From positions 17,106 to 81,105 of the forward strand of contig JACDOK010000006.1 in the NCBI GenBank assembly GCA_017656185.1: DNA of 64,000 nucleotides. Reading direction: 5' to 3'. Made by a program: the position numbers and the translations under genes. Shown here one piece after another: positions 1 through 64,000 of this stretch. This DNA is from Peptococcaceae bacterium (lineage in GTDB: Bacteria > Bacillota > Desulfotomaculia > Desulfotomaculales > JACDOK01). The notes under the pieces were generated by a model. It saw only the letters and a list, made by a program, of their open reading frames with translations, was not told the DNA's origin and searched no databases. Position 1 is the stretch's first letter. Each line of letters starts with the position of its first letter.

Positions 1-422
1 AATCCCCTCATATCATAACCCGGACGCGTAACCGCGATAAAACAGCACTCCGCCAGTAAATCGCGTACCCGGTACCATGACAGAATTTGCATAACGGCGT
101 CCGCTCCGGTAATGAAGAAAATATCCACCGGCGCCAGCCTCGCTTTAAGCTCCCTGACCGTGTCATAAGTATAGGAAGGCCCGGGACGCTTAATCTCGAG
201 ATCCGATATTTCAAAGTACGGATTGGATGCTATCGCTAAGGAAGTCATAGCCAACCGGTGTTGCGGTGTGGAAATTTGAGCTTCGCGCTTATGCGGCGGG
301 CAACCCGCCGGGACAAAAATTACTTTTTCCAGTTGAAACTCGAAACGGGCGCTTTCCGCAGCAACCAAATGACCGTAATGGATGGGATCAAACGTCCCGC
401 CCATTACCCCAATTTTCCTCAA
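1..422 (-). CDS. nadD: Nicotinate-nucleotide adenylyltransferase, partial (C-terminal part outside window)
   Basis: The ORF track misses this gene because it runs off the left edge. Reverse translation gives about 140 residues beginning RKIGVMGGTFDPIHYGHL, the nucleotidyltransferase signature with the GGTFDP..HxGH nucleotide-binding motif. It continues through PPHKREA, LEIKRPGPSYTYDT and DIFFITGADA, all typical of NadD. The enzyme adenylylates nicotinate mononucleotide in cytoplasmic NAD synthesis. I place the start at a TTG at 422, preceded by AGGAAGG at good spacing. In Firmicutes nadD often lies downstream of obgE-proBA, and that order is seen here with an amidase gene inserted between proA and nadD. 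Confidence 0.93.
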   Translation of the reverse strand, partial: MRKIGVMGGTFDPIHYGHLVAAESARFEFQLEKVIFVPAGCPPHKREAQISTPQHRLAMTSLAIASNPYFEISDLEIKRPGPSYTYDTVRELKARLAPVDIFFITGADAVMQILSWYRVRDLLAECCFIAVTRPGYDMRG

Positions 423-494
423 TTCTCTAAACCTTCCTATTGGGAGGTTGCGATCATTATAATCTCTGTTTTATAAAAAATCAAGTTTCGTGCA

Positions 495-1151
495 TTATGA
501 ACCTAAAGCCGCAGCCGCCCGGTCCTTTATTGCCTGTAAAGCGCTTCTGAGCCGGTTGACTTCGGCCTGCAGTTCCGCAATGGTCTTATCCTTTTCATCG
601 TCATCCTTAACAGGCAAATCCAGCGCTTTGGCAATACCCTCTCCTGCGGCGGCAGCGTAATTCTGCAAAAATGTTTCGTCCTTAAGCCACTTCACATCCT
701 CCTGCCGGTCAATAAACAGTGTTTCCAGAAGCACTGCGGACATTCTCGTTTCACGCAGCACGTAAAAGTTGGCCGTTTTCTTCCCCCGGTCGGTTATCCC
801 CAACCGGCGTAAATACCCGGCAATCTCATCATGAATGATGCGGCGGTACCGTACCGTCTTCGACCCGGCAGCAGGATATATGTAACTTTCAAAACCGGTG
901 CCGCCCCCTGCATTGACGTGTATTGATACAAATAGTTCGCAACCCGCATCATTGGCCAATTTGGTTCTTTGCGGCAGGGTTACCGTCTCATCGGCCGTAC
1001 GGGTCACCAGCAAACTGACCTTATACTTACGGTTCAAATAATTGCGCAGGTAACGGGCGATTTTCAACGTCACGTCTTTTTCCTCTAACCCGTTGCCGGT
1101 TGCACCCGGATCACCACCCCCGTGCCCGGGGTCGATACATACCTTAACCAT
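495..1151 (-). CDS. N-acetylmuramoyl-L-alanine amidase (Amidase_3 family)
   Basis: A 218-residue zinc amidase of the LytC/CwlD fold, which cuts the bond between muramic acid and the L-alanine of the peptidoglycan stem peptide. Visible motifs are VCIDPGHGGGDPGA near the N-terminus (first zinc histidine), the conserved VSIHVNAG segment, and AVLLETLFID, which supplies the catalytic glutamate. The last ~35 residues form a charged coiled-coil-like tail (KDKTIAELQAEVNRLRSAL). There is no signal peptide, so it may act inside the mother cell or after lysis. The ORF track start at 1184 is too early: GGAGGAGAC sits just before the ATG at 1151. It lies in the same direction as nadD and proA. Confidence 0.88.
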   Translation of the reverse strand: MVKVCIDPGHGGGDPGATGNGLEEKDVTLKIARYLRNYLNRKYKVSLLVTRTADETVTLPQRTKLANDAGCELFVSIHVNAGGGTGFESYIYPAAGSKTVRYRRIIHDEIAGYLRRLGITDRGKKTANFYVLRETRMSAVLLETLFIDRQEDVKWLKDETFLQNYAAAAGEGIAKALDLPVKDDDEKDKTIAELQAEVNRLRSALQAIKDRAAAALGS

Positions 1152-1179
1152 ATGTCTCCTCCGAAGCGGCTTTGCTGAT

Positions 1180-1189
1180 AGCATATGCT
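1180..1189. promoter_or_regulatory. AGCATATGCT palindrome in the amidase leader
   Basis: A perfect 10-bp palindrome about 30 bp upstream of the chosen amidase start. The same decamer occurs in two other intergenic places (28699 and 37417). Operator function is inferred from this recurrence only. Confidence 0.35.
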
Positions 1190-1225
1190 CCGGTGGAGAA
1201 AAGGTGATTACGATGAAGTATCAAC

Positions 1226-1246
1226 GTGTCACTACCGTGTCACCAC
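1226..1246 (+). promoter_or_regulatory. GTGTCACTAC / CGTGTCACCAC direct repeat
   Basis: Two adjacent GTGTCAC half-sites lie in the proA-amidase intergenic gap. They resemble the TTGTCACTAC motif repeated elsewhere on the plus strand (13003, 16214, 16299, 18094, 33592). They may be a protein-binding site; no binding protein is identified. Confidence 0.3.
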
Positions 1247-1254
1247 TGCATCAT

Positions 1255-2517
1255 TTATTCCCTTATCTGCCCGTCGCCATAAATAATGAACTTCTTTGTG
1301 GTCAGTTCTTTTAAACCCATCGGCCCCCGCGCGTGGAGTTTCTGCGTGGAAATACCGATCTCGGCCCCAAAACCGTATTGGAAACCGTCGGTAAAACGGG
1401 TGGAAGCATTGACGTATACCGCCGCCGCGTCCACCTCTTTCAGGAACCGCCGGGCACGTGTGTAATTTTCCGTGATAATGGCTTCGGAATGCTTGGTACC
1501 GTAACGGTAAATGTGATCAATGGCCTCGTCAATGCCATCGACAACCTTTACGGACATCACCAGGTCCAGAAACTCGGCGGCATAATCCTCTTCGGTGGCT
1601 TCCTTGACCCAGGGCACGATCTCCTTCGTCCGGGAGCAACCCCGTATTTCCACCCCGCGTTCACGAAGCGCGCCCAGCAGCCGCGGAAGTGCCGCAGCCG
1701 CTACAGGCTCGTCCACCAGCAAAGACTCCATAGCGTTGCAGACCCCGGGACGCTGGCATTTAGCGTTAATGACCACGGCTTCCGCCATGGACAGGTCGGC
1801 ATCCCGATCGATGAACACGTGACAGTTACCTACTCCCGTTTCAATAACCGGCACGGTGGCATTCTGCACGACTGCCTGGATTAAGCCGGCGCCGCCGCGC
1901 GGGATCAGAACGTCGAGATACTCGTTCAGCTTCAGCATTACATTTACGGCGGCACGGTCGGTATTTTCGACAAGTTCGATGGCTCCTTCGGGAACTCCCG
2001 CCCTGGCAGCCGCTTCACTGATAACTTTAGTAATAGCCCGGTTGGAATTAATCGCCTCCGAACCGCCGCGCAGCAAAATGGCGTTCCCCGCCTTCAAGCA
2101 CAACCCGGCGGCATCCACCGTAACGTTGGGACGGGCTTCATAAATGATGCCGATAACCCCCAGCGGCACCCGCACCTGCCCTACCTGCAGCCCGTTGGGA
2201 AGTGTCCACATTGAGGTTACTTCGCCAACCGGATCAGGCAGCTTCACCAATACGTCCAGCCCTTCAGCCATGTCTTTAATGCGATTTTCGGTTAAAAGCA
2301 GCCGGTCGATAAGAGCCTTGGACAGTCCTTTGGCTTTACCGGCCTCGACATCTTTGGCGTTTGCTTCCAAAATTTCCGGCGCACGCGCTACCAGCTCTTC
2401 CGCCATAGACTTTAAGGCGTCGTTCTTGACGTTGGTTGAAAGATAAGCCAGCCGGCGCGCGGCTTCTTTGCACCGTGCCGCTTTTTCAACCACGGCTTGT
2501 CTGATCTCGTCCGTCAT
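1255..2517 (-). CDS. proA: Gamma-glutamyl phosphate reductase
   Basis: A 420-residue protein, full length for ProA, which reduces L-glutamyl-5-phosphate to glutamate-5-semialdehyde in proline synthesis with NADPH. The aldehyde-dehydrogenase-like fold is supported by VPLGVIGIIYEARPNVTVDA, the catalytic cysteine in QRPGVCNAMES (about residue 260), and the C-terminal NASTRFTDGFQYGFGAEIGIST. The ATG at 2517 follows GAAAGGAG at good spacing. proB lies upstream on the same strand but is separated by a HIT-family gene and a repeat-rich gap, so proA may be made from a long proB-HIT-proA message. Confidence 0.97.
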   Translation of the reverse strand: MTDEIRQAVVEKAARCKEAARRLAYLSTNVKNDALKSMAEELVARAPEILEANAKDVEAGKAKGLSKALIDRLLLTENRIKDMAEGLDVLVKLPDPVGEVTSMWTLPNGLQVGQVRVPLGVIGIIYEARPNVTVDAAGLCLKAGNAILLRGGSEAINSNRAITKVISEAAARAGVPEGAIELVENTDRAAVNVMLKLNEYLDVLIPRGGAGLIQAVVQNATVPVIETGVGNCHVFIDRDADLSMAEAVVINAKCQRPGVCNAMESLLVDEPVAAAALPRLLGALRERGVEIRGCSRTKEIVPWVKEATEEDYAAEFLDLVMSVKVVDGIDEAIDHIYRYGTKHSEAIITENYTRARRFLKEVDAAAVYVNASTRFTDGFQYGFGAEIGISTQKLHARGPMGLKELTTKKFIIYGDGQIRE

Positions 2518-2539
2518 ATTTATCCGCTCCTTTCAATCG

Positions 2540-2680
2540 CTGTAATACGGCCCTCCGGGCCTGTGATACGCGGCAAAGCCGCTGTGATGCACTCGTGCGA
2601 CGCCCTCGTTGTGATACGTTCGCGCTATGCGCTCACTGTGATACGCTTATTTCGTTCGCTGCCATTCGCCCGCTCCGCTC
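2540..2680. repeat. Array of short hairpins separated by TGTGATAC
   Basis: Between the HIT gene and proA the motif CTGTGATACG or a near variant appears five times (about 2540, 2561, 2582, 2609, 2636). The spacers are mostly small self-complementary stretches such as GGCCCTCCGGGCC, GCGGCAAAGCCGC and CGCTATGCGC. The same linker recurs at 59724-59870 and, degenerate, at 26026. It looks like a REP-type dispersed repeat inside an operon. Confidence 0.6.
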
Positions 2681-2742
2681 GCTGGATTTTTAAGGTATTC
2701 CTTGTGGTCGCGGGCGGGCGCGATAACTTCCTTTATTACCTC

Positions 2743-3252
2743 TTAAGCCTCACTCCTCACTTCCTCCATGGCTGCCTTGAGCTTGCGGTAGGTATCATCC
2801 AAACTCTCGGATATGACTTTGACATCGCCCAACACGGGCATAAAATTGGTGTCACCGTTCCAGCGCGGCACAATATGGATATGGAAATGTCCCGGTATAC
2901 CGGCACCCGCCACGCGACCGACGTTGATGCCGACATTGAAACCGTCCGGGTTAAAGGCCCGCCGCAGTACCGTCAGCATCCAACTGGTTACTTCGAATAG
3001 TTCGGTCATCTCGTCCTGCGCCAGCTCGGTCATATCTCCCACGTGACGCTGGGGAGCAACCAGGAGATGGCCGTTATTATAAGGATAAAGGTTCATTAAT
3101 ACAAAACAACGCTCCGTACGGGCCAATACCAGGTTTTCAGCATCCTTTTCGTGGTTGTCGTTAAATTTCTGACAAAAGATGCATTCGGGATCCGCAGTTT
3201 TGGCGGCGCTGGTGACGTACTTACTGCGCCAGGGAGCCCATAGCCTGTCCAT
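2743..3252 (-). CDS. HIT-family nucleotide hydrolase/transferase
   Basis: A 169-residue histidine-triad protein. It opens MDRLWAPWRSKYV, has a zinc-type CIFCQK pair near residue 25, and carries the triad in PGHFHIHIVPRW. The MDRLWAPWR start and length match the HIT subgroup related to Ap4A phosphorylases; its substrate cannot be fixed from sequence, though dinucleoside polyphosphates or AMP conjugates are usual. I use the ATG at 3252 (Met7 of the listed ORF) because GGGGTGA precedes it. It sits between proB and proA on the same strand. Confidence 0.85.
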   Translation of the reverse strand: MDRLWAPWRSKYVTSAAKTADPECIFCQKFNDNHEKDAENLVLARTERCFVLMNLYPYNNGHLLVAPQRHVGDMTELAQDEMTELFEVTSWMLTVLRRAFNPDGFNVGINVGRVAGAGIPGHFHIHIVPRWNGDTNFMPVLGDVKVISESLDDTYRKLKAAMEEVRSEA

Positions 3253-3294
3253 TTCGATCACCCCATTCACGATAGTTGTTTGGTTTAATGACGA

Positions 3295-4425
3295 TTATCC
3301 TGCTTCCAAAACCATGTTGTTCCTGTGCACTACTTCCTCATTACACTGGTAGCCCAATATTTGGACGATTTCGTCGGAACGGCGGCCCATAATCCTGCTG
3401 ATTTCGTCACTGCCAAAATTCACAATCCCCCGCGCAATTTCACGACCCGAGGCGTCGCAAATGCTCACCGTGTCACCCGCGCCAAAGCTGCCTTCCACAG
3501 CGGTAACACCGGAGGGCAAAAGGCTCTTACCCTCTTTTAACAGAGCATGGGCGGCACCATCATCAATGACAATTTTGCCGTTAAGAACAGCGCTATACGC
3601 AATCCAGCGTTTCCGGGTTTCCAGTTTGCGCGTAAGAGGCCAAAATACCGTCCCGAGTTCCTCTCCGGCGAGCACACGGCGAATGACATTTTCTTCGCTG
3701 CCCCGGGCAATCACCATGGTCACTCCGGAATGAGTGGCAATTTTAGCAGCATAGATCTTGGTACTCATACCACCGGTTCCCAATTCGCTGCCGGCCGTGC
3801 CGGCCAATTTCTCAATCTCAGGGGTAATTTCCGGTACTTCCGGAATAAAGGCCGCAGCGGCATCGCGACGCGGGTCGGCAGTGTAGAGCCCGTCAATGTC
3901 GGACAGCAGCAATAACACATCAGCGTCAATAGACGCGGCTACCAGTGCCGAAAGATGGTCATTGTCGCCCAGCTTAATTTCCTCTACCGCGACAGTATCG
4001 TTCTCATTAATAAGGGGCACAACACCCATGCGCAATAATGCTTCCAGAGTATTACGGGCATTTAGAAAACGGCGGCGATCCGAAAAATCCTCCCGGCTCA
4101 AAAGAACCTGGCCCACTACGACCCCATACTCGGCAAACATCTTTTCATACATATGTAAAAGGATACCCTGCCCCACCGCCGCACAGGCCTGCTTTTCGGG
4201 AATACTCTTGGGACGCCTGTGCAGCCCGAGCTTGCCGACACCGGCCCCAATCGCTCCGGAAGTCACTAAAATTACCTCGCGCCCCTCATTGTACAGGTCC
4301 GCCATCTGGCGCGTGAGGTGCTCCATACAGGTAAGGTTCAGTTTACCGGTGTTATAAGCCAGGGTACTGGTGCCAACTTTGACGACGATACGTTTGAATT
4401 GTGTAAAGCTGCTTCGCTTTCCCAC
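3295..4425 (-). CDS. proB: Glutamate 5-kinase with C-terminal PUA domain
   Basis: A 376-residue enzyme for the first step of proline synthesis, phosphorylating glutamate with ATP. The amino-acid kinase domain shows VVKVGTSTLAY, VTSGAIGAGVGKLGL, INENDTV and GDNDHLSALVA; the last ~100 residues form a PUA domain (GAAHALLKEGKSLLPSGVTAVEG). A GTG start at 4425 is preceded by AAAGGTGA. Proline feedback is usual for the family. A promoter-like sequence lies 60-85 bp upstream, so this is probably the first gene of proB-HIT-proA. Confidence 0.96.
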   Translation of the reverse strand: MGKRSSFTQFKRIVVKVGTSTLAYNTGKLNLTCMEHLTRQMADLYNEGREVILVTSGAIGAGVGKLGLHRRPKSIPEKQACAAVGQGILLHMYEKMFAEYGVVVGQVLLSREDFSDRRRFLNARNTLEALLRMGVVPLINENDTVAVEEIKLGDNDHLSALVAASIDADVLLLLSDIDGLYTADPRRDAAAAFIPEVPEITPEIEKLAGTAGSELGTGGMSTKIYAAKIATHSGVTMVIARGSEENVIRRVLAGEELGTVFWPLTRKLETRKRWIAYSAVLNGKIVIDDGAAHALLKEGKSLLPSGVTAVEGSFGAGDTVSICDASGREIARGIVNFGSDEISRIMGRRSDEIVQILGYQCNEEVVHRNNMVLEAG

Positions 4426-4483
4426 TTAATTCACCTTTAGTAATAAAGGAATTTTTGACATTTCTAAGTTCTATTATCTTTAA

Positions 4484-4511
4484 AGTATAAACTTTGCTCA
4501 ACATAGATCAA
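4484..4511 (-). promoter_or_regulatory. Putative sigma-A promoter for proB
   Basis: On the minus strand TTGATC and TATACT are separated by 16 bp, about 60-85 bp upstream of the proB start in an AT-rich 260-bp gap. No other gene is seen in that gap. Confidence 0.45.
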
Positions 4512-4692
4512 ATTTGCGTTGGTCTTAACTTCTACCTGCTCAAGTAATTTTACACTAGATAATTGGTAATGAAGCAGATCTTATATGAGCAAAAGCTTTC
4601 TTAAATTTACCAATTACAAAACAATCTTCTAACATAGCAAGTTAATCTTTTCTTTTGACAGATGCAATGTTTGGTAATCACCAATAAGTAAC

Positions 4693-5979
<1,287 letters not shown>

Positions 5980-6552
5980 TTATTCCTCCCGGCAAAGTAT
6001 CTGTACCGAGATTGTGGTGCGGCCGACACTCTTGCTGATGTCAAAACTGGCTGCATATTGTTTGAAATAGCGATCCAATTCCATCAGGGAACAGGCATTA
6101 TCTTCTGCTATTTCATCTAAATCAAGAGGTAACTTGATCCTTAAAACAAAGTGGTTTTCGAGACACGTTACGCTAATATCAACTGCTTCATCCGTTCCTT
6201 CCATATATTCTAAAACTTCTTTTATTTCTCGGACCAAATACGCCAAAGCTTTACCCGCTTGTTCGCCATCCAGGGAAACACCGGCCAAGTCGCCTCTTAC
6301 CTTAAAAACCAGCGGTACACCGTAACGAAACGCATCCTGCTGTAAAACCAGGAATACCGTTGCGATTTGGGGATTGGCAATCCTGGTAATTTCATTTACT
6401 TGTTTAATTTGTCCCGTAATCTTGTTGATGTATTCCCTGATACGATCGGTATGATGCAATTGGGCATAACCGGAAATTACCTGGAGGTGATTCAGGAAAT
6501 CGTGCCCGTAGGTCCTGATAAAGCGCAAGAGATCTCTCTGCAGAGCAACCAC
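5980..6552 (-). CDS. Spo0B-like sporulation phosphotransferase / sensor kinase fragment
   Basis: A roughly 190-residue protein with the motif YGHDFLNHLQVISGYAQL near the N-terminus, which resembles the phosphorylated histidine helix of Spo0B (RHDWMNKLQ). The C-terminal half has weak similarity to a degenerate ATPase-like fold. In Bacillus Spo0B passes phosphate from Spo0F to Spo0A; here that role is inferred from motif and position just upstream of obgE. The start is uncertain: the listed GTG overlaps the AGGAGG itself, and an in-frame CTG seven codon-bases further would have better spacing. Confidence 0.75.
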   Translation of the reverse strand: MVALQRDLLRFIRTYGHDFLNHLQVISGYAQLHHTDRIREYINKITGQIKQVNEITRIANPQIATVFLVLQQDAFRYGVPLVFKVRGDLAGVSLDGEQAGKALAYLVREIKEVLEYMEGTDEAVDISVTCLENHFVLRIKLPLDLDEIAEDNACSLMELDRYFKQYAASFDISKSVGRTTISVQILCREE

Positions 6553-6771
6553 CTCCTGCTTTTCAATTCGCGGCCCGGCAAAAAGTTCCTGTTTGTTAGA
6601 TAGGATATATCATCACCGGTTTCGAGAGTATTTTTACAGCTTTGGATTTGCTTTCATTATCATTCAGTCCCTGGCGGGACCAGAGCTGGTTTACCGGTCT
6701 TGTGGCGGAATTAAAAGGGAATTAAGCATCGCAGCCCTGCCGCTGGTTTATCCCTTCGCCCGGCTTTTGGT

Positions 6772-7971
6772 TTACCTCGTGCCGGACCCGCGGTCACTGC
6801 GGGGACGGTAGCGCCTGCGCCGCGTAGTACGGATCACCCACCGGAAAATGACCAAAGCCCCCGCCATACCCAATACCCACTTGTACCACGTCGCCGGAGC
6901 GCGGGCTTCCCCGGCAGCTACCAGGGGAACTTCCCCGATGCTGCGGCCTTGATAAAATAATGTCAAACCACCCACTTCCTGCCCTTCCTTTACGGGTGCT
7001 TGCAGCTTAGGGTTAAGGTGCATTTTCCACTGCACACCCTGGCGGTAGCCGGCATCAGGGAAGGTATAGCTCAGCGAGGAACCGGTCACAACGGGAACTT
7101 CTTCTTTCGACCCGGCAACAGGCAGAGTCATCACTTGCTGTCCTTTCCGCACCACTTCAACCGTCTGGAAGGCCTCAAAGCCGTAATTAAGTAATTTCAT
7201 AGCATCCGTCCATACCTGTGGTCCCTGGCTGTTAAGCACTACGGCAATCAACCGGCGCCCTTCTTTCTCGGCTGAGGATACCAAGCAAGTGCCGGCCTGA
7301 GTGGTATAACCGGTTTTTATGCCGGTGGTATACTCGTAGCGCCATAAGAGATCGTTATGATTAATCAACAGCTTCAGGGCATCAGGATCTTCCCGTTTGA
7401 TATTATGCGTTTTGGTACCTACCATACGGCAGAAGGTATCGTTTTTCATTGCTGCCCGGGCGATAAGTGCCAAATCGCGGGCCGTAGTATAATGACCGGG
7501 ATTATGCAGGCCATGGGGATTGGCAAAGTGGCTGTTGGTAGCTCCGAGAGCGCGCGCTTTGCGGTTCATCAAGTCCACGAAAGCAGGCACCGACCCGGCT
7601 ACTTCTTCGGCAATGGCAACGGCCGCATCATTGGCCGAATTTAAGAGTAAGGCCCAGACCAGGTCTTCCAGGGTGAGTTTTTCACCCTTTTTCAACCAGA
7701 TGGAGGCCTCCCCGGTAGCGGCAGCCTGTTCACTGATGGTTACCACGCGGGACAGGTCTCCCTTTTCCAGGGCCAGCAAACCGGTAAGTATTTTGGTGGT
7801 ACTGGCGGGATACATTTTTTGGTCGGGATTTTTTTCATATAACCACTGTCCGGTTCGAGCGTCAAGTAAAACGGCAGCTTGGGCCGTAAGATCGGGTGGT
7901 GTTTCCTGCGCTGCCGCCGGTGCCGGTAATAATGTCAGGCAAAGCAGAAAAACAATGATGTATCGCAGCAA
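6772..7971 (-). CDS. D-alanyl-D-alanine carboxypeptidase (DacF/PBP5 type)
   Basis: About 399 residues. The penicillin-binding carboxypeptidase motifs are all present: PASTTKILTG (SxxK), LLNSANDAA (SxN) and GIKTGYTTQAG (KTG). A signal peptide (LLRYIIVFLLCLTLLPAPAAA) precedes the domain, and a C-terminal hydrophobic segment followed by arginines (FRWVIRTTRRRRYRPR) should anchor it in the membrane. It trims the terminal D-Ala of peptidoglycan stem peptides. The ORF track start at 8076 would bury the signal peptide; an in-frame TTG at 7971 with AAGGA upstream is preferred. Confidence 0.9.
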   Translation of the reverse strand: MLRYIIVFLLCLTLLPAPAAAQETPPDLTAQAAVLLDARTGQWLYEKNPDQKMYPASTTKILTGLLALEKGDLSRVVTISEQAAATGEASIWLKKGEKLTLEDLVWALLLNSANDAAVAIAEEVAGSVPAFVDLMNRKARALGATNSHFANPHGLHNPGHYTTARDLALIARAAMKNDTFCRMVGTKTHNIKREDPDALKLLINHNDLLWRYEYTTGIKTGYTTQAGTCLVSSAEKEGRRLIAVVLNSQGPQVWTDAMKLLNYGFEAFQTVEVVRKGQQVMTLPVAGSKEEVPVVTGSSLSYTFPDAGYRQGVQWKMHLNPKLQAPVKEGQEVGGLTLFYQGRSIGEVPLVAAGEARAPATWYKWVLGMAGALVIFRWVIRTTRRRRYRPRSDRGSGTR

Positions 7972-8143
7972 AATGAACTCTATCCTTTCCACTACAGTAG
8001 TGCCAGTAATGATCAAAACAGCGTTATCCGGGACTTTCGCAGAACAAAAAATCCACCCGTTATTATACCGCAGCATTTGGAAAATGAAAACGAGAAGTTG
8101 GGCATTGGAAGGATGTGGATGGTATTCCTTGGGAGGGAAAAAT

Positions 8144-8170
8144 AAAGCCTGCGCACTATGCGCAGGCTTT
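8144..8170 (-). terminator. Rho-independent terminator after htrA
   Basis: An 11-bp perfect inverted repeat AAAGCCTGCGC/GCGCAGGCTTT with a 5-base loop. On the minus strand it is followed by ATTTTT, about 45 bp beyond the htrA stop. Confidence 0.9.
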
Positions 8171-8214
8171 CCTTGTGCCTTCTACCGGATCTCTACTGGA
8201 TTTCTACCGGATTT

Positions 8215-9366
8215 CTATTGTAGTCGCTCCGGCCTTTCGGCCAGTTTCAATTTCAACGTCATCCTGTCTCCCTGGCGTACCAGGTGTACGGTGATCGTAT
8301 CGCCAACCTTCTTCTTACGGAGGGCATATATGACATCGGCAGTGTTCTTAATCTTCCGCTCATCAATTTTTAGGATAATATCCCCCGTTTTCAGACCGGC
8401 CCGGTCGGCAGGGCTGCTGGGTACCACAGCATAAACCAAGGCCCCGTCGGTATCTTCAAGACCGCTATATTTGGCCAGCTGGGGACTTACCTCCTGCAGG
8501 TGCACACCCATCCAAGGATGGGCGATCTTGCCGGTTTCAATCAGCTCATCCAACACCGGCTTGATAGTACTGGTAGGAATGGCAAACCCAATACCCTGCG
8601 CCTGGGCATTAACAGCCGTGTTGACGCCAATCACTTCCCCCTGCAGGTTTAACAGCGGCCCGCCACTGTTACCCGGGTTAATGGAAGCGTCGGTCTGCAG
8701 CAGGTTGCCGTAATAACGGTCATCTATGGTAATAGGGCGTCCTTTGGCGCTCACCACCCCGGCAGTTACGGTGTGATCCAGGCCGTAAGGGTTGCCTATA
8801 GCGATAACCCACTCGCCGACTTTGGTACTGCCCGAGTCACCGAGTTTAAGGTAGGGCATCTTTTTCGGCGGATTAATTTTTATTACGGCCAAATCAAGGT
8901 CGTGATCCGCTCCGATCACCTTAGCCGGAAAAGGTTCCTCATAACCAATTAACGTGACAGAAATCTCATCGGCGCCTTGAATAACGTGTTCATTGGTCAG
9001 AATATAGCCGTCATCCGAAATTAAAAAACCAGAACCCATACCGTGCTGAACCCTCGGTTGAGAAGGTACCAGAGGTCGTCCAAAAAATTCGCGGAAAAAG
9101 GGATCATCAAAGAAGGGGTTCCACTGGTTACCCGCCACTTTTACCTGGGTATCAATCTTCACTACTGCGGGACTGGCCTTTTCCACGATATCAGCAATCG
9201 TATCCCTGCCTACCAGAGGTGAGGCAATGGCTTTTTCCTCCGGTTGAACCGGTCTTTCACCGACCATTCCGGCAACGTCATTGAATAACATATTGCCGGC
9301 GGCAAACATAACCCCTCCGACGAAAGCCAGTAAGGAGATAAAGACCATCCATCTCCGCCAGCTCAT
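8215..9366 (-). CDS. htrA: HtrA/DegP-type membrane-anchored serine protease with PDZ domain
   Basis: A 383-residue S1C protease. An N-terminal transmembrane anchor (RRWMVFISLLAFVGGVMFAAG) is followed by the trypsin-like domain with catalytic His in TNEHVIQG, Asp in HDLDLAVIK and Ser in NPGNSGGPL, then one PDZ domain (VPSSPADRAGLKTGDIILKI). Such proteins degrade or refold damaged exported proteins. The start is the ATG at 9366, behind GGGGTG, not the earlier ORF start. It has its own terminator downstream and is probably a single-gene unit. Confidence 0.95.
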   Translation of the reverse strand: MSWRRWMVFISLLAFVGGVMFAAGNMLFNDVAGMVGERPVQPEEKAIASPLVGRDTIADIVEKASPAVVKIDTQVKVAGNQWNPFFDDPFFREFFGRPLVPSQPRVQHGMGSGFLISDDGYILTNEHVIQGADEISVTLIGYEEPFPAKVIGADHDLDLAVIKINPPKKMPYLKLGDSGSTKVGEWVIAIGNPYGLDHTVTAGVVSAKGRPITIDDRYYGNLLQTDASINPGNSGGPLLNLQGEVIGVNTAVNAQAQGIGFAIPTSTIKPVLDELIETGKIAHPWMGVHLQEVSPQLAKYSGLEDTDGALVYAVVPSSPADRAGLKTGDIILKIDERKIKNTADVIYALRKKKVGDTITVHLVRQGDRMTLKLKLAERPERLQ

Positions 9367-9454
9367 AGCGTCACACCCCTTGTGAAATGGCAATATTGAT
9401 CATCTACTTAATTATAATACATTAACGGTTAGGCAGGTCAAGGAAGGGGCTGGT

Positions 9455-9646
9455 GCAGTAAGCAGTAAGCAGTTAAATAAGAGAAGGAATGGGTATTGAT
9501 GAACAATATAAAACCACACTATAGTATCGCGCCTAATTACAGGCTTACATAGAAAAGTGAACAGTGAACAGGAAGGAAACCAACCATTACCATTTAGCGT
9601 TTGTTATTTACTGGTAATAAATTCCTGCTTACTGCTCACTGCTTAC
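9455..9646. repeat. Inverted pair of GTAAGCA heptad repeats
   Basis: GCAGTAAGCAGTAAGCAGT at 9455 and CTGCTTACTGCTCACTGCTTAC at 9625 are inverted copies of a (GTAAGCA)n repeat enclosing about 150 bp with no gene. The right arm overlaps the stop codon of the HD-GYP gene. The same heptads recur after the stop codons of three other genes. Confidence 0.6.
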
Positions 9647-10767
9647 ACCCGCTGCTGCCGTGCCAGCATGGTTATCTCCTCTTCTTCCAGAACGCGTGTA
9701 ATAGCGATATCATACTTCTCAGCCAGGTTGATTTCATACGGATGTTTGACGGGCCATCCCTGGCGGTCAAACAGAATGCGTACGTGGGGTCGAAGGGGAT
9801 AGCCTTTATAGGTTTCCAAAATCACACCAATTTCTCCCGAGCTCAAAGCAACAACGGTACCTACCGGATAGGCTGCCACGGTAGAAAGAAAAGCTTCCAC
9901 AACATCGTAATCAAATAAAAAATTACCGGCTCCGCATAACAACTCGTACGCTTGGTGAGCCGGGTAAGCAGAACGGTAAACACGGTCAGCCGTAAGTGCA
10001 TCAAAAACATCAGCTACGCTAACTATTTTGGCAAACACGTGTATGTCATCACCGGCCAAGCCCTGCGGGTACCCCTGACCCTGGTGCCTCTCGTGGTGCT
10101 GGTAAGCCGTTATAGCGGAAAGGTTGCTCACATCGCTCATATCGCTCAACATCTTATAACTATCCAGCGGGTGCTGTTTAATGATTTCCATTTCTTCGCT
10201 TGTCAGAGGTTCTTTCTTGTTCAAAATCTCGAGGTTGATTTTGGTCTTCCCGAGATCATGCAGAAGGGCCCCCATACCGAGATGAAAAAGCCGTGCCCGG
10301 TCGTACTTAAGGACAATACCGGTACAAAGTGACAGCACGCATACATTAACGCTGTGCCCGAACGTATATTCATCAAGCGTCCTGATATCCACCAGGTTAA
10401 CAACCGTTGATTCACTGTTAAGAAGCTGCTCAATGATCTCTTTTACGGTGGCTTTCATCTCGGCGGACATGCTGGCCATACGCTGCGGTTTATTGGTAAT
10501 ATCCCCGTACCTCCACTCCTGCATAAGGGTGCGCACCTTTTTAATGGCCTTCACCCGCGTCTCTTCAGCAATAACGTCTTTTACTTCAATATCCGGCACC
10601 AAACCGTCATTAATATAAACAGCCGGGATACCCAGCCTTTGCAATTTCGCCATCACGCGTGAAGTTAAGAACGTGCCGGCCTGCAAAAGCAGCTCGCCGC
10701 GGCTGTTATAAATGGGTCGCCCAACCTTCATTCCAACCCGTAAGCGGTTGACCGGAATACGTCGCAT
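9643..10767 (-). CDS. HD-GYP domain protein, probable c-di-GMP phosphodiesterase
   Basis: A 374-residue protein with the HD-GYP hallmarks HLGMGALLHDLGKTKI and HHERHQGQGYPQGLAGDDIHVFAKIVSVADVFDALTADR. The ~130 N-terminal residues begin MRRIPVNRLRVGMKVGRPIY, a conserved segment in clostridial HD-GYP proteins. HD-GYP domains hydrolyse cyclic di-GMP using a metal centre whose ligands lie in these motifs. It appears soluble. The ATG at 10767 follows GGGAGG. Its last codons run into a heptad repeat. What it signals to is unknown; the adjacent genes give no partner. Confidence 0.9.
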   Translation of the reverse strand: MRRIPVNRLRVGMKVGRPIYNSRGELLLQAGTFLTSRVMAKLQRLGIPAVYINDGLVPDIEVKDVIAEETRVKAIKKVRTLMQEWRYGDITNKPQRMASMSAEMKATVKEIIEQLLNSESTVVNLVDIRTLDEYTFGHSVNVCVLSLCTGIVLKYDRARLFHLGMGALLHDLGKTKINLEILNKKEPLTSEEMEIIKQHPLDSYKMLSDMSDVSNLSAITAYQHHERHQGQGYPQGLAGDDIHVFAKIVSVADVFDALTADRVYRSAYPAHQAYELLCGAGNFLFDYDVVEAFLSTVAAYPVGTVVALSSGEIGVILETYKGYPLRPHVRILFDRQGWPVKHPYEINLAEKYDIAITRVLEEEEITMLARQQRV

Positions 10768-10916
10768 GAGGCAAAACCTCCCATGTAATAACTCTCTCTT
10801 TCGACAACTAACGATAGAATTCCTCCTCTAAACCCTATTTATCCAGCCAATTTTGAGACTTTTAGACTATACTTACCTCCCTATTAACGATTAATTATCT
10901 CACCTGAGAGAATAAA

Positions 10917-10938
10917 GGGGCCTGCTCAAGGCAGGCCC
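10917..10938 (-). terminator. Terminator of the TSUP-CHP02186 operon
   Basis: GGGGCCTGC/GCAGGCCC forms a strong hairpin with a 5-base loop. On the minus strand CCTTTATT follows, about 35 bp after the CHP02186 gene stop. Confidence 0.8.
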
Positions 10939-10971
10939 TTAACGTTTCAGTATTTTATTTTATCCGGGCAC

Positions 10972-11796
10972 TTAGTGTCCGGCGCTGACACCCTCGTCCT
11001 TGAAAATCTTTGCAAAGATAATCTTAAAGAGGTTGGCAGCCGTCAAACCGGTAGCCAGGGCAATCACCACCGCCGTAATTCCGTAAGCCACCGGGTTCTC
11101 ATGTGCCATATGCCCAAGGGTTGCTACCAGACCAACATCTTGTACCATTAAAGGTTTGGTTATATCAGCCAGTACGGTACCGTCCTGGTCGACGGCGTAG
11201 ACGCTGATGCTCAGTTCACCCCGCGGCACGCTGGCCGGGATATCCAGGACCGCCTCGAAGGAACCATTGTTTACTTGAACGGTGCCTTCATTAATGGTAT
11301 AAAGGCCCTTCTCTTTGTAAATGTCAATAAGTCCTTTAAGGTATACCTCCGCCCGGTCTCCGGTCAGCGTTACCGTTTTTTCACCGTCCTTGGTGGTAAC
11401 CTCGGCTGTATTCATAATAGCGGAAAATTCCGGGTCCACACCCATTTCTTTTTGAGCAGCAGCCGGGATATCGTTAATACTGCCGGAGGTCCATACCTGG
11501 TACATCCCGGGCGCACCCTTGACAGTGGCCGTTTCCACCGTCATCCATAGACCGGACACCTTACCGTCACGGGCCAGCCCCTGAGGATGCCCGGGGGCCG
11601 TAGCCTTAATAATAACATTACTGCCCTCGGGCGCCGTACCTGTAACCTTAACCTGGGTACCGGCAAAATCCATACCTACATCTACCGTACCGGGGGTCAT
11701 GCTAAAATCAACTCCGGCGGCCAAAGCACTACCGGCGAAGCCGAATACCAACAGCAAGGCGCATATAAGCGCGGCACCTTTCTTAAACAGTTTCAT
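10972..11796 (-). CDS. CHP02186-type (Alph_Pro_TM family) membrane-anchored protein
   Basis: A 274-residue protein with a signal peptide (ALICALLLVFGFAGSALA), an extracytoplasmic beta-rich region, and one C-terminal transmembrane helix (VAYGITAVVIALATGLTAANLF). The pattern of GTQVKVTGTAPEGSNVIIKATAPG and GLWMTVETATVKGAPGMYQVWTSG fits the family of unknown function found beside TSUP/TauE exporters. The ATG overlaps the TSUP stop codon by one base, so the two are translationally coupled. A paralogue at 26816-27613 is coupled to another TSUP gene in the same way. An accessory role in export is inference. Confidence 0.8.
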   Translation of the reverse strand: MKLFKKGAALICALLLVFGFAGSALAAGVDFSMTPGTVDVGMDFAGTQVKVTGTAPEGSNVIIKATAPGHPQGLARDGKVSGLWMTVETATVKGAPGMYQVWTSGSINDIPAAAQKEMGVDPEFSAIMNTAEVTTKDGEKTVTLTGDRAEVYLKGLIDIYKEKGLYTINEGTVQVNNGSFEAVLDIPASVPRGELSISVYAVDQDGTVLADITKPLMVQDVGLVATLGHMAHENPVAYGITAVVIALATGLTAANLFKIIFAKIFKDEGVSAGH

Positions 11797-12734
11797 TAAT
11801 GGCCACCCCCCGCTGCTTTGAGATGGATCAAACTATCAGGGGTCATTACCAGGCTCATTACCAGTTTCGCCATCACGATAAGCACGATGATGGCCAGAAT
11901 AATCCTGAGCTGCTCGCCCTTAAAGTACTTACTAAGCCGCGCTCCAACCTGAGCACCTAGGGTGGAACCACAGAAGAGCAGGATGGCCAGTACAATATCC
12001 ACGGTATGGTTGGCTATAGCCTGCTGAATCGTAACGTTTATTGTCGTAAACACAATCTGGAAAAGGTCCGTGCCGATAGCTACGATAGTAGGCATCCCGA
12101 GAAGGTAAACCATCGCCGGCATGGTGATGAACCCACCGCCGACACCAAGCATGGCGGCCAGGCATCCAACCATAAAGCCCAGACCTACAACAAAGAGTAC
12201 CGAAGTCCTGATCCCACTTTGCTTGAACTCCGTTTGGAAGGGTAACTTGGCCACAAAAGCCCGAAAACCGGAAGGTTTTTCTTCCGCGGGTGCGGCTGCT
12301 TTCTTTTTAGTACCCTTCAAAGCATTAATACTTTCAATAAGCATATAACCGCCCACCAGGGCCAGCATGATGACATAAATAATCTTCATTGTAAAGTCAT
12401 AGTTTCCAAAACCGCGCAGCACCCTAACTAACTGGGCACCAAAAGTACCTCCCAACACGCCTCCGATAAGGAAGGTAATACCCATCTTCATATCAACGTT
12501 ACCCAACCTCTTGTGGGCCAATGCTCCTGAAGCCGATGCCGCTACAATCTGGTTGGTGTCCGAAGCCGCGGCCACTGCCGGGGGAATCCCCGAAAAAATC
12601 AGCAGGGGCGTAAGCAGGAACCCGCCGCCGACACCGAAAAGCCCCGACAAAACACCGACTGCAGCGCCGAGTCCTATAATAAGGAATACGTTCACCGGCA
12701 TACCCGCAATGGGCAAGTAGATCTCCATCTGCAT
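11796..12734 (-). CDS. TSUP (TauE/SafE) family anion exporter
   Basis: A 312-residue polytopic protein with two homologous halves, each carrying the family repeat GLFGVGGGFLLTPLLIFSGIPP and MLGVGGGFITMPAMVYLLGMPT. A charged cytoplasmic loop (GTKKKAAAPAEEKPSG) joins them. TauE/SafE proteins export sulfite, sulfoacetate or related organosulfonates; the substrate here is not determinable, but sulfate reduction genes nearby favour a sulfur oxyanion. The ATG is at 12734. It forms a two-gene operon with the CHP02186 protein. Confidence 0.92.
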   Translation of the reverse strand: MQMEIYLPIAGMPVNVFLIIGLGAAVGVLSGLFGVGGGFLLTPLLIFSGIPPAVAAASDTNQIVAASASGALAHKRLGNVDMKMGITFLIGGVLGGTFGAQLVRVLRGFGNYDFTMKIIYVIMLALVGGYMLIESINALKGTKKKAAAPAEEKPSGFRAFVAKLPFQTEFKQSGIRTSVLFVVGLGFMVGCLAAMLGVGGGFITMPAMVYLLGMPTIVAIGTDLFQIVFTTINVTIQQAIANHTVDIVLAILLFCGSTLGAQVGARLSKYFKGEQLRIILAIIVLIVMAKLVMSLVMTPDSLIHLKAAGGGH

Positions 12735-12962
12735 CTCTCCTTAAGTTAAGTATAAGTATTCGTATTAAAATTCACATTCGGTAAGGTGCTTAAATCATAA
12801 GATTGTGAACACAAACACATAAGCCTGCAAACACAAAGTCCCCATCAGAGGTACATCTAAGAGAATTTCCTGGTTTCAATAAGGTGGGATTGGAACCTAG
12901 ACCGGGGTTAACACCCCCTTTGGACAGTTTGGCAATGAAAGGGACCTCGTGGCCCATACTTT

Positions 12963-13021
12963 TTGTCATCACTTAGTTGGCGAACATATTTTTACGTATG
13001 TGTTGTCACTACTTTGTTGAC
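12963..13021 (-). promoter_or_regulatory. Two direct 19-bp sites GYCAACWAAGTRRTGACAA
   Basis: The two sites agree at most positions and lie 40 bp apart centre to centre, so they would face the same side of the helix. They lie about 230-290 bp upstream of the TSUP start. The outer half matches the TTGTCACTAC motif found elsewhere. Confidence 0.4.
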
Positions 13022-13090
13022 GCTATTATACTAACTAGTGAGATTAAAGACAATAGGTAATTGCTGAAACCTTGTAGATTTAACAAAAAA

Positions 13091-13111
13091 AGGACACCGC
13101 AAGGACGTCCT
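13091..13111 (-). terminator. Terminator after rpoN
   Basis: AGGAC/GTCCT stem with an 11-base loop, followed on the minus strand by TTTTTTT, 13 bp after the rpoN stop. The stem is short, but the T run is good. Confidence 0.6.
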
Positions 13112-13123
13112 GTTGGCACTACT

Positions 13124-14449
13124 CTATTTATGACGCCGCTTAAAAGCGGGGGGGATTTGCATTTTCTTTCTGTACTTGGCAACCGTACGGCGGGACACGC
13201 TGATACCATATTGTTTTAAAAGCTGTACGATATTTTCATCACTAAAAGGAGAAGCCGGGTTTTCCCGGCTTACGATAGCCTTGATTTTTTCCTGAATGGT
13301 ATCGGCCGATACTTCACCATCGCCGCCGCGAGGAAAAAATACTTTCAAAGCATAGATTCCCCTCGGGGTCTGTACATACTTGTGCGCTGCGGCCCTGCTT
13401 ACAGTCGACACGTGCAAGTCCAAGGTATGAGCAACCTGGTTCATTGTTAAAGGTATTAACCCTGCAGGGCCAAAATCCAGAAAATCCCGCTGCAGCACAA
13501 TAAGCAGTTCGAGAACCCTTTGCAGGGTCTGCTGTCTTCGCTCAATACTCTTGATAAAAACCCGGGCCGCATCCAACTTGTCCCGGAGAAAACTTCGCGC
13601 CGCATCATCAAGATCGGGCTTTTTGAGTAAGGATATGTATCTTTCGTTAAGACGCAAACGTGGGCCTGCATTGTTAACCACTACCTGATAATCCTTACCG
13701 CTTTTTGTGATTACAGCATCCGGGATGATGAAAGGCACCGCGGTATTGTTGTACCGTCGTCCCGGCTTTGGCTCGAGGGAACGAATAACTTTGACGGCAG
13801 CCGCAACCTGTTCTTCCGTGACATCCAAACGCCGCGCAATTTTACGTATACGACCTCGGGCCAAATCATCCAGATGATGATTAATTAATTGAACAACTAA
13901 TGCATGCTGGCTATGAGAAGGATCCACCTGCAGCAAAAGGCATTCTTTTAGGTTTCTGGCCCCAATCCCAGGAGGCCCCAATTTTTGTATAATCTGTAAC
14001 GCCTTGACGGCATCCCGCGCAGAAACACCGCATTCCCGGGCAATTTCACTAATTTCCACATCAAGATAGCCGTTTTCATCCAAATGGTAGACAATATACG
14101 TGCCGACTGCCTGCATGGTTTGCCCAACATCGGCCAAATTCAGCTCAGACAGGAGATGGTCAACAAGACCCGGGCGGGGAGCGGGCACGTTGTCCCACGT
14201 CAAAGCATCCCCAGTATCAGCAGGTGGAAGGTTCTTAATATACCATTCTTCCGGCGTGCTCTCATCCGGCTCCAACAACGGGTTTTGCTGCATCTCATTC
14301 ATCACACGGGACCATAACTGCTGGACTGGAAGCTGCAGCACATCCAGTGATTTTACCGTGCTTTGGTTAATACTTGTAGCCAGCCGGGGGATCATACCCA
14401 GCGAGATATATTCTTTCATACCGCTACAACTCTTATTATCCGGTGACAC
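13124..14449 (-). CDS. rpoN: RNA polymerase sigma-54 factor
   Basis: A 441-residue RpoN homologue that directs RNA polymerase to -24/-12 promoters and needs an AAA+ activator. The activator-interacting region I (SLDVLQLPVQQL...EMQQNPLLEPDES) is present, followed by the core-binding region and the C-terminal RpoN box RRTVAKYRKKMQIPP. The start is uncertain: the listed GTG at 14449 lies inside an inverted repeat and lacks a ribosome binding site, so the ATG at 14419 (MKEYISLGM) is a likely alternative. The inverted repeat just upstream suggests regulation, perhaps autogenous. Confidence 0.95.
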   Translation of the reverse strand: MSPDNKSCSGMKEYISLGMIPRLATSINQSTVKSLDVLQLPVQQLWSRVMNEMQQNPLLEPDESTPEEWYIKNLPPADTGDALTWDNVPAPRPGLVDHLLSELNLADVGQTMQAVGTYIVYHLDENGYLDVEISEIARECGVSARDAVKALQIIQKLGPPGIGARNLKECLLLQVDPSHSQHALVVQLINHHLDDLARGRIRKIARRLDVTEEQVAAAVKVIRSLEPKPGRRYNNTAVPFIIPDAVITKSGKDYQVVVNNAGPRLRLNERYISLLKKPDLDDAARSFLRDKLDAARVFIKSIERRQQTLQRVLELLIVLQRDFLDFGPAGLIPLTMNQVAHTLDLHVSTVSRAAAHKYVQTPRGIYALKVFFPRGGDGEVSADTIQEKIKAIVSRENPASPFSDENIVQLLKQYGISVSRRTVAKYRKKMQIPPAFKRRHK

Positions 14450-14472
14450 TACATTTAAACAATAGTGTCACC
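14442..14472. promoter_or_regulatory. Inverted repeat at the rpoN start
   Basis: GGTGACACTA (14442-14451) and TAGTGTCACC (14463-14472) form a perfect 10-bp inverted repeat with an 11-bp spacer, one full helical turn between arms. It sits at the 5' end of rpoN and reads like an operator. The arms resemble the GTCACTAC motif family. Confidence 0.6.
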
Positions 14473-14606
14473 CACGTATTATTTTATTGACCTGCATAAA
14501 CTAAATATCATATGCTAATTGCGAGAAAGACCACATTCTTAGCACAACGTTGCCCTCGAAGGCATTATATAAATAACCCGCCAGCAGAACAAGATAGGCA
14601 ATATAT

Positions 14607-14616
14607 TTGTCATTAC
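14607..14616 (+). promoter_or_regulatory. TTGTCATTAC motif upstream of the CoA-transferase
   Basis: A single copy of the recurring plus-strand motif, 71 bp before the CoA-transferase start codon. Its function is unknown. Confidence 0.3.
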
Positions 14617-14686
14617 GAGTATACTACCAAGCAATTTTCCATACCCCGTCGTTAATGATAATTTTTTTAGAAAAGGAGTTGTTGCT

Positions 14687-16018
14687 ATGGTTTGGTTCCA
14701 AGTAGGCCCGTTTTCAAGCAGGAGAAATGTTTTAAAGACTTTTCTCCAGGAAAAGCTTGTCACTCCCCAGGAAGCCGTAGAATGCATCCGATCGGGCAAC
14801 AACGTCGTCCTATCTATGGGGGCCGGAGAACCGACCGTGCTGCTTGACGCTATGGTCGAGCGCAAGGATGAACTACGCGACGTGCGCATTCACCAAATGC
14901 TTCCGGTTTATACGCCCAAATATATGAAGAAAGGTATGGAGCGCCACTTTCGCCACGTTTCCTGGGTTAACAGTGCCGTTACCCGACCGGGCGTCAAAGC
15001 CGGGCAGGCCGGCATAATGCCCGGTTATCTTTATGAATACCCCCGTTTTATTACGGAAAGTTTACCGGTCGATGTATTTATGGCTACGGTTTCTCCCATG
15101 GACCGGCACGGCTTTCTCAGTTTCGGGGTCTCGGTAAACTATGCTATGGCAGCAGCCCAGAAAGCCAATACCGTCATCCTGGTAGTGAACCCCAATATGC
15201 CGCGCGTTCACGGCAGCGGTCATATCCACATTTGCCAGGCCGACCTGGTTATTGAGGATAATTCCCCCCTACCCGAAGTCACCCCCGATCCGCCCACCGA
15301 AATTGATCTTAAGATCGCCGAAAACATTGCCGCGTATATAGATGACAGGGCCACTCTCGAACTGGGCATCGGTACCATCCCCCAGACCCTTCCCTTCGCC
15401 CTTGCAGGCAAAAAGGGCTTGGGAATTCACACTGAGATCCTCACCGACGCCGTTATAGAATTAGTCGAAAAAGGAATTGTCACTAACCAAAACAAGACCT
15501 TACACCCGGGTAAAATTATCTGCACATCGGCGATTGGAACCAAACAGCTCTATGATTTCATGGACGACAACCCTATGATTGAAATGCGTCCCGTCTCTTA
15601 TACTAACGATCCCTATGTTATCGCTAGAAACGAGAACATGGTCTCGGTTAACAGCGCCAGTGAGGTGGATTTACTGGGACAGTGTTCCGCCGAACCCGTC
15701 GGGCCCAAAAAACTCTGCGGAACCGGAGGACAGGTTGATTTTGCACGCGGGACCGCTCTTGCCCGCAACGGCAAATTCTTTATGGCGCTGCGGTCGACCA
15801 ACGAAAAGGGGCAGTCTAACATCGTGCCTCAACTGCACGCCGGAGCCGTCGTGAGCATCAACCGCAATGACGTCGATTATATCGCCACCGAATACGGTGT
15901 AGTGAAGTTACGGGGAAAAACGGTGCGGGAGCGGGCCGAGGCCTTAATTTCTATCGCCCACCCCGACTATCGTGACGGTCTTAAAGAGGCCGCCAAAAAA
16001 CTCGGTTATACCAGATAG
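14687..16018 (+). CDS. Acetyl-CoA hydrolase/transferase family CoA-transferase
   Basis: A 443-residue CoA-transferase of the Cat1/4-hydroxybutyrate CoA-transferase type, moving CoA between acetyl- or butyryl-CoA and a carboxylate. Both Rossmann-like halves are present: SMGAGEPTVLL, VSPMDRHGFLSFG, the ELGIGTIPQTL loop, and GIHTEILTD with the likely catalytic glutamate near residue 250; NSASEVDLLGQ and GTGGQVDFARG follow. The ATG is preceded by AAAAGGAG. It is divergent from rpoN and stands alone. The exact acid substrate cannot be told; acetate or succinate use in a sulfate reducer would be reasonable. Confidence 0.88.
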   Translation: MVWFQVGPFSSRRNVLKTFLQEKLVTPQEAVECIRSGNNVVLSMGAGEPTVLLDAMVERKDELRDVRIHQMLPVYTPKYMKKGMERHFRHVSWVNSAVTRPGVKAGQAGIMPGYLYEYPRFITESLPVDVFMATVSPMDRHGFLSFGVSVNYAMAAAQKANTVILVVNPNMPRVHGSGHIHICQADLVIEDNSPLPEVTPDPPTEIDLKIAENIAAYIDDRATLELGIGTIPQTLPFALAGKKGLGIHTEILTDAVIELVEKGIVTNQNKTLHPGKIICTSAIGTKQLYDFMDDNPMIEMRPVSYTNDPYVIARNENMVSVNSASEVDLLGQCSAEPVGPKKLCGTGGQVDFARGTALARNGKFFMALRSTNEKGQSNIVPQLHAGAVVSINRNDVDYIATEYGVVKLRGKTVRERAEALISIAHPDYRDGLKEAAKKLGYTR

Positions 16019-16373
16019 TTCTTGAGGTAGAAGCAATATGTTGACATTACACTGATCACTACCCGAGTGACAATTCTTAATATGCTTAAGCGGTTCATTC
16101 CTACGGGGATGTGTATTTTTAAATTTATTGTTAAAAAAGTTTAACAAAAATATTGACCTTATTAACCCACTGTGGTAGTATGCTGGTGACAAAAGTGATA
16201 AGGTTCACAAGTGTTGTCACTACAGTATTTCCAAGGGTTCTACCCGATTTAAACATTACTTGTTACGGATTTTTAACAGGCAAGCAAGATAGATATAGTT
16301 GTCACTACATTGTTCGGTTAACTGATTAATATCATTTGCCGATAGGCTGAGGTAGAAAAAAAGAACCCCTCGC
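16019..16373. other. AT-rich intergenic stretch with TTGTCACTAC sites
   Basis: No gene is supported. The stretch contains TTGTCACTAC at 16214-16223 and 16299-16308 on the plus strand, and CTGGTGACAA at 16183-16192, a related site in the other orientation. TTCACAAGTGT adjoins the first; the same TTCACAAGTGT string recurs at 33619 near another TTGTCACTAC. Confidence 0.5.
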
Positions 16374-16480
16374 CCGCCGGCATCCGTATCTGACACCCGT
16401 CGCAGTGTGGGGCACTTCCCGGGTGCTGATACAGTCGATACAGTCTTTACTACCATTATACCGACTTTTTCTGAGGGGTT
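16374..16480. ncRNA. Possible structured element upstream of the transposase-like gene
   Basis: AACCCCTC (16374) pairs with GAGGGGTT (16473), enclosing a ~90-bp segment in which CACCCG and CGGGTG can also pair. T-rich runs flank both ends (CTTTTTTTC on the minus strand, ATTTTATTCTTTTTT on the plus), so it could act as a two-way terminator. A transcribed RNA is not established. Confidence 0.35.
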
Positions 16481-16527
16481 ATTTTATTCTTTTTTCGCTA
16501 ATTTCCAGCAACTAAGGCGGTGATCAA

Positions 16528-18006
16528 ATGTTCTTCCGCCGGGTTGTCACCAAGCGTAATGGCAAAGAATACGTTTACCTTAAACTTATCGAAAACTACC
16601 GCGAAGGCGGTAAGGTCAAACAACGGGTTATTGCCAATTTGGGCAACATTGATAAGCTTGACCCTGAAAAGGTAAATGCCCTCATTTCCGGATTGACTAA
16701 ACTCGCAGAACCCAGCGCCACAATAGAAGAGTCAATATTACATAAACACGATCCACCGCGTTTTCAGATGGATGACCTGCTTCACGTGTGGCACCGTCTT
16801 AATTTGTCTGATTTCCTGTACGGGGCACTTTCCCTGCCGCCTTCGGACAGGGCGCCCCTGCTTTTAAAGGCAATGGTCTTTCACAAACTGCTTTTCCCCA
16901 ACGATCATCGTCCTATTGCGGCCAGCTACCCCGCTCTAAACATGCCTGAACTTGAGGGCCTTAAGATCCCGGGTATTGAGTTTTACCAGGCTGCAACTTC
17001 CCTAGCAGGCATCAAGGAGCAGCTTGCCGTCTATCTATTTGATACCCTGCAGACGCTTTTCGGCAAGCCTCCTTTCCTTTATTTAACTTTGCTGCCCGCC
17101 GAGTACGTTGGAAACGAGTGTGCCATCACCACTGCCGGCACCACCTACCAAATTCGGCCTTACCGGCAGCACCTGAATATACTGCTCACAATCTTCCCAC
17201 CCGATATTCCACTGGGCTGTACCATACACCAGACATTTAACACGGCAGATATTACTGCGTCATCGTTAAATCTCAGTAAACGCGCGGGCGTGGAAGCATG
17301 CCTGGTTATTGATAACAAAGACACTCAACAACTCAATTCTACCTTATCGAGCCGCAATATATCTTTTATTAAGTCATTACCGCCGGAGGAATACGCGGTG
17401 ATTCCCGTATCCACCAAAGACCTCTGGCGGGATCGCGATGCTTTCACCATCAATAACACCTTGTGGGTTAAGGATATCACCAAACCCGACCGGCGTTATA
17501 TCATCTGCCACGATCTTCACCCGGCGGCCGCTTCCGACCAGGCCCTGGAACACACCCTACGGCGGGCGGCCCAGGAACTGGATAAAATCCGGTCCTTGGT
17601 CAGGCAGGGCAAACTGCGCCGTCAAAAGACCATTGACAAAAAGATTACAGCCATCCTGCAAAAGTACGGATGTCAAAACTATTTTGACGTCCGCTTTGAC
17701 CCTACTAACCAAAACCTGCATTACTACCGCAATGAGGAGGTGATTAACAGGGCGAAAACATTACAACGCACGCGGGTTCTAGAGACCAACCTCCGGGCCT
17801 TGCCAGCCCTGGACATCGTTACCGCCTTCCAGCGATGCAGCAAGCTTAAAAACTGTATGGCGCTGGTCAGCGACCTTACCAAGATCCCGGTGGTACATCC
17901 CTACAACGAGTTCCACCACTCTAGGGAGTACATAACCGGTCAGGCCTTGATCCATATGCTGAGCTGTACGCTGGAACGGTTAGTCTCTAGGGACCTTAAC
18001 AGCTAA
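16528..18006 (+). CDS. IS1634-like transposase homologue, probably catalytically inactive
   Basis: A 492-residue uninterrupted ORF. The N-terminus (YVYLKLIENYREGGKVKQRVIANLGNIDKLD) is typical of IS1634-family transposases, and the C-terminal VVHPYNEFHHSREYITGQALIHMLSCTLERL fits their end. In between, the expected first catalytic stretch (YDTTSxYFE) reads EYVGNECAITTAGTTYQ, and the VERAFRTLKS glutamate region reads KLKNCMALVSDL. So at least two of three acidic catalytic residues appear lost, while one Asp may remain in CLVIDNKD. I see no terminal inverted repeats. A domesticated DNA-binding protein is possible; decay without stop codons is the alternative. Confidence 0.7.
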   Translation: MFFRRVVTKRNGKEYVYLKLIENYREGGKVKQRVIANLGNIDKLDPEKVNALISGLTKLAEPSATIEESILHKHDPPRFQMDDLLHVWHRLNLSDFLYGALSLPPSDRAPLLLKAMVFHKLLFPNDHRPIAASYPALNMPELEGLKIPGIEFYQAATSLAGIKEQLAVYLFDTLQTLFGKPPFLYLTLLPAEYVGNECAITTAGTTYQIRPYRQHLNILLTIFPPDIPLGCTIHQTFNTADITASSLNLSKRAGVEACLVIDNKDTQQLNSTLSSRNISFIKSLPPEEYAVIPVSTKDLWRDRDAFTINNTLWVKDITKPDRRYIICHDLHPAAASDQALEHTLRRAAQELDKIRSLVRQGKLRRQKTIDKKITAILQKYGCQNYFDVRFDPTNQNLHYYRNEEVINRAKTLQRTRVLETNLRALPALDIVTAFQRCSKLKNCMALVSDLTKIPVVHPYNEFHHSREYITGQALIHMLSCTLERLVSRDLNS

Positions 18007-18012
18007 AACTAT

Positions 18013-18103
18013 TTGTCATTACAATCAGGCACACGGTCAATTGTATTTTAGCATTATTGCTTAATTGTTGCAAGAGAGAATCGTAATTTTTTTCTGTCAC
18101 TAC
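18013..18103 (+). promoter_or_regulatory. TTGTCATTAC and CTGTCACTAC sites
   Basis: Two plus-strand copies (18013-18022 and 18094-18103) in the gap between the transposase-like gene and the small membrane protein. With two copies upstream of the transposase-like gene they bracket it as direct, not inverted, repeats. Confidence 0.4.
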
Positions 18104-18156
18104 ATGCGTTTCTTATCTTAGATGTCCCTGGCACAACAGGTTGAGGAGTGATCCGT

Positions 18157-18336
18157 ATGTTAACGGAATGGGCATTATCGCTTAGCAATCTTTACCAAGA
18201 CAGCGTTCTGATCTTCGGCTTGCTGGTACTGGTCATTGTGATCGGTTCCAGCGCTGCCCTCGGAGCCGTTAATGAAATCCTGGCCTTGCTCGGTCGCAGA
18301 CACAGGGAAACGCGTACACATCGGGTTGAACCTTAG
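18157..18336 (+). CDS. Small single-pass membrane protein
   Basis: A 59-residue protein, MLTEWALSLSNLYQDS followed by one hydrophobic helix (VLIFGLLVLVIVIGSSAALGAV) and a basic tail (GRRHRETRTHRVEP). The ATG at 18157 has GAGGAG eight bases upstream, better than the ORF-track GTG at 18148. It is the first gene ahead of a TSUP exporter, 80 bp downstream. I do not recognise the family. The tail suggests the C-terminus stays in the cytoplasm. An accessory subunit of the exporter is a guess from position. Confidence 0.6.
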   Translation: MLTEWALSLSNLYQDSVLIFGLLVLVIVIGSSAALGAVNEILALLGRRHRETRTHRVEP

Positions 18337-18416
18337 CTCTAAGAAGACAAAATCCTGGTCCTGAGCCGGGCTTCCAGCAACAGCGCCGGGAGCGCTGAAG
18401 AAAGGATGATGTTCCT

Positions 18417-19331
18417 ATGTATTTGTCTCTCGCCGAAACATTTGTAAACCCATTAGCTCTTTTCACCATCAGCATTGCTGTGGGATTACTAATGAGGTTT
18501 ACGGGACCGACCGGGTCCCTGCTGTTGACCCCGGCCCTGAACATTTTCGGGGTACCGATGAGTTTTGCGGTAGGCACCAGCATTACCTGTCTTTTCGGTA
18601 AAGGTATTATGGAAACTTTCCGCAGAGACGCATTCCGCGATCTCGACCTTAAAGCGGCTGTACTCCTCGGTTTGCAGGCCGCAGCCGGTATCAGCCTGGG
18701 GAAAGTGGTACTCCTGACCATGGCCGATCTCAATATCTCCGGCGTAATCGTACGCTGGATATACGCAGCTCTCTTCTTCCCGGCCCTTATTGCCCTTTGG
18801 CAGCACAGGTGGCAACCGGCAAAGGTCGACCGGCTGGCCTACCGTTCGAACATCCTTCTACCCCTGGTCGCCCTGGCTGCAGGACTGTTTACAGCCATTG
18901 TAGGAGCGCACGGGTTGCTTCTTTTAGGCCCGGCACTGGTACTGCTGGGAGTCACGCCCCGCAGCATACCGGCCACCGGAGCACTGGCCTTTCTTATCGC
19001 CTCCGGTTGGGGAGCATTCTCCTACGCTTTCGGCGGGCGGGTGGAGACTCTGCTGGCGCTCCTGCTTCTCGTAGGCATCACTCTTGGCGACCAAATGGGA
19101 GGCTATCTCAAACAGGCCCATAGCGAGGTTTTACGCCGGGCCCTCAGTACCGTCCTGGTGCCCGCTGCCGCAGCCGTACTGCTGAAACAGTGCGGTCTTA
19201 CCACCCCTGCGGGCTATCTGATCTGGGGTGCCAGTGGACTTATCATCCTTGCCGGCCTGGTTGGGGCTATGTTCGGATCGACCTCAAAACAAGATCTGGT
19301 CTTTCAGAACCAAAGCCATGTTTGGCGTTAA
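18417..19331 (+). CDS. TSUP (TauE/SafE) family anion exporter
   Basis: A 304-residue polytopic protein. The half-repeats are GLLMRFTGPTGSLLLTPALNIFGVP and GLFTAIVGAHGLLLLGPALVLLGVTP, more diverged from the GVGGGF core than the other three TSUP proteins here. That divergence suggests a different substrate or role. The ATG follows AAAGGATG. It lies 70 bp upstream of an SLC13-type permease and is likely in one transcript with the small membrane protein before it. Confidence 0.85.
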   Translation: MYLSLAETFVNPLALFTISIAVGLLMRFTGPTGSLLLTPALNIFGVPMSFAVGTSITCLFGKGIMETFRRDAFRDLDLKAAVLLGLQAAAGISLGKVVLLTMADLNISGVIVRWIYAALFFPALIALWQHRWQPAKVDRLAYRSNILLPLVALAAGLFTAIVGAHGLLLLGPALVLLGVTPRSIPATGALAFLIASGWGAFSYAFGGRVETLLALLLLVGITLGDQMGGYLKQAHSEVLRRALSTVLVPAAAAVLLKQCGLTTPAGYLIWGASGLIILAGLVGAMFGSTSKQDLVFQNQSHVWR

Positions 19332-19414
19332 ACCGGTCGCAACAGTAAAACCGGTAACAACCGATCCAGAACATCACACTAAATATTACGGAGACGAAAG
19401 GAGTGCATATTAAT

Positions 19415-20854
19415 ATGGAACCTTCGGTCAGCCCGGAACCTTCCCCGCGCTACAGTTTCGGGACCTTAATTAAGGACCGTAAATGGTTTTTAGTGGCGGT
19501 CAGCATCGCCGTCATTATCTGCCTGCTGCCGACACCGGAGGGCCTTTCGGTGGAGGGTAAATATGCCCTGGCCTTGATGAGCTTTGTCGTCGTCTGCTTC
19601 TTTACCGAGGCCATCCCCCTGCCAGCCGTGGCCCTGACAATCGGTTCTTATCAGGTTCTTATGGGCATCACCACTTTCCGTGAAGTACCCAAAACCTTTA
19701 TGGCCGATGCCGTAGCCTTCATCATGGGCGCTTTGATGATCGGTGCCGTACTGGTCAGGCATGGTATTCACAACCGCATCGCACTTTTTATCCTGCGCTT
19801 GTCCGGTACTAATGTAACCCGCGTCTCTTTTGGTATCGTTACTTTCTGTGCCCTTTGCGCCGGTTTTGTCTCGGAACACGCCACCGCCACTATTATGCTG
19901 CCGGTCGGCATGGGTATCGTGGCATTGAGCGGCGGCATCGAAAAAGTACCGCGCCTGGGCAAAATGTTGATGCTCTGCATCGCTTACGGCTGTGTCATCG
20001 GCGGTCTGGCTTCGCCCTCCGGCGGCGCCCGCAACGCCCTGATGATCGGTTTTCTGCAGCAGTACGATATTACCGTCACTTACGGGCAGTGGCTTTTGAT
20101 GTGTTTCCCGTTTACCCTGCTTATGATCCCCGTCGTGGTCTTCTGGCTTAACAAGTTCTTTAAACCCGAAGTCAAAGACCTCGGCCCGGCGGTAGAAAAA
20201 ATTAAGACTGACATGGCCAAAGAAGGCGGCCTGACCACGCAGGGTAAGATGGCCCTGGGCCTGTTTATAGCGGTGCTCTTCCTCTGGATCACCCAGAGCC
20301 ACCACATCGGTCTCGGCAACATCGCCGTTATGGGTGCTATTGTGGCCTTAATCCTCGGCCTGGTGGACTGGAAGTTTATCGAAAAGCAGACCCAATGGGG
20401 CGTAGTGATCCTGTACGCCGGAGCCATCTCGATGGGCTGCATGCTTGAAAAGACAGGCGCAGCCCTGTGGTTGGCCCAGAAACTTCTAGCTATCGCCGGA
20501 TTTTTCGGGATTTCCAAAGACCTGCCGCTTATCGCTGCCACCAGTACCATTACCGCTATTACCACCAACATGATGGCCGACGGCCCGACGGTAGCGGTAC
20601 TAGGTCCTATCCTGTTGAAAACCGCCGAGCTTTCCGGCACTTCACCGATAGCCCTCGGTATCGCGACCTCTCTCGCCGCGGCCTTTGCCTACGTGCTCAT
20701 CATCGGTACACCGGCCAACGCCATCGTTTATGGTCCAGGATATCTGAAGGCCAGCGATTATCTTAAGGCCGGATTCCCCTTATTCTTACTTTCCCTGGTC
20801 GTGATGCTGCTGTTGATTGTGGGTACCTGGTGGAAAGTGCTGGGTATCTGGTAG
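19415..20854 (+). CDS. SLC13/DASS-family anion permease
   Basis: About 479 residues with 11-13 hydrophobic helices, of the divalent anion:sodium symporter type (sulfate, dicarboxylates). Supporting stretches are FFTEAIPLPAVALTIG, FVSEHATATIMLPVGMGIV, GGLASPSGGARNALMIGFL and the C-terminal TNMMADGPTVAVLGPILL and IGTPANAIVYGPGYLKASDYLKAGF. In the genomic setting sulfate import is attractive, but C4-dicarboxylates cannot be excluded. I prefer the ATG at 19415 over the GTG at 19403, because GAAAGGAG runs up to that GTG. It is followed by a hairpin and a CBS gene. Confidence 0.88.
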   Translation: MEPSVSPEPSPRYSFGTLIKDRKWFLVAVSIAVIICLLPTPEGLSVEGKYALALMSFVVVCFFTEAIPLPAVALTIGSYQVLMGITTFREVPKTFMADAVAFIMGALMIGAVLVRHGIHNRIALFILRLSGTNVTRVSFGIVTFCALCAGFVSEHATATIMLPVGMGIVALSGGIEKVPRLGKMLMLCIAYGCVIGGLASPSGGARNALMIGFLQQYDITVTYGQWLLMCFPFTLLMIPVVVFWLNKFFKPEVKDLGPAVEKIKTDMAKEGGLTTQGKMALGLFIAVLFLWITQSHHIGLGNIAVMGAIVALILGLVDWKFIEKQTQWGVVILYAGAISMGCMLEKTGAALWLAQKLLAIAGFFGISKDLPLIAATSTITAITTNMMADGPTVAVLGPILLKTAELSGTSPIALGIATSLAAAFAYVLIIGTPANAIVYGPGYLKASDYLKAGFPLFLLSLVVMLLLIVGTWWKVLGIW

Positions 20855-20865
20855 TACCACCCCGG

Positions 20866-20886
20866 CGGGAGGGGCTTCCCCTCCCG
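20866..20886 (+). terminator. Hairpin after the SLC13 permease
   Basis: CGGGAGGGG/CCCCTCCCG with a 3-base loop directly downstream of the permease stop. Only a weak pyrimidine tract (TCCTCTTC) follows, so it may attenuate transcription or protect the mRNA 3' end instead of ending transcription. Confidence 0.55.
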
Positions 20887-20957
20887 TCCTCTTCATCTAA
20901 ATCAAAGGTGATACAGATCAAGTCTTAGCAGATCGCGAAAGGGTGAATAGCAGACCT

Positions 20958-21476
20958 ATGCCGCACGATAAGTCCGTTAAGGATTTGATGCTGCCCCTCG
21001 CCGACTGCCCGGCGGTATCCCCCGACGATACGGTACAGCGTGCCGTCACGCTGCTCAAGAAAGGAGCGGTATCGGGGCACCAGTTTGTTTTGGTCATGAA
21101 TGACAGCGGGCAACCGGTCGGTCTCCTCAGCCGGCGGGCGCTGCTCAGGATCCTGGAACCTAAATTTGTAGTCACCGACCGGTGGGCCCTGCCGGTGTTT
21201 TGGAACGGTTTTTTTACCGATAAATGCAAAGAAGAAGCCAAAAAGAAAGTGAAAGACATTATGCGGCCCATCAACGTTCTGACCGTGGAAACGGATGACC
21301 CCATCACCAAGGCGCTGCATATTATGGTCAGCAACCATATAGGCATTCTTCCGGTCCTCAAGGATGGTAAAGTAGTGGGAGTTTTACGTCTCCACGAAAT
21401 CTTTCAGGAATTTGCCGGTCTCGTTGCCGATCCGGATATTAAAACACAACCTGTAAGCAGGAACAACCGGGGTTAA
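20958..21476 (+). CDS. Paired-CBS-domain protein (FWxGxFT subtype)
   Basis: About 172 residues with two CBS motifs (SVKDLMLPLADCPAVSPDDTVQRAVTLL and KVKDIMRPINVLTVETDDPITKALHIM). Between them lies the unusual segment WALPVFWNGFFTDKCKEEA, shared with two other CBS proteins here (26290 and 28909). CBS pairs usually bind adenine nucleotides such as AMP or ATP and control partner proteins. Its position between the SLC13 and ArsB-like carriers suggests it senses energy state for transport. The start is either the GTG at 20943 or the ATG at 20958. Confidence 0.85.
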   Translation: MPHDKSVKDLMLPLADCPAVSPDDTVQRAVTLLKKGAVSGHQFVLVMNDSGQPVGLLSRRALLRILEPKFVVTDRWALPVFWNGFFTDKCKEEAKKKVKDIMRPINVLTVETDDPITKALHIMVSNHIGILPVLKDGKVVGVLRLHEIFQEFAGLVADPDIKTQPVSRNNRG

Positions 21477-21591
21477 TGGATAAATGGTATATGGTACCCT
21501 TTCTCTATGATATCCTTTTAATATAGTACCCTCTGGAGCAGCAACGAGCCGGCTGTCAGTCTCATATTTTTGAGGAGGGGAGTAGAAAGCA

Positions 21592-23031
21592 ATGGAGCAC
21601 CACTCGATTTTGGCCATACCGGAACACATGCAGGTAACTTTTGCCGCCGCCATTTTTTTGCTTACGTATGCCGTCATCGTATCGGAGAAAATTCACCGTG
21701 CGGTGGCCGCTTTCATCGGCGCCGCCGTTCTGGTTATCACCGGAATACTGACGCCGGAACTGGCCGTCCATTACGTGGATTGGAATACCATCGGACTGCT
21801 GGTTGGTATGATGATAATTGTCGGGGTTACACGCGAGACCGGTGTCTTTGAATTTTTGGCCATCAAGGCCGCTAAGATGGCTCACGGCCGGCCGCTGGCC
21901 ATTATGGCTTCACTGGCACTGGTTACCGCCGTCCTGTCGGCCCTGCTTGATAACGTAACGACCGTACTGCTCATTGTACCGGTAACCTTCGCCATCGCGC
22001 GCAAGCTGGAATTGAGCCCCATCCCGTTCTTAATTGTAGAAATCCTCTCTTCCAACATCGGCGGTACGGCCACACTGATCGGCGACCCCCCCAACATTAT
22101 GATCGGCAGTGCCACCCACCTCGGCTTCCTGGACTTTGTCATCAATTTGACACCGGTTGTAATCTTAATACACGTAACGACAGTCTTCATTTGCCAGCTT
22201 ATTTATAAGCGTAAGATGTTGGTAACACCGGAAATACAGCAGCGCATTTACGAAATCGATGAGACCCAGGAATTAAAAGACATTCCGTTAATGAAGAAAT
22301 GCCTATTCGCCCTTGGTGTAACCATAACGGGCTTCTTCCTGCACCAGTTCCTCGGCCTAGAGTCAAGCGTCATCGCATTAAGCGGTGCCAGTTTGCTGCT
22401 TCTGATCACCAGAGCCGACCCCGAACACCCGCTGCATACCGTGGAGTGGCCGGTAATTTTCTTCTTTATCGGCCTGTTTGTGGTTGTCGGCGCCCTGGAA
22501 GAAGTCGGCATCATCGAGGCCTTAGCCCACTATGCCCTTGAAATTACGGGCGGCATAGTCGTACCTACCGGTATGTTGATCCTGTGGATTTCGGCCCTGG
22601 CCTCCGCTTTTGTCGATAACATACCGTTCGTCGCCACGATGATCCCGCTGATTAAAAACATGGCCTTAGAAAATGCCGACATCAATGCTATGCAGAACTT
22701 CCTGTGGTGGTCCCTATCCCTGGGGGCCTGCCTCGGCGGCAACGGCACCATTATCGGGGCCTCGGCCAATGTCGTGGTCATCGGAATGGCTGAAAAACGC
22801 GGCAGCCGTATTACCTTTATCAATTTCTTTAAAATCGCCTTTCCGCTGATGATCATGTCTATCATTATATCTACCGGTTACCTGCTCGTCTGGTATTACC
22901 TGCACACCACGGTAGCCCTAGTCAGCACGCTGGTAGTAGCATTAGCTGTGGCCGGTATTCTCAGCATCTTCAATAAACGACTGGCCAAACAAAGCGTGCG
23001 GCACGATGCCGATCAAATCAAGAGTGCCTAG
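21592..23031 (+). CDS. ArsB/NhaD-type ion transporter
   Basis: A 479-residue protein with about 12 transmembrane helices. Family motifs are SALLDNVTTVLLIVPVTFAIA, SSNIGGTATLIGDPPNIMIG, SAFVDNIPFVATMIPLIKNMA and LGACLGGNGTIIGASANVVVIGMAE, repeated in two halves as in the ArsB/NhaD/P-protein group. Such proteins carry arsenite, sodium or unknown anions; the substrate cannot be read from sequence. The ATG is preceded by GAGGAGGGG. It ends just before a strong terminator that separates it from the kinase-regulator pair. Confidence 0.88.
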   Translation: MEHHSILAIPEHMQVTFAAAIFLLTYAVIVSEKIHRAVAAFIGAAVLVITGILTPELAVHYVDWNTIGLLVGMMIIVGVTRETGVFEFLAIKAAKMAHGRPLAIMASLALVTAVLSALLDNVTTVLLIVPVTFAIARKLELSPIPFLIVEILSSNIGGTATLIGDPPNIMIGSATHLGFLDFVINLTPVVILIHVTTVFICQLIYKRKMLVTPEIQQRIYEIDETQELKDIPLMKKCLFALGVTITGFFLHQFLGLESSVIALSGASLLLLITRADPEHPLHTVEWPVIFFFIGLFVVVGALEEVGIIEALAHYALEITGGIVVPTGMLILWISALASAFVDNIPFVATMIPLIKNMALENADINAMQNFLWWSLSLGACLGGNGTIIGASANVVVIGMAEKRGSRITFINFFKIAFPLMIMSIIISTGYLLVWYYLHTTVALVSTLVVALAVAGILSIFNKRLAKQSVRHDADQIKSA

Positions 23032-23055
23032 GCAATACAGCATTAAGCAATGAAC

Positions 23056-23112
23056 AGGCACCCGGCACTCAGGTAAGCCGGAAATGCAAGCAAACCTGAG
23101 TGCTGGGTGCCT
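23056..23112 (+). terminator. Strong terminator sharing the CACTCAG/CTGAGTGCTGGG repeat
   Basis: AGGCACCCGGCACTCAGGT pairs with ACCTGAGTGCTGGGTGCCT over 19 positions with one G-T pair, then TTTCTTT. The arms contain the same core as the dispersed repeats at 26054, 59733, 60057, 63555 and 63955. Confidence 0.88.
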
Positions 23113-23170
23113 TTCTTTAAAAAGAAACACCTTATGTTTGTTATCCCGGGAAAGGTAGATGACGTAAAAC

Positions 23171-24706
23171 ATGCTGCCGATTTTTGTACGCCGCAGTCTC
23201 AGTTTTCAAATTACCGTCATTATCTTAATCATTCTGGGCGTCCCTATCCTGGTAATGCTCTACGACATTTTTTACGCCGCCAAGACGGACCAAATGCTCT
23301 TGGTAAACAAAGAAGAACGATTGGCTACCATTGTCCGTTTCTTAGACGTGCAGCTAACCAGCAACCTTCCGAAAGAACTACCTAAAGATCCCGAAGAACA
23401 GGGCAGGCTTTTAAAACAATCCTTTGATGCTATCGCACAGCCCCTGGTGCAGCAGTATCCAGGCGTCAGATTGGGCCTATATGTCCCTGCCAACGATACC
23501 ATGAGTGTACAGGGTTTTTTGCATAATTACCGCGTGTTATCACCCGAGGAACAGGCCATCCGCCAACAAAGGATCAGGGAAGAAGCATCTTCGGGTATCA
23601 AGGCGGTCCTTGCCAGCGGCGAGCCTCTGGCAAGGCTGGCGGGTAGCCCGGATGACCAGTTTTTCGAGCACCTGGTTCCGATTATCCTTAATGAACAGGT
23701 AGCGGCAGTGGTCTGGGCCGAAGAAAGGCTTAATCCCATTTTTACCAAAAGCCGCCATTTCCGTATGGTCACCCGCTGTCTGACCATCCTGGGTTTTTTC
23801 GTCGGAGCGGCCGGAGCCCTGGTAATCATCCTTAATATCACCCGGCGCGTCGAACAGATCAGGCAGGGGCTAATGAAAATTACCCAAAATTTTGACTGCC
23901 GCATCCCCAACCTGCCGGGAGAATGGGGTCAAATTGTCGAAGAAATAAACAATATGGCGGCATCCCTGCAGAAAAAAGAAAAACTGGAAGAGCAGGTGCG
24001 GCGGTCCGCCAACCTGGCATCTTTGGGGCGGCTGGTGACCGGCATAGCCCATGAGCTGCGGAACCCTATCGGCATTATCAAGGCATCTATTCAGCTTATG
24101 GAAAGAGATCCCCAGCTGGCTGCCGGGGTCAAGGAATACACCACCGTTATCAAGGAGCAGGTTGACAGGCAGAACCGGGTGATTACCGAGCTGCTGGAAT
24201 TCGGTCGTCCCAGCAGGCAGATTATCCAGCCGCTGAACCTCAACCAGCTTCTGAAATCGGTTTTAACCTTTACGGAGCCCCTTCTCCGCCAGCATCATAT
24301 TACTTTGCAGCTTAACACCTCCGATGACCTGCCCCAGGTAGAAGGCGACGGAGAGAAGATCAAACAGGTGTTTGTCAACCTTATTTTCAATGCCGTACAA
24401 GCCATGCCGGAAGGAGGCCGCTTGACCATATCGTCTTATCGGGACGGGTCCAACGTAGTAATGACATTTGCGGATACCGGGCCGGGTATTCCCAAAGAGA
24501 ATCTGCCGCACATTTTTGATCCCTACTTTACCACAAAAGAAACCGGCAGCGGATTGGGTCTGGCTATTTGTCATCAAATCGTCAAGCTGCACGACGGCAG
24601 CATCCAAGCCGTAAACGTGCATCCTCACGGGGCGAAACTCATTATTTCATTACCCGTTATGAAAGGTGATGGAAAGAGCTATGAAACCCAAAATTCTGAT
24701 CATTGA
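23171..24706 (+). CDS. Membrane sensor histidine kinase
   Basis: A 511-residue kinase. TM helices at about 13-33 and 201-222 flank an extracytoplasmic sensor of ~165 residues; then a HAMP-like linker, the HisKA box GIAHELRNPIG (His near 294), and an HATPase domain with NLIFNAVQAMPEGG, DTGPGIPKEN and GSGLGLAICHQIV. The sensor (YPGVRLGLYVPANDTMSVQGFLHNYRVLSPEEQ) is clearly paralogous to that of the kinase at 34192, so both may see related signals. It overlaps its NtrC-type regulator by 26 bases. No good ribosome binding site is seen before the ATG. Confidence 0.92.
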   Translation: MLPIFVRRSLSFQITVIILIILGVPILVMLYDIFYAAKTDQMLLVNKEERLATIVRFLDVQLTSNLPKELPKDPEEQGRLLKQSFDAIAQPLVQQYPGVRLGLYVPANDTMSVQGFLHNYRVLSPEEQAIRQQRIREEASSGIKAVLASGEPLARLAGSPDDQFFEHLVPIILNEQVAAVVWAEERLNPIFTKSRHFRMVTRCLTILGFFVGAAGALVIILNITRRVEQIRQGLMKITQNFDCRIPNLPGEWGQIVEEINNMAASLQKKEKLEEQVRRSANLASLGRLVTGIAHELRNPIGIIKASIQLMERDPQLAAGVKEYTTVIKEQVDRQNRVITELLEFGRPSRQIIQPLNLNQLLKSVLTFTEPLLRQHHITLQLNTSDDLPQVEGDGEKIKQVFVNLIFNAVQAMPEGGRLTISSYRDGSNVVMTFADTGPGIPKENLPHIFDPYFTTKETGSGLGLAICHQIVKLHDGSIQAVNVHPHGAKLIISLPVMKGDGKSYETQNSDH

Positions 24707-26027
24707 TGACGAGGAATACATGTGCTGGGCCATTCAACGGGCCATGGAACAGGAAGGATACGAAGCCGTTTCTGCTACCAGCGGAGCAGCAGGATTGGAT
24801 ATCCTAAATGAGAATGGCGCATCACTCGTAATTGTCGACCTCAAAATGCCCGACATGGACGGTATCGAAGTCCTAAAACGCATCAAGAAAAACCATCCCA
24901 AAATCCCGGTAATTCTCATTACCGCTCACGGCACCATAGAAACGGCCATCGAGGCTATGAAGATCGGTGCCTCTGACTATATCACCAAACCCTTTGACCT
25001 GGACGAGCTGGTCATTGTTGTTAAAAAGACCCTGCAGGTCAGTAAGCTGATGAACGAGGTGCGTTTCCTGCGTTCCGAGCTCACCAAGGAACACGGTACG
25101 ATGATCGGTGAAAGCCCCGCCTTTGTCGAAGTCAAACAGTTGATTGAAAAAGTTGCCCCTACCGACGCCCCTGTCCTTATTACCGGGGAGAGCGGAACCG
25201 GTAAAGAGGTGGCTGCCGTAGCGCTTCATAACCTCAGCCACCGTAAGGAAGAACCCTTTGTGGCTATCAACTGCGCCGCCTTACCCGAGCACCTGTTGGA
25301 AAGTGAGCTCTTCGGCCACGAAAAGGGCGCCTTTACCGGGGCTACGTCTAAAAAGCTGGGGCGTTTTCAGCTGGCTGACAAGGGCACGATATTCTTGGAC
25401 GAAATCGCCGAAATGTCGCCGTCTATGCAGGCCAAGCTGCTCCGTTTCCTGCAAAATCAAACTTTTGAACGGGTGGGGGGTACCAAGACCATCAAAACCG
25501 ACACCCGTATTATCGCCGCTACCAATCGCGATTTAAAAGAGGCCGTCCAAAAAGGCTTGTTCCGGGAGGACCTTTATTACCGGCTCAACGTCATCACGAT
25601 CCACCTGCCGCCATTAAGAGAACGAAAGGACGATATTCCCCTCCTCGCCCGGCATTTTATCACCACATTACGCACTCTTTATCACGATACCACCATCTCA
25701 CCCGACGCTCTGGCATTGATGCAGCAGTACCACTGGCCCGGCAACATCCGGGAACTGCGCAATGTTATCGAACGGGCGTTGATCCTTTGTACCGATAACC
25801 GTATCAGACCGTGTCACCTGCCCAAGGAACTTCAGAATACACAACCGGTCCGGGAAAGCGAAAGCCAGATTGACCTTCCCCCCGAAGGTATCAACCTTGA
25901 TGATGTAGAACGCCAGCTGATCCACAAAGCGCTGGAGAGGGCAAACGGTAATCAGACGCAGGCCGCCCGCCTGCTGGGCATAACCAGGGCTACTTTGATA
26001 TACCGCATGCAGAAGTATGGGTTATGA
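24681..26027 (+). CDS. Sigma-54-dependent response regulator (NtrC/AtoC type)
   Basis: About 448 residues. Receiver domain: KILIIDDEEYMCW and the phosphoacceptor Asp in VIVDLKMPDMDG. AAA+ domain: Walker A GESGTGKE, the GAFTGA loop that contacts sigma-54, Walker B TIFLDEIAEM, and WPGNIRELRNVIERA. DNA-binding: a Fis-type C-terminal helix-turn-helix, NGNQTQAARLLGITRATLIYRM. The start at 24681 follows GGAAAG. It is the natural candidate for activating the sigma-54 promoter at 28625 with rpoN of this window; that link is inference. Confidence 0.95.
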   Translation: MKPKILIIDDEEYMCWAIQRAMEQEGYEAVSATSGAAGLDILNENGASLVIVDLKMPDMDGIEVLKRIKKNHPKIPVILITAHGTIETAIEAMKIGASDYITKPFDLDELVIVVKKTLQVSKLMNEVRFLRSELTKEHGTMIGESPAFVEVKQLIEKVAPTDAPVLITGESGTGKEVAAVALHNLSHRKEEPFVAINCAALPEHLLESELFGHEKGAFTGATSKKLGRFQLADKGTIFLDEIAEMSPSMQAKLLRFLQNQTFERVGGTKTIKTDTRIIAATNRDLKEAVQKGLFREDLYYRLNVITIHLPPLRERKDDIPLLARHFITTLRTLYHDTTISPDALALMQQYHWPGNIRELRNVIERALILCTDNRIRPCHLPKELQNTQPVRESESQIDLPPEGINLDDVERQLIHKALERANGNQTQAARLLGITRATLIYRMQKYGL

Positions 26028-26053
26028 TACGTCCGCTTCGCTCACTTTCATTC

Positions 26054-26153
26054 GCCCAGCACTCAGGGCTGAACAAGTTGCTTTGGAGCACTGTAGTAAT
26101 CGCTGGTAACAGGCCGGGTATTTGAACCTTATATTGTTGACTGAGTGCTGGGC
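26054..26153. repeat. Dispersed inverted-repeat element, 100-bp form
   Basis: GCCCAGCACTCAG (26054) and CTGAGTGCTGGGC (26141) bound a 100-bp element in the gap between convergent genes. Only the arms and a short ATTGTT before the right arm resemble the 102-bp copy at 59733. No gene is seen between 26028 and 26289. Confidence 0.7.
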
Positions 26154-26270
26154 TGATCTTCGCCCTTCGTCGTTCTTTTGAATAGGCTCCAAGTTCGCGC
26201 TCCGGGAATCCCCCGTGGACATCTACATTCATTTTCATTCTTCGTGGTACTGATATACTCAGTATGGGAA

Positions 26271-26302
26271 ACTGTTTACTGTTTACTGTTTACTGTTTAC
26301 TG
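26271..26302. repeat. Heptad repeat (GTTTACT)4 at the CBS gene end
   Basis: ACTG(TTTACTG)4 in tandem. It overlaps the stop codon of the minus-strand CBS gene ending at 26290, where it reads (GTAAACA)n. Confidence 0.75.
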
Positions 26303-26778
26303 CCTAACTCCGCGGCGTCGCGTAAAATCTCCCTAAAGACCTGCGCGGCTTCAACGATACCGACCATCCGATTACCATCCATAACGGCCACGGCTGGTAT
26401 CTTCGTTCTGTTAAAGACATAAACCACCCGCATCAGGTTATGGTCGTTCTGTACGCCGATCATTTCTTTGGGCGCAACAAATTCCGAAACCATTTTCCGT
26501 TTTAGGTGCCGGATGCGTTCCTCCCAAAGACCTTCCCAAAACACCGGCACCGACCACAAACTAATGTGAAAAGCCCCGGGTTCCATGGCATCAAAGACAC
26601 CGCGGATGCTTATTAAACCAACCGGTACGCCGCCATCTTCCACAACAGCGCAGCCCGAGTTATTCCCTTCCTTACGAGAGGCATAAAGCTGCTGCACCAC
26701 CTTAAACATATTGTCTCGTATGCCGACCCAGGGAAACTGTGTTAAAGGTTTCATAATGTCCCGAACTTTCTTATCCAC
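26290..26778 (-). CDS. Paired-CBS-domain protein (FWxGLW subtype)
   Basis: About 162 residues with two CBS motifs (KKVRDIMKPLTQFPWVGIRDNMFKVV and KRKMVSEFVAPKEMIGVQNDHNLMRVV) and the shared central segment LWSVPVFWEGLWEERI. It is a paralogue of the CBS proteins at 20958 and 28909. The listed ATG at 26808 has no ribosome binding site, while the GTG at 26778 follows GGAAGGTGAGG, so I use the latter. It is the third gene of the sigma-54-driven TSUP-CHP02186-CBS operon. The CBS region probably binds a nucleotide; its target is presumably the transporter. Confidence 0.83.
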   Translation of the reverse strand: MDKKVRDIMKPLTQFPWVGIRDNMFKVVQQLYASRKEGNNSGCAVVEDGGVPVGLISIRGVFDAMEPGAFHISLWSVPVFWEGLWEERIRHLKRKMVSEFVAPKEMIGVQNDHNLMRVVYVFNRTKIPAVAVMDGNRMVGIVEAAQVFREILRDAAELGSKQ

Positions 26779-26815
26779 AGCCTCACCTTCCTTAACAAAA
26801 TATCCCATAATTGTT

Positions 26816-27613
26816 CTAAAGGCCAGCAGTGCGCCTTAACAGGTACAACAGATGAGCCATTAGGAAGCTTGCTCCTATGGCGGTTATCACCGCTGTTACC
26901 CCGTACCAGCCCGGCGTTTCTTCCGCCGATTTGCGCAGCAAATCAAGAAAACTCGTTTCTTTTACCTGCATTATCTGCTGCACGCTTTCCACGACTTCCG
27001 TCCCTTTAACGGCATAAGCAGTAATGGTAATCTTACCCGGAGGTGTGTTACCGGGAAGCCGGAGCGTTCCGGCATAGGTCAAACCGTTTCTTTGAATACT
27101 GCTCGCAAAATAATATTTCCCGTCCTGTTTTTGCAGCTGTATGGCACGCCGTACATAGGGCAGAGCTTCACTGGGAGGCAAACTTCTAAGGATTTCACCT
27201 GTTCGTATGGTGCACCCACCCCCCCGGGGAGCAGACAAATCAGATTCGTTGAGCCCCAAACTTTGACACAGCCCCCGGTCCGTAAAGTCTACCCTGCCGT
27301 CAGAAAGCACTTGATAAAATCCCGGTAACCCCGTCACCGCAACTGCCTTACCCTTAACCCACATTAGACCCGGCTTGTGGTTAACCAGGTAAATGTCCTG
27401 CTCCTCTGCCATGGCTTTGACCACTACGGCACAATTCTCATCCGGCAGGCTTCCTGCAAAACGTACCTGTTTACCCGTAAAGTTTTCATCAATTTGAACG
27501 GTCTTGACATCGGTAAAGAAAGTGAAGTCGTCCTGTGCCCAGCACCAGGAAGACCCGCCAGGACATAAAAGCAGTCCCGAAAGAAAGCATATTATGGCAG
27601 TGATATGTCGCAA
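26816..27613 (-). CDS. CHP02186-type membrane-anchored protein
   Basis: A 265-residue paralogue of the protein at 10972. Only the last part of the listed ORF is real: its first 143 codons are an out-of-frame reading of the TSUP gene. A TTG at 27613, behind GGAGGAGG, begins a signal peptide (RHITAIICFLSGLLLCPGGSSWCWA). The body has GKQVRFAGSLPDENCAVVVKAM and LPGFYQVLSDG, and a C-terminal helix (GWYGVTAVITAIGASFLMAHLLYLL) with a basic end. The start overlaps the TSUP end by 22 bases, implying coupled translation. Function unknown. Confidence 0.82.
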   Translation of the reverse strand: MRHITAIICFLSGLLLCPGGSSWCWAQDDFTFFTDVKTVQIDENFTGKQVRFAGSLPDENCAVVVKAMAEEQDIYLVNHKPGLMWVKGKAVAVTGLPGFYQVLSDGRVDFTDRGLCQSLGLNESDLSAPRGGGCTIRTGEILRSLPPSEALPYVRRAIQLQKQDGKYYFASSIQRNGLTYAGTLRLPGNTPPGKITITAYAVKGTEVVESVQQIMQVKETSFLDLLRKSAEETPGWYGVTAVITAIGASFLMAHLLYLLRRTAGL

Positions 27614-28488
27614 ATCACCATTCCTCCTCCATACGGATACCCCAACCATATACCCACTACGGTGAAGAGCATCGCCAAAGCCAGAATTACTCGTGGAGCA
27701 TAAGGCGGCAGGTATTTGACCACGACGGTGCTGAACTGCATTCCGATAATCCAGCCAGCGAACAATACGAGGGCCAGGCTTATATCCACTGACTGATTGA
27801 TCAAGGCGTGTTCTATGGTTGCCATTACACTGGTGGTAAAGACCAAGATCAAACTTGTACCTACTGCCACCAAGACCGGCAGCCGGAAGAGGTAAAGCAA
27901 TACCGGCAGGAAAATAAAGCTCCCGCCCATCCCGTATACACCGGTCAATATCCCACCAATAACGCCCAAACCGGTAACAACAAGTACGTGTACGATATTG
28001 TGCCCTTCCCTGGAGCTTAAGGGTTGGAAGCAGGGCCAGCATCTTTTATCCGGTTTTGGGGGTGCTGATCCTGTGCCTCCCGATTTTACGGTTCCAAGCA
28101 GCATCAGTATTGCCGTTATGCTTAATACAACGGTGTAACCGTATCGCAGGATCAAGTCGAATATCCCCTCCTGCACCAGGTAATGGACAAGTTCCGTACC
28201 AATGGTGCACCCGGTTAAACCGCCAATTACAAATATACCTGCCGTTTTAAAGTCTATGGTGCCCATCCTGCGGTGGGAAAGCACACCCAACCACGAACCC
28301 GCAACAATATGATTGGCCTCGGATGCTACGGCCGTGACCGGCGGAATACCCAGGATGATCAGCAGCGGCGTCGTTAAAAAACCCCCAAGATAACCAAATG
28401 ATCCTACCAGAGCTCCCACCAAACCACCTATTGCTAATAGAAGCGGCACATTTACGGCAATTCCCGCTGCGGTCAAATCCAAATGCAC
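27592..28488 (-). CDS. TSUP (TauE/SafE) family anion exporter
   Basis: About 298 residues, polytopic, with half-repeats GALVGSFGYLGGFLTTPLLIILGIPP and GGILTGVYGMGGSFIFLPVLLYLFRLP. A cytoplasmic loop holds KPDKRCWPCFQPLSSREG, with a CWPC pair not seen in the other three copies. The start is probably the GTG at 28488, properly spaced from AGGAGGG; the ORF-track start at 28530 is too early. It heads an operon driven from the consensus sigma-54 promoter at 28625-28641. Confidence 0.9.
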   Translation of the reverse strand: MHLDLTAAGIAVNVPLLLAIGGLVGALVGSFGYLGGFLTTPLLIILGIPPVTAVASEANHIVAGSWLGVLSHRRMGTIDFKTAGIFVIGGLTGCTIGTELVHYLVQEGIFDLILRYGYTVVLSITAILMLLGTVKSGGTGSAPPKPDKRCWPCFQPLSSREGHNIVHVLVVTGLGVIGGILTGVYGMGGSFIFLPVLLYLFRLPVLVAVGTSLILVFTTSVMATIEHALINQSVDISLALVLFAGWIIGMQFSTVVVKYLPPYAPRVILALAMLFTVVGIWLGYPYGGGMVICDISLP

Positions 28489-28624
28489 AACCATCCCTCC
28501 TGCTAAAGTTGCTGCTGTCGCAAACAGCAAAGCTCATAACCCGTTGTGAGTGGCAGGAAGGACCCCACCCTTCCCGCCACCCGGGAACCAGGAAATACCC
28601 GTGTACCTCTATTAAGTTTTAGGA

Positions 28625-28641
28625 AGCAATTTTCGTGCCAA
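28625..28641 (-). promoter_or_regulatory. Sigma-54 (-24/-12) promoter
   Basis: Minus-strand TTGGCACGAAAATTGCT matches the TGGCACG-N4-TTGCW consensus at every fixed position. Predicted transcript start is near 28613-28616, about 125 bases before the TSUP GTG. It is the only full match I found in the window. Confidence 0.92.
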
Positions 28642-28694
28642 CTCTTACAACAGGCATCATGCTTAGCTTTCGCTTTCCGCGGCGATTTCTATTG

Positions 28695-28712
28695 CTGTAG
28701 CATATGCTACAG
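28695..28712. promoter_or_regulatory. 18-bp palindrome, probable enhancer site for a sigma-54 activator
   Basis: CTGTAGCATATGCTACAG is a perfect palindrome centred about 90 bp upstream of the predicted sigma-54 transcript start, the usual distance for an NtrC-type activator site. Its core AGCATATGCT recurs at 1180 and 37417. Confidence 0.7.
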
Positions 28713-28772
28713 TTTGGGGCATTTTGGGAAGCAAATCCGACAACGGTCGGGTATGTTTGCATAAAAAAAGAA

Positions 28773-28819
28773 ACCCGGTAACTCGGCGTCGTTACTGCAG
28801 GTAAGACGCCTTACCGGGT
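28773..28819 (-). terminator. Terminator of the 31.8-28.9 kb TSUP operon
   Basis: ACCCGGTAA and TTACCGGGT enclose an inner stem (GGCGTC/GACGCC). On the minus strand TTTCTTTTTTT follows. It lies about 90-135 bp past the CBS gene stop. Confidence 0.88.
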
Positions 28820-28908
28820 AACCTTAAGAGTTAACCATAATTACTTTCGGTTAATTATGCAATGCTGTTTCTATAAAAGGGATGTTGGGAGAGACGTAAC
28901 GGCCCTTT

Positions 28909-29385
28909 TTACTGGGTAACGGCTTCAAACCTGTCATTAACCAGTTCATTGAACAGATTGTCGACCGAAACCGTTCCTACCAGCTGTCCCTGGTCTACTA
29001 CCAGTACCGTGCTTACCTTGCGGTCGTTAAAGATATGGGAGACCTTCATCAGGGTATCGTCAGGGTCAACCACCACCGGTGACCGCATAAGGTCCTTGAC
29101 CTTGCGTTCCGCGACGGCACGCCACTGGTCGGTGAAAAGCCCCTCCCAGAAGATTTCCATTTTAATGTCACCTTTCGTATAGGGAGGATCCAGGATATCC
29201 AGCAGGTCATTCCGGTTAAGCATACCTACTACATTATTCCTTTCCTTAATCAGTACCGTAGGATCCTTCCCCTCCCTTATGGCCTGCATAAATGCCGCTA
29301 CCAATTCCTTAACGCTAGTCTCCGGGCTTACCTCCACCAGCAATGACGGTCCCATGATATCGCGCACACGCTTTTCACTTATCAT
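28909..29385 (-). CDS. Paired-CBS-domain protein (FWEGLFT subtype)
   Basis: A 158-residue protein with two CBS motifs (EKRVRDIMGPSLLVEVSPETSVKELV and RKVKDLMRSPVVVDPDDTLMKVS), the central MEIFWEGLFTDQWRAVAE, and no other domain. It is the third member of the local CBS family. GGGGAGGG precedes the ATG. It is the last gene of a TSUP operon, 14 bp after the HTH gene, and is followed by a strong terminator. An adenine-nucleotide-sensing regulator of the TSUP exporter is a reasonable inference. Confidence 0.87.
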   Translation of the reverse strand: MISEKRVRDIMGPSLLVEVSPETSVKELVAAFMQAIREGKDPTVLIKERNNVVGMLNRNDLLDILDPPYTKGDIKMEIFWEGLFTDQWRAVAERKVKDLMRSPVVVDPDDTLMKVSHIFNDRKVSTVLVVDQGQLVGTVSVDNLFNELVNDRFEAVTQ

Positions 29386-29399
29386 TGATATCCCTCCCC

Positions 29400-29801
29400 T
29401 TATTTTATGTTGTAGTTATCAGTGACCCGTACCTCGGAGGGCAGCTGCCTTTTTAATTGCTGTAAAAGTTCCCTCAAGGCCGGGTCATTAATCCGTTCCA
29501 ACCGCCACCAAAGCCATTTATAACGGAGTTCCCACATTGCCTTGGCCTGTTCCAGCCGGTTGATTTTCTGCTGCAAGCGCTTGTTATGGTCCTTCAGTTC
29601 GAGGAGGAGGTGGTCAGCCTGGCCCTGTTTTTGCGTCATCTGCGCCTGCAATAGATCGAGACCAGCACGAATTAGTTTTTTACGCCACTTGTAGTACGTC
29701 TGGCGCTTAATACCATACTTTTGGCAGAGCTCATCGGTCGTAAGATCGCTGTTCATCCCCTCAAGGACCATATTCAGCATTTGCTCCAGGCCGAACTGCA
29801 C
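29400..29801 (-). CDS. Helix-turn-helix and coiled-coil protein resembling transposase OrfA
   Basis: A 133-residue protein. The N-terminal half holds a helix-turn-helix of the transposase type (TTDELCQKYGIKRQTYYKWRKKLIRAG), followed by a long coiled coil (LLLELKDHNKRLQQKINRLEQAKAMWELRYK) and a C-terminal tail. No OrfB/integrase gene is nearby, and the gene is embedded in the TSUP operon with a good GTG start behind AAGGAGGAG. It is more likely a domesticated DNA-binding regulator than an active IS gene. The target is unknown; the local operon is the first guess. Confidence 0.7.
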   Translation of the reverse strand: MQFGLEQMLNMVLEGMNSDLTTDELCQKYGIKRQTYYKWRKKLIRAGLDLLQAQMTQKQGQADHLLLELKDHNKRLQQKINRLEQAKAMWELRYKWLWWRLERINDPALRELLQQLKRQLPSEVRVTDNYNIK

Positions 29802-29834
29802 GTTAAACTCCTCCTTCCCTGAAGATATAGCCCG

Positions 29835-30542
29835 CTATACCTCTTCCTTGTGAGCCGCCTTGCTCATATTGAGTCCGAGCCCTTCGAAGAGGAAGTAGAT
29901 AGCGAACCCCCACCAAACGGTATAGATAATGTAGAACACCAGCATCCCGGTAACCGTACCGGCAAAATCCGAAACCCGTTCCGGTTTGACACCATAGAAG
30001 TTATAAGCCGGTTCGACGGCCCTTTTCACGATTTCATCTACGAAGGATGCCTGCTTGAAAGCCCCCTGCTTTTTCAAGACACTATCTACTTCGTGCAGGG
30101 CCAGCCACCAGTGATACATCGCATCCTTCTTGTGGTAGCCGTACTTCTCGGTCATTATATCACCCTCGTTGTTGAACATCGCATCGGCATCATTTACGAC
30201 GGCCGCTGCAATATTCCCCAGGTCGCCGTTAATCTTAACTTCGCTGCCGCTCGTTTGAACCTGAGCACCAGACTTCTCAAAGAGAACGGCGGCCTTGGCA
30301 GCGTCATCGGTACTGTCCAGCGTTATGGTCACATCAATCACCTGACCGCGATACCCGTCTACTTGTTCCTTAACTTCCGGGATAAAGTAGGTCGACCCCT
30401 TGGCGATCGAATTGAACAACTGATCGGCAAACTGCAGACCGTTCATCCCGTTGAAGACCGGCGAGTAGATCGCTGCCAACACCAGAAAGAACGAGATAGC
30501 CAAAACTAACCCGATGGTAAAGCTGCGCCCGTTCCGTATCAT
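29835..30542 (-). CDS. TSUP-associated two-helix membrane protein
   Basis: A 235-residue protein with an N-terminal helix (FTIGLVLAISFFLVLAAIYSPVF), about 150 extracytoplasmic residues (ADQLFNSIAKGSTYFIPEVKEQVDGY...), and a C-terminal helix (TGMLVFYIIYTVWWGFAIYFLFEGLGL) with a charged end. Three bases separate it from the upstream TSUP gene, so both are likely made together. It fills the same slot as the CHP02186 proteins in the other TSUP operons, yet its sequence looks unrelated. I do not recognise the family; an accessory subunit is inferred. Confidence 0.75.
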   Translation of the reverse strand: MIRNGRSFTIGLVLAISFFLVLAAIYSPVFNGMNGLQFADQLFNSIAKGSTYFIPEVKEQVDGYRGQVIDVTITLDSTDDAAKAAVLFEKSGAQVQTSGSEVKINGDLGNIAAAVVNDADAMFNNEGDIMTEKYGYHKKDAMYHWWLALHEVDSVLKKQGAFKQASFVDEIVKRAVEPAYNFYGVKPERVSDFAGTVTGMLVFYIIYTVWWGFAIYFLFEGLGLNMSKAAHKEEV

Positions 30543-30545
30543 CCT

Positions 30546-31811
30546 CTATACCTCCTCTCTCAACTTGGGTAGGTTCCTGAAGAAGGTACTTATCACCCAC
30601 ACGGCAAAGATGCCGACAATAATGAAGAAGATCCAATTCCCGGCCACCGTCAGAGCGTTCCCTAAACCCGGGCTGACACTGATTACACCAAGCTTGGAGA
30701 GTTTGGACGGCAGCACAAACAGGCGGTTAAGGAACCCGGCTATGATCGCGGTGGCGTAAAAGCCCCGGATGTAGATACCCTTGACAACCTTAGTCGTAAG
30801 GGCCCCCACCTGAATGCCGATCAGCGAGCCAAGGAGCATCCCCATAGCCAGCGTGTAAAAGATGAACCCGTATACGGCGTACTGCGAAATGGAGGCATAA
30901 CCGGCAGTAAAAATGATCTGCAGGATGTCAGTGCCAACCGTGGTGAAGGACGATACCCCGAGGCCGTAAACGAACATCGGGAAGGTGAGGAAGCCGCCAC
31001 CGACACCCATAATCGCGGCTACGAACCCGACGATACCGCCGCAGCCAGCCACGAAGATGGCCGGGATTTTGCGTCCGCCCGGTACGAGGTCCTGGTCAAA
31101 GGTAATCCTGGGCGGAATGTTGCTCGCCTGCAGGCGACCGGCAATACCCGTCACGGCACCGCCTGCTGCCGCTGTTTCATGTGCTGCGGCGGAATCTATT
31201 TTAGCCACACCGGATCTCTGTCTTAAGAAATCAAACAGCGCGTAAAATCCCAGGAAACCGAGCAGCAATACGTAGATAACGCTGATGAAAGTGTCACTGA
31301 GCACGGGGTTACTCATATACAGAGCCCGGTTCAGAATGCCGCCGCCCGACACGCCGATAAAGGAACCGGCCACAAAGGCTACGGCTAAGCCGATCGACAC
31401 GTTGCCCAGCTTTTTGTGCACCGTGGTGCCCATAATAGCTTTGGCAAAGATATGGAACAAGTCGGTACCTACGGCCAGGATACCCTTAACCCCGACGCTC
31501 ATCAGGGCAGGGGTAATGATAAAGCCGCCCCCGGCACCGATACACCCGGTGATCAACCCGGCACACAGGCCGATCAGGATCGACACTAGGAAGATTTTAG
31601 GAGAATAGAAGGCAGGAGCATAGGCCGACTTCCCGCCCAAGATTCCCGGCAGGTCCGCGGCATAACCGATGATTGGAACAAGCAGCGGCGTACAAAGCAC
31701 AAGCAGTAGAAACAGCTTGCGGCGATCCCTTAGAATAGTCAGTGAGGTTTCGTATTCCCACCTGGCATGGGCTCGTGCTGCCGCTTGAAACATTTCATAG
31801 AGCTTTCTCAA
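30546..31811 (-). CDS. TSUP family exporter, long form
   Basis: At 421 residues this is ~110 longer than the other TSUP proteins here. The extra length is an N-terminal cytoplasmic helix (MFQAAARAHARWEYETSLTILRDRRK), an added transmembrane segment (LFLLLVLCTPLLVPIIGYAA) and a longer central loop. The half-repeats are GCIGAGGGFIITPALMSVGVKG and AIMGVGGGFLTFPMFVYGLGVS, each followed by VGTDLxxI as in the family. Substrate is probably sulfite, sulfate or a similar anion. Its leader contains the first copy of the two-hairpin element, so expression may be set by RNA structure. Confidence 0.9.
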   Translation of the reverse strand: MRKLYEMFQAAARAHARWEYETSLTILRDRRKLFLLLVLCTPLLVPIIGYAADLPGILGGKSAYAPAFYSPKIFLVSILIGLCAGLITGCIGAGGGFIITPALMSVGVKGILAVGTDLFHIFAKAIMGTTVHKKLGNVSIGLAVAFVAGSFIGVSGGGILNRALYMSNPVLSDTFISVIYVLLLGFLGFYALFDFLRQRSGVAKIDSAAAHETAAAGGAVTGIAGRLQASNIPPRITFDQDLVPGGRKIPAIFVAGCGGIVGFVAAIMGVGGGFLTFPMFVYGLGVSSFTTVGTDILQIIFTAGYASISQYAVYGFIFYTLAMGMLLGSLIGIQVGALTTKVVKGIYIRGFYATAIIAGFLNRLFVLPSKLSKLGVISVSPGLGNALTVAGNWIFFIIVGIFAVWVISTFFRNLPKLREEV

Positions 31812-31939
31812 CGGTAATACCCCCTTTTAGTTGATTAATCAGTAAGCATTAAGTAATATCGTTTTCGTTTTCAGCGAAACATGCCTTAACATAACCATCC
31901 CAGCTGGTATCACCCCCCTTAAAACGCGGTATATAAAAA

Positions 31940-32027
31940 GGCCGGCTTACCCCCGCCCGGAACCTTCCCCGCGCTTTGAATATCCGAGAGTAGGGGGCAT
32001 GCCGGCCTATCGTTTTTCGATTCGGCC
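31940..32027 (-). ncRNA. Two-hairpin RNA-like element, copy 1
   Basis: On the minus strand GGCCGAATCGAAAAACGATAGGCC is followed by a second stem GGCCGGC...GCCGGCC with inner CCCCC/GGGGG, then TTTTTATA. The middle GGCC can pair with the first or the last one. It lies 21 bp after the 73-residue ORF and 129 bp before the TSUP start. Confidence 0.65.
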
Positions 32028-32048
32028 TTTATTCGTATTGGATTGTCC

Positions 32049-32270
32049 TTAATCCCTATACCTGGCCACGGGCACCGCTTCCGTCAAATCTTTCAAAATA
32101 CTGGCATCATTGTTTCTCTGAGCGGCTATTATTTGCCTGAGCCGGTTACCCTTTATCAATACACAGCGCCCACCCGGTACCATAACGCGATACCATTCAA
32201 TTCCCGGTACCGGGATAATGCGGCAACCCAATGCTTCCAGGCGTTCAAACACCATCCGCATGTCAGTCAT
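32049..32270 (-). CDS. Small conserved-looking protein of unknown function
   Basis: About 73 residues beginning MTDMRMVFERLEALGCRIIPVPGIEWYRVMVPGGRCVLIKGNRLRQIIAAQ. The ORF-track start at 32378 overlaps the DUF2292 gene in another frame; an ATG at 32270 with GGAGGTGATCC in front is much better. It follows the 67-residue DUF2292-type gene by 16 bp and ends just before the first two-hairpin element. I do not recognise it. No signal peptide or membrane helix is visible. Confidence 0.65.
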   Translation of the reverse strand: MTDMRMVFERLEALGCRIIPVPGIEWYRVMVPGGRCVLIKGNRLRQIIAAQRNNDASILKDLTEAVPVARYRD

Positions 32271-32286
32271 GCGGATCACCTCCGGA

Positions 32287-32490
32287 TCAACCCGAGAGAC
32301 GGGGTTTGTGGCGGCGGCTGCCGGCAACCCGCTCTGGCACTTCGTCCTCTTCCAGCTTTCGTGTTTTAATAGCCTCATAAATGACCACGGGCTGCCCGTT
32401 TTCCACCCTGATCTTGACCTCGCCCCAGCCTAACTGCCGGAGGAAAGCTATAAGCTGTCTTTCCCGGTTTGTTAAGTCGCTGATCGACAT
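32287..32490 (-). CDS. DUF2292-type small protein
   Basis: A 67-residue protein: SDLTNRERQLIAFLRQLGWGEVKIRVENGQPVVIYEAIKTRKLEED, with a basic tail. The GWGEVKIRVENGQPV core matches the DUF2292 pattern and is nearly identical to the protein at 33211. The family's role is unknown. It is preceded by the second two-hairpin element and followed closely by another small gene. The repeated pairing with a UspA gene hints at stress or dormancy, which is inference only. Confidence 0.72.
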   Translation of the reverse strand: MSISDLTNRERQLIAFLRQLGWGEVKIRVENGQPVVIYEAIKTRKLEEDEVPERVAGSRRHKPRLSG

Positions 32491-32528
32491 CGCGCCTCAC
32501 GCTCCTCCAGCACTTCAGTGCTGAAAAA

Positions 32529-32591
32529 GGCCGCTACCCTCCCCCTTGGCACACGGGGGAGAATAACGGCCTATCGTTGTTCGATTCAGCC
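32529..32591 (-). ncRNA. Two-hairpin RNA-like element, copy 2
   Basis: Minus-strand GGCTGAATCGAACAACGATAGGCC then GGCCGTTATTCTCCCCC...GGGGGAGGGTAGCGGCC and TTTTTC. It begins 30 bp after the uspA stop and ends 38 bp before the DUF2292 gene start. The loop sequence differs from the other copies, while the stem is kept. Confidence 0.65.
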
Positions 32592-32621
32592 TTTAATATT
32601 TAATTGAGTTAATTAATTAAA

Positions 32622-33074
32622 TTATTTAATGAGGATTACCGGGCACGGCGCCATTTGCAAAACTTTATGACTGACACTACCAAGGAATATTTCCTTTAAA
32701 TTACTCATGCCGCGCGTACCCATCACAATCAGGTCGACACCGTGCTTGCGGGCATACTCGCTGATTTCCTCGGCGGGATTGCCGGCACCGTAATCAGACT
32801 GGACATTAATGCCCTTTTCTTTGAAGACCGCTTCCGCCTGTTCCAAGATACGCTGGCGCTCCTCGGCAAACACTTCCCGAATGTGTTTACCCTGTTCACC
32901 CCAGTCAGCCGCCACCCAGTAGAGACGGCGCGATATATAACTGCGCGGAATGCGGTCAACAGTAAAAACGGTGACTTTACTGTTGGGGTTGAATTTGGCC
33001 AACTCTGCCGCATATTGGGCAGCACGCATGGCACACTCCGACCCGTCAACAGGTACCAAAATGTTGTTAATCAT
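32622..33074 (-). CDS. Universal stress protein, UspA family
   Basis: A 150-residue protein. MINNILVPVDGSECAMRAAQYAAELA is the usual start of the fold, and VMGTRGMSNLKEIFLGSVSHKVL gives the ATP-binding G-2X-G-9X-G-S/T motif, so it belongs to the ATP-binding subgroup. Such proteins help survival under stress or energy limitation. The ATG at 33074 follows GGGAGGTGA and is preferred over 33152. Two-hairpin elements lie both upstream (33135) and downstream (32529) of it. Confidence 0.93.
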   Translation of the reverse strand: MINNILVPVDGSECAMRAAQYAAELAKFNPNSKVTVFTVDRIPRSYISRRLYWVAADWGEQGKHIREVFAEERQRILEQAEAVFKEKGINVQSDYGAGNPAEEISEYARKHGVDLIVMGTRGMSNLKEIFLGSVSHKVLQMAPCPVILIK

Positions 33075-33134
33075 AGGCGTCACCTCCCAATTAAAACTTT
33101 TTTGGTAAGCTTGGTTCAGCCCTTTAATACCAAA

Positions 33135-33199
33135 GGCCGTTACCCTCCCCATTACATCAGTTTGGGAAGAATAACGGCCTATCGTTGTTCGATTCGGCC
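33135..33199 (-). ncRNA. Two-hairpin RNA-like element, copy 3
   Basis: Minus-strand GGCCGAATCGAACAACGATAGGCC then GGCCGTTATTCTTCCC...GGGGAGGGTAACGGCC with a perfect 8-bp outer stem; only TTT follows. It starts 11 bp after the DUF2292 stop at 33211 and ends 60 bp before the uspA start. Confidence 0.65.
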
Positions 33200-33210
33200 C
33201 GTTTTCAATT

Positions 33211-33444
33211 TTATCTCAGGCATATCTCTGCCACTTCCTGAAGCGGCTTGATTACTATTCCTTTCCGGTCTTTCCGGTTGCTGCCAGGTTTTTCCTCCAG
33301 GCGCACGGTACGGATAGCTTCGTAAACCACTACCGGTTGACCGTTCTCGACTCTTAGTTTGACCTCGCCCCAACCCATTTGGCGCAGAAAATATATTAGC
33401 TTTTTTTCCCGGCTTGTTAGATTGAAAGGACCTCGCTCATCCAC
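33211..33444 (-). CDS. DUF2292-type small protein
   Basis: A 77-residue paralogue of the protein at 32287: FNLTSREKKLIYFLRQMGWGEVKLRVENGQPVVVYEAIRTVRLEEKPG, with its own C-terminal extension (KGIVIKPLQEVAEICLR). I take the GTG at 33444, preceded by GGAAGGGGTGG, over the ATG at 33471. It is followed 11 bp downstream by the third two-hairpin element and then uspA. The paralogues suggest a duplicated cassette of RNA element plus small gene. Biological role unknown. Confidence 0.72.
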   Translation of the reverse strand: MDERGPFNLTSREKKLIYFLRQMGWGEVKLRVENGQPVVVYEAIRTVRLEEKPGSNRKDRKGIVIKPLQEVAEICLR

Positions 33445-33812
33445 GGTGCCACCCCTTCCAAGGAGGTTCATCTATCGTGGTTATGGTCATAGTCAAGGTG
33501 CTTATCTATATAATTGATTAGCCCTGGTGACGCTTGTTTTTAGGATTTGACCCTTTACGAAGGGCTTTGCAACTGTGGTGATAGCAATTTGTTGTCACTA
33601 CTACGTGATTGTCGTAACGTTCACAAGTGTCCTTATAAATACTTCTTTTTCCGGGACAACCAGCCTCTTTTAACCTTCCATGTCTGCCTCCTGCTTTTGT
33701 TGGGTTCAACGTACCAAAACCCTGTAATGATGTCAATACCTTTTTTAAAAAAATATTCATTATGAAAAATTTTATATTGGTTGTTAAATTTCCGGCACCT
33801 GGTACTTGTACC
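33445..33812. other. Intergenic region with TTGTCACTAC site
   Basis: About 370 bp with no supported gene. It contains TTGTCACTAC (33592-33601, plus) and nearby TTCACAAGTGT, the same neighbours as at 16206-16223. A small CCCTTTACGAAGGG stem sits at 33551-33564. Confidence 0.5.
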
Positions 33813-34190
33813 CTACTCGTCCTCTTTATTAACCACCATTCTTTTCACCGTGGCACGCAGCTCAGCTACACTAAAGGGCTTGATTATATATCCCGTTGCG
33901 CCTTTGGAAATTGCTGCGGAGGCTACATCGATGCTGCCATGGCCGGTGATGAGGATCAGCGGTACCTGGGCATCAACCTGCCTGACTCTCCGTACCACTT
34001 CCAGTCCGTCCATGTCCGGCATTTTTAAATCCACCAACACCGCTGCCGGCTTTTCATTAAAAAACAATTCCAGTCCCTCACGCCCCCCACCGGCGGTCAC
34101 CGGTATAAAACCTTCCTGTTCCATGGCCTTGGCGAGGACCCAGCGCATCTCTTCCTCATCATCGATGATTAAAATCTTAGGCTCTGCCAT
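33813..34190 (-). CDS. Single-domain response regulator (CheY-like)
   Basis: A 125-residue receiver domain with no output domain: KILIIDDEEEMRWVLAKAME, phosphoacceptor Asp in AVLVDLKMPDMDG, the conserved threonine in LILITGHG, and the lysine in GYIIKPFS. The sequence is close to the receiver of the sigma-54 regulator at 24681, suggesting loss of the AAA+ and HTH parts or a phosphate-relay role. The ATG at 34190 follows AAAGGAGATGGG. It lies one base after the sensor-kinase gene, so the two form a pair. Confidence 0.9.
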   Translation of the reverse strand: MAEPKILIIDDEEEMRWVLAKAMEQEGFIPVTAGGGREGLELFFNEKPAAVLVDLKMPDMDGLEVVRRVRQVDAQVPLILITGHGSIDVASAAISKGATGYIIKPFSVAELRATVKRMVVNKEDE

Positions 34191-34191
34191 T

Positions 34192-35697
34192 CTACCCATC
34201 TCCTTTCGTTACCGGTAGGTATACCGTCATTTTCGTACCCGATCCGGGTTTGCTTTCAGCCTTAATCTGCCCGCCATGAACCCCGATAATCTGCTGGCTT
34301 ATGGCCAGGCCCAGCCCGCTGCCGCCTTCTTTGGTAGTGTAATAGGGTTCAAAAATGTGCGGCAGGTCATCGGCAGCAATACCCTTTCCGGTATCCTCAA
34401 AGGTAACGCGTATCCATTCGTCTGCCTGCTGCGAGGTAATAATCAGGGACCCGCCCTCCGGCATAGCCTGCACAGCATTAATGATCAGGTTTAAGAAGAC
34501 CTGTTTCAACTTTTCCTGGCTTCCTATCACCTGAGGCAAATCATCGGCCAGCCGGAGCTGCAGGTCAATGTGAAGGCGACGCAGCAGGGCATCGGAAAAG
34601 TTCAATACGCTTTGTACCAGCTCGTTTACATCAAGAGGCTGCAGCTTGCCGTTATCCGGTTTCCCAAAATCGAGCAGTTCGTCAACAATCTTATTTTGAC
34701 GTTCAATCTGCTGCTTCATGCGCTTAATATATTCTTTTATGCCTGAACATTCCTTAAGATCATCCTCCATTACTTCTACAGTCGCCCTCAGGATCCCAAG
34801 AGGATTCCGTAATTCGTGGGCAATTCCGGTTACCAGCCTTCCCAAAGCCGCCAAACAATCGGCCCGCCGCAGTTGTTCCTTCAGTTGTTCCTTTTCCGCC
34901 AGCCCGTCCGCCATCTTGTTGATCGCTTTGGCAATCTGTCCCATCTCTCCCGGCATGGGTGCCAGCCGAAAGCCGGTATCGTACTCCAGCGCTTCTAAAC
35001 CTTTTTTAATCCTGCTGATATGACGGGTAACGTTAAAAACGACGACCATAAGCCCTAAAATACATACGCAAAAGACAATTAGCATTGTATAGCGTGTAAT
35101 CAGGCGAAAATGATAGCTCTTGGCAAAAATTGGGTGCATGCGTTCCTCCGCCCATACTACGGCCACCGGCTCTCCGTTCACCATCACAGGACGCAGGTAT
35201 TCCAGGAATTCATCGTCCCAGGTTCGCCCCAGCCTCGAGATCGCATCCCGGGTCGCGAGGGCAGCCTGGATTCCGGCTGATACCTCTCTTAAAATGCGCT
35301 GCTCGCGCCGTTTCTGTTCCGCCGGGGAAAGCTCCCTGTACTCGTGCAGAAAGCCTTCCACATACATCTCGTCAGTTTTAGGCAGGTACAGTCCCAAGCG
35401 TACCCCGGCATACTCCGATGCCAGGGGCTTGGCCGTCTTTGTAAAGACAGCCGCCAACTTGTTACCGGTATCTTGGGCCCCTTTTTCTTCTATCTCTTTC
35501 GCAGCCGCACTCTCCAGTTTAGATGAAAGTTCAGTGACAATTTCACCAAGGCGTTTCTCCTTCTCTTTCAGCACCACTTCGTCACTCTTGCTGGCGTAAA
35601 GCAGGTCGTAAAGCATTACAAGCACCGGTACCACCAAAACCACCAGTACAATAGCAATGAGCTGAAAGCGCATGCCCCGGTTTCTGATTAACGCCAC
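34192..35697 (-). CDS. Membrane sensor histidine kinase
   Basis: A 501-residue paralogue of the kinase at 23171. TM helix near 14-34, an extracytoplasmic sensor (EYAGVRLGLYLPKTDEMYVEGFLHEYRELSPAEQKRREQ), a second TM (MLIVFCVCILGLMVVVFNVT), HAMP, HisKA box GIAHELRNPLG, and HATPase motifs NLIINAVQAMPEGG, DTGKGIAADD and GSGLGLAISQQI. Both kinases have the WAEERxxPIFxKSxHFR stretch just before TM2. The duplicate kinase with a bare receiver suggests signal integration or phosphate dumping between the two systems. Confidence 0.93.
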   Translation of the reverse strand: MALIRNRGMRFQLIAIVLVVLVVPVLVMLYDLLYASKSDEVVLKEKEKRLGEIVTELSSKLESAAAKEIEEKGAQDTGNKLAAVFTKTAKPLASEYAGVRLGLYLPKTDEMYVEGFLHEYRELSPAEQKRREQRILREVSAGIQAALATRDAISRLGRTWDDEFLEYLRPVMVNGEPVAVVWAEERMHPIFAKSYHFRLITRYTMLIVFCVCILGLMVVVFNVTRHISRIKKGLEALEYDTGFRLAPMPGEMGQIAKAINKMADGLAEKEQLKEQLRRADCLAALGRLVTGIAHELRNPLGILRATVEVMEDDLKECSGIKEYIKRMKQQIERQNKIVDELLDFGKPDNGKLQPLDVNELVQSVLNFSDALLRRLHIDLQLRLADDLPQVIGSQEKLKQVFLNLIINAVQAMPEGGSLIITSQQADEWIRVTFEDTGKGIAADDLPHIFEPYYTTKEGGSGLGLAISQQIIGVHGGQIKAESKPGSGTKMTVYLPVTKGDG

Positions 35698-35838
35698 GTC
35701 GTGACCCTCTCTCCCATCAATCCCACCAATTCTGGCGGCCCGCTTAAATACAACGCCTGATTATTTATACACCGCCCTTCCGGTGGATCAATACGTAATT
35801 CGCCCTTTATCCCCGTATTCCTACACGGGTTTTAAACC

Positions 35839-35877
35839 AAAAAAGGGCGCCTTCACCGTGAAGGCGCCCTTTTTTTA
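35839..35877 (-). terminator. Strong bidirectional terminator after hdrB
   Basis: AAAAAAGGGCGCCTTCACCGTGAAGGCGCCCTTTTTTT, a 14-bp stem with T runs on both strands. It starts about 5 bp after the hdrB stop and ends the apr-qmo-hdr transcript. Confidence 0.96.
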
Positions 35878-35881
35878 TGAT

Positions 35882-36763
35882 TTAAAGGCCGAACCTTTTG
35901 AGTATCTTTTGGGGCGAAACGATGTTGTGCTCGAACCCCAGTTCCTTAACCTTAAGATCAAATGCTACCCCCATTAACTGTGTAATAAAGAAAACAGGCA
36001 TATCATAATTGCGTCCCTTTACCTGGTTAATCTTCTTCTGGTAAGCGTCACAGTTCATATGGCACATTGGACAAGGGGTAACAATGACGTCAGCCCCGGC
36101 CTGATGGGCCGCTTCCAGCACATCGCCGGTAAGATCATAAATCATGTTGACGTTCGTAAACTGCTGCGACCCGCCGCAGCAGCGGGCGGCGTGTGTAAAG
36201 GGCACTGCCGTTGCCCCCATAGCCTCGACGATCTGGCCCAGCACCTTCGGGCGTTCCACGTCGTCGAAATCAGGTCTCCGCACACCGCGTACCGTCTGAC
36301 AGCCCGAGTAACACGCCACTTTCAAACCTTCCAGCGGCTTAATGGTGCGGGCTTTGATTTCATCAAGGCCGATATCATTCACCAGCACGTCCAACAGGTG
36401 GCGGACACGCAGGGTACCGTTGTACTGGAGGCCCGCAGCGCTTAAAGCTTCGTTGCATTTTTGAGCAAACTCAGGCTCGGTTTTAAATCTCTCGTTTACC
36501 CAGGCCAAATTCATGAAGCAGGAACTGCACCCTACCAGAATATCACCGGCACCGTTCTTTTCGGCTAGGGCCAAGTTCCGCGCCGTAATAGCCTGCTGCG
36601 GAAAATCGCCGATAACGTTGGCGACTACGGTTGCGCCACAGCAGTTCCAATCGGGGATATCCTTGGCCTCCAGGCCCAGCGCTTTATTGATAGCCTCAAA
36701 AGAAACCCCGTAGGCCTTACCTGTTGCTTCCATGGAACATCCGGGATAGAAACTGTACGCCAT
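35882..36763 (-). CDS. hdrB: HdrB-like subunit of the quinone-interacting oxidoreductase
   Basis: A 293-residue protein with the two CCG cysteine motifs of heterodisulfide reductase B: CSMEATG, WNCCGATVV, CSSCFMNL in one half and CYSGCQTVRG, RCCGGSQQF, CPMCHMNCD in the other. These bind non-cubane iron-sulfur clusters. In Gram-positive sulfate reducers HdrB and HdrC take the place of QmoC and pass electrons to the QmoAB-APS reductase system. It is soluble, with no membrane helices, so contact with quinone would need another partner. One base separates it from hdrC. Confidence 0.93.
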   Translation of the reverse strand: MAYSFYPGCSMEATGKAYGVSFEAINKALGLEAKDIPDWNCCGATVVANVIGDFPQQAITARNLALAEKNGAGDILVGCSSCFMNLAWVNERFKTEPEFAQKCNEALSAAGLQYNGTLRVRHLLDVLVNDIGLDEIKARTIKPLEGLKVACYSGCQTVRGVRRPDFDDVERPKVLGQIVEAMGATAVPFTHAARCCGGSQQFTNVNMIYDLTGDVLEAAHQAGADVIVTPCPMCHMNCDAYQKKINQVKGRNYDMPVFFITQLMGVAFDLKVKELGFEHNIVSPQKILKRFGL

Positions 36764-36764
36764 C

Positions 36765-37334
36765 TTAGTGTCCCTCCTTTGCCAGGGCCACGGCCTTGTC
36801 GTAGATCTTCTTCACATCTCCCAACCCCTTGACTTTCTTGGGAGGTGCCAGCGGCAGGCGTTTGGCCTTCATCATGGCCATGCCTACGTCCTGCATTTTC
36901 ATGGCATCCTTTATGGCGCCAAAGCCGGACTTCATATAGTAGGCGTTGGTCATCCCCAATTCAAAGACACGACCACGCTTCATCATACTATCAAAGAAGA
37001 CCTTGCTCAAGGTAGCCACTGGCGCTTTCGTACCCTTTTCAAAGTGATAGTGCTTCAACGAGTGCATTACGTCAATGATAGGAATGCCGCGCGGACAACG
37101 CACCGTGCACAGGCAACAAGAGGTACACAGCCAAGGCGTATTGGCTTTTAAAACCTTGTCCACTTCGCCGGCAAACAGCATCTTAAAAAGCTGCCGCGGG
37201 GTATAATCCATCAGGTGACGTGCCGGACAGGTTACGGCACACAGCCCGCACTGCATACACTGCTGGGCATATTTACCGCTTTCCAGGTTGTACACCTCAC
37301 GGGAAGCAGCAGGGTTGTATTTAAACGCGCACAT
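36765..37334 (-). CDS. hdrC: HdrC-like iron-sulfur subunit
   Basis: A 189-residue protein with two 4Fe-4S motifs (QCMQCGLCAVTCPARH and CTSCCLCTVRCPRG), in the arrangement of HdrC. It would pass electrons between QmoB and HdrB. The C-terminal ~90 residues lack cysteines and probably form helices. No membrane helix is seen, unlike QmoC of Desulfovibrio. It is separated from qmoB by a 170-bp gap holding a strong hairpin and the AGCATATGCT palindrome. Confidence 0.92.
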   Translation of the reverse strand: MCAFKYNPAASREVYNLESGKYAQQCMQCGLCAVTCPARHLMDYTPRQLFKMLFAGEVDKVLKANTPWLCTSCCLCTVRCPRGIPIIDVMHSLKHYHFEKGTKAPVATLSKVFFDSMMKRGRVFELGMTNAYYMKSGFGAIKDAMKMQDVGMAMMKAKRLPLAPPKKVKGLGDVKKIYDKAVALAKEGH

Positions 37335-37416
37335 TGTTACTTAACCTCCTTACGTTAGCAAACCTAATCTCCTAAGATCGAAACTTAGGTCTCCCCCTAA
37401 TCGCCGCGTAATGCTA

Positions 37417-37426
37417 AGCATATGCT
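37417..37426. promoter_or_regulatory. AGCATATGCT palindrome between qmoB and hdrC
   Basis: Third intergenic copy of the decamer found at the sigma-54 enhancer-like site (28699). It lies 83 bp upstream of the hdrC ATG; no sigma-54 promoter match is seen here. Confidence 0.35.
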
Positions 37427-37458
37427 CCAGGCACCGGCTTGTAGCAATCGGAGGCCCT

Positions 37459-37496
37459 GGGAGGAGACGGAGTCGGCCAAACCCCGGTCTCCTCCC
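37459..37496. other. Hairpin between qmoB and hdrC
   Basis: GGGAGGAGAC/GTCTCCTCCC, a perfect 10-bp stem with an 18-base loop, no T tract on either side. It may stabilise the upstream mRNA or set hdrBC below qmoAB levels. Confidence 0.6.
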
Positions 37497-37505
37497 TGTC
37501 AAGCC

Positions 37506-39728
37506 TTAGAAATCTTTCATGGGGTTAGGACCTAATTCTTCCAGTTTCTCGGCAAATTCATCCAGTATCTTAGGAATTTGGTCGTAATCCATAATGCTGA
37601 CCTGCCGCATCTGCACCCGCTCGGATTCTAAGCGCAACCTGTCCAGGGTCTCCGAAATCTTCGACAATCTAATCTCAGCCAGTTCACTGCCCTTTACGAA
37701 GTGGCACTGGTAATCATCCCCGTGTTTGCAGCCCAGGAGCATAACGCCGTCAAATCCGTTCGACATCGCGTCGGCGATCCAGATAAGGTTCAGCGAACCC
37801 AGGCATCTTACCGGGATGATTCTGATCCAGGGGTTGTATTCGAGGCGGTTGATACCCGCTATGTCGAGGGCCGGGATGGCGTCATTTTCACAGGCAAAGA
37901 CCAGAATTCTCGGCTTTTCTTCAAATTCTTCCGGCACCTCGATGTTCTTGAGCATGCTGCCGATCATACCCACCGAGTAATTCTTGAAGGAGATAATCCG
38001 TTCCGGACAAGCACCCATACAGGTACCGCATCTTCTGCACCGGGTGGGATGGGGCAGCGGGTAGGTTTTTTCGTCTTCATTAATGGCGCCAAACGGGCAT
38101 TCTTCGGTACATCTCTTACACTGCGTACAACGGGACAGGTTGAATTCGGGGAACGAGAAATCAAGCGCCCGCGGGTGTACCGCCGCGCCCTTCGCGGTAA
38201 GCTCGACACATTGAATGGCCTTCAGCGCCGCACCGGCAGCATCGTCAATGGCCGCCCGCACGTCCATCGGCGCCCTTACCGTACCGGCGGGATAAATGCC
38301 GGTCCGGCGGCTTTCGTACGGGAAGCAGATGAAATGCGAGTCGGGAAAGCCGTATTTCAAGGACGGCAGTTCCGGACCCTGCCGGTACTGCAGGTTAAGG
38401 ATATCCGATCTGATGATCGTATCAGCCGCCGCCGCAGCAGCCTCAGCTTCTTCGCCCTCTTTGACTTCCACCGTCAATTCCTCTTCGCCGAAAGCCGTAG
38501 TGGGTACCATACCGGTAGCCAGAACCACGAGATCACTGTCTACCTGTACGGTTTCACCACGAACGACGTCCTCGGCTTCCACGCTTACCTGACCGCCAGC
38601 TTCGTTCACACCGACAACTTCACCCTTAATGAAGACAACACCTTCACTCTGGGCTTTCTTATACAGGAACTCGTACTGGCCGGCCGCCCGCAGGTCTTTA
38701 TAAATAATGACCGCGGTGGCATCCGGATTCTGCTCTTTCACGTACAGGGCCTGCCGCAGAGAACCGACACAGCACTCGGCGGAACAATAGGGCAGGTGCT
38801 CGGGGTCACGGGACCCGGCACACTGGATAAAGGTTACGCTCTGTACTTCCTTGCCGTCGGAAGGCCGCGTAATCTTGCCGCTGGACGCCATTTCCTCAAA
38901 CTGGTCCTTGGTGACCACGTCCTGGAAACGTCCAAAGCCCAGATGCGCCAACTTGGTGGCGTCGTACGGCTTGGCACCGGTCGCCAGTACGATCGCACCG
39001 ACCTTTTCCTTAACGGTGTTTCCGTTCTGGTTGATAGTAACTTCAAAAATACCCGGGCCACCGGAAATACCCTCCGATTTGGCCGATGTATAAACGGTAA
39101 TGTTCGGGTTGTCCTCAACCTGCTTGATAATATCCTGGATATCGTTTTCCCTGAGTTCATCGTACGGCGGGCGCAGCGCCACCTGCTTATACTGCTTAGC
39201 CACCCAACCGCCCAGAGAGGCTTCCTTTTCGATCAAGACTACCTTGTAACCGGCTGCAGCCGCTTCCAATGCCGCGGTCAGACCGACCAGGCCACCGCCA
39301 ACTACCAAAATAGTCTTGACAATGCCTTCTTCTATGTACGGTTCCGGCAATTCAGACTTCTGGACCTTGACAATGCCCATACGCATATTGTCTTCGGCGA
39401 TCATATCGGTGTCCTCGTCATTAGCCGGGTGGCACCATACTACGTGCTCTCTCAGGTTGACACGCTCTACCATAACAGAAGGGCCAAAATTAAATACATC
39501 GGTATTCACGCGGCCCGAGCATCCGGCGACAATTACGGCGTTAACGCCTTCTTCTCCTTCCAGGTCCTTCTTGATCAGTTCTACGCCTTCCTTGCCGCAC
39601 AGGTGAGCGTGGGTCCGCACTACCGGACATTTGTATTCTTTTTCGGCAACCTTGGTTACCTTATCGATGTCCAGGGCGTCACCAATACCACACCCCGTGC
39701 AAACGTACACGCCAATTTTCTTAGCCAT
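37506..39728 (-). CDS. qmoB: QmoB, HdrA/MvhD-like subunit of the APS-reductase electron donor
   Basis: A 740-residue flavin/iron-sulfur protein. The N-terminal HdrA-type part carries MAKKIGVYVCTGCGIGD; the FAD fold has ILVVGGGLVGLTAALEAAAAGYKVVLIEKEASLGGWV; then two ferredoxin motifs (CTQCKRCTEECPFGAI and CRRCGTCMGACPERI). The C-terminal ~140 residues are MvhD-like (VRCLGSLN...MLLGCKHGDDYQC), linking to hydrogenase/Hdr electron relay. It overlaps qmoA by 8 bases. It hands electrons to APS reductase via QmoA. The ATG at 39728 is preferred to the earlier ORF start. Confidence 0.96.
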   Translation of the reverse strand: MAKKIGVYVCTGCGIGDALDIDKVTKVAEKEYKCPVVRTHAHLCGKEGVELIKKDLEGEEGVNAVIVAGCSGRVNTDVFNFGPSVMVERVNLREHVVWCHPANDEDTDMIAEDNMRMGIVKVQKSELPEPYIEEGIVKTILVVGGGLVGLTAALEAAAAGYKVVLIEKEASLGGWVAKQYKQVALRPPYDELRENDIQDIIKQVEDNPNITVYTSAKSEGISGGPGIFEVTINQNGNTVKEKVGAIVLATGAKPYDATKLAHLGFGRFQDVVTKDQFEEMASSGKITRPSDGKEVQSVTFIQCAGSRDPEHLPYCSAECCVGSLRQALYVKEQNPDATAVIIYKDLRAAGQYEFLYKKAQSEGVVFIKGEVVGVNEAGGQVSVEAEDVVRGETVQVDSDLVVLATGMVPTTAFGEEELTVEVKEGEEAEAAAAAADTIIRSDILNLQYRQGPELPSLKYGFPDSHFICFPYESRRTGIYPAGTVRAPMDVRAAIDDAAGAALKAIQCVELTAKGAAVHPRALDFSFPEFNLSRCTQCKRCTEECPFGAINEDEKTYPLPHPTRCRRCGTCMGACPERIISFKNYSVGMIGSMLKNIEVPEEFEEKPRILVFACENDAIPALDIAGINRLEYNPWIRIIPVRCLGSLNLIWIADAMSNGFDGVMLLGCKHGDDYQCHFVKGSELAEIRLSKISETLDRLRLESERVQMRQVSIMDYDQIPKILDEFAEKLEELGPNPMKDF

Positions 39729-40989
39729 TTCCGTTACCACCCCTCACGGAACCCTGAATAGCTTTAAGCGCAGCAGCGGTAGCATCACGTACGGAGGCCG
39801 CCACATCCATGGGTTTCCGGGCACAACCGGCGCCACAAATACCGGTTTCCTTGGGCTCGGCAATCACAAACCCGTCGTCGTCGGTAGTGCCGTCTACCGG
39901 AATGGGGTTGGCCAGGGTCGAAGGCACCATACCAGTCGCCAGCACGACGAGATCCGCTTCGTGATGCAAAACCTCACCTTTGATTTGGTCTTCAACTTCG
40001 AGCACCAGATTCTTGGTGTCAGGGTTCTCAGTAATTTCGCCAACTTTACCCTTGATAAAGACTACGTTCTCGTCTTCCTGAACCTTGGTATAGAAATCTT
40101 CGTATTTACCCATCGCCCGGATGTCGATGTAGAAGATGGTAATCTTGGCGTCGGGATATTGCTCTCTGATATAGGTGGCCTGTTTCAGGGTCGCCAGGCA
40201 GCAAACCTGGGAACAGTAAGGCTGGTGATTCTCGTCCCTGGAACCGGCACACTGGACAAAGGCAACGTTTGTTACGGGCTTGCCGTCGGAGGGGCGGACG
40301 ATTTTCCCCTGGGTCGGTCCGTTCTTCGCAGCCAAGCGTTCCATCATCACGTTTGTAATCACGTTTTCATTCGCTTCAAAGTTGTAATAGCTGATCTTGG
40401 AGGCATCATACGGCTCCCATCCGGTAGCCCAAACTATGGAATCGACCTTCAGGTTCATACTCTTGGCCTGCGCGTTCAAATCAATAGCTTTATATTCACA
40501 GGCTTCCAAGCACTTACCACAGCTGCTGCCCGAACAAGCCTCCGGGTCAATGACATATTTCATAGGAAAGGCAAACTCGTGAGGCAGGTAGATGGCTTTG
40601 GTTTTGTCCAGCCCAAAATTAAAGTCATTAGGTCTTTCTGCCGGACAAGCTTCAACACACTTGCCGCAAGCCGTGCAGTCTTCGGTAACAAACCGGGGAT
40701 GCAGCTTGACAGTCACGTCATAGTCCCCCTTCTGACCCGAGACAGCTTCGACTTCAGCAGAGGTAAAGATCCTAATGTTGGGATTCGTTTTAATTCTTCT
40801 GAAGTTAATTTCTAATCCGCAGTTGGGGGGGCAGAGCTTCGGGAAATACTTGTGGAGTTGAGCCACTCTACCGCCCAGGTAGGGCTTCTTTTCAACGAGA
40901 TACACCTCGTAACCCGTTTCGGCAGCCTCTACGGCGGCAGTCAGCCCGCTCATTCCACCCCCAACAACTAGGATACTTTTATTTGCCAT
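39721..40989 (-). CDS. qmoA: QmoA, HdrA-like flavoprotein
   Basis: A 422-residue flavoprotein with SILVVGGGMSGLTAAVEAAETGYEVYLVEKKPYLGGRVAQLHKYFPKLCPPNCGLE. The cysteine-bearing stretch after the FAD motif is HdrA-like, and further cysteine clusters occur in CTACGKCVEACPAERP and GSSCGKCLEACEYKAI. QmoA is part of the quinone-interacting complex that feeds electrons to APS reductase. It is the first gene after the aprBA terminator-like hairpin and the leader of qmoAB-hdrCB. Confidence 0.96.
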   Translation of the reverse strand: MANKSILVVGGGMSGLTAAVEAAETGYEVYLVEKKPYLGGRVAQLHKYFPKLCPPNCGLEINFRRIKTNPNIRIFTSAEVEAVSGQKGDYDVTVKLHPRFVTEDCTACGKCVEACPAERPNDFNFGLDKTKAIYLPHEFAFPMKYVIDPEACSGSSCGKCLEACEYKAIDLNAQAKSMNLKVDSIVWATGWEPYDASKISYYNFEANENVITNVMMERLAAKNGPTQGKIVRPSDGKPVTNVAFVQCAGSRDENHQPYCSQVCCLATLKQATYIREQYPDAKITIFYIDIRAMGKYEDFYTKVQEDENVVFIKGKVGEITENPDTKNLVLEVEDQIKGEVLHHEADLVVLATGMVPSTLANPIPVDGTTDDDGFVIAEPKETGICGAGCARKPMDVAASVRDATAAALKAIQGSVRGGNGNG

Positions 40990-41076
40990 TTATCCATCAC
41001 CCAACCATGAAAATTTTTTGCAGGCGCCATGCAGCAACGGTACCTAAACAGCACAAAAAAAAGAGGAGAAGCGGAC

Positions 41077-41101
41077 GGGCGAAATCATAACGATTTCGCC
41101 C
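41077..41101 (-). terminator. Attenuator/terminator between aprA and qmoA
   Basis: GGGCGAAATC/GATTTCGCCC, 10-bp perfect stem with a 5-base loop. On the minus strand the sequence reaches TTTTTTTT after a 15-base pyrimidine-rich stretch. Partial read-through would make APS reductase more abundant than QmoAB. Confidence 0.75.
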
Positions 41102-41126
41102 GCACCCGCTTGCTTTAACGCTGTTG

Positions 41127-43004
41127 TTAGTCAACCAGCGAGATGATATCCCGCTTGAACATTTCCCACTCGCCAGTAGCGGGATCCCACTTGCAGTTGA
41201 CGAAGCACTTCCAGTTTTCCTCGTCCATCTTGGGAGTGTCGGTCCGGAAGTAGTAGCCCGGCCAACGGGTTTCCTCACGGAACAGGATGGTCCGGATATG
41301 AGCTTCAGCCTGCCAGGTACGCTGGACGTTCTCCCAGCATCTCATAAGCTCGTGCAGGTCGCGAGCAGCAAGCTTCTCGGAGTCTTCTTTCAAGAGCTGC
41401 AGGAGCTCCATAGCTCTCTCGAGCATTGGCTTGCTGGTACGGAACCGAGCGGACACACCGCCAACGTACTCGTCCATCAACTTCTGCAGGCGGAACATGT
41501 ACTGCTTCGGCAGGATGTAGTTCGGGTTGACGTTCGGGTCGGTGGTGAAGCCGCTGTGCTCTTCCCACAGGGCCAGCGGGCGGAGGATTCTCTCTTTGAG
41601 TTCCTCGACCTTGGCCATGTCGACGTTCGGCTGCTCGTTATTTTCCTTCACGAACTTAACGATAGCCTTACCGGCAATTCTACCTTCGGCGTGGGAACCG
41701 GAGGAGAACTTGTGGCTGGAAGCACCGGAGGCGTCACCGGCTGCGAACAGACCCTTAATGGTGGTCATGTTGGTGTAACCCCAGAAGTATTCCGGCGGAG
41801 CGAGGTCCTCGGGACCGCTGACCCAGGCACCGGAAGCACCAGAGTGCGAACCGATGAAGTACGGCTCGGCAGCCGCGATTTCAGACGGTTTCTCTTCCGG
41901 GAAGACGTTGTTGGCGGCCCAGAGCAGAGCCTGCGAAATGGTCATGTCGAGGAAGTCTTCCCAGGCTTCGTTTTCGAGTTCTTTTCTCTTCTTCTTGTAG
42001 GCCTTGGGATCGTCCTTATAAGCTTCGGCCAACTTGGCCATAGCTTCTTCCGTTCTCATGTAGATCGGGCCGAGGCCTTCGTTTTCGTCCAGCATACCGA
42101 GATAGTTTCTCAGGTTGGCCGGGATCGGCTTCACAAGGCCGTAGGGAGCCCAGTTTTCGAGTTCGGCTCTACGCTCAACCATATACTCGCCGCCAAAGGC
42201 GTTGGTAGCTCTGGACTTAAAGAGCAGGAACCAAGCACCGACCGGGCCGTAGGCGTCCTTGAAGCGGACCGGGATGAAGCGGACTTCCTGGCAGGTCATT
42301 TCGGCGCCGGCCTTAATGGTGAAGTACGCGCTGGCACCGGAGTTGAAGGGAGGATACCAGGAACGGCCGAGACCTTCACCGCAGGAACGCGGCTTGAAGA
42401 CGTGCACCGCGCCGCCCATTGCGGCCAGAACAGCCTTGGCCTTGAAGACGTAGAACTTGTTTTCACGGGTGCTGAAACCAACCGCGCCGGCGATTCTGTC
42501 GCCATCGAGGAGCGGCTCAACGATGAAGACACGCTCGTAAATGTTGTCGGTACCAAGGGCGTTCTTGGCAGCTTCAGCAACGATGATCTTGTAGGACTCA
42601 CCGTTGATCATAATCTGCCAGCGACCTTCGTGGACATAGTTGCCTTCTTCGTCTTTCCAGATGGGGAGACCCCATTTTTCAAACAGGTGCACGGTGCTGT
42701 CGACGTGACGCGCAATATTGGCAACAAGGTCATCACGGGCAATGCCCATGAGGTCCTGTTTCACGTAACGAATATAGTCTTCGACAGTGTTCTTGCCTTC
42801 TTTCAGGCCGATATACTCGTTAATAGCCGAAAGACCCATCGCAACGGCGCCGCTTCTGTCCATAGCCGCCTTGTCTACGAGGGTAACCTTCAAGCCTTCC
42901 TTTTTTGCCCAGTAAGCAGCTTCTACTGCTGCGCCGCAAGCCGCCATACCGCCGCCACAGATAAGAATATCAGTGGTGACTTCTACAGTTTCAAAGTTTG
43001 GCAT
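41127..43004 (-). CDS. aprA: Adenylylsulfate reductase, alpha subunit
   Basis: A 625-residue FAD enzyme that reduces adenosine-5'-phosphosulfate (APS) to sulfite and AMP in dissimilatory sulfate reduction. FAD-binding motif: DILICGGGMAACGAAVEAAYW, followed by AMDRSGAVAMGLSAINEYIG. Other conserved AprA stretches are WGLPIWKDEEGNYVHEGRWQIMINGESYK, HVFKPRSCGEGLGRSWYPPFNSGASAYFT and FAAGDASGASSHKFSSGSHAEGRIAGK. Length matches the family. It follows aprB by 19 bases. APS reductase accepts electrons from the Qmo complex encoded just downstream. Confidence 0.98.
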   Translation of the reverse strand: MPNFETVEVTTDILICGGGMAACGAAVEAAYWAKKEGLKVTLVDKAAMDRSGAVAMGLSAINEYIGLKEGKNTVEDYIRYVKQDLMGIARDDLVANIARHVDSTVHLFEKWGLPIWKDEEGNYVHEGRWQIMINGESYKIIVAEAAKNALGTDNIYERVFIVEPLLDGDRIAGAVGFSTRENKFYVFKAKAVLAAMGGAVHVFKPRSCGEGLGRSWYPPFNSGASAYFTIKAGAEMTCQEVRFIPVRFKDAYGPVGAWFLLFKSRATNAFGGEYMVERRAELENWAPYGLVKPIPANLRNYLGMLDENEGLGPIYMRTEEAMAKLAEAYKDDPKAYKKKRKELENEAWEDFLDMTISQALLWAANNVFPEEKPSEIAAAEPYFIGSHSGASGAWVSGPEDLAPPEYFWGYTNMTTIKGLFAAGDASGASSHKFSSGSHAEGRIAGKAIVKFVKENNEQPNVDMAKVEELKERILRPLALWEEHSGFTTDPNVNPNYILPKQYMFRLQKLMDEYVGGVSARFRTSKPMLERAMELLQLLKEDSEKLAARDLHELMRCWENVQRTWQAEAHIRTILFREETRWPGYYFRTDTPKMDEENWKCFVNCKWDPATGEWEMFKRDIISLVD

Positions 43005-43023
43005 ACTCAGTTAACCTCCTTCG

Positions 43024-43461
43024 TTACTTTTTCAGGGTCCAGAGTTCGACTCCCAGCGCTTCAGGCTCGGTGGAGAGCAACTGGCTGTTTAGATCATCAT
43101 GGGTTGCGAAACCACCGTTCGGATCAGCTTCGCCTTCCGGGGTGGTACGAATGGGGAACTTGAAGCGCTTCATAGTGCCGTCTCTAAAGGTAACGGTCCA
43201 CATAATGTCTTCCGAACCTCTCATCGGGACACAGCTGGCACCCATCGGAACGAAGTCTGCGTATCCACGGACGTCCATAGCCTGCTGCGGGCAAATCTTA
43301 ACACAGCAGAGGCATTCCCAGCACATCTGCGGATCCTGGTTAAAGGCTTTACCCTTTTCCTTGTCCAACTTCATCAGATCGTTGGGGCAGATGTACATGC
43401 AAGCGGTCTTATCCTGACCCTTGCAGCCGTCACATTTTTCCGCCATTACAAATGTTGGCAT
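43024..43461 (-). CDS. aprB: Adenylylsulfate reductase, beta subunit
   Basis: A 145-residue iron-sulfur subunit that carries electrons to the AprA flavin. Two 4Fe-4S sets are visible: EKCDGCKGQDKTACMYICPNDLM and CWECLCCVKICPQQAMDVRGY. The C-terminal ~70 residues form the tail that wraps AprA. The ATG follows a GGGAGG sequence. It is the first gene of the operon, beneath a promoter-like site about 145 bp upstream. Confidence 0.98.
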   Translation of the reverse strand: MPTFVMAEKCDGCKGQDKTACMYICPNDLMKLDKEKGKAFNQDPQMCWECLCCVKICPQQAMDVRGYADFVPMGASCVPMRGSEDIMWTVTFRDGTMKRFKFPIRTTPEGEADPNGGFATHDDLNSQLLSTEPEALGVELWTLKK

Positions 43462-43606
43462 CGACTCAACCTCCCAATTTTAAAGTTGCTAGACTGGACA
43501 TGAGAAGTTTTCAGCATTACCTCTCCCCAATATCAACCGGCCTCTGGACACCACCCCTTTCTTCACGAGCTTGATTTCGCTGTGGCCGGTTAACCGCATG
43601 GACCTT

Positions 43607-43635
43607 ACTATAATGAAGCCACCCGCGGTCAACCA
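43607..43635 (-). promoter_or_regulatory. Possible aprBA promoter
   Basis: Minus-strand TATAGT with TGGTTG 17 bp upstream (a better TTGACC overlaps at 14-bp spacing), about 145-170 bp before aprB. Plausible but weak. Confidence 0.35.
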
Positions 43636-44269
43636 CCACTTATTCAGGGTAAGCCTTGCAGGTTATTGCACCGGCGGCGCAAACCCTGCAGGATAAACCA
43701 GTCTTAGAATCACTTAGTGAAAAGCGATACTTGCCACCATTCAAAAACTGTTTTAAGAACCGTTTCACAAGCTATCTTCTACATACCCGCCCCTTATTCC
43801 TGCTTGGAAATCGAAAAACCATAGTTTGTTATTTTGAGTACCTGGCAAACAATACTTACTTACTTGAAGACAGAAGAACACCAATAAATAAATAACCTGT
43901 AAACACAAGAATGCCACTTTTAGGTAGGACTTGGGAAAACTTGTTTTGTGAAATTAGGCACTTAACCGATCGCTTCTTTAAACATTCAGCCAGCCGGTTA
44001 ACCAATTGGAATGTGTTTTCTAAAACTATACCATGTATGTTGTAAAATTGACAAGCCTTCGAATAAAATAATTTTTCAGACACAGAGTGATAAAAACATT
44101 GTAATCTCTGGCTTTGTACGCCAGCATCACACATCATTGATATGTTTGCGGGAACAGAGTTATACCCAAAAATTGTTTTAAGAAATTTGTCACATTTTCG
44201 CGTTATTTGGTAAGTGCAGCTGTCACAAATGATTGTGCGTAAATTTACATGCCTTAATTTTAAATGAGA
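43636..44269. other. Long AT-rich gap between divergent aprB and ylbF-like gene
   Basis: About 950 bp (43462-44413) separate the two start codons, with no convincing gene. The two short ORFs here (72 and 93 codons) lack recognisable sequence and good ribosome binding sites. The region probably holds control sites for the highly expressed aprBA operon. Confidence 0.6.
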
Positions 44270-44298
44270 TTGCTTGACCTACCCGCGTTAGGTATTAT
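44270..44298 (+). promoter_or_regulatory. Promoter for the ylbF-like gene
   Basis: TTGCTT and TATTAT with a 17-bp spacer, about 115-145 bp upstream of the ATG at 44414. Confidence 0.5.
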
Positions 44299-44413
44299 AC
44301 ACTGCAAATTAAGCGTCCGGTAACGACTATGAGAGTTGGCTTATGGTAATACCATAAATATGGTACGCGACTTTTAACAGCCTTAGGACCTTTGAAAAAT
44401 GGGAGGTGAAAGA

Positions 44414-44743
44414 ATGTCTCAGAAAGTGATGGAGAAGGCGCAAGACCTGGGTAAAGCCATTGCTGAAACCGAGGAGTATAAAGAGGTTAAAGAAAAACAG
44501 GCGCTGATGTTTAGGAACCGTGAATCACAGGAACTCCTCAGGAACTACCAGGCAATGAAAGAGGACATCCAGAAGAAGCAGGCTATGGGTGAACCCGTGT
44601 CTCCCGAAGAACAGAAAGCTATGGAGCAAATGGAGTTGAAAATGTCCGAAAACCCTATTATCAAAGATTTTATGGAAGCTCAGAACAGGTTTCAACAGCT
44701 GCTCAACAAAGCCATTCAAACGGTCGTTGAGGCGTCGAAATAA
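44414..44743 (+). CDS. YlbF/YmcA family protein
   Basis: A 109-residue helical protein (KAQDLGKAIAETEEYKEVKEKQALMFRNRESQELLRNYQAMKEDIQKKQAMGEPVSPEEQKAMEQMELKMSENPIIKDFMEAQNRFQQLLNKA). The layout matches the YlbF/YmcA (Com_YlbF) family, which in Bacillus takes part in RNase Y control, competence and sporulation. It is a paralogue candidate rather than a certain orthologue of either. The ATG at 44414 follows GGGAGGTGA. It stands alone between two terminators/promoters. Confidence 0.85.
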   Translation: MSQKVMEKAQDLGKAIAETEEYKEVKEKQALMFRNRESQELLRNYQAMKEDIQKKQAMGEPVSPEEQKAMEQMELKMSENPIIKDFMEAQNRFQQLLNKAIQTVVEASK

Positions 44744-44773
44744 GGAAAAACCCGCGGAAGAGCGGGTTTTTCC
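44744..44773. terminator. Bidirectional terminator
   Basis: GGAAAAACCCGC/GCGGGTTTTTCC perfect stem with a 6-base loop, between the convergent ylbF-like and lgt genes. T runs exist on both strands. Confidence 0.93.
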
Positions 44774-44789
44774 TTTGGTAATAAAAAGA

Positions 44790-45545
44790 CTACATTCCCC
44801 TCGTCCTTTCCCGCGCTACCTTTCGCGCAGTCAGGCCCAGGACCAGGCCGGTGACAACAAATACCACCAAACTGAACGCCTGCCCCAGAGTCAAACCTCC
44901 TACCCCGGGCGGCGACACACGCCAAAAGTCAATAATAAAACGATAGGCAGCATACAGCATAAAATACAGCCACATCAGGTAGCCGTCAAAAAGCTTGCGC
45001 CTGCGGCTGAACCACAGAACAGCAAATATTATTAAAGCAAAACCGATCGAATAAAGTTGGGTCGGATGCCGCGGAACGCCGTCAAAAGGAAACGCCACCG
45101 CCCAAGCAGCATCAGTGGGACGACCGTAACAACACCCGTTGAGAAAACACCCAATACGCCCGAAAGGATAACCGGCCGCCACACCCAGCGCCAGTAAATC
45201 GCCTAAAGCACCCAACCGGTAGCCCTTACGCTTGACAAATATTATTACAACCAAAAGGCAGGCAATCAGGGTGCCGTAAAATGACAGGCCGCCTTCCCAA
45301 ATCTTAAAAATCTTAAGGGGGTTACCGGCAAAATGTTCCCATTCTATGATGACATAGGCCACACGGCTACCGATCACACCGGCTATAACAAGGTACAAAG
45401 ACAGGTCCAGGATGGTATCGGTACGCCATCCCAAACGCTTAGCTTCGTACCTGACTACGATGACACCGACAACCACCCCGATGGCCACCATAACCCCGTA
45501 GCTCATTACCGGGAAAGGTCCAATATGAAAAAGAACCGGCCACAT
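44790..45545 (-). CDS. lgt: Prolipoprotein diacylglyceryl transferase
   Basis: A 251-residue membrane enzyme that moves diacylglycerol from phosphatidylglycerol to the cysteine of lipoprotein precursors. Typical stretches: IGPFPVMSYGVMVAIGVVVG, VIAGVIGSRVAYVIIEW, GGLSFYGTLIACLL and the signature YPFGRIGCFLNGCCYGRPTDAAWAV with PRHPTQLY. About seven transmembrane helices. The ATG immediately follows the MOSC-MogA stop codon, so it appears to be co-transcribed with the molybdenum-cofactor genes, an odd pairing. Confidence 0.96.
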   Translation of the reverse strand: MWPVLFHIGPFPVMSYGVMVAIGVVVGVIVVRYEAKRLGWRTDTILDLSLYLVIAGVIGSRVAYVIIEWEHFAGNPLKIFKIWEGGLSFYGTLIACLLVVIIFVKRKGYRLGALGDLLALGVAAGYPFGRIGCFLNGCCYGRPTDAAWAVAFPFDGVPRHPTQLYSIGFALIIFAVLWFSRRRKLFDGYLMWLYFMLYAAYRFIIDFWRVSPPGVGGLTLGQAFSLVVFVVTGLVLGLTARKVARERTRGM

Positions 45546-46490
45546 TTATGAGTTATCCTCTTTACCGGCCCGCGCGCACTCTTTCGCACGACCGGACAGA
45601 ATCTCCAGCCCGTGAGGCAGTATGGAAGCCAAGACATCCAGGCATTCCTGCACCGCTTTGGGACTACCCGGCAGGTTGACAATTAAAGTTCGTTTCCGGA
45701 TACCGGCAACACCCCGGCTCAGCCAAGCACGCGGGGTGATTTTACTCGTCTCGTAACGCATAACCTCCGCCAAGCCTGGAACAGGGCGCTCCACAATGGC
45801 GGAAGTGGCCTCAGGTGTGTTATCACGCGGCGAAAATCCTGTCCCGCCGGTAGTAAGAATTAAGTCAACGTCCTCATCGCACAGGGCCACTAGAGTTTCG
45901 ACAATGACTTCAATGTCGTCGCTGATCACCTTGGATTGAGTGACTTCCCAGCCCCAGCCGCGCACAATATCCTTGACGGCCTGGCCGGCTTCATCCACTC
46001 GTTTTCCCTGCGCACCGGTATCGCTTACGGTTACAACGGCTACTCTATAAACCTGACCAATAACCTCGATATGATCACCTTTCCTAACCGTTCCCGATTT
46101 TTTTACCTTTATAAAGATACCCTCGCGCGGCATTATACAATCCCCTACTTTTTGAAATACGGCACAACCGGTATGGCACTTTTTACCGATTTGTGATACC
46201 TCACCGATAACTTCAGGACCGATTTGCAAAAGCGTCCCCACGGGCAAGGTATGCAGTTCCATACCCTCTACCGTCAGGTTTTCGGCAAAATCACCGGGTT
46301 TGACATTCAGACCTTTTTCCCGCATTTTATTAATGCTTTCCACTGCCAGCAGGCTTACCTGGCGGTGCCAGGGCCCGGCATGAGCATCACCGACGATACC
46401 GTGGTTCTCCTGCAAAAAAGCCTCGCCCACATCGTTTTTCTGTTCACCCTTGTTTCTACTGGTGCAAACCGCTACAACGCGTCCTCCCAC
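45546..46490 (-). CDS. MOSC-MogA fusion protein, molybdenum cofactor metabolism
   Basis: A 314-residue protein with an N-terminal MOSC domain (about 1-145; [32 protein letters not shown] and [27 protein letters not shown]) and a C-terminal MogA/MoaB domain (about 150-305; [53 protein letters not shown]). MogA adenylylates molybdopterin before metal insertion; MOSC domains deliver sulfur or bind cofactor. The fusion combines late steps in one chain. Start is GTG, 19 bases inside the end of moaC. Conservation of active residues is good. Confidence 0.92.
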
Positions 46491-46978
46491 TCAGATTCCC
46501 CCTCCCGTACAAAGGTGCCGCTGCGGCCTCCCGATTTTTGCACCAATCTTACCTGGTCGATCACCATTTCCTTATCAACGGCCTTGCACATGTCATATAC
46601 GGTCAAAGCCGCCATACTAACCGCCGTCAACGCCTCCATTTCGACACCCGTTTGACCGGCGGTTTTTACACGGGCTTCAACTTCAAGATACCCTTTTTCC
46701 TTGTCAGCCCTGAAATCCACTTTCACATTAGTCAACATTAAAGGGTGGCAGAGCGGGATTAAGCGTGCCGTTTCCTTCGCCGCCATAATACCGGCAGTAC
46801 GAGCTACCGCCAGTACTTCACCTTTCGCCACGCGGTTTTCCAAAATCATCACCAGCGTCTCGGGCGTCATCCGCACCCGGCCACGAGCCGCCGCCTCCCG
46901 CGTGGTAACGGCCTTTTCCCCGACGTCAACCATTTTGACCCGGCCTTTAGGGTCGACGTGGGTAAACTCACGCGTCAC
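46472..46978 (-). CDS. moaC: Cyclic pyranopterin monophosphate synthase
   Basis: About 168 residues with the MoaC motifs [48 protein letters not shown] and [30 protein letters not shown]. MoaC makes cyclic pyranopterin monophosphate from the GTP-derived intermediate of MoaA. A GTG at 46978 with GGGGGG in front is a better start than the ATG at 46987, which lies almost inside that sequence. moaA is not in the window. It overlaps the MOSC-MogA gene. Confidence 0.96.
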
Positions 46979-47047
46979 GGCACACATACCCCCCAGCTCA
47001 GATCTATACCGTACAGCAATTCGACACCGTAAAGAGGAGTCCTGCTT

Positions 47048-48994
47048 TTAGGGGAGCCTTTGTAAGCGGATCCGGCCGTCCCACATGATTTTCCCGCAGT
47101 CACGCAAATCGTAACCCCCCAAATTTTCCACCGCCTTACGGAACTCCGGTTTCTCAATTACCTTTATCAACCGCTGAACATGCGGGCTGTCCCAAAAATC
47201 GGCCCGGATGCACAGATCGTAGCGTTCCTCAGCTACGGGTACAAATTCCAATCCCAGGGCCTGCGCCGCCGCGCGAATACCCAGGCCGCAGTCAGCCGTA
47301 CCGCCGGCCACCGCCGCCGCCACCGCCATGTGCGTGTACTCCTCGCGCTCATACCCCTGGACACCCGCAGGTCTGATGCCCTTCCGCTTCAGATGGAAGT
47401 CCAACAATACCCTAGTCCCGGCACCCCGCTGCCGGTTTACAAAACGCACGTCACTGCGGGCCAGGTCGGAAAAATCCTTGATGTTTTTGGGATTACCGGG
47501 AGCCACGATAAAACCCTGCTCGCGGTACGCCAGGTTTACCAGTACCGTTTGTAGCCCGGGCAAATACCTTTTAATATAGGACACATTGTAGTCCCCGGTC
47601 TCCTCATCCAGTAAGTGCGTACCGGCAAGATGGGCTTCACCCCGCTTCAGGGCCATCAATCCCCCGAGACTGCCGACATGGGCCGAAGAGAGCCCGGCCT
47701 GCGGGTAATCAATCTTAAGATAGTTGGCCAACACGTCCAACGCTATGTCGTGACTACCGATCACAACCACGGTTTCCTCTATCTCGTGGAGCGGGCGCAG
47801 CAGCTCCACCTTCACCGTGGAGCCCCCTTCAAAACCTTCATTAAAGCGCGGTACCCGCAAGATGCCGTCGGCACGCACCAATGTCAGAATTAAACCCGCG
47901 CCCCGGCTCAAGGGCGTAGCAATAATTTTGTCTCCCACTTTGCCCAATTTGACCCGGACAAACTCATCTACCCCCATAGGTGAAACCACACGGCGCGACA
48001 AAACGGCCTCAGTCGTCTGTGGTGGTGCCGGTACACGGCCAAGCTTGGCGTAAATAACCGGTTTGGCAAACAGTTGAAATGCCAGAGCGGCTGATACCGG
48101 ATAGCCCGGGATACCCAACACCGGTTTGTCGTTAATCGCGCCCAGTACTACCGGCTTACCGGGTTTAGTGGCCACCCCGTGGGTGATGACGCGCCCCAGT
48201 TCTCTTATCAAGGAAGCCGTATAGTCTTCGCGGCCCGCCGAAGAACCGGCGTTAATGACGACAATGTCGGAGTTCTCCACCGCTCCCGACACAGCTTCCT
48301 TCAGCCGGTCGTAGTCATCGGGCACAATGGCGTGGCGTTCAAAAGCCGCTCCCCATTCTTGGGCCATCGCACCCAGTACCGTACTGTTGTATTCCACGAT
48401 ATCCCCGATTTTTAAATCGCCACCGGGCTCCACCACCTCGGTACCCGTGGGAATAACCGTTAACACCGGACGGGGATACACTTTGACTTCAGTGACGCCG
48501 CTGGCCAACATGGCACCGGCATCTACCGGGCGAATGACATGGTTGGCGGGGACAATCATCTCGGTAGCGACAATATCCTCCCCAATAACGCGTACATGCT
48601 GCCAGGGAAAGGCGGCCGCGATGATCTCAATCACGTCCTCGGCCACGTAGTGAACGTCCTCGATCATAATTACCGCATCACAGTCCCCCGGCAAAGGATC
48701 ACCCGTATCAACCGGGAAGGCTTGGTCTCCTATCTTCAGGCGCAGAGGGTTGTTCTCAGAGGCACCGAAGGTATCCCGCGCCCGTACGGCCACCCCGTCC
48801 ATCGCAGAAGCGTGAAAATGCGGGGAAGAATTGCGGGCAAACACGGGCTCCGCCGTTACCCTTCCCACCGCATCCCGCACGTCCACCCTTTCCGGCAGTC
48901 CCGGCTCGAGCGCCCCTTCCGACCGTAAGAACTCCATATAATTATGAAGCGCTTCCTCGAGAGGGGTCTCGGATAAATAGATGTTCCGTTTCAT
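47048..48994 (-). CDS. MoeA fused to a periplasmic-binding-like (PBP) domain
   Basis: A 648-residue protein. Residues ~1-410 are MoeA, which inserts molybdate into adenylylated molybdopterin (SPHFHASAMDGVAVRA, GDPLPGDCDAVIMIEDV, VINAGSSAGREDYTA, KPVLGIPGYPVSAALAF). Residues ~415-640 resemble a substrate-binding (PBP-like) domain without signal peptide (VVIGSHDIALDVLANYLKI, RGAGTRVLLDFHLKRKGI, GTADCGLGIRAAAQALGLEFVPVAEERYDL). The PBP part may sense or hold molybdate or tungstate in the cytoplasm. ATG at 48994 follows AAGGAG. Confidence 0.92.
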   Translation of the reverse strand: MKRNIYLSETPLEEALHNYMEFLRSEGALEPGLPERVDVRDAVGRVTAEPVFARNSSPHFHASAMDGVAVRARDTFGASENNPLRLKIGDQAFPVDTGDPLPGDCDAVIMIEDVHYVAEDVIEIIAAAFPWQHVRVIGEDIVATEMIVPANHVIRPVDAGAMLASGVTEVKVYPRPVLTVIPTGTEVVEPGGDLKIGDIVEYNSTVLGAMAQEWGAAFERHAIVPDDYDRLKEAVSGAVENSDIVVINAGSSAGREDYTASLIRELGRVITHGVATKPGKPVVLGAINDKPVLGIPGYPVSAALAFQLFAKPVIYAKLGRVPAPPQTTEAVLSRRVVSPMGVDEFVRVKLGKVGDKIIATPLSRGAGLILTLVRADGILRVPRFNEGFEGGSTVKVELLRPLHEIEETVVVIGSHDIALDVLANYLKIDYPQAGLSSAHVGSLGGLMALKRGEAHLAGTHLLDEETGDYNVSYIKRYLPGLQTVLVNLAYREQGFIVAPGNPKNIKDFSDLARSDVRFVNRQRGAGTRVLLDFHLKRKGIRPAGVQGYEREEYTHMAVAAAVAGGTADCGLGIRAAAQALGLEFVPVAEERYDLCIRADFWDSPHVQRLIKVIEKPEFRKAVENLGGYDLRDCGKIMWDGRIRLQRLP

Positions 48995-49020
48995 CAGTCA
49001 TCGCTCCTTACCAATAATCT

Positions 49021-50232
49021 TTAGAAAAGAAGCACTTCCACGATATCCCCTGCCTCTACACCTTCTTTGTCAAGGGGGATGCGCACCAAACCGTCGGCCC
49101 CTGCCATCGTAGCGATCAGACCCGATTTGCCCAGAATGGGCTCGGCGGTCAGTTCCCCGTCTTTGTACGCCAGGGACACCCGGACATAATCTTCCTTGCC
49201 CGGCTGCGACCGTAGCGACCGTAAAATGCGGGCTTGCACCGGAATACTCCGGTAATGCGGGTTTAATAACGGTCTAACTATCAAGTTAAACACGACCATC
49301 GCCGAAACAGGATGCCCGGGAAGCCCAATGACCGGTTTGCCGCCAATCACGGCCCCGATAGTGGGCTTGCCGGGCCGCACAGCCAGGCCGTGGAACAGCA
49401 CCCCAGGATCTCCCAAGCTGTCCACTACCCGTGCGGTTACATCACGCGTGCCGACCGAACTGCCACCGGAGATTACTACCATATCACATTCTTCCAAAGC
49501 CCCCTGCACGACATCAGCTACAGCATGGAAGTCATCCGGAATAATACCGTACTCCTCCGGCACGCCGCCGTTTTCCAGCACCTGAGCGTAGGAAGTGTAC
49601 GAATTGACATCGCGTACCTGGCCCGGTCCTGGGGTTTGGTCAACCGGAATAACCTCATTCCCCGTGGTAATGATCCCCACCCGCACTCGTTTGCGCACCG
49701 GCACCTTGGAAATACCGGCGGCGGCCAGCAGGCCCAGATCTTGAGGTCTCAAGCGGTGGCCGGCAGGGAAAAGAAGGCTGCCCGCCTTGAGGTCATCCCC
49801 GCGCCTGATAATGTTTTCCCCCGGAGCGACGGGCCGTATAACGCCGATATTGTGCTCGTCCAGCTGCTCGGTATACTCGACCATTACCACGGCATCGGCC
49901 CCGTCGGGGAGCATCCCGCCCGTAGGAATGTGGTAGGCTTCCGCTACCCCGACGCTGCCACCCGGCTTTTGCCCCATTAATACCTCCCCGGTAACCGTAA
50001 GATAAGCCGGCAAACCCTCGGAAGCGCCAAAAGTATCCTGTGCCCGCACGGCAAAACCGTCCATCGTCGAGCGGTCAAAACCGGGCACGTCCTCAGGGGC
50101 GGTGATCTCTTCACCCACGTCCCTACCCAATGCTTCCCTGAGCGTAACATAGGTAACACCAAAGTCCCATGCTATGTGTTTTCTCAACACCGCCAAAGCC
50201 TCATCCACCGTGTAAACACGAAAGAAATCCAC
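49021..50232 (-). CDS. moeA: Molybdopterin molybdenumtransferase MoeA
   Basis: About 403 residues of the classic MoeA fold: EDVPGFDRSTMDGFAVRAQDTFGASEG, PDGADAVVMVEYTE, GIITTGNEVIPVDQTPGPGQVRDVNSY, VISGGSSVGTRDVTARV and GKPVIGLPGHPVSAMVVFNL. The GTG at 50232 follows GGGAGGTC; the ORF-track start is too early. A second MoeA (fused form) lies immediately downstream, so one paralogue may serve molybdenum and the other tungsten, a pattern proposed for anaerobes. Confidence 0.95.
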   Translation of the reverse strand: MDFFRVYTVDEALAVLRKHIAWDFGVTYVTLREALGRDVGEEITAPEDVPGFDRSTMDGFAVRAQDTFGASEGLPAYLTVTGEVLMGQKPGGSVGVAEAYHIPTGGMLPDGADAVVMVEYTEQLDEHNIGVIRPVAPGENIIRRGDDLKAGSLLFPAGHRLRPQDLGLLAAAGISKVPVRKRVRVGIITTGNEVIPVDQTPGPGQVRDVNSYTSYAQVLENGGVPEEYGIIPDDFHAVADVVQGALEECDMVVISGGSSVGTRDVTARVVDSLGDPGVLFHGLAVRPGKPTIGAVIGGKPVIGLPGHPVSAMVVFNLIVRPLLNPHYRSIPVQARILRSLRSQPGKEDYVRVSLAYKDGELTAEPILGKSGLIATMAGADGLVRIPLDKEGVEAGDIVEVLLF

Positions 50233-50394
50233 GGATTGCGACCTCCCAAAAACATGCAAAATGATACTTTAATGGTAACATAGTGACCGGCTGGAATCAA
50301 AACTTCCTAAAATTTTACGGTTTTGTTCACAAAACGTTCACAAAAAACGGTTACACTTAAAATACCAAACAAAAATTTTAAGGAGGTGTTGCAG

Positions 50395-50922
50395 ATGAAA
50401 AAGAAAACTTTGGTGATGCTGGTCCTGGTCGGTGTTTTGATCTTCGGCGCCGTACAGGCAGCATGGGCAGCCTGGGGTCAGGGAGCCGGTTCTCAAGCAA
50501 CACCGGTTTTCCGTAACCTGGCTCAGGAACTCGAACTCACTGGTGAACAGGCGCAAAAGATCCAGGAAATCCATCGCAACTGCTACGAAAACACCAGTGC
50601 TTTGCGCCAAAAAATGTGGGATTTAAGGGCTGAGCTGCGCAGCTTGCGCTGGGACCCCAGTGCCACCCGGGAACAATTTGAACAAAAGATAGCTGAAATT
50701 CAGGACCTGCGCAGTCAATTCATCCAGCAGAGGCAACAAGCACGCGACCAGATTCGCAGCATACTGACCGACGAGCAAATCGCCAAGTGGCAGCAGCTAT
50801 GTCCCTACGGTTCTCAGGGGCGCCAGGGCGGTATGGGACCGGGACGGGGCCAGGGTTTCGGCCGAGGCATGGGTCCCTGCCCATACTATAATGCCCCTGT
50901 GAATCCCGGAACCTCCAGCTAA
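50395..50922 (+). CDS. Secreted CpxP/Spy-like (LTXXQ) protein
   Basis: A 175-residue exported protein. MKKKTLVMLVLVGVLIFGAVQAAWA is a signal peptide, then a helical region with two LTxEQ motifs (LELTGEQAQKIQEIHRN and ILTDEQIAKWQQLCP). A glycine-rich tail (GRQGGMGPGRGQGFGRGMGPCPYYN) follows. CpxP/Spy-type proteins act as envelope chaperones or metal sensors; tail Cys and His could bind metal, which is inference. The ATG at 50395 sits behind AAGGAGGTG. It lies upstream of an OmpR-type pair that may control it. Confidence 0.85.
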   Translation: MKKKTLVMLVLVGVLIFGAVQAAWAAWGQGAGSQATPVFRNLAQELELTGEQAQKIQEIHRNCYENTSALRQKMWDLRAELRSLRWDPSATREQFEQKIAEIQDLRSQFIQQRQQARDQIRSILTDEQIAKWQQLCPYGSQGRQGGMGPGRGQGFGRGMGPCPYYNAPVNPGTSS

Positions 50923-50936
50923 ACAAGATTTAAACG

Positions 50937-50963
50937 GAAGGGGCCGTTCGGGCCCCTTCTTTG
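50937..50963 (+). terminator. Terminator of the CpxP/Spy-like gene
   Basis: GAAGGGGCC/GGCCCCTTC with a 5-base loop then TTTGT, directly after the stop. Confidence 0.85.
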
Positions 50964-50974
50964 TCATTTCTAGT

Positions 50975-51202
50975 GTCGACGGGATTAACAGGACACACAG
51001 GACGTATTGGGTTGCGAGGCATTCCTTTAGGGTCTTTATTTTAGACAGGATTAACAGGATTAACCGGATTGGTTAGGATAAAGGCATTCCTTTAGGGTCC
51101 TTATTCTCGACGGGATTAACAGGATGTAAAGCAGGATTGTGCATTAATTTTAGATAGTTTGTTTCTTTGGTATTCCTTTGGGGTCCCTATTTCAGACAGT
51201 CG
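50975..51202. repeat. Tandem repeat array of ATTCCTTTAGGGTC/GGATTAACAGGAT units
   Basis: Three ~43-bp units of the type GGYATTCCTTTRGGGTCYYTATTY-AGACAGGATTAACAGGAT start at about 51018, 51083 and 51169, with the GGATTAACAGGA part also at 50980. Reverse copies lie at 62101 and 63626. No gene is seen in the 350-bp gap. Confidence 0.8.
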
Positions 51203-51276
51203 TGCGGGACATAAAATAAGGTATTATAATAAGGAACTAAGATTAATTTTATAAAACGCACTGGGAGCAGGGAGAA

Positions 51277-51963
51277 ATGAACGGCCCGAAAATTCTGATC
51301 GTCGACGATGAGGAAGCCATTCGGGAACTGGTCGGGATGTACCTGCAAAAAGAAGGTTTTACCGTCATCAATGCCGCCGACGGCGAGGAGGCGCTCGCCA
51401 AGACCAGGGAGACCGGCCCCGACTTGATTATCTTGGATATTATGCTGCCGAAAAAGGACGGGTGGGATGTGTGCCGTGAAATCCGCCGAACACATACCAC
51501 CCCCATTATCATGCTCACCGCCAAGGACGCCGAGTATGACCGCATCCTGGGACTGGAATTAGGGGCCGATGACTATCTTGTCAAGCCCTTCTCCCCGCGC
51601 GAGCTGGTGGCCCGCGTCAAGGCCGTTCTTCGCCGCACCCAATCCGGACCGGGATCTGATGAAATACTTTCCTATCCTGAATTAACCATTAACCGTGCCG
51701 CTATGACGGTAGAGCTGAACCAGCAGCCGGTAAACCTTACTCCTAAAGAGTTCGAACTGCTGTGGTTTCTGGCCTCCCATCCCGGGCGGGTTTTCAGCCG
51801 GGACCAGTTATTGTCCCGGGTGTGGAACTACGATTACTTTGGCGATCCCCGGACGGTAGACACCCATATCAAGCGGCTGAGGGAAAAACTGCGTACTCCC
51901 ACCGGTACCGGTTACATTAAAACCGTTTGGGGCCGGGGGTATAAATTCGAGGTATCGCGATGA
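51277..51963 (+). CDS. OmpR/PhoB-family response regulator
   Basis: A 228-residue regulator. Receiver: [19 protein letters not shown], Asp in [35 protein letters not shown]-binding winged helix: [52 protein letters not shown]. The ATG follows CAGGGAG and the gene overlaps its kinase by 4 bases (ATGA). It probably controls an envelope-related regulon, perhaps the CpxP/Spy-like gene 350 bp upstream. Confidence 0.95.
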
Positions 51964-53363
51964 TGAAAAGCATCTTCGGCAAATTAATGTGGTCTTATCT
52001 CGCCGTGATTGTAATCACGCTGGTGATCGCCATCTTGGCCACTTCACAGCTGTTCTCCCATTACTTTATTGCCGCCAAGCAAAAGGAACTGGTACGCCAG
52101 GGTAAAAATATCGCGGCCATATTAACCGAAACAGGCATGCCAACCCGAGGCGGTGCCATGTTCTTACGCCAGTTTGAACTCCTTGTTGACGCCCAGGTAC
52201 TGGTCGTAGACCGCGAAGGATTTGTCGTCGGTCACGGCCCCGGTATGCGCGGGCCTATGATAAACCGCCGGATGACCCCCGCCGACCTGGGGGACGTTCT
52301 GGAAGGCAAAGTGGTGACCCAACAGCGTTACTATCCCCAGTTCGACCGGACGATGCTCGCCGTGGCCGTCCCTATTCAAAGCGGCACCTACGTCACGGGA
52401 GCGGTATTACTGTTCACTCCCGTAGCGGACCTCTCGGCCACCATAGCGGCCGTACAGCGGCTGACACTGTATGGTGCTGGCATAGCCGTCATCCTGGCAA
52501 CCATCTTGGGATACTGGCTTTCCCGTTCCATCTCACGCCCTATCAGGGAAATGAGCAATGTTTCTCTTGCCGTGGCCCGGGGCCAGTTTGACCGGCGTGT
52601 ACAGGTACACAGCGAAGATGAATTAGGCCGGTTGGCACGCAACTTCAACCGCATGGCGGCCAATCTGGCCAAGCTGGAAAAAACACGCCGTGACTTCATA
52701 GCCAATGTTTCCCATGAACTGCGCACCCCCCTCACTTCCATCCAGGGCTTTCTGGAAGCACTGAAGGACGGTGTTTTTCCGGAAGGACCCTCACGGGAAC
52801 GCTACCTGGAGGCGGCACACCGGGATACGCTGCGATTGAAACGCCTTATCAACGATCTTCTCGACCTGGCATCTCTTCAAGCGGGTAAAACTGGCTGGGA
52901 ACTCCATGCCATTGAGCCGGCGGAACTGGTTCACCGTGTTTCCGCCCGCCTAAAACCCCAACTGGATCAACATCGCCTGAAGCTCCGACATAACATACCG
53001 GAAAACCTGCCGCCGGTCCTGGGCAACGAAGACCGCATCGAACAGGTATTAACCAATTTGATCAGCAATGCCATACGCTTCTCACCCGCGGAAGGTACCA
53101 TTACAATAGCGGCAGTATCAAAAAGTGATACCGTGGAGATCTCCGTTGCGGACGAAGGTCCCGGTATCCCGCCGGAAGAACAACCCCATATCTGGGAGCG
53201 TTTTCACCGGGTTGAAAAGTCCCGTGCCCGCGATCTCGGCGGCACGGGGTTGGGATTGGCCATTGTAAAGGAAATAGTGGAAGCTCACGGCGGCCGGGTG
53301 TGGGTGGAGAGCGAACCCGGTAAAGGTTCTATTTTCAGCTTCACAATTCCGGTGGTGCCATAG
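51960..53363 (+). CDS. Membrane sensor histidine kinase (OmpR-type partner)
   Basis: A 467-residue kinase. Two transmembrane helices ([18 protein letters not shown] near 17-34 and [18 protein letters not shown] near 165-190) flank an extracytoplasmic sensor; HAMP follows ([22 protein letters not shown]), then [20 protein letters not shown] (phospho-His), and HATPase motifs [24 protein letters not shown] and [18 protein letters not shown]. Typical of PhoR/WalK-type kinases. It is translationally coupled to the regulator gene before it. The sensor sequence gives no ligand. Confidence 0.95.
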
Positions 53364-53469
53364 GGCGGATCAAGATCCGTACCTACACTCTCCGAACGGG
53401 CAAGGTTATTGCAATTATTCCTTAATTGGTAAATAATTTAATCAACCACGAAACTAGGGGGAAGATAAA

Positions 53470-54177
53470 ATGTCGATCAACCCGGCTTTTGAACCGATGA
53501 TCATGGTTCTGGTAGGCCCTTCGGACGCGGGCAAGACAAGTATCGGTCTTGCAGCCGGTTTTCCCAAGCTTGTCAGTATCACGACTCGCCCGAAACGACC
53601 TGGAGAGCGGGAAGGCGTGGACTATTATTTTGTCACCCCCGAACAGGCCCAGAAAATGCATCAAGAAGGAGAACTGGTGGAGTTTTGCGAGTATGCGGGA
53701 CACATGTACGGTCTTACCTTTAAAGAGATAAAGAGTAAACTGCAGCAGCACCCGGTGGTATTCACCTCCATGGACGCCCGGGGTATTAGACAGCTGGTCC
53801 CCGTTCCGGAGTACGGGTCTATTGTCAGAATTGTCTTTGTATGCGCCGATAAGGAAACACTCCGGAGGCGTATGCAGAAAAGAGGGTTGTCTGAAGAGGA
53901 AATCCAACGCCGTCTTGACTATTTCCCACGGGATATTGTCAACCGTTACGCGGGATATGCCATCTATAACGCCGACGGCAAACTGGAGGAGTCCGCCCGG
54001 CTGTTAAGGGCCATCGCCGAGGATACATCCCGGGGACTGCAAAACAAACCGGGCTATTTCTATGCCGATGAAGACCGTCCCGAAAACTGTCCCCAAGGAC
54101 ATCACCTGCCTATGCGCGGTACCCGGGGACCTAATATCTGCCCCACCTGTGCCAAAATAAAACTCCTGGGCCAGTAG
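53470..54177 (+). CDS. Guanylate-kinase-like protein with C-terminal zinc-ribbon-like tail
   Basis: A 235-residue protein. VLVGPSDAGKTSIGL is a P-loop close to GxSGxGKS/T of guanylate kinase, and SITTRPKRPGEREGVDYYFVTPEQ and ELVEFCEYAGHMYGL match the GMP-binding region. The C-terminal ~45 residues carry NCPQGHHLPMRGTRGPNICPTCAK, a likely zinc-binding knuckle not found in Gmk. The tail suggests a signalling or nucleic-acid-linked kinase rather than the housekeeping enzyme; substrate not tested. ATG at 53470 follows GGGGGAAG. Confidence 0.78.
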   Translation: MSINPAFEPMIMVLVGPSDAGKTSIGLAAGFPKLVSITTRPKRPGEREGVDYYFVTPEQAQKMHQEGELVEFCEYAGHMYGLTFKEIKSKLQQHPVVFTSMDARGIRQLVPVPEYGSIVRIVFVCADKETLRRRMQKRGLSEEEIQRRLDYFPRDIVNRYAGYAIYNADGKLEESARLLRAIAEDTSRGLQNKPGYFYADEDRPENCPQGHHLPMRGTRGPNICPTCAKIKLLGQ

Positions 54178-54262
54178 CGATCCAGGGGAGTTCCTCCGTG
54201 GACTCCCGGCGCTCCTAGAGAAATACCCCAGAAGCTGCATTTTAGCATTTCTTATCGGTCAC

Positions 54263-54283
54263 GGGAGGGTTATAAACCCTCCC
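54263..54283. terminator. Hairpin between convergent genes
   Basis: GGGAGGGTT/AACCCTCCC with a 3-base loop, in the gap between the guanylate-kinase-like and UPF0316 genes. No proper T run. Confidence 0.5.
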
Positions 54284-54300
54284 CTACTTCCTATTATAAG

Positions 54301-54370
54301 TTACCAATTACTAATTACTAATTACCCCTCACCCCTACCCCTCACTGCTTCCTGCTTACTGCTTATTACT
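54301..54370. repeat. TTACTAATTAC and TTACTGC heptad repeats
   Basis: TTACCAATTACTAATTACTAATTAC then CACTGCTTCCTGCTTACTGCTTATTAC. On the minus strand the UPF0316 stop codon is followed at once by GTAAGCA heptads. Confidence 0.65.
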
Positions 54371-54908
54371 TCCCAATCCGCTTGCCGGGGAAAATACCGC
54401 CATGGATACTGCGGGCATCCGAGACGTGGTAGAAAACATCCGGGTCGTATTCATCCAGTAGGCGCAAGGCACGGTTTAGGTCTTTCCGTTTCAGCAGCAC
54501 ATACAAAATTGACCGCGGCCCGGAACGCCCCTGACCGGTAAGTTCCGTAACGCCAAACCTTTCTTTGCGCAGTAAGTTTTTTAAACTTTCACAGACCTCG
54601 TAATGGGGGAATATCTGCAGTGCCAAAAATCCTACCGCCAGTTTCTCTTCAATAAGGCTACCGACGTAGTTCCCCATGCCAAACCCCGCCGCATAGGCGA
54701 TAACCTTCCCGGGGTCATTTAGCCCGCCCTGTAAAACCTCATTTAAAACAATAATGAAAATGGTAACCTCCACGAAACCAACAATCGAGGCCCAGCCCTT
54801 CTTGCCCCGTGTCAAAAGCAGTACACGCATAACGTCAAGGGACATATCCGTTACCCGGGCCGCGAAAATCATCAGGTAGCTGAGCAGTAATACCAGCCAG
54901 GTTTCCAT
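54366..54908 (-). CDS. UPF0316/DUF2179-type membrane protein
   Basis: A 180-residue protein. Three transmembrane helices (LVLLLSYLMIFAARVTDMSLDVMRVLLLT; IVGFVEVTIFIIVLNEVL; VIAYAAGFGMGNYVGSLIEEKL) precede a cytoplasmic domain (EVCESLKNLLRKERFGVTELTGQGRSGPRSILYVLLKRKDLNRALRLLDEYDPDVFYHVSDARSIHGG) of the DUF2179 ligand-binding type. Function unknown. The start is the ATG at 54908, behind GGGGATG. It ends next to a heptad repeat. Confidence 0.85.
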   Translation of the reverse strand: METWLVLLLSYLMIFAARVTDMSLDVMRVLLLTRGKKGWASIVGFVEVTIFIIVLNEVLQGGLNDPGKVIAYAAGFGMGNYVGSLIEEKLAVGFLALQIFPHYEVCESLKNLLRKERFGVTELTGQGRSGPRSILYVLLKRKDLNRALRLLDEYDPDVFYHVSDARSIHGGIFPGKRIGK

Positions 54909-55116
54909 TGTTTCATCCCCTACAACCACATACTGTTTCTTAAGTTTAAGAACTAAATTATCATACCTGCGTCATCCCTGCTAGTCAAGGCGAGAATTCA
55001 AATCCGACACGATACTGCAAAATTCGCCATCGCTTCTCCGCAAACATGTCTAATGCTGGCACGTATGATTGGTACTACCAGGAAGCAAATTAAGGAACAA
55101 AGGAGGTTGCAGTGCA

Positions 55117-55381
55117 TGGAGAGATTTGGTTTAGAAGGAAAGATAGCCATTGTCACCGTATCACAGTTAACGCCATCGGACCCGGTTTCTTCCTGACCGA
55201 AATGACCGGCGAAATGAGCGACGACCCCGAGTTCCAAGAATTCGTGAAACGCCAGTGCCCGATGGAAAGGATGGGCAAAAAAGGCGAACTGGATGGAGCT
55301 CTCCTGCTTTTTGCTTCCGATATGTCCAGCTACATCACGGGCCAGGTACTGTACGTCGACGGCGGCTGGACTTCAGTTTAG
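55117..55381 (+). pseudogene. Remnant of a short-chain dehydrogenase gene (internal deletion)
   Basis: An intact ribosome binding site (AAGGAGG) and ATG at 55117 start MERFGLEGKIAIVT, the usual beginning of an SDR. It then runs, in another frame, into ITVNAIGPGFFLTEMTGEMSDDPEF...SSYITGQVLYVDGGWTSV, the standard SDR end. The region between, about 160-170 codons with the NAD motif and YxxxK active site, is missing, and the frames differ at the junction near 55158. The ORF 55112-55381 is therefore only the tail. It sits just upstream of nfnA. Confidence 0.85.
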
Positions 55382-55400
55382 GGTTAAGAGGCCTGATGAC

Positions 55401-57642
<2,242 letters not shown>

Positions 57643-57656
57643 GCGGGTATGATTTT

Positions 57657-58091
57657 TTAAAATCTCGCCCTGGAAAGCGAAACGGCCGCGGGGTTATGTG
57701 AACCGGAAAGTATTTCCCAGAGGTCTATCAACCCATAGCGTAAAAAGGTCGTTAAATCCCCGGAAACAACCATCACATCATCCGGGTCATGCTGCTCCAT
57801 TACCGCCTGCAGGGCCCAAACCCGTTCCATAAAGTAAAGCTGTACCTTCGGCGCGGCCTGTGCCACGAGTTTCCTCCGCTCGGCATGTCGGGAACAGGAA
57901 CATATCTGCTCTATCAGTTTTTCGACTTCATCCCTGCAGGCGCGCCTTTCTTCATCAATTTCATCAACACGGGAACACTTAGTATTAAAATAATCTCTCG
58001 CCCGCACCTCCAGGTCTTCCGGTATCATTGCCAACAGGTGGACGGTGAGACGCTCGTTTAGTTCACCAACCGACAATTTTACCTGTGCCAA
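57657..58091 (-). CDS. Cytoplasmic protein of unknown function
   Basis: About 144 residues if started at the TTG at 58091, which has GGGGGGAC in front. The listed ORF start lies inside the VanX-like gene and has no ribosome binding site. The sequence is helical and charged, with CSRVDEIDEERRACRDEVEKLIEQICSCSRHAERRKLVAQAAPKVQLYF and a leucine-rich end. The four cysteines (two in ICSC) could bind metal. I do not recognise the family. Confidence 0.5.
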   Translation of the reverse strand: MAQVKLSVGELNERLTVHLLAMIPEDLEVRARDYFNTKCSRVDEIDEERRACRDEVEKLIEQICSCSRHAERRKLVAQAAPKVQLYFMERVWALQAVMEQHDPDDVMVVSGDLTTFLRYGLIDLWEILSGSHNPAAVSLSRARF

Positions 58092-58185
58092 AACGATGTC
58101 CCCCCATGAAATGCCGTTTTTTGTGACTTCGCGTTGTCCAAACAAATTCCTGCTTCCATTCCCATTTTTACCATGCTTGCGACTC

Positions 58186-59622
58186 TTACAGCGGGATGTC
58201 CCGCAAAGGATACAGCTCCCAGTTGGGATCGTCAAAATGCCACCATTCCTTCCCTATAGGGATAAACCCTACCGACGACATTGCCTCGTTCAAAAGTTCC
58301 CGGTGCCGGCGCGCCGCAGCCGAAATCGCGTCATAGCTGTAGTGTGCCTTCTCGCTCAGATCGTCAAAGTCTGAGCCCATATCAACATCCTTCCCTTCCA
58401 GCGTAACAAGAGTGCAATCTACGGCGGCGCCCCGGCTGTGCTTGGATCCCGTGCGGGGGTCAGCCAAATAGTCTTTGTCAGGTGCCAGGTCCCACAGGCG
58501 GCGGTGGGCCGACATGGGACGATAACCGTCAAACACCTTGAGACGATAGCCCCGCCGGCGTAACAGCCTGTTGGCCTTAGCCAGCCGTTCGGCTACGTCC
58601 CGCACCAGGTAACATTTGGCCTGGTGATAGATTTTTTGACCGGTGAAATTATTGGTCGTGGCATACCTGATGTCCAACATAATGGTGGGGTCAATGTCAG
58701 TTACGTCCACCAGCATCGGTTCTATGAAATCACGATAATCCTTAAACTCTCCCACGGTATAAACTAAAATCACGGCCCGTTCTAGCTTGGAATCGGGAAA
58801 GGCCACCGTAGTATCCTTTACTTTCGCGGCAGCGGCGGTAGTAATTAATTCACCGGGCGTAAAATACGAAGCCATGGGAGGAGGGCCTTCGGTGACCAGC
58901 AACTGTGTCAGGGTGGCGTGCCCGGTTTCCAGAAGGCGTCCCACATCCCGGCCGAAAAGCTGTGCCGCCCGCGCTCCCCTAACCGGGGCACTGATACCAA
59001 AAAAGATACCCCCGACCCGTCCGCCCCGGTATTCGGGAGGAGAACTGCGGCCGACAACACCCTGGTAACTACCGGCATTAACACCGCTGAACACCCCTAT
59101 GCCCAGCACCGCAAAGTTACCGGGACAGCGTTCCCTCAGGAAGTCGTACACGGCAGACAGTTTTACCGGGCTGCCTTCGGGAAGGTGAAAAACGGCTGCC
59201 GGTTGACTGCCTTTCGGAATACCTACTAAAAACAGCGTATTTAGTATACCAACCGACGTTTCCATCCTGCCTGCCGCCTCTTCACTGCGCGGGGCTACGT
59301 ACGCCTTACCGCCGAAGATAAAGACCGGACCGGCCTCTTTGGGACCGTGCAGGCTGCCCACACCGCCCGCCACCAGAATATCCTGCACCCCGATCTGCTG
59401 CAGGCCTGTCGATTGTGAGTATTCCTTGGCATCAGTAATGCTGCCGATTAGCCACGCGTGAGTTTCTTCACCGAAAACCGCCACTTCCACTGGAGTACGG
59501 GTTCTATGGTCTACACCGTTTTTAATAAAAAAAAGCATGAAAAGCAGCACGGCAGGCAATACATAAACCAACCAGCGAAAATGTCGGAACTTTTCAATCC
59601 ATACCGCCGCATCCATAAACAT
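58186..59622 (-). CDS. VanX-like D-Ala-D-Ala dipeptidase domain fused to a membrane-anchored extracellular domain
   Basis: A 478-residue protein. An N-terminal helix (WLVYVLPAVLLFMLFFI) anchors ~270 residues of unrecognised extracytoplasmic sequence. The last ~185 residues form a VanX/D-Ala-D-Ala dipeptidase zinc domain: MLDIRYATTNNFTGQKIY, RGYRLKVFDGYRPMSAHRRLW, GSKHSRGAAVDCTLV (Zn-binding SxHxxGxAxD) and GKEWWHFDD. It cuts D-Ala-D-Ala from precursors or recycled material. Such free enzymes are soluble, so the fused domain is unusual and may confine it to the cell wall. ATG at 59622 or 59616. Confidence 0.85.
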   Translation of the reverse strand: MFMDAAVWIEKFRHFRWLVYVLPAVLLFMLFFIKNGVDHRTRTPVEVAVFGEETHAWLIGSITDAKEYSQSTGLQQIGVQDILVAGGVGSLHGPKEAGPVFIFGGKAYVAPRSEEAAGRMETSVGILNTLFLVGIPKGSQPAAVFHLPEGSPVKLSAVYDFLRERCPGNFAVLGIGVFSGVNAGSYQGVVGRSSPPEYRGGRVGGIFFGISAPVRGARAAQLFGRDVGRLLETGHATLTQLLVTEGPPPMASYFTPGELITTAAAAKVKDTTVAFPDSKLERAVILVYTVGEFKDYRDFIEPMLVDVTDIDPTIMLDIRYATTNNFTGQKIYHQAKCYLVRDVAERLAKANRLLRRRGYRLKVFDGYRPMSAHRRLWDLAPDKDYLADPRTGSKHSRGAAVDCTLVTLEGKDVDMGSDFDDLSEKAHYSYDAISAAARRHRELLNEAMSSVGFIPIGKEWWHFDDPNWELYPLRDIPL

Positions 59623-59723
59623 CCCTCATCAGCTGCAGCCAACCGGTGAACACGGCTTTCACGCTTCTTTATACAGTTATTGGGCAGCGGGGAGGGATAT
59701 GCCAATTCGTTCGCCTGTGCTCA

Positions 59724-59870
59724 CTGTGATACGCCCAGCACTCAGGGGTAATTACTGATAGATAGCAGCATCAAAGTAACGTTGAAAAACCATAAAGATC
59801 ACGGAAAACTTCTATTGTTCACTGAGTGCTGGGCTGTGATACGCTCACCTGCAGTACTCGCTGTGATACA
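59724..59870. repeat. Composite of TGTGATACG motifs around a 102-bp inverted-repeat element
   Basis: CTGTGATACG (59724) runs into GCCCAGCACTCAG (59733). The element ends with CTGAGTGCTGGGC (59822-59834), which runs straight into another CTGTGATACG and then CTGTGATACA (59861). The 370-bp gap around it (59623-59995) has no gene. Confidence 0.75.
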
Positions 59871-59995
59871 GCGCTGTTGCGCCTGACATTATTTTTGGGT
59901 ATTTCTTTGAACTTTCTAGGCGGACCTCTTATTTTTCTGTGATATAAAAACCTAAACATATATGTGATCGTCTATTAGAAAAAAACAGAAGGGCG

Positions 59996-62077
59996 ATGGT
60001 GATGATGAAAAGGCTCTCACCCTTGGTTATTATCATTGTTTTGATCCTGTTCCTGGCCCAGCACTCAGTGAGGCTTGCATCTTGGCCTTATCTGAGTGCT
60101 GGGTCGCTGATGGCATTGGGAACAACCACCGGGGTGGATAAAACAATAAACACAGGTTTTGATCAGGACGTTCCGGACGATCTCCCCACCGTGGGTTCTT
60201 ATGAGAACCTTAAAGCCCTGCTGGAAGAAATAAATGCTACCAGGAGCAAGATATTCCACGGGAGTTTAGTAAGGGCGGGGATTGCATTAGAAGTACAAGG
60301 AGCCGCCTCTGTTAAAGCCGCACCGCAAACAAATAAAGATTATTCCACTACCAACACCCAGGTCCAGGGTGTCGATGAAGCAGATATTGCCAAAACTGAC
60401 GGTAAGTATATCTACCAGGTGAACAACCGGCGCGTAATAGTGATTAAGGCTTACCCGCCGGAGGACATGAAGATTGTCAGCGTCTTGAAATTTGAAGAGG
60501 AAAAATTTGTCCCCCGGGAACTCTACGTCGACGACAAGTACCTGGTGGTACTCGGGTCCACTTATCACAGTATTGTTCCGATTGAGCCCAAAGGCCCTGT
60601 ACCTGAGATATGGCCTCCCCCTCCCGTACGTAATACCGTAGAAGCCGTCATTTATGATATCAGCAGCAAGACAAATATTAAGAAGCTGCGGGAAGTAGAA
60701 CTGGAAGGCGATTACGTTTCGTCACGGGAAATTGGCTCGTCTCTTTATCTGATCGCTAATAAATATCTGGATTACTACCGCATTATGAAAGGGGAAACGG
60801 AAGGCCTTACCCCTTCCTACCGTGACTCGGCTTTTAAGGACGAGTTTGTCAGCGTTGATTATCCGGACATCCGCTATTTCCCGGGCTTCATAGAGCCCAA
60901 TTACCTGATCGTTGCCGCCTTGGACTTAGACCGCCCGGATGACCGCATGGATGTCTCCACTTACCTCGGAGCCGGTGAGAATGTTTACGCTTCACAAGAA
61001 AATTTGTATATTGCCGTGACCCGGTATCAAGTACCGGAAAAGGAACCGGACAGAGATGCCGCTGCAGCCCCCAAGCGGGTTATCGTACTGTCTCCGGTTC
61101 AATCAGATACGGCCATATACAAATTTGCCCTGCAGCGGGGACGGGTCCTCTACCGGGACAGCGGTAAAGTACCGGGTAGAGTCTTGAACCAGTTTTCCAT
61201 GGATGAATATAAAGGCTACTTCCGTATTGCCACTACCAGAGGTGAAATATGGCGCGACGACCAATACACTTCCCGAAACAATATTTACGTTCTCGACAAG
61301 ACCCTCAAAGCAGTGGGTAAGGTAGAAGACATCGCTCCCGGCGAGAAAATCTATGCCGCCAGGTTTATAGGAGACCGGGGGTATTTGGTGACCTTTAAAA
61401 AGGTAGACCCGTTCTTTGTCATAGACCTAAAGAACCCCCGCAATCCCAAAATCCTGGGAGCTTTAAAAATACCGGGGTACAGCGACTACCTCCACCCTTA
61501 TGATGAAAACCATATCATCGGTTTCGGCAAAGATACGATAGAGATAGCACAAAAGGACCGGTGGGGTAATGAAACAGGAAGCATGGCTTTTTACCAGGGC
61601 ATGAAGATCGCTATTTTCGATGTCAGCGATGTCCGGAACCCGGTGGAGGAATTCAAGGAAGTAATCGGCGACAGGGGCACCGGCTCGGAACTTCTGCGCA
61701 ACCACAAAGCCCTACTGTTTAACAAAGAGAAAAACCTGCTGGCATTTCCCGTTACCGTTATGGAAATCAAACACAAAAAGCCAGCGGGAATCACAAACAT
61801 GCCTCAATACGGAGAATTTACCTTCCAGGGAGCCTATGTTTATCACGTCGACCTCGACAGCGGTTTTACCCTGAAAGGGAAAATTACGCACCTCACAAGT
61901 GAAGACTACTTGAAATCCGGCCGCGGCTGGTACAACAGCGGCAGAAACGTGGAAAGAATTATCTATATAGGGGATACGCTTTATACCTTATCCAAAGAAA
62001 TGGTCAAGGCGCACGACTTGACCAGTCTGAGAGAGATAAATTCTCTTCGCATTGGAGATCCGGTAGTGATCCGGTAG
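59996..62077 (+). CDS. Secreted protein with C-terminal beta-propeller domain
   Basis: A 693-residue exported protein: hydrophobic signal (LSPLVIIIVLILFLA), a linker, then the conserved block TNTQVQGVDEADIAKTDGKYIYQVNNRRVIVIKAYP typical of the Beta_propel family (distantly WD40-like). Repeated blades with YDISSKTNIKKLREVELEGDY, FRIATTRGEIW and IGFGKDTIEIAQ follow. Function is unknown; members are found in archaea and clostridia. A 47-bp dispersed repeat (60057-60103) makes up codons of the signal/linker region (QHSVRLASWPYLSAGS). The true start may be one of the ATGs at 59996, 60002 or 60005. Confidence 0.88.
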   Translation: MVMMKRLSPLVIIIVLILFLAQHSVRLASWPYLSAGSLMALGTTTGVDKTINTGFDQDVPDDLPTVGSYENLKALLEEINATRSKIFHGSLVRAGIALEVQGAASVKAAPQTNKDYSTTNTQVQGVDEADIAKTDGKYIYQVNNRRVIVIKAYPPEDMKIVSVLKFEEEKFVPRELYVDDKYLVVLGSTYHSIVPIEPKGPVPEIWPPPPVRNTVEAVIYDISSKTNIKKLREVELEGDYVSSREIGSSLYLIANKYLDYYRIMKGETEGLTPSYRDSAFKDEFVSVDYPDIRYFPGFIEPNYLIVAALDLDRPDDRMDVSTYLGAGENVYASQENLYIAVTRYQVPEKEPDRDAAAAPKRVIVLSPVQSDTAIYKFALQRGRVLYRDSGKVPGRVLNQFSMDEYKGYFRIATTRGEIWRDDQYTSRNNIYVLDKTLKAVGKVEDIAPGEKIYAARFIGDRGYLVTFKKVDPFFVIDLKNPRNPKILGALKIPGYSDYLHPYDENHIIGFGKDTIEIAQKDRWGNETGSMAFYQGMKIAIFDVSDVRNPVEEFKEVIGDRGTGSELLRNHKALLFNKEKNLLAFPVTVMEIKHKKPAGITNMPQYGEFTFQGAYVYHVDLDSGFTLKGKITHLTSEDYLKSGRGWYNSGRNVERIIYIGDTLYTLSKEMVKAHDLTSLREINSLRIGDPVVIR
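60057..60103. repeat. 47-bp inverted-repeat element inside a coding sequence
   Basis: CCCAGCACTCAG...CTGAGTGCTGGG with a 23-bp inner part resembling that at 63555 (GGCTT-N2-ATCTYGGSCTTAT). It lies in the secreted propeller gene and keeps the frame open. Confidence 0.8.
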
Positions 62078-62100
62078 AGACACAATGATGATACGCCAAT

Positions 62101-62126
62101 TTAATCCTGTTAATCCTGTCTAAACC
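62101..62126. repeat. TTAATCCTGTTAATCCTGTCTAAA repeat
   Basis: A reverse copy of the GGATTAACAGGAT repeat of the 51-kb array, in the 50-bp gap between convergent genes. Confidence 0.65.
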
Positions 62127-62834
62127 TTATATCCCGAAAAAGCTCGCCACCGTCCAAAAAGCTACCGCTCCCCAGAGCGTGGGCCGGTAACGGTAAAGGC
62201 CAAGAATAATGAGGAGGTAAACGGCCGCCAGGACAATCACAAGAACGGGATCGGGCTGGCCCACGGCCCGCGCCAAACCCCACAGGCCAAAAGGGACAAA
62301 GAAAAGGGCCGCCTTGCGCCCGGAAAGCTCCTGCGCGGTTATCCCGAGAAAGAGTATAAACAACACTTCCAAGGCGCCGTATACCAGCAGGAATAATACG
62401 AACAGAAAAACGCTGCTCCATCCCGGTGCGGAAATAAAGTGACTTACCGCGGTCCCCTGCAGTGGGCTTCCCCCTGTAAAATAATCGGCTGCCACAAAAA
62501 ATCCCGCCACGATCAAACCGAGAACTGCGTCAGCAAGTGCCGGGAGACCCGGCCCTGCTTTCTCCCAAAACCAGCGGGGCCGCACCCACAGCACCACCAG
62601 CAGCGGCACAAGACCGGTGGCCAAAAACTTGCTTAACAGCCCGGCGTAAGCTGCCCCCACCAGGTTTTCCAATACGGGGAACAGCGCCAGCCCGCCCACC
62701 AGGGCCGTTACGGCGGCGGCCAGCTGCCAGCGCCGGTTAAAAACCGGGTGGTCATTCTCCTGGTTTTCATAAAACCGGTCTATCTTTTCCTGTGCCCGGG
62801 CCGGGTCGCACGCACGTTTCCCTCTAAAAAACAT
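62127..62834 (-). CDS. Polytopic membrane protein of unknown function
   Basis: A 235-residue protein with about six hydrophobic helices (LAAAVTALVGGLALFPVL; GLVPLLVVLWV; AVLGLIVAGFFVAADYF; SVFLFVLFLLVYGALEVLFILFLGI; VLVIVLAAVYLLIILGLY; VAFWTVASFFG) after a charged N-terminus (RACDPARAQEKIDRFYENQ). The ATG at 62834 follows GGGGAGAG and is preferred to the ORF-track start. I do not recognise the family. It lies downstream of the amidase gene and may share its transcript. Confidence 0.65.
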   Translation of the reverse strand: MFFRGKRACDPARAQEKIDRFYENQENDHPVFNRRWQLAAAVTALVGGLALFPVLENLVGAAYAGLLSKFLATGLVPLLVVLWVRPRWFWEKAGPGLPALADAVLGLIVAGFFVAADYFTGGSPLQGTAVSHFISAPGWSSVFLFVLFLLVYGALEVLFILFLGITAQELSGRKAALFFVPFGLWGLARAVGQPDPVLVIVLAAVYLLIILGLYRYRPTLWGAVAFWTVASFFGI

Positions 62835-62908
62835 ACCCGCTCTCCCCTCTTGAAGACACTTATTACAGTATTCCGCACCCCGCACTCAACCCCTGCTTTT
62901 ACCCGCCT

Positions 62909-63457
62909 TTAATCACTCGTAACCCAGACCTCGAGGCCGTATTCCCGCAGTTTGGCCGCCAAGCGCTCGGCATTGCGGCGTTCGCGAAAGGCTCCCACCT
63001 GTACCCGCCACAAACGGTACCGTTTTTGTTCCTCTTGGCCGGCGGCCATCGCCAGCCGCCGCCTCAGCTCATCCATATTCAGCCAGCGTCCCGGGCAGGC
63101 CGTAACGGCCCCCGTGACTTCATTATGCCCCAGCACCCGTTCCGGTTTGATACCGTACTGCCGGGTCAACTTGGTCAAAAGATGTGTCAATGCCGTCTCT
63201 TGTGCCGGGTAAGATTCCCGTTCCTCCAGGTTGCCGATTACGGCTACCCCGAGGCTGCGGCCGTTCATACCGGCGGCCCGGCAGTGCGCCCCTCGCATGG
63301 TCACCGGCCGTCCCGCCACTACTTGGCCGTCCCGTTCCACCAGGTAATGGTAACCCACATCACGCCATCCCAGGCTTAAATGGTATTGCCGTACCTGCTC
63401 AGCATTCTTCTCCTCAGCCCCGGTGTGGTGGACGATGATGTATTTAACTTGTAGTAT
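62909..63457 (-). CDS. N-acetylmuramoyl-L-alanine amidase (PGRP/AmpD type) with SPOR-like tail, non-standard start
   Basis: The ORF track gives 149 codons, but coding sequence clearly begins earlier: LQVKYIIVHHTGAEEKNAEQVRQYHLSLGWRDVGYHYLVERDGQ is in frame and supplies the HHTG zinc motif. VTACPGRW holds the last zinc ligand. The C-terminal ~45 residues (RLWRVQVGAFRERRNAERLAAKLREYGLEVWV) form a SPOR-like domain. No ATG, GTG or TTG precedes this part before the in-frame stop; an ATA at 63457, spaced from AAGGAAGG, is the best start candidate. Total about 183 residues. A sequencing error cannot be excluded. Confidence 0.8.
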   Translation of the reverse strand: MLQVKYIIVHHTGAEEKNAEQVRQYHLSLGWRDVGYHYLVERDGQVVAGRPVTMRGAHCRAAGMNGRSLGVAVIGNLEERESYPAQETALTHLLTKLTRQYGIKPERVLGHNEVTGAVTACPGRWLNMDELRRRLAMAAGQEEQKRYRLWRVQVGAFRERRNAERLAAKLREYGLEVWVTSD

Positions 63458-63554
63458 TGTATCACCTTCCTTTCTTAACTTGCACTAACTCAATTAGTTA
63501 CCCGCAGTCCGCCATCTTGAAGTTCTAGGTTCGAAGAACATACCACCATAAGCA

Positions 63555-63601
63555 CCCAGCACTCAGCAGGGCTTATATCTCGGGCTTATCTGAGTGCTGG
63601 G
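63555..63601. repeat. 47-bp inverted-repeat element, intergenic copy
   Basis: CCCAGCACTCAG (63555) and CTGAGTGCTGGG (63590) with a 23-bp interior close to the in-gene copy at 60057. Confidence 0.8.
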
Positions 63602-63625
63602 CAGAAAAATGCCCATAAAAACTCT

Positions 63626-63675
63626 ATCCTGTTTATCCTGTTAATCCTGTCGAAAAAAGACCCCAGAGGAATACC
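63626..63675. repeat. Reverse copy of the ATTCC-GGGTC/GGATTAACAGGAT repeat
   Basis: Read on the minus strand it is GGTATTCCTCTGGGGTCTTTTTTCGACAGGATTAACAGGATAAACAGGAT, the same unit as in the 51-kb array. Confidence 0.78.
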
Positions 63676-63729
63676 TAAACCTCCGATTACAGATTACCAA
63701 TTACTGCTTTTACCGCTTACTGCTTACCG

Positions 63730-63921
63730 TTATACTTCTCCCGCGTCGACGATCTGCCGGGCTTCGTGGACGTCCACCCCGCCCTGGCGGGCCACCACTA
63801 CCGTTAACAGGGCAATTGACTTTTGTAATTCCCTGATTACGGGTTCCAACCGCACCAGGAGGTAAAAAGCAATCACCATCGGAAAACCGAAATTTGCCGC
63901 CAGGCGCAGCAGTTCTTCCAC
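63730..63921 (-). CDS. YvrJ-family small membrane protein
   Basis: A 63-residue protein: MEELLRLAANFGFPMVIAFYLLVRLEPVIRELQKSIALLTVVVARQG. The N-terminal helix and the FGFPMVIAFYLLVRLE pattern match the YvrJ family. Function unknown; similar short proteins sit near amidases and prophage-like genes. GTG start at 63921 behind GGAGGTGAG. The amidase gene is 270 bp downstream, across a repeat-filled gap, and heptad repeats follow its stop codon. Confidence 0.78.
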   Translation of the reverse strand: MEELLRLAANFGFPMVIAFYLLVRLEPVIRELQKSIALLTVVVARQGGVDVHEARQIVDAGEV

Positions 63922-63954
63922 CTTTACTCACCTCCGTTTCGTAGAGTAAAAATA

Positions 63955-63966
63955 CCCAGCACTCAG
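63955..63966. repeat. Left arm of a CCCAGCACTCAG element at the window edge
   Basis: CCCAGCACTCAG followed by TGCTG. The expected right arm is not seen in the remaining 35 bp, so this is either a half element or one that continues past the edge. Confidence 0.55.
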
Positions 63967-64000
63967 TGCTGTATAATGATAGGTAGAAGCGCTGAAGTAT

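Follow-up and report, generated by a model that had tools for sequence, protein, structure and literature searches.

Three copies of a two-hairpin element lie between the genes of one array in the window, the 64,000-nucleotide stretch of a Peptococcaceae contig that was analysed here. The question was whether these copies are elaborate terminators or controlled attenuators. The copies were found on the minus strand where the earlier note had placed them, with their first hairpin (hp1) starting at 32027, 32591 and 33199. Copy 3 covers 33128..33199 (-), and its hp1 at 33199-33176 (GGCC-GA-ATCG-AACAA-CGAT-A-GGCC) overlaps a terminator, AGGCCGTTATTCT...AGGGTAACGGCCT, at 33180-33134. Copy 2 covers 32522..32591 (-), with hp1 at 32568-32591, the terminator end at 32529 and the U-run at 32528-32524. 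Copy 1 covers 31933..32027 (-), with hp1 at 32027-32004, a long-loop terminator ending at 31940 and the U-run at 31939-31935.

In all three copies hp1 has the form GGCY-GA-ATCG-AANAA-CGAT-A-GGCC and is adjoined without a gap by an intrinsic terminator, such that the last A-GGCC of hp1 is the start of the terminator 5' arm. The three GGCC blocks that had been reported allow two exclusive pairings, one in the lower stem of hp1 and the other at the base of the terminator, and the difference between the outer stems GGCCGGC/GCCGGCC and GGCCGTTA/TAACGGCC is real. Copies 1 and 2 end in TTTTT, as had been noted, and copy 3 ends in TTTGG; the GC-rich hairpin and U-run of an intrinsic terminator are present, the U-run of copy 3 being poor. 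When folding was compared with shuffled sequences, copies 2 and 3 were far better (z of -6.4 and -5.8) and copy 1 with its long loop gave a z of -2.5. Exactly 3 occurrences of GGCYGAATCGAANAACGATAGGCC were counted in the genome of 2.3 Mb, against 0 for the reversed pattern used as control; the window copies are the sole near-matches to the motif in this genome.

The gene order on the minus strand is a DUF2292-like gene, UspA, a second DUF2292-like gene with a small ORF, and TSUP, and the three copies stand in series between them, 12, 31 and 22 bp past the upstream gene, in agreement with the spacings given before. The first DUF2292-like (YezD/OscA-like) gene, at 33211..33444 (-), encodes a small protein that is a candidate RNA-binding antiterminator, and copy 3 follows it 12 bp downstream. 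Copy 3 leads a UspA family gene (32622..33074, -; PF00582, E=2.6e-34), copy 2 the second DUF2292-like gene (32287..32490, -) and copy 1 a TSUP (TauE/SafE) permease gene (30546..31811, -; PF01925, E=1.3e-30). A 73-aa ORF with no Pfam family lies in the interval before copy 1 (32049..32270, -). The TSUP gene is followed by one for a 235-aa membrane-anchored protein, also with no Pfam family (29835..30542, -), and the same cluster holds a CBS-domain protein gene (28909..29385, -) that is led by the element in some relatives. Upstream of the array are a receiver-only response regulator without an ANTAR domain (33813..34199, -) and the histidine kinase of this two-component pair (34192..35697, -), whose co-occurrence with the element is inconsistent. 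Homologues of the membrane-anchored protein of about 236 residues were found near the element in 14 genomes. The window cluster also contains a transposase-type HTH protein (29400-29801), and in one other genome (G004) a 289-residue HTH protein (L093:12568-13437), likewise clustering with the CBS family, is element-led.

The DUF2292 name that had been given to the small proteins held at the level of the family and not by Pfam alone. PF10055 matched one window protein, the second, with E=0.034 and the other one not at all, and the name is a remote match; the single proteins are below the Pfam cut-off, and the Pfam and NCBIfam names are too weak by themselves. The profile-profile comparison with classic DUF2292/YezD gave a probability of 97% and E=8e-11.

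The spread of the element was then analysed in related genomes. With up to 3 mismatches the motif was found in 18 of 60 relatives, with 1 match in the reversed-pattern controls, and a scan of the sequence collection with a 20-nt core gave 26 stretches, mainly from Peptococcaceae and Desulfotomaculum-type genomes. A covariance model of this core element (R1, cut-off >36 bits) scored the window copies 1, 2 and 3 at 59.9, 63.6 and 62.6 bits and found about 100 copies in 34 of the 113 genomes of the order, often several on one strand. Desulfofundulus thermobenzoicus (L036) is among the isolates with the element. The class consensus of the 24-nt hp1 is RGCY-GA-ATCG-AACAA-CGAT-A-GGCY, with AGGCC of its 3' arm as the 5' base of the terminator. 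Among 49 distinct elements, two-sided changes were observed at 5 of the 8 pairs of hp1 (AGCC/GGCT, GACC/GGTC, ATGG/CCAT, ATTG/CAAT) and at 10 of the 12 pairs of the terminator. None of 500 shuffles equalled the observed covariation score, and sliding the pairing partners abolished the signal. The search with a covariance model, which the earlier note had suggested, returned many copies from related genomes, and covariation is strong in each of the two helices. The columns that hp1 and the terminator have in common show consistent pairing in either structure, which is the signature of alternative structures. Outside the order there was 1 clear R1 match, a genuine variant in G200 (38.7 bits). 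Matches of 24-30 bits outside the order were mostly ordinary GGCC-type terminators without hp1 and were left uncounted; a match in Xenorhabdus (L056), with no terminator, was judged to be chance. Desulforudis-type variants (L109:6487-6561, L109:6739-6807 and L129:9111-9186) have hp1 and then a separate terminator (GGCGGG/CCCGCC); here GGCCGCUUU could pair with the 5' arm of the separate terminator, which might invert the logic.

The same 5 nucleotides close hp1 or form the base of the terminator, never both. In the minimum-energy fold AGGCC was inside the terminator in 99 of 102 distinct elements, and termination is therefore the default. Locking hp1 costs 6.0 +/- 3.8 kcal/mol (102 elements), so a stabilising factor is needed for read-through; forced hp1 strips the terminator of the base pairs adjoining the U-run. 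The conservation of unpaired residues is centred on the GA/A internal loop and the AACAA loop (75 of 102) and ends abruptly upstream of hp1. This pattern suggests that hp1 is recognised by a protein. The loop has 5 nt in the core form and 4-6 nt overall (AACAA, ACAA), and a G at loop position 4 occurs in 0 of 102 core copies.

A terminator ends every copy and many copies lie 10-100 bp after a gene of the same strand, as would be seen if the elements were plain intrinsic terminators and the hairpin before them were conserved for a non-regulatory role, for example as a 3'-UTR stability element or a processing site. However, the upstream neighbour is oppositely oriented for 26 of 105 copies, and pairs of copies stand back to back between divergent genes in several cases, which makes the elements leaders or intercistronic gates and more than gene ends. 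The next gene was on the same strand for 89 of the 99 copies that have a gene before the contig end. In addition, hp1 is sharply conserved and the terminator loop is not, and the presence of the element in a genome tracks DUF2292. Plain termination is therefore very unlikely, and the elaborate terminator that the earlier note had offered as an alternative is disfavoured by the divergently oriented leader copies and the sharp conservation of hp1. Same-strand clusters with one copy per gene, and the occurrence of a related classic form in phages, might also recall a mobile or integron-type repeat (an attC-like site) spread with gene cassettes. Against this, no flank is conserved beyond hp1, the terminator halves are unrelated in sequence between copies and yet covary, and the target genes are functionally coherent while differing between lineages; we give such an origin hardly any credit.

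TSUP permeases were the commonest neighbour family (25 genomes), with DUF2292-like proteins in 23, the kinase in 23 and the receiver-only regulator in 22. Further recurrent neighbours are CBS proteins, a 65-aa membrane protein, DASS/SLC13 symporters, UspA and PiT-family transporters, and a formate/nitrite transporter (FNT) is the target in one genome family. The proposal of a controlled attenuator for a transport and stress regulon is supported by the covariation in the alternative helices, the leader placement and this recurrent set of targets. A 146-residue protein with a weak beta/gamma-crystallin match is often found behind 1-2 tandem elements (L099:8697-9137, L112:9598-10038, L125:7914-8354 and others).

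The phyletic distribution was compared among the 113 genomes of the order, with a cut-off of E<1e-20 for presence of the DUF2292-like family. The family was present in 34 genomes and the element in 34, with 33 in common (p=3e-26). In the Pelotomaculum-type family f7 a lone DUF2292-like gene has no element near it, and the element precedes an FNT transporter gene on a different contig; because the two are on separate contigs, the link goes beyond mere adjacency. One element genome (G009) is without the DUF2292-like protein, and there a classic DUF2292 gene adjoins a variant element. In G077 (L175), three DUF2292-like genes lie beside the kinase and regulator pair and no element was detected. 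The co-occurrence points to the DUF2292 family as the trans-acting factor, a partner that the earlier note had not named. Co-occurrence alone cannot separate a protein that acts on the RNA from one that is always needed with it, and since the DUF2292-like genes are also targets, a part of the linkage is expected of any regulon member.

Next in frequency among the neighbours come the kinase and receiver genes, and ANTAR proteins are common in the order; hp1 might be read by another trans factor, either the linked two-component system (kinase and receiver-only regulator) or an ANTAR or BglG-type protein. The full-length histidine kinase, however, is missing from 10 of the 34 element genomes and present in 27 without the element. 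ANTAR proteins occur in 99 of 113 genomes whether or not the element is present, and the two-hexaloop motif is absent; the CAT_RBD domain of BglG was found in 2 of the 113, both of which lack the element. We consider another trans factor improbable and return to the DUF2292-family protein as the preferred partner.

The 3-kb loci around classic PF10055 (DUF2292/YezD) genes were searched with an architecture finder that required the lower stem, the RA/A internal loop, any inner stem and an overlapping T-tailed terminator. Matches were found directly downstream of many classic PF10055 genes, in the order and across Bacillota, at a background of 3 per 780 kb and with 0 in shuffles; some classic PF10055 genes are without a recognisable element. 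The classic consensus is RGYT-GA-CCNG-ANAA-CNGG-A-GGCY, for example GGCT-GA-CCAG-ACAA-CTGG-A-GGCC. In cases such as L216, L218 and L220 the terminator extends into the inner stem, CTGGAGGC...GCCTCCAG, and exclusion is therefore complete. When 33 diverse hp1 of the core and classic forms were pooled, two-sided changes were seen at 7 of 8 pairs, and 97.7% of the cells were paired.

A second covariance model (R2) was trained solely on classic elements, partly at loci found via PF10055. It scored window copies 1, 2 and 3 at 28.8, 29.6 and 28 bits, and judged by these scores of 28-29.6 bits the ATCG form of the window and the classic elements are one class. R2 gave matches in 50 of 399 Bacillota genomes. 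Of these 50, 41 have PF10055 (67 of 399 overall; p=2e-29). The training makes plain adjacency a biased measure, and the fair test is that on the non-training genomes: with the training genomes removed, 25 of 33 R2-positive genomes had PF10055 (p=2e-18). PF10055 was not matched in 8 R2-positive genomes. In the genus g25 the ATCG RNA occurs with the DUF2292-like protein in G071 and G073, and the CCAG RNA with classic DUF2292 in G026, G069, G070 and G072. The RNA type tracks the protein type within this genus. In a Cytobacillus plasmid locus (L282) that was retrieved through protein similarity alone, the element sits exactly at the stop codon of YezD and ahead of cysH; the order in Cytobacillus spongiae is SAM riboswitch, YezD, element, cysH, PiT transporter, sat, cysC and sulfite reductase.

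These data also bear on the possibility that the hp1 RNA senses a small molecule as a minimal riboswitch-like attenuator and that the DUF2292 proteins are mere members of its regulon. The terminator as default fold and the high conservation of hp1 would fit this, and known riboswitches just upstream of the DUF2292 gene at several loci indicate that these are ligand-controlled units. A 24-nt hairpin with a 2x1 internal loop, though, is small for a selective ligand pocket, and the wholesale swap of the inner stem between DUF2292 subfamilies (ATCG/CGAT versus CCAG/CTGG) is odd for a fixed ligand. The Pelotomaculum-type protein gene without a nearby element likewise speaks for more than a co-regulated gene. 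Direct sensing of a ligand by hp1 is accordingly improbable, and recognition by the DUF2292-family protein is preferred. The riboswitches were observed upstream of DUF2292-element modules at L210:1745-1850 (-), L282:3808-3913, L195:1295-1380 and L184:790-926; their types are SAM-I twice (L210, L282), c-di-GMP-I and Moco, and the module order of riboswitch, DUF2292 gene, element and target amounts to two attenuators in series.

Rfam 15 gave no match to the window at the gathering threshold and none at E<=5 in 31900-33250, and there was no above-threshold match at the classic elements. The open papers searched (YezD, cysH antitermination, Desulfotomaculum antiterminators) contained no description of the element, and for the DUF2292 family they described no RNA element or biochemical activity. 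The class is large and, within a search that covered Rfam 15 and open papers, apparently undescribed; the earlier note too had known of no matching RNA class. The AlphaFold model of the DUF2292-like protein had low confidence (pLDDT 61) and showed a helix and a beta-hairpin; a Foldseek search with this model gave no RNA-binding relative and no meaningful match, and a PDB sequence search with the protein gave nothing.

Among known systems, the BglG/SacY/LicT proteins with their RAT sites are similar in that one hairpin overlaps the 5' arm of an intrinsic terminator, termination is the default, and a small regulatory protein, often encoded in the very operon that it controls, stabilises the hairpin (PMC3369931); we infer the protein step for the present element. 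The corresponding overlap is found here, with AGGCC common to both helices and both helices covarying. RAT is a hairpin of 29-30 nt that is bound by the CAT RNA-binding domain in PTS control, whereas hp1 has 24 nt and one GA/A internal loop. The ANTAR systems (EutV, NasR, AmiR) also have an antiterminator overlapping a terminator and several gates per operon, the dependence on a protein being again inferred for our element. ANTAR sites consist of two tandem small hairpins with hexaloops that have A at position 1 and G at position 4 (PMC3369931); in contrast, the element has one hairpin with a 4-6-nt loop and nothing conserved upstream of hp1, and the regulator linked to it is receiver-only. 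SAM-I (S-box) leaders of cysH operons resemble it as transcription attenuation under sulfur control in Bacillota, but SAM-I is a separate ligand-sensing RNA; at L210 and L282 the DUF2292 gene stands between the two, with SAM-I on its upstream side and the new element on its downstream side. The candidate partner belongs by profile comparison to OscA/YezD/DUF2292 (PF10055, NF033785).

The classic elements of Bacillota precede cysH, sat, cysK, sulfate/sulfonate ABC, nif and phage genes. The products encoded after them include PAPS reductase, ATP sulfurylase, cysteine synthase-type and ABC transporter proteins, NifH and a NifB-like radical SAM protein, as well as AOR, a corrinoid protein and a phage sigma-70 region 4 protein; additional targets are PdxS, a FeMo-cofactor family protein, an ABC ATPase, a solute-binding protein, a UPF0324-type permease and a URO-D protein. 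This broader range of targets speaks for sulfur supply more than for general stress. For OscA, the proteobacterial DUF2292 protein, PMC2996968 (citing Viti et al. 2009) and PMC12892942 describe a genetic tie to the sulfur-starvation response and a location beside sulfate-transport genes, with the function given there as unknown. From this link and the sulfur-gene targets, the proposed signal would be sulfur limitation. The classic hairpin was also present in 13 viral contigs (L269-L281), and at least 5 of them (L270, L271, L275, L276 and L277) have a DUF2292 gene immediately before it, which suggests that phages may use the same antitermination; tblastn of a phage-type DUF2292 against phage GenBank records gave no match.

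Taken together, the element is real, its antiterminator and terminator are mutually exclusive, and it is tied to the DUF2292 family at the genome level. We propose, with a probability of roughly three in four, an attenuator in which a DUF2292-family protein would bind hp1 as an antiterminator, with autoregulation and control in trans. The element, the covariation, the exclusivity, the leader placement and the co-occurrence are observed, and binding, direction and signal are the predicted parts. During transcription of the leader, hp1 with its 4-bp lower stem, GA/A internal loop, 4-bp inner stem and A-rich loop would form first. By default AGGCC would leave hp1 on refolding and build the base of the intrinsic terminator, and the polymerase would stop before the next gene. 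The small DUF2292-family (YezD/OscA-like) protein may bind and lock hp1, reading the GA/A loop, the A-rich loop and the identity of the inner stem; the terminator would then lack the 4-5 base pairs that adjoin the U-run, and the polymerase would read through. With the DUF2292 gene usually directly before or after the element, this would amount to autoregulation, and other leaders would be controlled in trans. The window array would have three such gates in series. As physiological signal, a shortage of sulfur or of imported oxyanions is probable. DUF2292-dependent antitermination is the most economical mechanism, with a logic like that of BglG/RAT and a protein and RNA unrelated to it.

In conclusion, DUF2292 (YezD/OscA), a widespread family of 50-80 residues, is likely to be a new family of sequence-specific RNA-binding antiterminators that, with its cognate hairpin/terminator RNA, would form a system across many Bacillota and phages controlling sulfate and organosulfur assimilation, sulfur-compound transporters, nitrogenase and phage genes. 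With a protein of about 60 residues and a 24-nt RNA whose stem is specific to the subfamily, the pair lends itself to direct testing and could serve as a compact, orthogonal part for gene control. If this is true, BglG/RAT and ANTAR would be joined by a third system of RNA-protein antitermination, and an uncharacterised protein family, whose role in sulfur starvation is known but unexplained, would gain a function. In Bacillota, sulfate assimilation, nitrogenase and phage genes would then be seen to have a further level of regulation.
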